Source of the DNA: a virus
IMG/VR virus record: IMGVR_UViG_3300025128_000217
Location: 1 to 29,695 of that record
Direction: 5' to 3' (one strand)
Length of the DNA: 29,695 nucleotides
Below the pieces are notes generated by a model. That model ran no database searches. It was not told the origin of the DNA and saw nothing but the letters and a program-made list of their open reading frames with translations. Position numbers and translations under genes: made by a program. Below are positions 1-29,695 of the stretch, piece after piece (positions within the stretch are counted from its first letter, which is position 1; each line of letters opens with the position of its first letter).

Positions 1-150
1 ACTATATATACTACTTATACTATATATATATAATATATATATAATACATACTATTATACTATATATATATAATATATATATTACTTACTACTTACTACTT
101 ATATATAATATATATATTACTTACTACTTACTATATATACTATAGTACTA
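1..150. repeat. AT-only direct-repeat tract
   Basis: The first 150 bases are almost wholly alternating TA runs broken by CTTACTA-type words, with no open frame. Two kinds of direct repeat are visible. A TTATACT-(AT)n-AATATATA block occurs at about 15-42 and again at 54-80 (offset 39). An exact 26-base block running from AATATATATA through TTACTTACTACTTACT occurs at 71-96 and 107-132 (offset 36). The tract lies directly left of the terminase genes and may be an unwinding element, an origin, or part of a genome end. None of these can be told apart from sequence alone. The remainder up to 237 is A-rich leader with no clear promoter and no Shine-Dalgarno before the first gene. Confidence 0.75.
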
Positions 151-237
151 TTATAAAAAACCACAACAAATAAAAAAGAAGATAAATAAATATATATAAC
201 GCTGAGTATTGTTGTCAAGTTTTTATTAAATTAAATC

Positions 238-474
238 ATGAATATATACAAAACGCTGTACCAAAAAGCATTAAGTGGCGAGTTTGAGATAAACGATGTG
301 TACTACAACCTTGAGCGTTGCCGGGAGATAAGTCAGGAGTTAAGTATAATAGATGTTATTGATCCAAACTCTAGGCAAATAGGTCTCTTGTCCGAACTTT
401 TATATAGAATGAAGAACATGCCTGAATTAGAGATTTTAGACATTGCCCCTTTAGAGGGTCAGGAGCCAAACTGA
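238..474 (+). CDS. Hypothetical protein upstream of terminase (78 aa)
   Basis: I do not recognise this 78-aa protein. It is acidic, has no membrane segment or cysteine cluster, and looks mostly helical (pattern YNLERCREISQEL, then LLSELLYRMKNMPELEILD). It starts with ATG but has no visible Shine-Dalgarno; the upstream bases are an A/T run. It ends one base before the TTG start of the small terminase gene, and its last codons carry the AGGAG that would serve that gene, so the two are probably co-transcribed and translationally linked. A packaging accessory role is possible from position only. Confidence 0.6.
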   Translation: MNIYKTLYQKALSGEFEINDVYYNLERCREISQELSIIDVIDPNSRQIGLLSELLYRMKNMPELEILDIAPLEGQEPN

Positions 475-475
475 T

Positions 476-1231
476 TTGGCTTTAAGTCGTACAATCAAAG
501 GCGTTAAGCACTATGCTTATGAGTCAGAGGCAGAGTTTCGTACTGCACATCCAAAGGCTAGGCTAATAAAAGACTGGAAAAAGGCAGAAGAAAACGAATG
601 GTGTTTATCCGATGATGGTAAAATTGTTCAGATACTTAAAAAAGGATCATTTGCTCACAAAAAGAGAAAGAGCACTCCATACGCAAGAACAGTTATAGGG
701 ATGTTTAATTTAGGAAGTAACAATTCTTTTGTAGGAACGATAAAAGATGAAATGTACAGGTTCACAAAAAAATCTGATTACCAAATTAAAAAGGGTGGTC
801 ATTTAACAGAGGCTAAAAGAATCTTTGCAAAGTACATAGCTCATGGTATGGAGCCTATAGAGGCCTACCAAAAAGCTTTTCCTTCTACAACCAGTTTAGA
901 TTATGCGGAAAGAAGATCAACATTACTACTCAAAAACAAAACAGTGAGGCAAGCAGTGGATAAGGAAATAGAAAGTTTAATGTCAGAAGTTGGTATTACA
1001 AGGCGATATCTGCTAGAGACAACAAAAGATGTAATTGACAAGACAGAAGTCAAAGACAACGACAAGCTAAGGGCCATAGAAACCCTAATGAAGATATCTG
1101 GTCTTCTTTCTACCGAAAAGAAAGTAGACTCTGTAGCCTTGATACAAGAGTTCTCTGGATTTAGTAAAGATAAGCTCAAAGCATTTGAGCAGGGAATGTT
1201 ACCAGAAAAACAAAAAGAACTGTCTGAATGA
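476..1231 (+). CDS. terS: Terminase small subunit
   Basis: Probable DNA-recognition subunit of the packaging terminase (251 aa). Residues about 112-195 carry the helix-rich pattern of TerS families: AKYIAHGMEPIEAYQKAFP, then a YAERRSTLLLKN-x-x-VRQAVDKEI segment and a following helix pair, equivalent to the AYxxAGYS...LLKNPKVxxxI region. The N-terminal 100 residues are unfamiliar and basic. The start is TTG at 476, chosen because AGGAG lies at 461-465 and the first in-frame ATG would remove over 70 residues. The 3' end overlaps the large subunit by 4 bases (ATGA), which is typical of terS-terL pairs. The function is assigned from this fold pattern plus position; sequence identity to a named TerS cannot be judged here. 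Confidence 0.8.
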   Translation: MALSRTIKGVKHYAYESEAEFRTAHPKARLIKDWKKAEENEWCLSDDGKIVQILKKGSFAHKKRKSTPYARTVIGMFNLGSNNSFVGTIKDEMYRFTKKSDYQIKKGGHLTEAKRIFAKYIAHGMEPIEAYQKAFPSTTSLDYAERRSTLLLKNKTVRQAVDKEIESLMSEVGITRRYLLETTKDVIDKTEVKDNDKLRAIETLMKISGLLSTEKKVDSVALIQEFSGFSKDKLKAFEQGMLPEKQKELSE

Positions 1232-2817
1232 CTTTTAATATCACCCCTCCTCCATCAGAGATGGATAAAAGAGACGAGGTTCTTGCAAAGGCATATACCA
1301 ACCTTATTTACTTTGGTAGGGCGTTTTTACCTAATGACTTCCTAAAGAAGTCTGAATCCGCACCATTTCACTACGAAATGGCTAAAAAGATGATAGATAC
1401 TAAGCCCGGAGCACGAATATGCAACATCATACCTCGTGGTCATGGTAAATCAGTAGTGGCTAAAGCGGCTATCATGCACAAACTGTGCTTTGCACAAGAG
1501 GGAGATCAGCATTTCATTGCTTGGGTATCTGAAGAACAGTCTCAGGCTATAGACCATTTAAAATATATCCGCCATCACTTTGAAAACAACAAAATGATAC
1601 GCTACTACTTTGGCAATATGGATGGTGGTAGTGTAGGTAAGAGGTGGACAGAAAAAGATTTAGTAACTCCAAAAGGAGATAGGGTTATATCCAAGGGTAC
1701 GTCACAAAGACTTAGGGGTAGAGCAGAGGTAGATGTTAGATATACTGGTATTGTACTTGATGACTTTGAATCAGAGCTTAACACTAAAACGCCAGAAAGG
1801 CGTGCAGATATTAAGAAATGGATCGTATCCACAGTGTACCCTGCCTTAGAAGAAACACCGGGGAATGAGGGCTGGATATGGCTTTCTGGTACCATTGTAC
1901 ACTACGACTCCTACTTGCAAATGACATACGATGGTTGGAAAAAAGCCCAAGAAGACAAAAGGACATATCCTTGGGATGTAAACTTTTATAGAGCTATTGA
2001 GAATGGCTCTCCACTATGGGAGTCTCAATTTTCTAAAAAGAAATTAAAAGCAAAGAAAAGAGAGTTTATTGAAGCGGGTTTGGTAAATAAGTTTGCTCAG
2101 GAGTACATGAATGATGCTAGGGATGTTACCAATGCTTCGTTTAAAATAGATAGAATACAGTATTACAACGGAAGGGTTGAATGTAAAAGTAATTTTAACT
2201 ATCTTATAGATGGTGATGATGCAATCCCAATCAATATCTACATGGGTGTTGACCTTGCGGCGACAGCTTCTGAGACTTCTGACTACCAAGTCATACTTGT
2301 TATGGGTATTGACTCCAGTAATAATCGTTATGTCTTGGAGTATTTCCGTGAGAGAATACCTACATTTGATGTTCCCAAAGAGATTATTCGTCTTGCGAAC
2401 AAATATACGCCTGTACGCAGGGTTACGATTGAAACAGTTGCGGCACAGGAGATGGTTCGGGATATGGTTACACGGCTTTCCACAAAAGAAAAAAGACTTC
2501 TTCCGGGTATATTTAAGGGAGTTAAGCCTCCGAATAGGATTAAAAAACAAGATAGGTTGGAAACCAGTCTTGGCCCTATTGTCAATTCTAAGAAGTTGTA
2601 TATTCAAAGAGAGATGACTGATTTGGTAGATGAGTTTTTTGAACATCCAAAACCAAAGAACGATGATGTTATGGATGCTTTGTATTATGCTGACTACTTT
2701 GCTAAGGCACCTAAAAGCTCTAGGTCGAAAAAAGAATCTTTGCTCAATGACGACAATACCCCTGTAAAAAGGATAACCAAAAAAGCATACAGTTGGATGA
2801 CAGGTGCAAGAGCTTAA
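1228..2817 (+). CDS. terL: Terminase large subunit (ATPase and nuclease)
   Basis: Packaging motor and headful/terminus nuclease, 529 aa, a usual TerL length. ATPase domain: Walker A PRGHGKS at residues 69-75; Walker B TGIVLDDFE with D178/D179 and E181; coupling motif WLSGT at 218-222. RNase H-like nuclease domain: D342 in YMGVDLAAT, D352 in ETSDYQ, E402 in VTIE, and the C-terminal acidic cluster DDVMDA at 479-484. All the expected catalytic positions are present and the frame is intact. It starts in a 4-base overlap with terS. In related phages it docks on the portal to translocate DNA into the prohead. The terminase class, and so whether ends are cos, headful or direct repeats, is not clear by eye. 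Confidence 0.96.
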   Translation: MTFNITPPPSEMDKRDEVLAKAYTNLIYFGRAFLPNDFLKKSESAPFHYEMAKKMIDTKPGARICNIIPRGHGKSVVAKAAIMHKLCFAQEGDQHFIAWVSEEQSQAIDHLKYIRHHFENNKMIRYYFGNMDGGSVGKRWTEKDLVTPKGDRVISKGTSQRLRGRAEVDVRYTGIVLDDFESELNTKTPERRADIKKWIVSTVYPALEETPGNEGWIWLSGTIVHYDSYLQMTYDGWKKAQEDKRTYPWDVNFYRAIENGSPLWESQFSKKKLKAKKREFIEAGLVNKFAQEYMNDARDVTNASFKIDRIQYYNGRVECKSNFNYLIDGDDAIPINIYMGVDLAATASETSDYQVILVMGIDSSNNRYVLEYFRERIPTFDVPKEIIRLANKYTPVRRVTIETVAAQEMVRDMVTRLSTKEKRLLPGIFKGVKPPNRIKKQDRLETSLGPIVNSKKLYIQREMTDLVDEFFEHPKPKNDDVMDALYYADYFAKAPKSSRSKKESLLNDDNTPVKRITKKAYSWMTGARA

Positions 2818-2822
2818 AAGTA

Positions 2823-2852
2823 TTGCAACATTCTATGATTTATAGTTAAGAT
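2823..2852 (+). promoter_or_regulatory. Candidate sigma70-like promoter upstream of endolysin
   Basis: The 54-base gap between terL and the endolysin contains TTGCAA at 2823-2828 and TAAGAT at 2847-2852 with an 18-base spacer. This is one of few gaps in the left arm long enough for a promoter. The following gene has no Shine-Dalgarno. In such AT-rich DNA chance matches are common, so this is only a candidate. Confidence 0.25.
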
Positions 2853-2871
2853 AAGATAGCGAAATACACAC

Positions 2872-3279
2872 ATGCCAAGGTACTCATCACGATCAAAACA
2901 AAGACTAGCAACTTGTGACCAAAGGTTGCAGGATGTGTTTAATGAAGTCATTAAACATGTTGACTGCTCCATATTAGAAGGTCACAGAAGCAAGGAAAGG
3001 CAAAATAAACTATATGATGAAAAACGTACTAAGGTTAAGTATCCTAATGGTAGGCATAATTCTAACCCTTCTAAAGCCGTTGACGTTACCCCTTATCCTG
3101 TGGATTGGGAAGACCGGGAGAGACAGACCCTCTTTGCCGGGTTCGTTATTGGCATTGCTCGCAGTATGGGCATTAAGATAAGATGGGGTGGTAACTGGGA
3201 TATGTATGAAGAAAATGGTAGATGGGAAGTCAAAGACAATCGTTTTGATGACTTTCCGCATTTTGAGATAAAAGAATAA
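2872..3279 (+). CDS. Endolysin, M15-family L,D/D,D-peptidase
   Basis: Zinc metallopeptidase predicted to cut peptidoglycan stem peptides at lysis (135 aa, single domain, normal length). Visible family marks: the GHRSKERQNKLYD region at 37-49; zinc ligands H62 and D71 in RHNSNPSKAVDVTPYP; WGGNWD at 105-110; and the C-terminal DDFPHFE with H130 as third ligand. The nine-residue step from H62 to D71 is the longer spacing seen in the HN(x)nPSxAVD subgroup of phage M15 enzymes. No signal peptide is present, so it needs a holin, plausibly from the 16972-18564 cluster, which is over 13 kb away. Its position between terL and portal is unusual compared with textbook podoviruses. The stop overlaps the next start (TAATG). 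Confidence 0.9.
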   Translation: MPRYSSRSKQRLATCDQRLQDVFNEVIKHVDCSILEGHRSKERQNKLYDEKRTKVKYPNGRHNSNPSKAVDVTPYPVDWEDRERQTLFAGFVIGIARSMGIKIRWGGNWDMYEENGRWEVKDNRFDDFPHFEIKE

Positions 3280-4502
3280 TGGCAGGAACTACAGATACGA
3301 AGAAGGCAAAAATTCCACTGGGTTCTTTTATAATGAATTATGGAAGTTCTAGGATGTATCCAGAGCTGGAGCCTTTAGCAAGGATGTTCAGTGCTGATAA
3401 AGATGACATGTCAAAAAGTACAAATGCGATATTAACAAATGGTGAAATTTATTTTCCACCAGATGCTGTTGAGGCAATAGGAGTAGAGAAATTGGAATAC
3501 ATGAACAATAAATCAAAAGATGGTGCTCACGATGCTATTGATAAAGAAATGGCAATGAATTTATTAAAAAGCATAAAGCCAATGTATGGCGGTGGAATGG
3601 TCAACGCTAGCCCTAAGCCAATGCAAATGGGTGGTATGGCTGAAGAGTATGGTCATGGTGGCATGGTAGAAGATAATTTAATAGGTATGCGTTATGGTGG
3701 AAAGGCAAAGAAGAAGAAAAAAATGTATGGCTATCAAGATGGTGGTGTAGTTGATTATTTATCAAATTATATACCAGATATGGGCGATGGAAAGACAGGA
3801 TTTCAACAAATTGTGCAGGTGCCTAAAGATGGTGGTGGTTTTAACTATTACTTAGGAGATGCTGAGGGGCCCGAATTAAAAGCAAATCAAAGATTAGCAA
3901 GGAAAAGGGCAATAGAAAAAATAGAGCTCGCACCTCAAGACTCAATACCTGCAAGTTTAGTAGACAGTTATTTTTCATCTGTAGAGCCAGAAAAGAAAAA
4001 AAGTGGACTAATGAGCCTTTTAGGTTTTCAAGAAGGTGGAATGATAGGCCCTCCCGCTCCCCCTATGGATGATCCACTGCAAATAGGAATGCGACAAGCG
4101 AATCCTGAGATGTATACAGGTCAAACACTTGGCGCTATGGGTGAGGCAGAAGCGTTACAACAAGGCATTATGCAAAATGAAATGATAAAGAAGCAGGCTA
4201 TAGAAGACACTGCTAGAAAATCTCTACAGTTACTTAGACTAGAGGCTATGATGGCTGATCCTTCATCTGAGGACAAAATGGGAATGATGATGGCAGACCC
4301 ATCAATGCAACAGTTTTTAAATGGTGCTTCTCTTGACTCTCTTATAAACGCCCCAATACAGTCTGAAGGTATGCAGATGCCAACTATAAACAGGGACATA
4401 GAGGAGATGTTAAATATGGAAATGATGAAAAGAGGCAGAGAAGCATTGATGCGGGGAATGATGAGAGAAGGTCAGGAAGACCCTCTTGAGGCTTTACGGT
4501 AA
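3279..4502 (+). CDS. Gly/Met-rich virion-type protein (407 aa)
   Basis: Function unknown; probably virion-associated. The N-terminal part holds TNGEIYFPPDAVEAIG at about 53-68, followed by a KLEYMN segment. This resembles the GEYV-x-P-x-x-AV-x-x-LG motif I know from phage tail and tape-measure-type proteins. The middle is a low-complexity region of GGM, GGV, MGGM and HGGMV motifs with a poly-lysine stretch (AKKKKKMYG). The C-terminal third is a Met-, Glu- and Gln-rich helical region. No membrane segment or signal peptide is visible. It overlaps the endolysin stop by one base and ends three bases before the portal start, so it belongs to the head operon. It could be an internal head or portal-associated protein; that is inference from location. 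Confidence 0.75.
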   Translation: MAGTTDTKKAKIPLGSFIMNYGSSRMYPELEPLARMFSADKDDMSKSTNAILTNGEIYFPPDAVEAIGVEKLEYMNNKSKDGAHDAIDKEMAMNLLKSIKPMYGGGMVNASPKPMQMGGMAEEYGHGGMVEDNLIGMRYGGKAKKKKKMYGYQDGGVVDYLSNYIPDMGDGKTGFQQIVQVPKDGGGFNYYLGDAEGPELKANQRLARKRAIEKIELAPQDSIPASLVDSYFSSVEPEKKKSGLMSLLGFQEGGMIGPPAPPMDDPLQIGMRQANPEMYTGQTLGAMGEAEALQQGIMQNEMIKKQAIEDTARKSLQLLRLEAMMADPSSEDKMGMMMADPSMQQFLNGASLDSLINAPIQSEGMQMPTINRDIEEMLNMEMMKRGREALMRGMMREGQEDPLEALR

Positions 4503-4504
4503 AG

Positions 4505-6535
4505 ATGGAAAAAGACCCAAGAGCCGTATATAACGAAGAGCTATACAGGCAATGGAGAGACTCTAGGTCTGAGTGGGATACAGAGGCTCGCAAAGATATT
4601 GATTTTTATCTTGGCAATCACTTTAGCAAGGATGAGTCTGATGAACTAGCACAAAGAAATCAAGCAGACATACCGATGGATAGGATATCTGCGGCTATAG
4701 AAAAATTTAAAGCAGTACTTACATCCCGACCTCCGGCATTTACAATAACCCCTAGAGAAGATGCTGATGTTCAAGTAGCTACGCTGTGGAGAACTATTAT
4801 GGGTTACGTCTGGCAAAACTCAGATGGTGATTGGCAGATGAAACAGGCGATACAAGACTATGCTACTACTGGAATGGGTTACTTATACGCCTATATTGAT
4901 TCAGAATCAGATTTTGGTAGAGGTGATGTCAAGTTCACATATATTGACCCCTTCAGAGTGTACGCATCTCCCAGCTCAAGAGATAGGTGGTTTAGCGACT
5001 CGGATGGCCTTATCCTTTCCACCATCCTAACGGGTGAGCAAGCCGTCAACCTCTACCCTGAATTGGGAGACAAAACAGACCCTGCTACCGGAGAAACTAT
5101 ACCGGGAATGATAAATGAAATTGCTGGGTTTACATACGATGAGGAAGACTACCCTTCTTCGCAAAATAGAAACTCTATGTCTGTTTTTACACCGGCAGAG
5201 GTCAAGGATAAAGACTATTATAAAGTAAAAAAGTATCAGGTATTAGAAAGGTTTTATAAAGTTAAAGTTCGGTATTATAGAATAATAGACCTTCAAAGTC
5301 AGGAAGAAGACATTCTTTCTGAAGAAGAATATGTTAAATTTTATCAGGGAAATATAGAGGCTTTTGAAATTGGGTCATTTAAAGCAATAGAGGTTTTACA
5401 GACTAGAGTAAAGGTTTGTGCTTCTATTGGAGAAATTGTTCTGTATGAGCAAGTGCTTAACACTGACGAATACCCAATAGTTCCACTTCCTAACATTTGG
5501 ACTGGAACTCCTTATCCTAAATCAGATATTTCCAGAGCAAGACCTATGCAAAGATTATTAAATAAACTTTGGTCTTTAGCCCTTTCACATGCACAGGCTT
5601 CGGCGGGATTAAAGTTATTGGTACCTTTGGGTAGTGTGGATGATATAGATCAACTCGAAAAAGACTGGGCCAATCCTAATGCGGTCATTGAAGTCGATTC
5701 CTCCCAAGGCGAACCACACTACCCTGCTCCTCAACCTTTAGCTGGCGAGTTTTATAGGTTAATACAGCAGTCAGAGTTTTATATAGATTTTATCTTTGGG
5801 CTTCCAGAGATGATGCATGGATTTGCCGAGAAAGCTCCAGAAACCATGAGAGCTACAGAAAGAATGATTGCTCTTGGAAGCGAAAGGCCCAAGTCAAAAC
5901 TTAGAGATATAGAATTTAGCATAAACAAACTTGGAAAAATATTATACAATCTATCTAAGGGTCATTATACTTATAAAAAAATATTTAGATTGGCACAGCC
6001 CAATAATAACATTACAGAAGTAATGGCTAATTTTTATACCGATGTGTCTGGTGCTGTACTAGACTTAAAAAAAGAAAGGCACATGTTAGACCAGCACGAT
6101 GTCAGGATAGAATCTGGGTCTACTATGCCATCTAGCAAGTATGCAGAGCTTGCAGTATATTTAGAAGCTTATCAAATGGGTATTGTTGATAAGTATGAAG
6201 TATTAAAGAAAAACCCTGAATTGTTTGATAAAGAAGGAATAATGAGAAGGACAGAAGAAAAGCAACTATTACAGCAACAAGTTCAGGCTATGAGTGAGCA
6301 AGTAAAGAATTTGCAAGGTGACTTGCAGACTGCCCAAAGAGAATCTGTTAGTGACAGAAAGAGAGTTGAAGTCGAAAAGTTTAAAACTAGACTTTCCGAA
6401 ATTAATTCTGAATCTAAAGCCGACAGAAGGGTACATCGTGGAAAACTAGAAAACGAGGTGAAGCTAGAGGTGGAGAAATTGTCTAATAATCTGAAAGATG
6501 TTCAGAGAAAAGTCAGTTCCACTCCCGAAGCCTAG
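4505..6535 (+). CDS. Portal protein (P22-type)
   Basis: The portal forms the dodecameric vertex through which DNA is packaged and ejected. At 676 aa it is close to P22-type portals (about 700 aa). N-terminal RQWRDSRSEWDTEARKDIDFYLGNHFS, then QADIPMDRISAAIEKFKA, the characteristic IQDYATTGMGYLYAYID at about 115-133, and YIDPFRVYASPSSRD follow the order of P22_portal family proteins. The central DFIFGLPEMMHGFAEKAPET helix region matches the portal stem/crown. The last 100 residues are strongly charged coiled coil, like the P22 barrel. It follows the Gly/Met-rich gene without overlap and precedes the scaffold by 19 bases, with AAGGAG before that gene. No truncation is visible. Confidence 0.93.
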   Translation: MEKDPRAVYNEELYRQWRDSRSEWDTEARKDIDFYLGNHFSKDESDELAQRNQADIPMDRISAAIEKFKAVLTSRPPAFTITPREDADVQVATLWRTIMGYVWQNSDGDWQMKQAIQDYATTGMGYLYAYIDSESDFGRGDVKFTYIDPFRVYASPSSRDRWFSDSDGLILSTILTGEQAVNLYPELGDKTDPATGETIPGMINEIAGFTYDEEDYPSSQNRNSMSVFTPAEVKDKDYYKVKKYQVLERFYKVKVRYYRIIDLQSQEEDILSEEEYVKFYQGNIEAFEIGSFKAIEVLQTRVKVCASIGEIVLYEQVLNTDEYPIVPLPNIWTGTPYPKSDISRARPMQRLLNKLWSLALSHAQASAGLKLLVPLGSVDDIDQLEKDWANPNAVIEVDSSQGEPHYPAPQPLAGEFYRLIQQSEFYIDFIFGLPEMMHGFAEKAPETMRATERMIALGSERPKSKLRDIEFSINKLGKILYNLSKGHYTYKKIFRLAQPNNNITEVMANFYTDVSGAVLDLKKERHMLDQHDVRIESGSTMPSSKYAELAVYLEAYQMGIVDKYEVLKKNPELFDKEGIMRRTEEKQLLQQQVQAMSEQVKNLQGDLQTAQRESVSDRKRVEVEKFKTRLSEINSESKADRRVHRGKLENEVKLEVEKLSNNLKDVQRKVSSTPEA

Positions 6536-6554
6536 AGACATCTAAGGAGATACT

Positions 6555-7337
6555 ATGTCAACACTAGAACAACAGGAAGTAAACGTCCAAAGCGAACAGC
6601 CCGTAACCAATGAAGGTTTCGTGGAAGATATCGTAAACCAACAGGCTGGGCCTGAAAGCCCAGTTGAAACTCAAGAACCAACAGAGGAGGTAGCTACTTC
6701 TGTAGATTATGAAGCCGAGTCAAAAAAGTTTCAATCTATGTATGATCGGTCACAAGCCGAAAATTCTAAATTGCAACAAGGGGCTCAAATACTTCAACTA
6801 CTAGAGCAGAGACCTGATTTAGTTCAGTTACTTGAGAACGGTATAGCTAAACCACAAGACCAACAGCAAAGCGAGCCAAGTGTCGGAAAGGACGATTTTA
6901 ATCCTTGGGATTCTTATGATCTTAACACTGAAACGGGTAAGTATGTAGATCGAGAGATTACAAGCAAAGTCGATAGGTTAGTAGATCAAAAGATGGCCCA
7001 ACAACAGCAACAGATGCAGGCCGAACTGCAAATGCAGAATACTGTGAATGAACTAAGAGGTACTTACAAAATGTCCGATGGACAAATACAAGACTTCTTA
7101 CAGTTCACTACAAAACCCAAAGAGCAAGTAGGTTTAAATAACCTAGTTAAACTTTGGCAAATGCAGGGTGGTCAATCGGTTGCTAATAATGATACAATGG
7201 AAGCGGTAAGTGCGGCAAAGCAAGCCCCTAGAACTGCTGGCGTTCTTCAAGGTCAACCTCAGACATCACAAAAAAATGATACTGACAAGATATTTGATGC
7301 CGTCATGGGGAATAGTGGTTCTTTGCGATTACCGTAA
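6555..7337 (+). CDS. Scaffolding protein
   Basis: Predicted internal scaffold for prohead assembly (260 aa). The assignment rests on position between portal and major capsid and on composition: a Glu/Gln-rich disordered N-terminus (to about 50), a helical Gln-rich centre with a KMAQQQQQMQAELQMQ run near 145-160, and a helical C-terminal section (LRGTYKMSDGQIQDFL, then VGLNNLVKLWQMQGG) that could bind coat protein. No cysteine and no membrane segment. A good Shine-Dalgarno (AAGGAG at about 6544-6549) precedes the ATG. Scaffolds diverge quickly, so sequence-family naming is not possible by eye. Confidence 0.82.
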   Translation: MSTLEQQEVNVQSEQPVTNEGFVEDIVNQQAGPESPVETQEPTEEVATSVDYEAESKKFQSMYDRSQAENSKLQQGAQILQLLEQRPDLVQLLENGIAKPQDQQQSEPSVGKDDFNPWDSYDLNTETGKYVDREITSKVDRLVDQKMAQQQQQMQAELQMQNTVNELRGTYKMSDGQIQDFLQFTTKPKEQVGLNNLVKLWQMQGGQSVANNDTMEAVSAAKQAPRTAGVLQGQPQTSQKNDTDKIFDAVMGNSGSLRLP

Positions 7338-7372
7338 TAATACAATAAAACCACAAACCAAGAGGTAATAAA

Positions 7373-8755
7373 ATGGCAATATCATACAATACTGGCACTT
7401 TAAAGTCCAGTGATATCACAGCTTCTACCACCTCTGCTGGTGTAGGTCAGGCTCCCGATAGGAGACGGATATTTAATTTTGGAGACAGGGTAGCAGAATT
7501 AGCCCCTGAAGAATCTCCATTCTTTGTATATCTTTCTCAGGTAGCCAAAGCACCTACCGATGATCCAGTATTTCGTTATCTGGAAAATCGTAATAAAATC
7601 AACTTTACAGATCGCTCACTGCTTTTAGCGGCGGCTGTAAACGGTGGTTCCGCTGTATCCGCAGGATCGTCTTATTCGTTCACTGTTGATACTGCTGGTG
7701 GAGCCGCTGTTGAATATCTGTTAAAAGGCATGGTTCTTGCTGTCCAAACGGCGGCTAGAACAGGTGATGTCGGTATCGGTCATACGATAGTCAGAGTTGA
7801 TTCAGCAGTTACGCACGGTAGTAGCTCGTCTACATTTACAGGTAAGATCATTGATGTCTCAAACAGTAATGTTTCCGGATATAATGTTTTATCTGACAAC
7901 GATGTAGCACAAATAATAGGTACTTCCTTTGAGGAAGGCTCAGGTTCTCCTGATGTTTTTTCTACAGAGCTTGAAGATAATTATGGGTATACCCAGATTT
8001 TCAAAACAGCCGCTGAGATGACAAACACAGCGTATGCAACTCGCTATCGTGGGTATGCAGACGAGTGGAGTCGCTTATGGGCTGACAAGCTTCGTGAGCA
8101 TAAAATTGACATTGAAAGAGCGATGCTCTTCGGTCAGAAAGCTCGCCAAGGTGGTATTCAGTACTCTGAGGGCCTAGTAGGTCACATATTGAAGAATGTT
8201 AATCCAGTTGTTAATGATGCTGATTTTACTTATTCTTCAGGTAGCTCTTATTACAGAAGTGTTGCACAAGCAGAAATGACTTACGATAGATTACTTAGTG
8301 ATCTTGAAGTAATTTTTGACCCTGCTCGTGGAGGAGCTTCAGATAAGCTAGTTCTTTGCTCTCTACCAGTGATTACATACTTTAACAAGTTAGGTGATGG
8401 AAAATTCCTAGATGCTTCTATGGGTCATTCAGCTAATAATTACAGAGTTGACATGAGTACCAGAGATGGTGCTTTTGGTCACTCCGTAATGGTTATTGAT
8501 ACGATTCACGGAACTCTTAACCTTGTTAAAGAGCCACTGTTTAGAGGCATTGCGGCTGGATTTATGCTAATGGCTGACATGAGTCAAGTTTCTTATCGTC
8601 CGCTTATTGGAAATGGAATTAACCGAGACACACAGGTTATGACCAATGTTCAATCTGCTGATGAGGACTTGAGAAAAGACATGATTCTAACCGAAGCTGG
8701 TTTAGAAGTAAGTCTTTCCGAATCTCATGCTTTGTTTAACCTAGAAAACGATTAA
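7373..8755 (+). CDS. Major capsid protein
   Basis: Main head shell protein (460 aa), expected to have the HK97 fold. The N-terminal arm leads into RRIFNFGDRVAELAPEESPFFVYLSQV, matching the 'I-x-P-x-x-TPF-x-x-L' signature near the N-terminus of coat families such as the SU10/DUF5309 group. Residues about 75-165 are a beta-rich insertion. The helix with RYRGYADEWSRLWADKLREHKIDIERAMLFG would be the spine helix, and the C-terminal half (LSDLEVIFDPARGGASDKLVLCS, HSVMVIDTIHGTLNLV) is the typical P-/A-domain part. Codon choice is somewhat richer in GC-ending codons than its neighbours, as expected for the most highly expressed gene. AGAGG precedes the ATG. Confidence 0.92.
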   Translation: MAISYNTGTLKSSDITASTTSAGVGQAPDRRRIFNFGDRVAELAPEESPFFVYLSQVAKAPTDDPVFRYLENRNKINFTDRSLLLAAAVNGGSAVSAGSSYSFTVDTAGGAAVEYLLKGMVLAVQTAARTGDVGIGHTIVRVDSAVTHGSSSSTFTGKIIDVSNSNVSGYNVLSDNDVAQIIGTSFEEGSGSPDVFSTELEDNYGYTQIFKTAAEMTNTAYATRYRGYADEWSRLWADKLREHKIDIERAMLFGQKARQGGIQYSEGLVGHILKNVNPVVNDADFTYSSGSSYYRSVAQAEMTYDRLLSDLEVIFDPARGGASDKLVLCSLPVITYFNKLGDGKFLDASMGHSANNYRVDMSTRDGAFGHSVMVIDTIHGTLNLVKEPLFRGIAAGFMLMADMSQVSYRPLIGNGINRDTQVMTNVQSADEDLRKDMILTEAGLEVSLSESHALFNLEND

Positions 8756-8766
8756 GGGGATAAATA

Positions 8767-9252
8767 ATGAAAGCGGCTAGTTTAAATCAAAATAGTTCAA
8801 GTTATCAAACTGGTGAAAAGGCGTTTCAAAAGATCGACAATTCTGCGGCAGTGGCAAGAACACTGACTGCGGCTGAGTCTGGAACTCTTTTTGCTGTTGA
8901 TATGTCCACAGTAGACAACAATGTAGCGTTAACCTTGCCAACTGCATCTGATGCAATCGCAGGTTGTAGCTACGATTTTTGCTTCACTGTTAACTGTGAT
9001 GACGATGCAGACTTTAGCATAACAACTGGGGCAAACGGAACCGATATTTACGGTTACGTTGTTGCAGGTGCGGCTAATAGTACGGTAGATGACGTTGATG
9101 GGCTCTCAAAAATAACTGTAGATGGTTCTGTTTCTCAGGCTATTGAAGGTTTGAGAATGACTTTAATTTGTGACGGTGTTAATTGGCACCTAAGTGGGTA
9201 TATCCCAGTTGCTATTGGAACAGTTGTTCTTGTTGAGTCAGCAAGTGCTTAA
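8767..9252 (+). CDS. Probable capsid decoration protein
   Basis: 161-aa, beta-rich, acidic protein immediately after the capsid gene (11-base gap with AAGGGG before the ATG). It shows the plan seen in small virion surface proteins: NSAAVARTLTAAESGTLFAVD, then LTLPTASDAIAGCSYDF, SITTGANGTDIYGYV and a C-terminal LICDGVNWHLSGYIPV strand pair. Four cysteines are spread out, not in metal-binding spacing. A head-decoration or cement role is inferred from order and fold impression; a head-fibre protein is the alternative. It is followed by the hairpin at 9277-9323, so the capsid/decoration pair may be the most abundant part of the transcript. Confidence 0.65.
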   Translation: MKAASLNQNSSSYQTGEKAFQKIDNSAAVARTLTAAESGTLFAVDMSTVDNNVALTLPTASDAIAGCSYDFCFTVNCDDDADFSITTGANGTDIYGYVVAGAANSTVDDVDGLSKITVDGSVSQAIEGLRMTLICDGVNWHLSGYIPVAIGTVVLVESASA

Positions 9253-9276
9253 TCCGAATACATAAGGATAACAGTA

Positions 9277-9323
9277 TTAGGTACTGTGAGGGCTGTCAAT
9301 AAAAGGTAGCCCTCAAAACCTAA
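9277..9323 (+). terminator. Nested hairpin downstream of capsid/decoration genes
   Basis: An inner stem GAGGGCT (9288-9294) pairs with AGCCCTC (9308-9314). An outer stem TTAGGT (9277-9282) pairs with ACCTAA (9318-9323). There is no U-run after it on the plus strand, so it is more likely an attenuator, RNA-stability or processing element than a full terminator. It fills most of the 83-base gap after the capsid block. Confidence 0.5.
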
Positions 9324-9335
9324 AAAGGATTAAAT

Positions 9336-9542
9336 ATGAATAAATGTATACACTGCAAAGAAAACAATAAAGAAAATTGGTTTTACTGTCGCTCTTGTGG
9401 GAAGAAAGCCTCTGAAAGTAAGTTTACTACAAATATGTGGATGATGTCTAAGATGGGAAAAAGAACAGATGTTGAGGTTTCTACTCAGTCAATATCTGAA
9501 AATACAAATAAAATGAGAAGAAACTTAGGCTATGGCAGTTAA
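9336..9542 (+). CDS. Small zinc-ribbon protein (68 aa)
   Basis: The N-terminus holds C4-x2-C7-x10-C18-x2-C21 (CIHC...CRSC), the four ligands of a zinc ribbon. The remaining 45 residues are polar and unstructured-looking, ending LGYGS. A good Shine-Dalgarno (AAAAAGGA) lies just before the ATG. It overlaps the next basic gene by 11 bases, so it is co-translated with the basic cluster. Zinc ribbons of this kind bind nucleic acid or protein; here a DNA-associated head protein or a regulator are both open. No specific family is recognised. Confidence 0.8.
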   Translation: MNKCIHCKENNKENWFYCRSCGKKASESKFTTNMWMMSKMGKRTDVEVSTQSISENTNKMRRNLGYGS

Positions 9543-9825
9543 GAAAAAAGATTCAAGATTAAAAAAAGCTGGAGTTGCTGGCTACAATAAACCTAAGAGA
9601 ACTCCGGGGCATCCTAAAAAATCTCATGTAGTAGTGGCAAAAGTAGGATCAAGAATTAAGACAATACGCTTTGGTCAACAAGGTGTAAAAACAGCAGGTA
9701 AGCCTAAGAAAGGTGAGTCTGCAAAACAAAAAGCGAGACGTAAGTCATTTAAGGCTAGGCATGCTAAAAACATAGCAAAAGGAAAGATGTCAGCGGCTTA
9801 CTGGGCTGATAAGGTAAAATGGTAA
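9532..9825 (+). CDS. Basic virion-type protein with AYWADKVKW C-terminus
   Basis: 97-aa protein very rich in Lys and Arg. The C-terminal half (GKPKKGESAKQKARRKSF, then ARHAKNIAKGKMSAAYWADKVKW) matches a motif I associate with small conserved phage proteins of uncharacterised DUF type, where a polybasic stretch precedes 'SAAYWADKVKW'. No membrane segment. It starts inside the zinc-ribbon gene and its stop overlaps the next ATG (TAATG). Its charge and place next to the capsid suggest binding of packaged DNA or the inner capsid wall, but that has no direct support in the sequence. Confidence 0.82.
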   Translation: MAVKKKDSRLKKAGVAGYNKPKRTPGHPKKSHVVVAKVGSRIKTIRFGQQGVKTAGKPKKGESAKQKARRKSFKARHAKNIAKGKMSAAYWADKVKW

Positions 9826-9989
9826 TGAAGAAAAAAGTAAAGGCACCTGCCGGGTATCACTGGATGAAGTCAGGTAGGGGAGTTAAATTAATGAAGCATA
9901 CTGGTAAGTTTAAGGCTCATAGAGGAGCCAGTCTTACCGCAGATTTTGCAGTTCAAATGAAACACGCAAAACCTAAAAAGAAAAAGTAA
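9825..9989 (+). CDS. Small basic protein (54 aa)
   Basis: A short frame reading MKKKVKAPAGYHWMKSGRG, then VKLMKHTGKFKAHRGASLTADFAVQMKHAKPKKKKK and TAA. About a third of residues are Lys, Arg or His. The start at 9825 overlaps the previous stop (TAATG); an in-frame ATG at 9819 would add two residues. The next gene's GTG follows the stop directly. The ordered YHWMKSG...LMKHTGKFK...GASL pattern looks conserved rather than random, and I recall similar small proteins in marine phages. Function unknown; grouped with its basic neighbours. Confidence 0.78.
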   Translation: MKKKVKAPAGYHWMKSGRGVKLMKHTGKFKAHRGASLTADFAVQMKHAKPKKKK

Positions 9990-10385
9990 GTGTCATCTGC
10001 CAAGAAAACAAAAGAGTCGATGTGGAAAAGAATTGTTGCCAGTGTAAAGGCTGGGAGCAAGGGTGGTAGGCCCGGTCAGTGGTCTGCGAGAAAGGCTCAG
10101 TTGGCAACAGCTAGGTACAAAAAAGCAGGTGGTGGGTACAAGGGTAAGAAGTCTTCCAGTAATAAGCTTTCTAAGTGGTCTAAACAAAAGTGGGATTATG
10201 TTAGTAAAGGTGATAAGAAAAAACCTAAGAGTAAGCGAGGGCGATACTTGCCTGAATCAGTCAGGAAAAGCCTTACCTCTGCGGAGAAATCAGCTACTAA
10301 CAAAAGAAAGAGAGCGGCCTCAGCAAAGGGAAAGCAGAAAGCAAAGTATTCAAAGAAAATAGCAGGTAAAGTAAGAAGAGCGTAG
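9990..10385 (+). CDS. Basic DUF5872-like protein (131 aa)
   Basis: Highly basic protein with the ordered blocks SMWKRIVASVKAGSKGG, GQWSARKAQLATARYKKAGGGYKG, NKLSKWSKQKWDYVSKG and RYLPESVRKSLTSAEKSATN followed by a Lys-rich tail. This block order fits what I know as DUF5872-type proteins, which occur in phages and giant viruses and have no established function. The start is GTG at 9990, immediately after the previous TAA; the next Met (10020) would cut into the first conserved block, so GTG is preferred. A large overlapping frame at 10063-10362 is also basic but is a shadow. A DNA-binding or capsid role is inferred. Confidence 0.8.
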   Translation: MSSAKKTKESMWKRIVASVKAGSKGGRPGQWSARKAQLATARYKKAGGGYKGKKSSSNKLSKWSKQKWDYVSKGDKKKPKSKRGRYLPESVRKSLTSAEKSATNKRKRAASAKGKQKAKYSKKIAGKVRRA

Positions 10386-10386
10386 T

Positions 10387-10986
10387 ATGGCAACATTTGA
10401 AGCACAGGTAGAATCTATCACAAGCATAGCAATAGACGGAAGTAGTGTTCCTACACAAACACAGCTTACCCAGTATTTAACAGACGGTGCTAAGGAAATA
10501 CTTAATTACTTACCGAGATCAAAGCAATCTTTATTTACTACTTCAAATGATTTGAATAGCAGTAGCTCAAGCCTTACAGTTCTTGGTTCAGAAATATTTA
10601 GTGTAACAAGAGATGACGGAACTATTAATCAGCCATGTAGAGTTGTGAGTCCAGCATTACAAGGCAGAATTAGGGATGCGGATGATATGATGGCCGCTAC
10701 CACTACAGACCCCGCTTACTATGTTACAAATAATATTTTAGTTGTTGTTCCTTCACCTACCAATGCTCAAAATGCTCATGTACAAACATTGAACTACCCT
10801 GCTGTTGCATTTGGTGACACTGCTATTGCAAAATTTCCAGACGATGCTGAGTATTTAGTTGTAATATATGCCTGTATAAAAGCAATAGAGTCGGCTTTTA
10901 CGAGCGAGGAAGATGTTGAGTTATACACTCCTATACTCGCTCAATTAAGAAGCGACTATGAAAAAGGTTTACAGGGTTTACTATAA
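10387..10986 (+). CDS. Head-tail connector-type protein (199 aa)
   Basis: Probably an adaptor that sits under the portal. Ordered features: an N-terminal VESITSIAID segment with a helix LTQYLTDGAKEILNYLP, a beta-rich middle (DLNSSSSSLTVLG, then SVTRDDG and CRVVSP), a TTDPAYYVTNNILVVVPSPT hairpin, and the C-terminal helix pair KFPDDAEYLVVIYACIKAIESAF ... YEKGLQGLL. This helix/beta/helix plan is typical of podovirus adaptor proteins (gp4- or gp8-like roles). It starts one base after the DUF5872-like stop and overlaps the next start by one base (TAATG). The exact family is not identified. Confidence 0.65.
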   Translation: MATFEAQVESITSIAIDGSSVPTQTQLTQYLTDGAKEILNYLPRSKQSLFTTSNDLNSSSSSLTVLGSEIFSVTRDDGTINQPCRVVSPALQGRIRDADDMMAATTTDPAYYVTNNILVVVPSPTNAQNAHVQTLNYPAVAFGDTAIAKFPDDAEYLVVIYACIKAIESAFTSEEDVELYTPILAQLRSDYEKGLQGLL

Positions 10987-11336
10987 TGGCAATACATTCT
11001 TTAACAGTAAAACAGATTATCAGTAGGGTTAGACAGGTTTTCCCCAATGCTCCAGAAACATATATTATATCTTTAATCAACGATGCTATTAATGAGCTTG
11101 GTCAATACTCTCAAAAGTCGATGTCTGCAAAAGTAAATATAGTAGCGAATCAAACATTCTATGACTTATCAGATAGTGCCGTAGATTCTTCAAGTAAAGC
11201 AATGGGGATAAATAAAGTGTATAGAGTCGATGTATTGGATAGCGATGGTGATTATATCAGAATACCTAGAGTGCTAGATGGTGAACCTTTAAAGTTTGAC
11301 ATGGCATCTGAGAGTGCTATAGAGGAGCCTGCGTAA
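10986..11336 (+). CDS. Connector-type protein, N-terminal part (116 aa)
   Basis: The first part (LTVKQIISRVRQVFPNAPE, then YIISLINDAINELGQYSQKS) is the helix-loop-helix found at the N-terminus of phage adaptor proteins; after it come strands KVNIVANQTFYDLSD and NKVYRVDVLDSDGDYIRIPRV. The protein stops after LDGEPLKFDMASESAIEEPA, and the following gene's C-terminal half (from LKFPEDTSLYFVRGDHLGL) reads like its natural continuation. I therefore think this is the front half of an adaptor whose gene has been split by an inserted domain. It may still function as a separate chain. Stop and next start overlap by one base (TAATG). Confidence 0.65.
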   Translation: MAIHSLTVKQIISRVRQVFPNAPETYIISLINDAINELGQYSQKSMSAKVNIVANQTFYDLSDSAVDSSSKAMGINKVYRVDVLDSDGDYIRIPRVLDGEPLKFDMASESAIEEPA

Positions 11337-12166
11337 TGGCTTTAGCACGTCAAGTAACAGAGATACGGGCTGTATCAGATTCTAGCGGAAGTTTAAATAG
11401 TAAATATTTTTTCATTAATGGCATTACGGCTGATAGCACAAAGGATGTTGGGTTTAAAATTACAGAGTATTATGTTTGGATTGATGTTAGTAGTGGCGGT
11501 TCAGACCCTTCAATATCAGGAAAGACTGGAGTTGAAGTTGACATTTCTACTAATGATAGTGCCGCTACAGTCGCTACCGCTGTTCAAAACGCACTTGATG
11601 GTTTGTCTGATTTTGCTGGAGCCTCAGTTAGTTCTGGGGTATCGCAAGTCACAAATGCAAACAAAGGAGCGGCAACAGAAGCTTCTGACGTGAACACAAA
11701 TTTTATAATTACCACGACTACAAGTGGAGTTGGTTTGCTTTCAAGTAATTTAAAGTTCCCAGAAGATACTTCTCTTTACTTTGTTAGAGGAGATCATCTT
11801 GGTTTAATTAGTAGTTACAATTCAGATGGTTCGTCTAGAACAGATAGGAAAGCGTATCAAGCCGTAGACCACAACATAGTTAACGGTTTGCTAATTCATT
11901 ATTATGGAAATCCTAATAAGGTTACAGCAATCACGGATACTCCAGATGTTGATAATTTATTTCATTCTGCAATTGTGGATTATGTAAAGAAGTGTTTATA
12001 TATGGATAGGGCTGGCTCTGTATCAGATGCTGGACAATCTCAGGTATCTATGAATCTTATGTTGCAACATGAAAGAAAATATGATATGGCAATTAAAAAA
12101 TATGGTACTAAAAAGCGTAGCAAAACTGGTGGTACTAGGGCTGTTGTTCCTCCTAGCTTTATGTAA
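11336..12166 (+). CDS. Connector-type protein with inserted beta domain (276 aa)
   Basis: Two parts are visible. Residues about 8-137 are a beta-rich module: KYFFING, then ITEYYVWIDVSSGGSDP, GKTGVEVDISTNDSAATVATAV and a Thr-rich end. This pattern recurs as a mobile domain in many phage tail and fibre proteins. Residues about 138-276 (LYFVRGDHLGLI, then YQAVDHNIVNGLLIHYYGNPNKV, DTPDVDNLFHSAIVDYVKKCLYMDRAG and a basic tail with KTGGTRAVVPPSFM) have the helical C-terminal character of an adaptor and appear to complete the 116-aa protein upstream. The nine bases TTTAAAGTT occur on both sides of the inserted module (11288-11296 and 11749-11757). Whether the two chains assemble together is inference. 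Confidence 0.7.
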   Translation: MALARQVTEIRAVSDSSGSLNSKYFFINGITADSTKDVGFKITEYYVWIDVSSGGSDPSISGKTGVEVDISTNDSAATVATAVQNALDGLSDFAGASVSSGVSQVTNANKGAATEASDVNTNFIITTTTSGVGLLSSNLKFPEDTSLYFVRGDHLGLISSYNSDGSSRTDRKAYQAVDHNIVNGLLIHYYGNPNKVTAITDTPDVDNLFHSAIVDYVKKCLYMDRAGSVSDAGQSQVSMNLMLQHERKYDMAIKKYGTKKRSKTGGTRAVVPPSFM

Positions 12167-12203
12167 TGTAATATATTGATTGTTTGCTTGTCGGTACATT
12201 AAG

Positions 12204-12233
12204 TTACCACAGTAGATTTTATAACTATATAAA
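12204..12233 (+). promoter_or_regulatory. Candidate promoter before the fibre gene
   Basis: The 104-base gap 12167-12270 is the largest in the late region. It holds TTACCA (12204-12209) and TATAAA (12228-12233) with an 18-base spacer. A near-palindrome GGTACATTAAGTTACC lies at 12193-12208, overlapping the -35-like box. Ribosome-binding sequences GGAGG (about 12251) and AGGA (12261-12264) follow. Weak evidence in AT-rich DNA. Confidence 0.27.
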
Positions 12234-12270
12234 TGCTTTAAAGCGGTGGTGGAGGAATATAGGATAAATC

Positions 12271-15200
12271 ATGGCAAATAAATTCACCTCCAAAGAAGTT
12301 CTCAACAAAGTGTTACTAGACTCCTCTGGTAATGCAGTCACAGCAAACTCAGTAACGGCACAAGAAGCTCTTAATTCTGCTTTAGACACTACAAACAATA
12401 GATTAAATATGTCTCTGGCTGGAGGTACTATATCTGGTGATGTAACTATTTCAGGTGATTTAACTGTAAATGGTAGCAGTACATATACTTACGATGAGCA
12501 GATAGACGGTCAATTATGGTTAAAGGACTCTACAGCAAGTAGTGCAAGTCAAGGTGGTCACTTAAAATTATTTAGTGATGATGGTGCGGCTATGGCGGCT
12601 GGACATAGATTAGGTGTGATAGAATTTGCTGGTGCAGAAGATGCTTCTTCTACTATAACAGTCGGGGCTAGGATTGAAGCCTTAGCCGAATCCACATATA
12701 CATCATCTGAAAACGGTTCTGCTTTATTATTTTATACTACTGATGGTAACGCCTCTCAATCTGAAGGAATGAGAATTACATCAGATGGGAAAGTTGGTAT
12801 GGGAACCAGTGGAAATGTTGATTCTCAGCTCCATGTTCAAGATGACAGCTCAAATTGTACAGTTAAAATAGAAGCAAGTGCATCTGGTACTGGTGCAAGG
12901 TTGCAAATGATTTCAGCAACAAACGATACTGCTGAATTTTATTTAGGTGATAGTGGAGATTCAAATATAGGTCGCATTAGTTACAATCACACTTCTAATT
13001 ATTTAGCAATTCACACCAATGATACTGAGCAAATGAGGATTGACTCTAGTGGTGATGTCGGTGTAGGTACACAAGCACCTAACTATAATTCTACTGCAAA
13101 AGCATTAACTGTTCTTGGTGGTAATTCAGAAGACATAGGTTCTGTGGAAATTATAGGACATACTGATAGTGGAAGTACTGCTGTGGCAAGGTTATATATG
13201 GGTAATAGAGCTGGTAGCCAAGATGACTTAGTATATCTTGAAACTAAAACTGGTTCTGGAACATCTGATGGAGACCTTCTTTTTTACACATCTGCATCTG
13301 GTACACCTGCTGAAAGAATGAGAATTTATTCTCATGGAGCAACCTTAATTAAAGGTCAGGCTTATTTTGGTGATGATAATTTTCGTATTTATTCCGAAGG
13401 TTCTGGTGGAAGTGATAACCAAATAATTTTATGTAAATACAATAATTTACAATTAAAGAATCAGCATAATGGGGGTAATATTCAATTTTATACAGATACT
13501 TCGGGTGGAACTGCTGTATTAAATATGATAATAGACGCTGACTCTAAAATCTCACTAAGTAATAATGATGGAAATTCAAATAATACAGTCTTTGGAAAAA
13601 GTGCTTTTAATGATGGAGGCTCAGATGTAGGTGCTGATTATAATGTAGCTATTGGCGAACTTGCGATGGGAACTGGTACTATTGCGGCAGCTCAAAGTAA
13701 TACTGCTATTGGATACAGAGCATTGACAGATATTACTGGTAATGGTGGAGGTGGAGATGACAATGTTGCAATAGGATATGATGCGGCTACAAACTTGACA
13801 ACTGGCAGAAGTAGTGTGGCGATTGGTAAGGATAGTTTGGCTACAGCAACAACTACTAATTATTGTGTTGCAATCGGAGAAAGTGCTGGAACAGCAATAA
13901 GTCACTCTGATGGTGCTGGTCAAGTTTTGATAGGATACCAAGCTGGCCATGACCTTACCTCAGGCGCTGGTAATACAATGATTGGAAAATTTGCAGGAGA
14001 TAAAACTGTCTTAAACAGTTATAATACTTATGTGGGTTTTGAGAACGGAAGAGGCGATGGATTTTCAAATGTTGCTATAGGCGCACAATCTTTTGACCAT
14101 ACAGGTGGACAAGCTGATAAATGTGTAATTATTGGAACACAAGCTATGAGAGGCGACCACCAATCAGGGGCAGATGAGACTGTCGCAGTTGGGGCGGCAT
14201 CACTAGCGGCTCTTATAACAGGAGAACATAATGTCGCTATTGGATTTCAATCGCAAAATGCAAATACTGATTATGATAACAACACATCAGTTGGTCACGA
14301 TTCTTTGCGCCATGGAAATGGAAATAATAATACTGCAATAGGAAGAGAATCTGGTTTGAGTATAAGTACTGGTTCGCAAAATACTTTTCTTGGGGCATCT
14401 TCTGGTGGAGGAGCTTCGGGTTCATCTAATAGAATAACAAGTAATAATAATACTGGTATCGGTTATAAATCACTATATGATGCTAAAACAAATGCTGAAA
14501 AAAACACAGCAGTCGGGTCATTAAGTGGTGAAAATATCTCGACTGGAGATAATAACACTCTTGTGGGATTCCAATGTGGTCTTACTCTTGAAACTACAAC
14601 TCATAATACAGCTATAGGTGTTGATGCTCTTGGTGGTTCAAGCCTTGTAAGTAATGCAACTGTAATAGGTTCTCAGGCTTGTGATGCGGCTGTGACTGCT
14701 GATGCAGATGGTGTTGTTGCTATAGGATATGCCGCTCTTGGTGCTCTCACGAGTGGAGCGGCAAATGTAGCCATAGGATACCAAGCACTTGATGCAATTA
14801 CAACCTCTGCTAATAATACTGCTATTGGCTATCAAGCCCTTACTGATTGTGGAGATAGTTATTCTAATGTTGCGATTGGTAAGAATGCTGGAGACACAAT
14901 TACAAACACTGGAGGGTTAAATACTGTTATTGGTACAAACGCAGATGTATCTGCTGGTGCGGCTACGAGTCAGATTGCAATAGGTAATGGAGTCACATCT
15001 ACTCAAAATCATGAAACTGTTATTGCTCAATCTATTTGGAAAACAGTAACTAAGGCAGTTACTTGTGATTTAGGTGGAGATGACCAAAATGACCCATCAC
15101 ACGCAGCGGCAATATGTAAGATACCAAGATACGCAGTTATTACAAAAGCCTGTGCATTAGTAACAACCTTGAGCAATCAAGGAAACCACACCTTGAAACT

Positions 15201-15525
15201 TTGCTTATCTACTGATAGTAGTGGAACAGATGGAACTGTTTTAAATAATGTTCAAGATTTAATTAGTACAACCGTTGAATGTTGGTCTGGTCGTGCGGCT
15301 GATGGAACAAATAATGGTATAGCAGTAGGCAGTGGAGATACAAATAAAGTAGGATATGCCGCAAGTGCTTTAGGAACAGATACAGCATTATCTACATTGG
15401 ATACAACTGGAGCAGATTTATATGTTTACTTAGCACATAACGATAATAATTATAGTGGTAGTGATACAGACCCTACAACAGCTCCAGTAGTTGAAGTTCT
15501 GATTGAATATGTAGGAAAAGATTAA
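12271..15525 (+). CDS. Tail fibre with YadA-like head repeats (1084 aa)
   Basis: Large trimeric-fibre-type adhesin. The N-terminus (FTSKEVLNKVLLDSSGNAVTA) is probably the virion anchor. Next comes GGTISGDVTISGDLTVNGSST, a common fibre neck. From about residue 75 to 430 there are beta blocks punctuated by MRITSDGKVGMGT, MRIDSSGDVGVGT and ERMRIYSHG, the 'MRI-x-x-x-G-x-VGIGT' pattern of phage fibres. Residues about 437-913 hold 27 copies of N-x-A-I-G-x-x-A-L. The C-terminal 170 residues (from IWKTVTKAVTCDL) form a separate, cysteine-containing beta domain that is the best candidate for the receptor-binding tip. No S74 intramolecular chaperone is visible at the end. AGGA lies six bases before the ATG. 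The only two GCWGC sites I found in the window are in this gene. Confidence 0.88.
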   Translation: MANKFTSKEVLNKVLLDSSGNAVTANSVTAQEALNSALDTTNNRLNMSLAGGTISGDVTISGDLTVNGSSTYTYDEQIDGQLWLKDSTASSASQGGHLKLFSDDGAAMAAGHRLGVIEFAGAEDASSTITVGARIEALAESTYTSSENGSALLFYTTDGNASQSEGMRITSDGKVGMGTSGNVDSQLHVQDDSSNCTVKIEASASGTGARLQMISATNDTAEFYLGDSGDSNIGRISYNHTSNYLAIHTNDTEQMRIDSSGDVGVGTQAPNYNSTAKALTVLGGNSEDIGSVEIIGHTDSGSTAVARLYMGNRAGSQDDLVYLETKTGSGTSDGDLLFYTSASGTPAERMRIYSHGATLIKGQAYFGDDNFRIYSEGSGGSDNQIILCKYNNLQLKNQHNGGNIQFYTDTSGGTAVLNMIIDADSKISLSNNDGNSNNTVFGKSAFNDGGSDVGADYNVAIGELAMGTGTIAAAQSNTAIGYRALTDITGNGGGGDDNVAIGYDAATNLTTGRSSVAIGKDSLATATTTNYCVAIGESAGTAISHSDGAGQVLIGYQAGHDLTSGAGNTMIGKFAGDKTVLNSYNTYVGFENGRGDGFSNVAIGAQSFDHTGGQADKCVIIGTQAMRGDHQSGADETVAVGAASLAALITGEHNVAIGFQSQNANTDYDNNTSVGHDSLRHGNGNNNTAIGRESGLSISTGSQNTFLGASSGGGASGSSNRITSNNNTGIGYKSLYDAKTNAEKNTAVGSLSGENISTGDNNTLVGFQCGLTLETTTHNTAIGVDALGGSSLVSNATVIGSQACDAAVTADADGVVAIGYAALGALTSGAANVAIGYQALDAITTSANNTAIGYQALTDCGDSYSNVAIGKNAGDTITNTGGLNTVIGTNADVSAGAATSQIAIGNGVTSTQNHETVIAQSIWKTVTKAVTCDLGGDDQNDPSHAAAICKIPRYAVITKACALVTTLSNQGNHTLKLCLSTDSSGTDGTVLNNVQDLISTTVECWSGRAADGTNNGIAVGSGDTNKVGYAASALGTDTALSTLDTTGADLYVYLAHNDNNYSGSDTDPTTAPVVEVLIEYVGKD
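13579..15009 (+). repeat. 27 fibre head repeats, N-x-[AV]-[IV]-G-x-x-[AS]-[LG]
   Basis: Protein-level tandem repeat inside the fibre gene. Examples in order: NTVFGKSAF, NVAIGELAM, NTAIGYRAL, NVAIGYDAA, SVAIGKDSL, NTYVGFENG, NTSVGHDSL, NTAIGRESG, NTGIGYKSL, NTLVGFQCG, NVAIGYQAL, NTAIGYQAL, NTVIGTNAD. I count 27 copies spaced mostly 15-25 residues apart. The pattern is that of the left-handed beta-roll head of YadA-type trimeric adhesins. Copies are diverged at DNA level except a few near 14700-14880, so recent tandem duplication is likely only there. Confidence 0.88.
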
Positions 15526-15568
15526 AATAGTAGATTTTAAAATAATTAACTAACATAAGGAGTCAATA

Positions 15569-15844
15569 ATGGCTAAAGAAAAAAAAGAAAAGCCAGTCTT
15601 GAATCTCGATGGAGAAGAATACATTATCGAGGATATGACTGATTCACAAAAAGAACTTGCAGGTCAGGTTGGATTAGACCAAGACCATGTAAGGGATATA
15701 CAAAACAAGCTGAATACAAATGCCTTTATGAGGCAACAATTAGCTGTATGTGAAAAAGTGTTTGTAGAGAAGTTTCAAAAAGGTTTAGCAGAGCTTAAAA
15801 AAGCTTTAGAACCTGAAGTTGTTGAGGCTGAAGTAGAAGCGTGA
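15569..15844 (+). CDS. Small DUF6447-like protein (91 aa)
   Basis: Short acidic protein: VLNLDGEEYIIEDMTDSQKEL, a connecting segment, a helix with RDIQNKLNTNAFMRQQLAVCEKVFVEKFQKGLAELKKAL and an acidic tail. The start 'LDG-x-EY-x-x-EDLT-x-x-QK' plus one long helix resembles the family I know as DUF6447, which is commonly placed next to phage fibre genes. It has AAGGAG before the ATG and overlaps the next GTG start (GTGA). It may help fibre folding or attachment; this is inferred only from location. Confidence 0.75.
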   Translation: MAKEKKEKPVLNLDGEEYIIEDMTDSQKELAGQVGLDQDHVRDIQNKLNTNAFMRQQLAVCEKVFVEKFQKGLAELKKALEPEVVEAEVEA

Positions 15845-16290
15845 TTGTAAGAAGGTGTAGTCAAGGTCATCGAGTTAGGATTCATAGAAATACAACTCCG
15901 GGTGCACAGCGCACAAAAACTTATGCAGATGGTTCTACTGAGACTTTGACCTACCCTTCGGCTTATGATTATTTTGTAGATGTAGACGGTAGTATAGAGA
16001 AGAAAAGTAATAGCTTTAAAGTAGCTGAAGAATTTTATGTTGCTGAATGTGCTAAAAAACATGGCGATGGACATGGTAGATTAATTGTAGGTGGTCATCA
16101 TATAATTAATGGTGTTGCTACTACTCAATCAGATTACCCTACAGATAGCAATACAAAAACAGAGATAAAAGATTTTTATGATAAAAGAGGTATAAGTTAC
16201 TCTAGTTCTGAAACAAAGTCAGAGTTGCTATCAAGGATAGCTCCTATGATGGCAGGAGACAATGAAGTATCTAAACATTTAAAGGTTTAA
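15841..16290 (+). CDS. Hypothetical protein with C-terminal HeH/LEM-like motif (149 aa)
   Basis: The start is GTG at 15841, overlapping the previous TGA by four bases; no in-frame ATG lies close by. Residues 1-105 are unfamiliar, with RRCSQGHRVRIHRNTTPG near the start and a His/Gly-rich stretch (KKHGDGHGRLIVGGHHI). Residues about 112-140 read TKTEIKDFYDKRGISYSSSE, then TKSELLSRI. This fits the HeH/LEM or SAP-like helix-extended-loop-helix motif (T-x-x-EIK-x-x-L-x-x-x-GI-x-x...TK-x-ELL). Such modules bind DNA or act as small adaptors in phage proteins. Function unknown. It sits in the fibre accessory block and ends two bases before the next gene. Confidence 0.72.
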   Translation: MIVRRCSQGHRVRIHRNTTPGAQRTKTYADGSTETLTYPSAYDYFVDVDGSIEKKSNSFKVAEEFYVAECAKKHGDGHGRLIVGGHHIINGVATTQSDYPTDSNTKTEIKDFYDKRGISYSSSETKSELLSRIAPMMAGDNEVSKHLKV

Positions 16291-16292
16291 TT

Positions 16293-16601
16293 ATGTCATT
16301 ATATAAATACACAGGTCAAGAAGCGGCAAACCTATTAATAGGTCAGTTTGGTTTTGATGTTATAGGGGAGCACGATACTACCGTTGTCAATCCCAGTACT
16401 GGATCATGGATTGCTATACAGGCCTTAGGTAAAGATTCTAGTGGTACAACGGAATTTTTAAAACTAAAAGTTACTAGCAATATTGGTGATGGTATTGATT
16501 CTTTTTTCAGTCTTATACCGGGAGAGATATTGTACGGTAACTTTAGTGGGATTGTAAATCACACAGACTCTACAGCGGTATGCATAGCTTACAGAGGGTA
16601 A
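16293..16601 (+). CDS. Small virion-type protein (102 aa)
   Basis: Beta-rich 102-aa protein. It opens SLYKYTGQEAANLLIGQFGFD, continues TGSWIAIQALGKDSSGTTEF and LKVTSNIGDGIDSF, and ends ILYGNFSGIVNHTDSTAVCIAYRG. The 'G-x-W-x-A-I-x-x-L...D...I-x-x-G-x-x-I-x-G-x-F' layout resembles small phage proteins that sit near fibre genes. No catalytic motif, membrane segment or metal site. It may be a fibre accessory or tail appendage protein; the exact family is not recognised. Confidence 0.7.
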   Translation: MSLYKYTGQEAANLLIGQFGFDVIGEHDTTVVNPSTGSWIAIQALGKDSSGTTEFLKLKVTSNIGDGIDSFFSLIPGEILYGNFSGIVNHTDSTAVCIAYRG

Positions 16602-16615
16602 GAAGAACGCATAGA

Positions 16616-16702
16616 ATGAAGCGTAGGGTAAAAATGATTATGAAACCTACGTTGATAAGCAAGGTAAAAAATTGGTTCATCTCAAAGATATGGAGGTGGT
16701 AA
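16616..16702 (+). CDS. Possible 28-aa basic peptide
   Basis: An ATG at 16616 opens a short frame reading MKRRVKMIMKPTL, then SKVKNWFISKIWRW and TAA. It is strongly basic with three tryptophans near the end, an amphipathic-helix composition. Its stop overlaps the next ATG at 16702 (TAATG), the same arrangement as real neighbouring genes. The GGAGG that serves the next gene lies inside its last codons. No clear Shine-Dalgarno of its own. It is short enough to arise by chance, so this is a cautious call. Confidence 0.4.
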   Translation: MKRRVKMIMKPTLISKVKNWFISKIWRW

Positions 16703-16854
16703 TGAATAAAAAAGTAGTAAAATTAAGGAATGGAGATTTTGAAGTTGTTAGTAAAAGTTATAACATACCTACTAAGTATGTTTATACTGAAAAGTTGCAG
16801 TCCGGGATGGAGGATAGCCGGATACGAATTAAATCAGTCAGAAGAGGAAATTAA
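16702..16854 (+). CDS. Small protein, probable N-terminal part of a frameshifted gene
   Basis: The start is ATG at 16702 with GGAGG at 16692-16696. The frame reads MNKKVVKLRNGDFEVVSKS, then YNIPTKYVYTEKLQSG, and continues to a stop at 16854 with a less natural tail (MEDSRIRIKSVRRGN). The +1 frame from about 16810 instead gives WRIAGYELNQSEEEIN and continues to 16975 with a plausible protein. Dropping one A in the word GGGATGG at about 16805-16811 joins the two halves smoothly as EKLQSG-WRIAGYE. I infer a single gene of about 90 codons, broken either by a real one-base insertion, a sequencing or assembly error, or a programmed +1 shift. Function unknown. Confidence 0.5.
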   Translation: MNKKVVKLRNGDFEVVSKSYNIPTKYVYTEKLQSGMEDSRIRIKSVRRGN

Positions 16855-16975
16855 CACTGTCTTTATTGAGATAGTAGCACATGACTCTACAATGCATTGG
16901 TACGCTGGAAACTTGTTTCACGGTGAAAACTACTGCATATTGCATAATAAATGGGAAGATGTAAGGATTAAATGA
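16730..16975 (+). CDS. Frame carrying the C-terminal part of the shifted gene
   Basis: The second frame of the pair. From about 16805 it encodes a credible sequence: WRIAGYELNQSEEEINTVF, then EIVAHDSTMHWYAGNLFHG and ENYCILHNKWEDVRIK, which overlaps the next gene's ATG by four bases (ATGA). Before that point the frame is a hydrophobic run (MEILKLLVKVITYLL...) that is probably just the shadow of the Lys/Val-rich codons in the other frame. AAGGA sits only one base before the ATG at 16730, too close to work well. A lipoprotein reading (LKSC as lipobox) is less convincing because of Lys at -2. Residues after about 25 are the believable part. Confidence 0.5.
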   Translation: MEILKLLVKVITYLLSMFILKSCSPGWRIAGYELNQSEEEINTVFIEIVAHDSTMHWYAGNLFHGENYCILHNKWEDVRIK

Positions 16976-17295
16976 GTGAAAAGCCAAAAACTGCTAGAAG
17001 TTATAGAGGTTCCATTGTTGATGACAATGCTGTTATATCCCTTAATATCAAATTCCTTGCAAATGTTATTCTTGCGATTGGTGCATTAGTCTATGGGTAC
17101 TGGAAGGTTGAGACACGAATTACAACTCTTGAAAGCAAAATGCTTGAGGCTAATGAACAGATTGGGGGTTTACTTGATAAACATATCGTGGAAGAAAGGG
17201 TTGAAAGAGCCGAGTTGGCGAAAAAAGTAGCTTTTTATGAAAAAGAATTTAACATCAATCCCCTTAGCTGGGGAAAGAAAGGAAAACGAAAATGA
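16972..17295 (+). CDS. Membrane-anchored coiled-coil protein, paralogue 1 (107 aa)
   Basis: A polar N-terminus of about 25 residues, one membrane segment at about 27-44 (FLANVILAIGALVYGYWKV), then a charged helix to 85 and a basic tail. The block IGALVYGYWKVETRITTLE is gap-free homologous to the proteins at 17975 and 18258 (shared G-A-x-x-[YW]-G-[YW]...R-[IV]-[TS]-x-[LI]-E; G37 to R49 spacing conserved). This layout fits an inner-membrane spanin or holin-associated protein of a lysis module, but no lipoprotein partner with a clean lipobox is visible, so a membrane or virion-entry role is also possible. It overlaps both neighbours by four bases. Confidence 0.75.
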   Translation: MSEKPKTARSYRGSIVDDNAVISLNIKFLANVILAIGALVYGYWKVETRITTLESKMLEANEQIGGLLDKHIVEERVERAELAKKVAFYEKEFNINPLSWGKKGKRK

Positions 17296-17543
17296 GTAAA
17301 GTAAATGATTTTTTCTTGCAATTTGGAGCGGATAAGTATATGCATTTTATGGGAGGGGCCGCCGGATATGCTATTACAGAGTCTTGGATAGTCTTAGGGA
17401 TACAAGCCTTTGGAAAAGAATTATATGATTACATAGATCACAAAGCATGGTCTAATAAGGATATTGTAGCTACTGTGCTAGGTGGGGTTTTTTCTTTTGT
17501 TGCAATGTTAATTTGGAATTTAATACCCTTTAATATATATTGA
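17292..17543 (+). CDS. Small membrane protein with DKxxHF and GKE motifs (83 aa)
   Basis: 83-aa integral membrane protein. DKYMHF at 14-19 opens a first hydrophobic stretch; GKELYDYID at 40-48 follows; a second membrane segment lies at about 57-80 (IVATVLGGVFSFVAMLIW). The order DK-x-x-HF ... GKE-x-x-D ... D-x-x-AT-x-x-G recurs in small phage and bacterial membrane proteins of the YfiM/DUF2279 kind. Function not established; a lysis-related or envelope role fits the neighbourhood. The start overlaps the previous stop by four bases (ATGA). Confidence 0.72.
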   Translation: MSKVNDFFLQFGADKYMHFMGGAAGYAITESWIVLGIQAFGKELYDYIDHKAWSNKDIVATVLGGVFSFVAMLIWNLIPFNIY

Positions 17544-17545
17544 TA

Positions 17546-17668
17546 ATGAGTGAACAAAAGGAGTCATTAATTAGGGGACAGGCGGTGTTAATGCTAGTTA
17601 GGAATGTTGGCAAAGGGTATATTAGCGCTAGAATTATAAAAAGATTTTTAAAGTGTACTAAGAGGTAA
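17546..17668 (+). CDS. Small basic protein (40 aa)
   Basis: A short frame between two membrane-protein genes, starting two bases after the previous stop: MSEQKESLIRGQAVLMLV, then RNVGKGYISARIIKRFLKCTKR. Strong positive charge toward the C-terminus with an amphipathic-helix pattern. It fills almost exactly the gap to the next gene (17671), which supports it being real. No Shine-Dalgarno is obvious. Function unknown. Confidence 0.55.
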   Translation: MSEQKESLIRGQAVLMLVRNVGKGYISARIIKRFLKCTKR

Positions 17669-17670
17669 GC

Positions 17671-17988
17671 ATGGACTTTATGGCGGTGTATGGAGAGGCA
17701 GGTATGATTGGTGTCGTAGGGGCTATGTTTGTCTACTTGGTAATATCGCTGTCTAACAAGTCAGCACAGCAACAAGAAACTCTAGAAAATTTAAAAGTGG
17801 AAAACAAAGGTCAAAGTGAAACTTTAGAAAATATGGAAGGTATGATTATAAAGTTAATTGGTAGGTGGAATACCTCTGATGATAAATTAGATAGAAAGTT
17901 TGATGCAATTACTAAAGAGATTAATGACCTCGACAACCAAGTTTCAGAGTTAAAAGGTTCTATGAGTAGAATAAATGGCAGACACTAA
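17671..17988 (+). CDS. Membrane-anchored coiled-coil protein (105 aa)
   Basis: An N-terminal membrane segment at about 9-27 (EAGMIGVVGAMFVYLVISL), then a long polar helix with heptad character: QQQETLENLKVENKGQSETLENM ... FDAITKEINDLDNQVSELKGS. It resembles its neighbours in plan but lacks the conserved R-[IV]-x-x-[LI]-E block, so it is either a more distant relative or an independent protein. An N-out holin or an inner-membrane spanin are the family options; neither is proved. It overlaps the next gene by 14 bases. Confidence 0.72.
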   Translation: MDFMAVYGEAGMIGVVGAMFVYLVISLSNKSAQQQETLENLKVENKGQSETLENMEGMIIKLIGRWNTSDDKLDRKFDAITKEINDLDNQVSELKGSMSRINGRH

Positions 17989-18271
17989 ACCTATATCAGA
18001 TTCAAGCAGTTTAAGTATTTCATTGCCAATGCTTTTTCAGGCTATTGGATTGATAGGTGCTATGGTATGGGGATATGGTGAATTAAATTCAAGAATATCT
18101 TTTTTAGAGTATCAGGTAAGTATTAATGAAGAACATATTAACAGAATGGAAGAAGATGCTAAGGCAAATCAAAATGCTGAAATTCCTGCTGATATTAAGC
18201 AAAATCAAAGAATTAAATATTTAGAAAAAGAACTAGATAGATTGCGAAACAAACCAGATGCAGGGCGTTAA
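17975..18271 (+). CDS. Membrane-anchored coiled-coil protein, paralogue 2 (98 aa)
   Basis: Polar N-terminus, membrane segment at about 18-34 (PMLFQAIGLIGAMVWGYGE), then a charged coiled coil (SRISFLEYQVSINEEHINRM, and a second heptad run IKYLEKELDRLRNK). The block IGAMVWGYGELNSRISFLE aligns without gaps to the proteins at 16972 and 18258, with G28 and R40 at conserved spacing. It starts inside the end of the 17671 gene and overlaps the 18258 gene. Same possible roles as paralogue 1; the tandem arrangement points to duplication within this phage lineage. Confidence 0.75.
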   Translation: MADTKPISDSSSLSISLPMLFQAIGLIGAMVWGYGELNSRISFLEYQVSINEEHINRMEEDAKANQNAEIPADIKQNQRIKYLEKELDRLRNKPDAGR

Positions 18272-18455
18272 GATAGATATGAAATTTGCTTTTAATGTTA
18301 TTAGCTTACTAGGCGCTTTGGCATGGGGTTGGTATCAAATGGAGCTAAGAGTTACGGCTATAGAAATGAAAATAGAAAACAATGAAAAGATGGCAAAGTT
18401 AAGAGATGAAATAGCAGGATTGAAACATGGACAGTTTAAAAGTAGCGGCGATTAG
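18258..18455 (+). CDS. Membrane-anchored coiled-coil protein, paralogue 3 (65 aa)
   Basis: The shortest member. Membrane segment at about 9-26 (KFAFNVISLLGALAWGWYQ) followed by ELRVTAIEMKIENNEKMAKL and a short polar tail. LGALAWGWYQMELRVTAIE aligns without gaps with the 16972 and 17975 proteins (G19 to R31, same step of 12). The start at 18258 gives a 14-base overlap with paralogue 2; an in-frame ATG at 18279 (MKFAF) is an equally good start and would place the membrane segment directly at the N-terminus. The last codons overlap the start of the 45-aa gene at 18427. Confidence 0.72.
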   Translation: MQGVKIDMKFAFNVISLLGALAWGWYQMELRVTAIEMKIENNEKMAKLRDEIAGLKHGQFKSSGD

Positions 18456-18564
18456 TTTTAGTAATTACATAATAGGTTTAACACAAATACATGAAGTATT
18501 GCAAATGATCGTTGCATTGCTTTCTATTGTATTGCTTTTAATGAATATAAAAAAAGGAAAATAA
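18427..18564 (+). CDS. Small holin-like membrane protein (45 aa)
   Basis: MDSLKVAAISFSNYIIGL, then TQIHEVLQMIVALLSIVLLLMNIKKGK. One strong membrane segment (about residues 24-40) followed by a short basic tail, the layout of minimal single-pass holins (pinholin or S-type class III size). The IHEVLQMIVALLSIVLL part resembles short holin-like proteins I know from marine phages. It fills the gap between 18455 and 18566 precisely. It could permeabilise the membrane for the endolysin, which lacks a signal peptide; this is inference. Confidence 0.62.
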   Translation: MDSLKVAAISFSNYIIGLTQIHEVLQMIVALLSIVLLLMNIKKGK

Positions 18565-18565
18565 A

Positions 18566-18793
18566 ATGGATATTAAATCAATGCTTGTCAAGCTTGCAGA
18601 GGAGCAGGCTGAAAAAATGCAGGAAGAAGCCGTTAAGCATTTAGGTTCAGATGAAATGACCGAAAAGATTGCTAGTGCAATTAATAAGCGTATTGACATC
18701 CCATTCGTATCTGAAGACAAAGAACAAATATTTTTTGAAAAAGTAGTTGACGTAGTTACAGATGTACTCGAAGGCGTGTTCAAGGGTAAGTAA
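18566..18793 (+). CDS. Small soluble helical protein (75 aa)
   Basis: 75 aa, acidic and helical: DIKSMLVKLAEEQAEKMQEEAVKHL, then EKIASAINKRIDIPFVSED and IFFEKVVDVVTDVLEGVFKGK. No membrane segment. The central NKRIDIPFVSE-x-KEQ stretch looks conserved and I recall close relatives in uncultured marine phages, always next to short membrane proteins. Function unknown. The stop overlaps the start of the nozzle-like protein by one base (TAATG). The Shine-Dalgarno is weak (AAAAGGAAAATAAA before the ATG). Confidence 0.7.
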   Translation: MDIKSMLVKLAEEQAEKMQEEAVKHLGSDEMTEKIASAINKRIDIPFVSEDKEQIFFEKVVDVVTDVLEGVFKGK

Positions 18794-21330
18794 TGCCTAA
18801 ACAGCACTTAGTTCTAAATGATTTTTCTGGGGGTCTTAATACATATCAAGATTATAGAGACTTGCAGATTAACGAGCTTTCTGAGTGCTTTAATTTTACA
18901 TTCCAAAAAGGTAGGTCTGTAATAACTAGAGGTTCTTTTGCAACTCACGGCACTGCTCCCTCCCATGCGGCTACTATTGCTGGGGGCTATGGGCTTGCAT
19001 CTTTTGAATCTGATTATTCTTCTACTAAACACGAGGCTGTAGATACAAGCAAGTCTACCGATTTAGAATTTATTAATGATGGAGTTAAAGATAATCCGGG
19101 CACTGCTGGTTCAGGTACCCTGCTTGGGCGTTTTGTTCAGGGTGGCCCTATTGTAAAAGGCCAAAGCACCAAAGAGCTTTTTGACACTATTGCTACCAAT
19201 GTGTCTCCGGGTGGACAAATAGCAATTAAAGGAACCGTACGCAACAATGGCATTTACACTGTTTCAGGTGTCGGTGTGGGTATAAATATTGACGGGGAAA
19301 CAGGTATAAATGTTATCGAAGTTGAGCCTAGTAGCGGCACATTTACTACAGAAACGATAGCGGCCAATTCTACGACCAATGGAGCTGTTAGCATTACAAC
19401 TCATGCACTTGGTGAAAATTCTCTTGTGTTGTCTGACGTTGCAAATTCTGAAATTGACATTTACAATCTAACAAATGACAGTGCTGGATTTGTAAATAGG
19501 ATTTCAACAGGGACGGATGAAGATATTGGTACTCAGGTTACTATCTCTCCAGAATATTCTTTTTATATCGTAGACAATGTGGTGCGGGTTAGCGATGGTA
19601 AGGATATTCCAACATTGCAAAAAGTAAAGTGGTATGGGTATATTGATCGGCATCATTTTAGAGGGGTACAGCACAGCTCTACGGATTTACGAGGTGAGGC
19701 TACAGTACATAAAGGTTGGTTTTCAAAAGATAATACACTGGCACCACCCGCCAGTGCAAGGACGGCCACAACAAACGTATACCCCACTGCAAATCAAGGA
19801 TTTAGTATAGACTACGATTCGACAAATGCAAATGACAATGCTTTTTTTGAAACAAAGACGTGGAAGATAGCCCTTAGTTTTGTGTACGATGGAAATCAAG
19901 AATCATTATTGTACATACCTTCCTCCAACAACACGTTTACAACGGTGCTTGGAAATGACTTAAGGTTGCGTGTAATGGCTCAGATTAACAACACCGGATA
20001 CGATGCAAGAATTAGCGGGGGCAGGATGTATTGCAAAGATGATACTGATGATACTGCAAGTTGGTTACTTTTGGCGAATATTGACTTGGTAGAAGGTGTT
20101 TCTGCCTCACTAACGGGGGACAAAAGCAGTTGGGAGGCCGCAAGTGCAACTGCTTTGTATGCGGATATATCATTGACGAATATGAACTTTGATACCTTTG
20201 AAAGTATTAATGGTTACTCTCCAGAGATTAGTGCTAATAGCATAGGTCGACTAGGAGAGGGTTGGAGAACTGGTATTATAGCTAATAGAAGAGCTTTTGT
20301 TGCTAACGTAAAAGTAAAAAACACTTACGATGAAAATGTTACAGCGTATGGAGACAGGATTATGTTTAGCCTGCCAAATAGATTTGATACCTTTCCATCT
20401 TTTAATTTTATTGATGTAGTTAAGGGTGATGCGGAGGCTTATCTGAAACTACATTCTTTTGCAGACAGGTTAGTAGCACTAAAACATAATTCTGTTCAGA
20501 TAATTAACATTTCTTCACCAAGTGAATCAGGCTGGTTCTTAGAGGAGGATATTAAGAATAATGGGGTCAACCATCCTGCGGCATCTTTTCGCTCGAATAA
20601 AGGCATATTATGGGCCAATAAAAAGGGTTTGTTTATATATACCGGTTCGCAAATAGCAAACCTTATAGATAAAAAGATAGATCAGTCTGACTGGTCTTCT
20701 TTTATAACAAACTACTCAATAGTAGGTTATGATGGTAATGCAGATATGGCGATAGTAATTAGAGACTCAGAGAACTCAGCGGCTAATCAAGGAGATGCTT
20801 ATATATACGATTTTAAAACAAATGCTTGGTCTGCCCATACGGACTTGTTAACAGCTAGTGCTGGTAAGTACACTAACTTTGCCACTGACTTTAATGGTGA
20901 CTTGATTGTTGGTGTTAAGAACTCAACCAATATAGATATTAAAAAGTTTAGTCATACTACAAATGCAGTTGTTTCAACAGATGCGGCATATTTTACTACA
21001 AAAGATTTTGACTTTGGCTTTCCCGGTTTAAAGAAAAAAATATATTCTATAACCGTAACGTATAAAACGGATAGAGATCAAACCAATCCAATATCGTTTG
21101 CACTAGACGGCCATCCTACAGGTTTTACAGAGGTAACTGGTAATTTTTCAGACACCTCTAATTGGAAAAGACTACGGGCAACATTGTCTTCTCCCCAAAC
21201 TTGTCAGTCTGTTAGGATAAGAATAAAAAATAATAGTAATGACACTAGAGATAATGATGATGGAATACAGATTAATGATATTAGTGTAGAGTATAGGCTT
21301 ATTAAAAAGGGCAGAGTAGCCTCAGACTAA
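18793..21330 (+). CDS. Tail nozzle/hub-type structural protein (845 aa)
   Basis: Large tail protein. The N-terminus LVLNDFSGGLNTYQDYRDLQ ... ELSECFNFTFQKGRSVITRGSF carries the FSGGLN-x-x-x-D-x-x-D-x-x-x-x-EL pattern common to podovirus tail tubular/nozzle or stabilisation proteins. The rest is beta-rich with propeller-like blades (SVQIINISSPSESGW, GLFIYTGSQIANLID, YIYDFKTNAWSAHTD, DLIVGVKNST) and two less conserved stretches (about 95-330). The C-terminal 150 residues (from DFGFPGLKKKIYSITVTY) form a separate beta-sandwich. It probably closes the tail tip and guides DNA exit. It follows the small gene cluster with a one-base overlap. Confidence 0.8.
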   Translation: MPKQHLVLNDFSGGLNTYQDYRDLQINELSECFNFTFQKGRSVITRGSFATHGTAPSHAATIAGGYGLASFESDYSSTKHEAVDTSKSTDLEFINDGVKDNPGTAGSGTLLGRFVQGGPIVKGQSTKELFDTIATNVSPGGQIAIKGTVRNNGIYTVSGVGVGINIDGETGINVIEVEPSSGTFTTETIAANSTTNGAVSITTHALGENSLVLSDVANSEIDIYNLTNDSAGFVNRISTGTDEDIGTQVTISPEYSFYIVDNVVRVSDGKDIPTLQKVKWYGYIDRHHFRGVQHSSTDLRGEATVHKGWFSKDNTLAPPASARTATTNVYPTANQGFSIDYDSTNANDNAFFETKTWKIALSFVYDGNQESLLYIPSSNNTFTTVLGNDLRLRVMAQINNTGYDARISGGRMYCKDDTDDTASWLLLANIDLVEGVSASLTGDKSSWEAASATALYADISLTNMNFDTFESINGYSPEISANSIGRLGEGWRTGIIANRRAFVANVKVKNTYDENVTAYGDRIMFSLPNRFDTFPSFNFIDVVKGDAEAYLKLHSFADRLVALKHNSVQIINISSPSESGWFLEEDIKNNGVNHPAASFRSNKGILWANKKGLFIYTGSQIANLIDKKIDQSDWSSFITNYSIVGYDGNADMAIVIRDSENSAANQGDAYIYDFKTNAWSAHTDLLTASAGKYTNFATDFNGDLIVGVKNSTNIDIKKFSHTTNAVVSTDAAYFTTKDFDFGFPGLKKKIYSITVTYKTDRDQTNPISFALDGHPTGFTEVTGNFSDTSNWKRLRATLSSPQTCQSVRIRIKNNSNDTRDNDDGIQINDISVEYRLIKKGRVASD

Positions 21331-21334
21331 TAGC

Positions 21335-22036
21335 ATGTCTTTACTAGAGAGAAAAGTTAGAAGAGTTCAGAACAGTAAGGGGAATGCTATATTAGAAGGC
21401 AGTAATAAATCTGCTTTGCCCCACCCACCTTCTAAAAACAATATGTCTGATGGTGAGCAGGTTTTTGCTTTGTTAAGCAATAGAACATTAGGTTTATTTA
21501 AAAAATTAAATGGAATGCTGTATAAGGTTAGCCTTTCACATGATGGAAATCAAATAGTAGACAATAAGCTAACTGCTAAAAGAATAGAATACACTAATGA
21601 GTTTACAGATTATAGGTGTTTTGTCCATAACTTTCAAGATGATATAGCAACTTCAGAGGTGTTTCTTCCTTGGTTTGCAATAAGTGAGAACACAGGTATG
21701 GATCAAGAACACACAGCATATCTTACTCCATACACAATGACCTGTGAAAAGATTGTATTTAGACCTGAAGTGTTAACAGACACCAGTGCTGACTTAACAT
21801 TTAAAATTAAAAAGCAAGATGATGGAGATGCTACTGTCGATACGGTTGCAACTGCAACATATACGGCAACATTAGCTAGTCATACGTCTATAGTAGTAAA
21901 AAGAACAGACTTTGACAATCCCCCAACAGTGGGAGGTAAAGATAAAGTAGCAATTAGTGTAACGGCAGGGGCTGACCCTTCTGGGGTAATAGACTGGTAT
22001 GTAACATCGGTCTGGCGAACAGAGATTAAAGTATAA
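21335..22036 (+). CDS. Tail accessory / appendage protein (233 aa)
   Basis: Residues 1-95 carry KVRRVQNSKGNAI ... NRTLGLFKKLNGMLYKVSLSHDG, an 'LY-K-x-x-G-x-x-Y' strand pattern typical of proteins that dock on tail tips. Residues about 110-233 form a beta-sandwich (LPWFAISE, HTAYLTPYTMTCEKIVFRP, ADLTFKIKKQDDG, then repeated Thr/Val strands) like carbohydrate-binding or fibre-tip domains. Probably a small tail appendage or adsorption protein. It starts four bases after the nozzle-like stop. No catalytic motif; the exact family is not recognised. Confidence 0.6.
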   Translation: MSLLERKVRRVQNSKGNAILEGSNKSALPHPPSKNNMSDGEQVFALLSNRTLGLFKKLNGMLYKVSLSHDGNQIVDNKLTAKRIEYTNEFTDYRCFVHNFQDDIATSEVFLPWFAISENTGMDQEHTAYLTPYTMTCEKIVFRPEVLTDTSADLTFKIKKQDDGDATVDTVATATYTATLASHTSIVVKRTDFDNPPTVGGKDKVAISVTAGADPSGVIDWYVTSVWRTEIKV

Positions 22037-22093
22037 TGCAGTTTGCCTCTAGAAAAGTGATAAAATATTTATTAAATTCAAAGGAATTATACC

Positions 22094-23467
22094 ATGATTG
22101 AACATTCCCCTAAAGCAAAAGGTTTCCTCCCTGTTAAGTCTGGCCCTAACTTAACAGGTTTTTACATGGGTAATTCTCCAAGTCTTATGGACATGATGCA
22201 GACTGGAGGCCCAGCTACTAGAGGTGGTGCGGCTCTTGCACAGGCTCTTCAACAACAGTCAGATATACAGAAGCTTGAGGAATTTCAAAAGAAAGAAGGC
22301 AAAAGACAAGGCAAAGGTCGTTTGTTTGGTTCGATTGCTAAGACCGTAGGCGGCTTACTTGGCAGTACTTTAGGCCCAGTAGGTGCAGGAATTGGTGCGG
22401 GTCTTGGTCAGAGAATAGGCGAAGGTCTTGGTGCTGGCAAATCAAGAAGCTATGATGCAAGTGGTACTGTGTTTGGTCAACAAGCTTTTAGAGATGTAGA
22501 TGAGGCAAGTAAAGATTACACTAAAGGTTTGGGGCAACGAGCCTTAGTTGGCGGCCTTGAAGCTGGTATTGGTGCGGCCCTTAGCCCAGAAGGGCTTTTT
22601 GGTAAGAAATCTCCGGTTAGAGCGGCTATAGCCGATAGCTATGGTGGCGTTAAAGACTTTGCAGGTCGAGTAGGTGATGCATACGACAAGTTTACGGCTT
22701 TTGATATTGGGCAATCTGGCCCTGACATTTCTTCTGTTGCTGGAGTAGACACCTCTTCATTTTTACAAGATTTATTTTCTAGCAATGATAATGCACGGCT
22801 GTTTAGGCCCGGAAAAGGTGGTGGCTTTAGATTGTTAGCGAACGCACAAGATGGTGGTCTTCTTGGTATGCAGACTGGTGGGTTCACAGCCGAGTCTGTA
22901 TTGCAGTCTCAAGGACTTGCACCTACATCTGAGCAGTTAGCTTTATTTCAACAGTTTGACCCTACTGGATTGCAGAGCACTGCCCAATCTCTAAGAATGG
23001 GACAAATATCTGGTGCAAGACAGGCTAGGCAACAGCAAGCGGGAACTGGCTTTGCTGGTGCTGGTGGCGTAGAACAAGCTCAGTCAGCAATAGCAAGGGC
23101 GGCTCAAAGAGCCTTTGGTACTGCGGTTGGGCAAGAACAACAAAGGTTTGTTTCTGATACATTGGGAACTGCGGCTGATATTGTAGCTGGTGGAGGAGAG
23201 TTTAGAGGTTATTTTGGAGATCAAGCTGATGCTTATGAAGATGCATCGAATCCGGTAGGCCCTGCAGGTGCACCAACATCTCCACCTGCTGGTGGAGCAT
23301 CGGGAGCACTAGATCAAAACATTGGTACCCAAGAAAAAGGCCCAGACGGTCAAACTTATGAGTGGAATGGCAGTTCTTGGGTGCTTGTAACCGGAGGGGG
23401 AGGAACTGGGACTGGTTCTGACTTAGGTGGCGACATGCCCGGTTCTTCTGGAATTACTGGCCCATAA
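22094..23467 (+). CDS. Internal virion / ejection protein 1 (457 aa, Gly-rich)
   Basis: Probable ejection protein. A Gly-rich hydrophobic segment at about 78-115 (VGGLLGSTLGPVGAGIGAGLGQ) has the spaced GxxxG character of membrane-inserting zippers seen in gp14- and gp7-like proteins. A Gln/Arg helix region (about 290-355, ARQARQQQAG ... AQRAFGTAVGQEQQRF) and a C-terminal low-complexity tail ending near DGQTYEWNGSSWV and a GGGG run follow. The 57-base leader holds TTGCCT and TATTTA 17 bases apart and AAGGA eight bases before the ATG, so a weak promoter is possible. It precedes two more internal proteins. Confidence 0.75.
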   Translation: MIEHSPKAKGFLPVKSGPNLTGFYMGNSPSLMDMMQTGGPATRGGAALAQALQQQSDIQKLEEFQKKEGKRQGKGRLFGSIAKTVGGLLGSTLGPVGAGIGAGLGQRIGEGLGAGKSRSYDASGTVFGQQAFRDVDEASKDYTKGLGQRALVGGLEAGIGAALSPEGLFGKKSPVRAAIADSYGGVKDFAGRVGDAYDKFTAFDIGQSGPDISSVAGVDTSSFLQDLFSSNDNARLFRPGKGGGFRLLANAQDGGLLGMQTGGFTAESVLQSQGLAPTSEQLALFQQFDPTGLQSTAQSLRMGQISGARQARQQQAGTGFAGAGGVEQAQSAIARAAQRAFGTAVGQEQQRFVSDTLGTAADIVAGGGEFRGYFGDQADAYEDASNPVGPAGAPTSPPAGGASGALDQNIGTQEKGPDGQTYEWNGSSWVLVTGGGGTGTGSDLGGDMPGSSGITGP

Positions 23468-23478
23468 AGGAATACAAT

Positions 23479-24753
23479 ATGTCTAACGGAATAAGAACGA
23501 TATACAGCAGAAGGCAACGCATGGCTCCCGGCCAATACGAAACACCCTTTGCGGACTTTTTAGATAGGCTACCCGGACTTGTTAATCAGTACCAACAAAA
23601 TAAATTAGCACAGCAAAGGCAAGACTTAGCAGATAAAAGGTATGAAGATCAGATTAGATATAGAGACAGGCAGGAAAGACGTGCCATAGATCGACAGAAG
23701 ATTCAAGATTTAAAATATATACAAGGTCAAAGAAATCAAGAGCTGGCAAGGGCTGATGCTGAATTAAAATATCAACAGGGTTTACAAGAAAGTAAAGAAC
23801 GCTTTGATACACAGCGAAAAGATATAGAGATAAATAGAAAAAGAGCAGACGATCAATTTTTAAAAACAAATGTAATGAGTTTAATTAGGAATGGTAAATA
23901 TGGACTTGCCAGTCAAATGCTTTCTGGATTAGAGGGAACTCCAGAATTTGATTCTTTAGGTGCTATGATTGACCAAGCGGCTAAAAATAAAGAAGAATTA
24001 GATTCTGGTTTTAAAGAGGTTAGGAAGTTATACTACGACCCCAACGTTTCCATATACGAAAAACAAGATAGGCTAAATAGCTTTCAAGAAAAATTTTCTG
24101 ACAGATTTGAATTAGGAAAAGGTATTGACGATTCTATAACCAGATTTACAAGTTCTGCCAATTTAAAAGCAGAGGCTCAAAACAGAGGATTTAGACCTGT
24201 AGAAGAGTGGATAAATATCAAAGGCGGCAGGGAAGATATTGCAACTTATGAAAATGCTCAATCTGCAATAAAAGAAGCTCAGAAAGATATTAATAAAATA
24301 AATTCTGGAGTTGGGAATGTGGTAGGTACAAAGGAAAAATTGCTTGATGTTATAGGCAAGAATGAACGTATTATACAAGACTTAACGAATGATCCTAAAT
24401 ACAAATTAGAAACTCGTAGTCAATATGACGAGAGAAAGAAAATGGAAAAATTGCCATTAGAAGCCATGTTGCCCTCGGGTGTAAGTCAAGATCAATTTTA
24501 TGCAAGTTCTGCTTTTGATGGGGGTTCAGATAAAGAGTTTCTACCCTCCTCTGAAAGTGACATGGCTGAACTTGAAGACAATTTAAATAAAGAATTAGAT
24601 CAGATTACATCTAACCCCTCTGAAGAACAAATGGATGAGTCAAAAAGTACCTTAGGAGGCATATTGAACCTCCCAGAAGCTCAGGCCGCTAGGAGGCAAC
24701 CATTATCTATTGTAGACCCTATAAGAATTACTAGGCTTCTTCAGAGGAGATAA
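23479..24753 (+). CDS. Internal virion protein 2 (424 aa, coiled coil)
   Basis: After an N-terminal ASP/GLN-rich section with PFADFLDRLPGLVNQYQQNK, residues about 45-130 form a very long charged helix (LAQQRQDLADKRYEDQIRY, RQERRAIDRQKIQDL, ELKYQQGLQESKERF). The rest alternates helical segments (GLASQMLSGLEGTPEFD, IKEAQKDINKINSGVG) and an acidic C-terminal region. No membrane segment. The composition and place between the Gly-rich protein and the 1332-aa protein fit the second of three internal core proteins in short-tailed phages (gp15-like position). AAGGA precedes the ATG; the stop is three bases from the next ATG. Confidence 0.72.
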   Translation: MSNGIRTIYSRRQRMAPGQYETPFADFLDRLPGLVNQYQQNKLAQQRQDLADKRYEDQIRYRDRQERRAIDRQKIQDLKYIQGQRNQELARADAELKYQQGLQESKERFDTQRKDIEINRKRADDQFLKTNVMSLIRNGKYGLASQMLSGLEGTPEFDSLGAMIDQAAKNKEELDSGFKEVRKLYYDPNVSIYEKQDRLNSFQEKFSDRFELGKGIDDSITRFTSSANLKAEAQNRGFRPVEEWINIKGGREDIATYENAQSAIKEAQKDINKINSGVGNVVGTKEKLLDVIGKNERIIQDLTNDPKYKLETRSQYDERKKMEKLPLEAMLPSGVSQDQFYASSAFDGGSDKEFLPSSESDMAELEDNLNKELDQITSNPSEEQMDESKSTLGGILNLPEAQAARRQPLSIVDPIRITRLLQRR

Positions 24754-24756
24754 AGC

Positions 24757-27700
24757 ATGCCTACAAAACCGCAGGATTATAGAATTTTTTCTAGCTCCTT
24801 AGATAGATTATACCAGAATCCAACTTCCGTTACACAGCAAACTATAGACCGCTTTTACGACACTTCTGATTATTTAGAGGAGGATTCTAAATATGAAAAC
24901 TCCTCTTTTAGTCTTAGTGATTTTTATAAGGAAAAAGATAGCCAAATAGAGAGAGTTAAGGTTTCTTCTGACGATGAAACGCTGTATGGCTTTCAAGCAC
25001 CTTCTTGGACTCCAGAATGGATTAAAGCTGGCTACAACAGAAGCATAACTGGGATGGCGATAAAAGCCATTAATGGTGAAAGCATAAAAGAGTACGATTT
25101 AAATATTATGGAGGACATAGGAGCAACGGTTATGTCTATGGTACAGCCAGTTGATTTTGTGACTGGTATTCTTGGTGGTGGGGTAGGCGGGTTTGCGGCA
25201 AGGCAGGCATTGAAAACAGGCACAAAAGAAGCATTGAAAAAAGGGCTGTCTAAAACAGCAACAAATAAGCTTATAGCAAAGAAATTAGATGATACTGTTG
25301 TAAGTCAAATCTTAAAAAACACACCTAATAAGGCTATTCAAGTAATGACTCGTGCTGGAATAAAAGCAAACATAGCTAAAAAAGCAGTTGAGAAGGCTAG
25401 CCCTAGGGTTGTTCATAGAGCAATCATAGAAGGTGCAAAAGGTGCTACTGGGTTGGGTTTTTACCAAGGACTGTCTACGGCATCTTATGATAAAGTAACC
25501 ACGGGTGACATTGATGAAGTTAAAGTATTAAAAGAAACGTTAAAGGGGATGACTTTAGGTGCTGTTACTGGTGCAAGTTCTCCAGTTGTGAAGTCTGCTT
25601 TAAAAAATTTAAACCCTTTAACTCAAGAGCTAGCATCAAAAGCGGTTGAAACTGTAGAGTTCGGTACGCTATCTCCTTTATTGAATGGGCAAGATATCAA
25701 CCCTGAAACTTTAGTGGAGAGTTATATACATGCGGCTGGCGTTGTTGGAGGTCTAACCGCTCAAAAAAAAGCTTATGCCTTTGCTAAAAAGGGCATCAAA
25801 TCAATTAAAGAAAAACAATTCGACAGTCCAATGGATGCTGAGACTGCGGCTAGGTATATATTGGAAAGTGAATTGCCAAATCAACCTAAGAAATCAAAAA
25901 AAACGAGCAGAAATTTAATAGAGTCGCAAGAAGTATTTGTTAATAAGTATGGCACTAAATTTGATAATTTGAAATTTTCAGACTCTTCCAAAGAAGTCAC
26001 TCTTAGAAACGTCAAAACAAGGAAGGTTGATAAGCTTAACTACGATCAGTTTAATGATCTTTTATTTAGAAGGCAAAGCAGAGCTAGGACAGTAGTCGGA
26101 TTAGCTAAAAGTAGAAATAAACAAATATTAGACATTAAAGATAATTTAAAAGTTGCAGATAGTAGATTTAAAGATTACATAGATGCTGTGAGATTGACTG
26201 AAGTAGACCCCAAGATAAAAAATAAATACTCTTTAAATAGTTTAAGCGGGGTAGAAAGGCTAAAGCTTTTAAATGAAATGAGGCATGAAAAAAGAATAGC
26301 TGATTTAAGTAAGAGCTTTTCAAAGGCTGGATGGGAGGGAAGCCTTTTGCCAAAGCAAAGATTTATAGATCAGGTTTTGCCAAACCTACCCAAGGTCTAT
26401 AGGCAAGCTAAAAACAGAGCGACTACACAGTTAGAGGTTATTTCTTTTAGGGACTTTGACAATTACAACGTAAGGGAATTAACTTTGCTTGGTGGGTATT
26501 TACAGCAACTGCAAAGTGCGGGTTCTTTCAAAAAGGGTTTATTTAAAAAACAAGCTTTATTAGATGATGCAAAAAAATTAGCAGATCGTTTAGAAGACCC
26601 TAATTACGCTAACCCAAAAAATAAAGACTTGCCAGACTTCAAAAGAGTGTCTGAGGTAAGGCGTATTCTAGATAAAATATGGGACGATGCAAACAGCATA
26701 GGTATTGATCTGGGGCCAAAAGAAGAATTGTATTTCCCAAGAATGATAAAGCCTGAAGTGCTAAAAATATTTAATTCAGATATAGCTAAGTTTGGTAAGG
26801 ACAATCCTTCTCTTGCTTTTGATTCAAAGGGTCTTGCGAAGACCAGAGAGTTTCAAGACCTTGTAGCTGGTTATGTTAAAAACAATCAATTTGACAATGC
26901 AACAATTAAATCCATAAAAAAAATAGCAGGGATCGCTGATGATGCGCCTGAACCTAGGACTAGGGCAGGGCAAAGAGATACGAACAAAAGAATCGCTGAG
27001 GCTTTTGACACTTTCTCTAGAAATATCACTGTTCAGTTTAGTAGTAAGGCAAAGAATTTAGAGTTCGCTAGAAAAAATATAGACATACCAAAAGAATTTT
27101 TTGAACGTGATGCGAGACTTGTACTTTCACGGTATGCCAAGCAAGCATCTTCTAGGATAGCAGAGGTGGAAAACTTTGGAGTGAAAGGAGAGAGAATATA
27201 TTCAAGAATATCAGCATTAAGAAAATCTGCAATTAACGCAAGGCAAGAAGGTAATTCTAACCTGTCAAGAAGGCTTGAAAACTCTGCTAAAACTATAGAT
27301 TTCTTATTTAAATCGGCCACTACTAGAATAGAGCTAGACCCTAATTATAATTACAAGTCATCATTCGCTAAAAAGTTTTGGAACAATGTAGTTGATTTTG
27401 AAATAGGTACTAAAATAGGTCTTGGGTTTGCAACAATACCAAATTTAACTCAGTTGTCAATATCTACAGCCCTTAGAACTGGATACTATCCTCTGATGAG
27501 AGCTATGGTAAAGCTGTCAACAGATCAAGAGTATAGAAACCTAGTAAGAAAGTCTGGAAGCACTAACCTCTCTGTATTTCAGCAAATGCATAATCTGGAG
27601 CCAACGGACACCTTTTTTGGTAAATTTGCAGATGTAACAACAAAGGCTTCAGGCTTTCAAAAGATTAATGAATTTAATCAGTTGATATCAGCGGCCGCCG

Positions 27701-28755
27701 CTAGGGAGTGGATAAGTTCACTAAGAAAAACAGCTAATGGAAAAAGTGCATTACTAGATGTTGGCTTTCAAACTCCGAGATTACTAGGTGGCAATAGAAT
27801 AAGCAGAAGGCAGTGGGCTATAAACACATTAAAAGAACTAGGCATATCTAATCATAAAAAACCACCAACAGAAAGACAGTTAGTAGAGTCTATGTATAGA
27901 TTTTCAAGAGATAGCCAATTGCAAAGAAATGTTTTGAATGAACCGTTAGTCACACAAGACCCTAGATGGAGGCCCTTCTTTTTATTTAAAAAGTTTGGAT
28001 ACAAGCAATTTAACTGGGTCAGAGAGCAGTTAGACCAAGAGGTTTCTCGTGGTAATTTATTTCCCATATTAAGACTAGGTATGGCCGGCATGGCTGGTGG
28101 TGAAATGGTTTCTTATGCTAGGGACTTATTATCTACTTGGATATCAGGTGATGAAATCTATGATAAAAATAGATACATACTTCCATACCTCCCAAAAACA
28201 ATGCCTTTTTCAGATGTTGGGCCTGAACAATTTATAGACATATCGCAATTAACTATAGATGACTATCTTGATAGATTCGCTTCTGTGGGTGCAATGGGAA
28301 TTGTAAGTGATATAGTAGCAAACGAAAATAAAATCAGGGCACTGGAGTTCGCTTTTAAGCCTGCTGTTGTGCAAGATTTTGAAAAAATTTGGAGTGCTAT
28401 GACTAGAACGATGGAAGACACTAAGACTTATGGATTAGGAACCGCCAAGAGAATACCTAAATATATAGCACCCGTAACCGGAACGGTTCCAAGAAGACTT
28501 TTACAACGCTTTGAAACTACAGGGCAGAGGTTGGAATATGTAAAAAGAATAAAAGGTTTAAGGCTTGGAGAAATACGAGATGCCATTATAGAAGGGGACA
28601 GTAATGAAGCCGTTAGGATAATACAAGACTACAACAGAACTTTTGGGTCAGAAAATCCTATTTTGTATGATGACTATGATGCAGATTCAATTACAAAAAG
28701 ACTGATGAATAAAATTAAAAAAAGAAGCTCCAATATAATGAGGTCTAATCCTTAA
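24757..28755 (+). CDS. Large internal virion / ejection protein (1332 aa)
   Basis: The longest gene, in the position of the large ejection protein (gp16-like role). An early Gly-rich hydrophobic stretch at about 118-150 (SMVQPVDFVTGILGGGVGG) and further small amphipathic Ala/Gly segments up to about 340 could line a DNA-translocating channel. A KR-rich helical centre follows. The C-terminal third has GTKIGLGFATIPNLTQLSIS (about 882) and RLGMAGMAGGEMVSYARDLL (about 1105), and the segment DPRWRPFFLFKKFGYKQFNW, recurrent in large internal proteins of marine podoviruses as I recall them. No lysozyme or polymerase motif found. Good GAGGAGA before the ATG. Its end overlaps the convergent gene by 11 bases. 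Confidence 0.78.
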   Translation: MPTKPQDYRIFSSSLDRLYQNPTSVTQQTIDRFYDTSDYLEEDSKYENSSFSLSDFYKEKDSQIERVKVSSDDETLYGFQAPSWTPEWIKAGYNRSITGMAIKAINGESIKEYDLNIMEDIGATVMSMVQPVDFVTGILGGGVGGFAARQALKTGTKEALKKGLSKTATNKLIAKKLDDTVVSQILKNTPNKAIQVMTRAGIKANIAKKAVEKASPRVVHRAIIEGAKGATGLGFYQGLSTASYDKVTTGDIDEVKVLKETLKGMTLGAVTGASSPVVKSALKNLNPLTQELASKAVETVEFGTLSPLLNGQDINPETLVESYIHAAGVVGGLTAQKKAYAFAKKGIKSIKEKQFDSPMDAETAARYILESELPNQPKKSKKTSRNLIESQEVFVNKYGTKFDNLKFSDSSKEVTLRNVKTRKVDKLNYDQFNDLLFRRQSRARTVVGLAKSRNKQILDIKDNLKVADSRFKDYIDAVRLTEVDPKIKNKYSLNSLSGVERLKLLNEMRHEKRIADLSKSFSKAGWEGSLLPKQRFIDQVLPNLPKVYRQAKNRATTQLEVISFRDFDNYNVRELTLLGGYLQQLQSAGSFKKGLFKKQALLDDAKKLADRLEDPNYANPKNKDLPDFKRVSEVRRILDKIWDDANSIGIDLGPKEELYFPRMIKPEVLKIFNSDIAKFGKDNPSLAFDSKGLAKTREFQDLVAGYVKNNQFDNATIKSIKKIAGIADDAPEPRTRAGQRDTNKRIAEAFDTFSRNITVQFSSKAKNLEFARKNIDIPKEFFERDARLVLSRYAKQASSRIAEVENFGVKGERIYSRISALRKSAINARQEGNSNLSRRLENSAKTIDFLFKSATTRIELDPNYNYKSSFAKKFWNNVVDFEIGTKIGLGFATIPNLTQLSISTALRTGYYPLMRAMVKLSTDQEYRNLVRKSGSTNLSVFQQMHNLEPTDTFFGKFADVTTKASGFQKINEFNQLISAAAAREWISSLRKTANGKSALLDVGFQTPRLLGGNRISRRQWAINTLKELGISNHKKPPTERQLVESMYRFSRDSQLQRNVLNEPLVTQDPRWRPFFLFKKFGYKQFNWVREQLDQEVSRGNLFPILRLGMAGMAGGEMVSYARDLLSTWISGDEIYDKNRYILPYLPKTMPFSDVGPEQFIDISQLTIDDYLDRFASVGAMGIVSDIVANENKIRALEFAFKPAVVQDFEKIWSAMTRTMEDTKTYGLGTAKRIPKYIAPVTGTVPRRLLQRFETTGQRLEYVKRIKGLRLGEIRDAIIEGDSNEAVRIIQDYNRTFGSENPILYDDYDADSITKRLMNKIKKRSSNIMRSNP

Positions 28756-28942
28756 CTCTTTCCATTATTTCTTCTGCCCACTCTGGGAATCCTTGTCTAT
28801 CCCAAAATTCAGCTAATCTTTTATAATAAGTATTTAGGTCTATCATATTTCTTTGTAGTGATCTCATAATAGCTCTAAGTTCTACAACTTGATCTTCTCC
28901 CAAAAGTTGATCTTCTTTTGAAAAGTCATCCATTATATCCAT
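28745..28942 (-). CDS. Hypothetical helical protein (65 aa)
   Basis: Reads leftward. Acidic, all-helical pattern: MDIMDDFSKEDQLLGEDQV, then VELRAIMRSLQRNMIDLNTYY and KRLAEFWDRQGFPEWAEEIMERVKD. No membrane segment or metal site. Its 3' end overlaps the end of the 1332-aa gene on the other strand by 11 bases, so the two transcription units collide without spacer. The start overlaps the stop of the gene to its right by one base (TAATG on the minus strand), indicating translational coupling. Function unknown. Confidence 0.72.
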   Translation of the reverse strand: MDIMDDFSKEDQLLGEDQVVELRAIMRSLQRNMIDLNTYYKRLAEFWDRQGFPEWAEEIMERVKD

Positions 28943-29184
28943 TATGTTCCACCACTCACTTTTAAAAGCCTATACTCATCTTTCCTTTTTCTTGTGTATG
29001 TTGTTTTTTGACTTCTTGACATTTTAAGCCAACAATCAGGCAATGACGAAACGCGAGTATCGTAACTGCCAGCAACACCACAAAATTCTTTTTTATCACC
29101 ACTATAATTAAAATTATTAGGACTGTATGTGGAAATTGTGCAAAAAGCACATATTTTATCAACTTTACTACATTTTTCAAACAT
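28942..29184 (-). CDS. Cysteine-rich small protein (80 aa)
   Basis: Reads leftward. Five cysteines: C5, C12, C15, C35 and C51 (KCSKVDKICAFC near the start, EFCGVAG and LPDCWLKM later). C12-x2-C15 could be half of a zinc-binding site with C35 and C51. The C-terminal part is basic (SRSQKTTYTRKRKDEYRLL). A hydrophobic frame at 28962-29180 on the same strand overlaps it but lacks the coupled stop. The start has a G-run (GAGGGGG at 29197-29203) 12 bases upstream, a distant Shine-Dalgarno. A small regulator or host-takeover protein is conceivable; unproved. Confidence 0.62.
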   Translation of the reverse strand: MFEKCSKVDKICAFCTISTYSPNNFNYSGDKKEFCGVAGSYDTRVSSLPDCWLKMSRSQKTTYTRKRKDEYRLLKVSGGT

Positions 29185-29269
29185 CAGTTAAAAAAACCCC
29201 CTCTATATTCGTTGTATTCTTCGTAAAAAAAGTTTTTCGACATAAGTATCGCTTAAATAAATTACAAAT

Positions 29270-29295
29270 AATAAGGGGGCCGTAGCCCCCTTATT
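29270..29295 (-). terminator. Strong hairpin terminator after the 29307 gene
   Basis: A perfect 11-base stem: AATAAGGGGGC (29270-29280) pairs with GCCCCCTTATT (29285-29295) around the 4-base loop CGTA. It lies 11 bases beyond the stop of the leftward gene at 29307, where a terminator is expected. On the minus strand the stem ends in TTATT followed by TG then AT-rich sequence, so the U-tract is short but present. The symmetric A/T arms could also stop transcription in the plus direction. Confidence 0.85.
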
Positions 29296-29306
29296 TGAGA
29301 GAAGGC

Positions 29307-29519
29307 CTAGAAAGGGCTCTCGTCTTTCTTGTAAGGCTCTTTAAACTGCCCAGACAAGTATTTTTGACCATCATCGTTCTGATTTATCCATAAAGAAAAG
29401 TCTTTCTTTTCCCCGTTAACCATTCCGTTGCCAGTATAGTCTGGTTTTTTATCACCATCCTCCTTATACTTGTTTTTCCACAGTTTGAAGTTTGCTTCTT
29501 TCATTTTGTATTCGGCCAT
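29307..29519 (-). CDS. Small DUF736/ssDNA-binding-like protein (70 aa)
   Basis: Reads leftward. MAEYKMKEANFKLWKNKYK, then KKPDYTGNGMVNGEKKDFSLWINQ and DDGQKYLSGQFKEPYKKDESPF. The arrangement KPDY-x-G...GE...W-x-x...DG-x-x-YLSG-x-x-x-x-P resembles DUF736-type OB-fold proteins. The last residues (K-K-D-E-S-P-F) look like the acidic D-D-x-P-F tip used by bacterial SSB to recruit repair and replication proteins. A very good Shine-Dalgarno (AGGAGG, complement of 29525-29530, five bases before the ATG) suggests strong expression. A role in phage DNA replication or recombination is the best inference. The terminator at 29270 follows it. Confidence 0.75.
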   Translation of the reverse strand: MAEYKMKEANFKLWKNKYKEDGDKKPDYTGNGMVNGEKKDFSLWINQNDDGQKYLSGQFKEPYKKDESPF

Positions 29520-29544
29520 TTACGCCTCCTATTTTTGAGATGGC

Positions 29545-29695
29545 TCAGTTAAGATCTCTATTAGCCAACAATGAATCTTTATTTAAGTCATCGTTATATC
29601 TTATACCGAACCATCTCGTTTGTTGTTGATATTTTTTCTCTAATTCTTTCATTCTTCTGTAAGCTGGGCCATTTTGTTGAACTCGATTGCTTTTC
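29545..29695 (-). CDS. Partial hypothetical protein (C-terminal 49 aa)
   Basis: A leftward frame open at the window edge: ...NGPAYRRMKELEKKYQQQ, then TRWFGIRYNDDLNKDSLLANRDLN and TGA at 29545-29547. Fourteen bases separate its stop from the Shine-Dalgarno of the 29307 gene, so both probably share one transcript. The visible part has a short coiled-coil-like helix and an unfamiliar tail. The N-terminus is beyond the window, so no function can be named. Confidence 0.65.
   Translation of the reverse strand, partial: KSNRVQQNGPAYRRMKELEKKYQQQTRWFGIRYNDDLNKDSLLANRDLN

Follow-up and report, generated by a model that had tools for sequence, protein, structure and literature searches.

The analysed DNA (the window) is a stretch of 29,695 nucleotides covering positions 1 to 29,695 of IMG/VR record IMGVR_UViG_3300025128_000217. 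It encodes a terminase large subunit, a portal and a major head protein (phrog_38, phrog_156 and phrog_1328), and its source is an uncultured marine podovirus-like phage. None of the terminases of cultured phages is close, the best match having 26% identity, and the portal matches only two records, at 25% over one third of its length. Related IMG/VR contigs number in the hundreds, with portals 87–93% identical in the best 80. Three GTDB contigs that carry protein A, described below, come from MAGs of Marinimicrobia, Flavobacteriales and Gammaproteobacteria; they are probably mis-binned phage, and we rejected them as a guide to the host.

Genes of the membrane-protein cluster

The cluster is flanked by a repeat-rich, fibre-like open reading frame (12271–15525) and by the large late open reading frame T (18793–21330). 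All of its genes described here lie on the plus strand. Protein A (16972–17295, 107 residues) contains one transmembrane segment at about residues 28–47, which lies within a single predicted helix spanning residues 8–93. In the AF2 model this helix is unbroken, so that the transmembrane segment and the coil are continuous. Both termini of A are invariant, with the pattern TARSYR..DDN at the N-terminus and N-NP-SW-K at the C-terminus. Protein B (17975–18271, 98 residues) is composed of an N-terminal transmembrane segment and a coiled coil, and protein D (18258–18455, 65 residues) of a short N-terminal transmembrane segment and a short coil. The open reading frames of all three are present where the initial annotation had placed them. 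The start of B overlaps the end of C by 14 nt, and the start of D overlaps the end of B by the same length. Protein C (17671–17988, 105 residues), an N-terminal transmembrane segment followed by a coiled coil, recurs in related cassettes.

A putative lipoprotein of 81 residues, L (16730–16975), is encoded directly 5' of A, and the two genes share a 4-base stop/start overlap, ATGA. The N-terminus of L is hydrophobic and resembles a signal sequence; it is followed by a lipobox-like Cys23 and a small mature domain. Five positions are invariant among 38 L sequences: C23, H56, C69, H72 and E76. C69, near the C-terminus, is the one invariant non-lipid cysteine of L; in A, the half that forms the coil has almost no cysteine. 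The lipobox takes forms such as LSSC, IVSC, VIGC and LTGC, and the copy in the window, LKSC, carries an atypical lysine. The AF2 model of L contains a helix and a small β-sheet (mean pLDDT 75), and a search of the PDB for this fold gave no match. Within 16672–16975 of the window, a conserved small open reading frame, G3 (...GDFEVVSKSYNIP...), overlaps the signal-peptide end of L (MEILKLLVKV...) in a different frame; both G3 and the overlapping L frame recur in relatives.

The remaining genes of the cluster are small. Y (17292–17543, 83 residues, two hydrophobic segments) and S (17540–17668, 42 residues, conserved in some relatives) are optional. Y and its alternative Y2 (L193:4019-4312) are both small and multi-pass; they share a recurring H...E...D pattern and have no Pfam match. 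E (18427–18564, 45 residues) has a single transmembrane segment and a basic C-terminus. F (18566–18793, 75 residues) is amphipathic and stands directly 5' of the endolysin gene in several relatives. F and the shorter F2 (L235:5869-6045) are alternative forms of one soluble or amphipathic family, with cross-hits of 7e-27.

Homology and age of the paralogues

The initial annotation had proposed A, B and D as paralogues on the basis of a shared block across the transmembrane segment and first heptads. These 18-residue blocks are gap-free, and the step from glycine to arginine is 12 in all three. In BLASTP of single sequences, one comparison each, A matched D with E=5e-11, B matched D with 3e-8 and A matched B with 1e-5. 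Relatives were gathered with A, B, D and Dp as queries, and clean families were obtained by exclusive assignment; Dp is a fourth member of the family, found adjoining B in locus L138. Run over 17,950 open reading frames, the A-family HMM recovered Dp (6.6e-13), B (1.6e-10) and D (4.8e-7), and its best value against the remaining membrane families of these cassettes was 0.13.

Profile–profile comparison with hhalign gave probabilities of 97% for A–B, 97% for A–D, 91% for B–D, 97.5% for A–Dp and 94% for B–Dp. As controls, alignment columns were shuffled within segments, or with the hydropathy class of the transmembrane segment and the heptad phase kept, in 150 trials each. For each of the five pairs, 0/150 shuffles equalled the observed score. 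The similarity of A, B and D thus holds under control for membrane bias, and the comparisons confirm that the three are homologous beyond transmembrane and heptad bias. An independent profile, phrog_20984, which has no assigned function, matches A (1.5e-5), B (5.3e-6) and 24 of 26 A members; these matches argue for homology but give no mechanism. Median pN/pS is well below 1 (0.37 for A, 0.30 for B and 0.21 for D), which indicates genuine genes.

The initial annotation had also pointed to C as a fourth protein of the same plan, with weaker similarity, and its membership of the family was not supported. BLASTP of A against C gave E=30, no similarity. The hhalign probability of this pair is 20%, and heptad-preserving shuffles scored as well in 12/150 and 26/300 trials; for B and C they did so in 33/150. 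On these shuffled controls C was rejected as a fourth paralogue of A and B, and a relation of C to A, B or D is not demonstrable. The comparison of Dp with C (80%, 0/300 shuffles as good) is a weak signal that leaves open a remote kinship of C through Dp. Another candidate, the W family described below, was not established as a further paralogue, its profile probability to B being 44%.

In tblastn searches of cultured phages, B, C and Dp had no homologues and A gave only chance-level terminase matches (0.8). An annotated counterpart of the cassette proteins was not found in Roseobacter phage CRP-5, which has the closest terminase (26%). The combined family had nothing beyond coiled-coil matches in a PDB sequence search, and A has no Pfam match.

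A, B and D are each a family of their own in uncultured marine phages. On a tree of 70 sequences, B, D and Dp form one group each, as does A with the exception of a truncated A-like fragment from locus L261. The paralogues hence predate the sampled phages, and a recent tandem duplication is rejected. Of the tandem duplication with divergent tails that had been described, the duplication and the divergence stand, as the homologous proteins keep the transmembrane/first-heptad block and differ in their tails; the tandem arrangement applies to B and D only, since Y, S and C separate A from B.

Cassette composition in related phages

In relatives, the genes follow one of two orders: A-C-(B)-(D)-[E or X or X2]-[F or F2]-endolysin-T, or (B)-Dp-C-[...]-endolysin-T. 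We counted the paralogues in distinct loci that contain C and enough upstream sequence. A alone is present in 38 loci, A with B in 31, B with Dp in 24, Dp alone in 12, A with D in 11, all of A, B and D in 6, and D alone in 1; the window holds the fullest set, A with B and D. A and Dp occur together in 0 loci. Since the loci were collected with the paralogues as queries, these proportions are biased, but the bias does not explain the mutual exclusion of A and Dp. The mixture of one to three paralogues suggests an interchangeable part of a membrane complex, not an accident of sequence.

The lipoprotein differs with the cassette type. L lies upstream of 124/152 A genes, overlapping A by 4 nt in 62 and by 7 nt in 38. 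A second lipoprotein family, Q (IFSCQ...GKT.EELS.EMFE.DSL...), lies 5' of Dp, for example in loci L149, L296 and L306. L is present in 60/75 A-type loci, leaving 15/75 without it, and in 7/29 Dp-type loci, a count from profile searches that includes divergent copies. Q is present in 0/75 A-type and 27/29 Dp-type loci (Fisher test between locus types, 4e-7 for L and 6e-23 for Q). Since both types have C, E/X2, F and the endolysin in common, the membrane protein and the lipoprotein appear to have been exchanged together between cassettes. The pairing of A with L and of Dp with Q could, however, follow phage lineage instead of physical partnership.

An endolysin gene is found no more than 3.5 kb downstream of A in 47/110 loci and of Dp in 42/58, so that most A loci have none within this distance. 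At one and the same position, relatives encode either an M15-type peptidase (phrog_465, 1.9e-41) or an enzyme of a lysozyme type (phrog_315, 2.9e-38). This switch from M15 to the phrog_315 type at one cassette position is seen at L119:3013-3495 and L122:3482-3964. In the window, an M15-type peptidase endolysin (2872–3279, plus strand; phrog_465, 3e-37) is encoded next to the terminase, about 13 kb from the A/B/D cluster, which indicates that the cassette of this phage is split. The assignment of 16972–18455 to a lysis cassette is well supported.

E, X and X2 are small, and the single hydrophobic segment of each lies in the direction of its C-terminal end. They occur in 75, 17 and 30 of 149 loci, respectively, and never two together. 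The W family (MKLNTNIS...FGFMK.DI...), built of an N-terminal transmembrane segment and a coil, fills the same slot in some of the remaining loci, directly 5' of F in L120, L116 and L118. We infer that the E/X/X2/W slot is a candidate holin slot. Runs of very lysine-rich small open reading frames lie between the membrane genes and the endolysin in several relatives, as at L202:4596-5572.

Candidate function in host lysis

The endolysin neighbours in relatives and the coupling of A to a lipoprotein make a hetero-oligomeric membrane complex, spanin-like or of holin/antiholin type, plausible. We tentatively favor, at somewhat less than even confidence, a reading of the cluster as part of a lysis cassette whose inner-membrane protein, A or Dp, acts together with a lipoprotein as in two-component spanins, B and D supplying additional subunits or regulators. 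A and Dp would be single-pass inner-membrane proteins with a long helix, each paired with its co-encoded lipoprotein, A with L and Dp with Q. Once the endolysin has cut the cell wall, the inner-membrane and lipoprotein subunits would bridge and disrupt the outer membrane. Because B and D keep the transmembrane segment and first heptads while their tails differ, co-assembly through this block is a natural hypothesis: the block is the probable oligomerisation surface, and B and D would most likely assemble with A, either adding to the complex or regulating it. D has little coil and might, as a truncated subunit, behave in a dominant-negative-like way.

Several features agree with such a role, among them the endolysin context, the coupled lipoprotein and the long helix of A. 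Like the inner-membrane subunit of a spanin, A has one N-terminal transmembrane segment, according to both hydropathy and AF2. Seven of 26 A members weakly match the Rz-like spanin profile phrog_739 (best 6.5e-5), but the A of the window is not among them, and C matches the profile too (4e-4), so coiled-coil bias may contribute to these matches. Other observations weigh against the reading or leave it undecided. The lysine and arginine counts did not settle topology for A, B, D and Dp, charges around the A-family segment being 2.2 on the N-terminal side and 2.1 on the C-terminal side. We know of no role in spanins for an N-terminal segment such as the invariant TARSYR/DDN of A. The atypical lipobox of the window, the 15/75 A loci without L, the possible effect of lineage on the pairing and the distance of about 13 kb to the endolysin in the window also count against it.

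Two-component spanins, such as lambda Rz/Rz1 and T4 PseT.3/PseT.2, pair a small single-pass coiled-coil protein of the inner membrane with a small cysteine-bearing lipoprotein, encoded near an endolysin, as A would be paired with L. The T4 proteins, of 117 and 83 residues (PMC6139136), are close in size to A and L with 107 and 81. At least one cysteine is present in 507/528 two-component systems, often in the o-spanin (PMC6139136), and Cys69 of L is invariant in its 38 sequences. Genes for lipoproteins are seldom found among those of phages (PMC6139136). The cassette differs from these systems in that the membrane partner appears to have one to three paralogues and in that significant sequence similarity is absent beyond the weak phrog_739 matches. 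Gene order differs as well: in embedded and overlapped spanin layouts the o-spanin gene has its start within that of the i-spanin (PMC6139136), whereas L precedes A and the 4-nt overlap would class the pair as separated.

The main rival remains a holin/antiholin set, in which A, B and D are single-pass, class III-like proteins whose mixed oligomers time permeabilisation, with the divergent tails tuning the timing. We regard it as possible though rather unlikely. The endolysin neighbourhood suits it, as do the common transmembrane/first-heptad block, which would allow mixed oligomers, the shortness of D, and the overlapping starts of B with C and D with B, which suggest coupled expression. Class III holins of the T4 T type also combine a single transmembrane segment with a soluble domain, and a single segment in a lysis cassette is a trait that A, B and D share with them. 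However, A is tied to a lipoprotein, is much shorter than T4 T, to which we found no sequence relation, and is mostly one long rigid helix with invariant soluble termini, atypical of holins. The separate and exclusive E/X/X2/W slot, just 5' of F and the endolysin, resembles the holin position. Searches with 16 members of the combined family gave a single holin-family match that passed 0.01 (0.0097, to phrog_1296).

Some superinfection-exclusion systems, too, consist of a lipoprotein and a membrane protein. This composition, together with gene content that differs among relatives, would fit envelope proteins that serve exclusion or host-envelope remodelling and merely share a late operon with lysis genes. 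We consider this improbable: exclusion genes are mostly optional, unlike A or Dp, one of which nearly always accompanies C, and the cluster adjoins the endolysin. The superinfection barrier raised in the initial annotation gained no specific support. A role in the virion or in DNA ejection is more improbable still. The flanking fibre-like and large late open reading frames would accommodate it, but lysis is the better fit for several adjacent transmembrane proteins accompanied by a lipoprotein and an endolysin, and comparison with known structural proteins gave no convincing similarity.

The set had been called undescribed, and this holds against the open-access papers searched, among which we found no description of a lysis cassette that couples multiple homologous membrane subunits to a lipoprotein. 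Lysis cassettes of Gordonia phages likewise combine small membrane proteins in different ways next to the endolysin genes, with up to four membrane genes each, of which 'none are duplicated' (PMC9671378). In the present cassette, by contrast, three of the membrane proteins are homologues of one another, and a lipoprotein accompanies them.

Extending the spanin-like reading, we speculate, with low confidence, that these phages use a combinatorial lysis complex of one to three ancient paralogues, with A or Dp as the core and B and D as modifiers, and a cognate lipoprotein. The mix of subunits would set the timing of lysis or the breakage of the outer membrane, and core and lipoprotein would be exchanged together between phage groups.

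Lysis genes are mostly unannotated in uncultured marine phages, and 91 phages, including marine cyanophages and vibriophages, have no recognisable spanin (PMC6139136). A conserved, lipoprotein-coupled membrane family encoded beside endolysins is a concrete candidate for this missing step. With their different paralogue combinations, these phages also offer natural material for testing how mixed oligomers in the membrane might set lysis.
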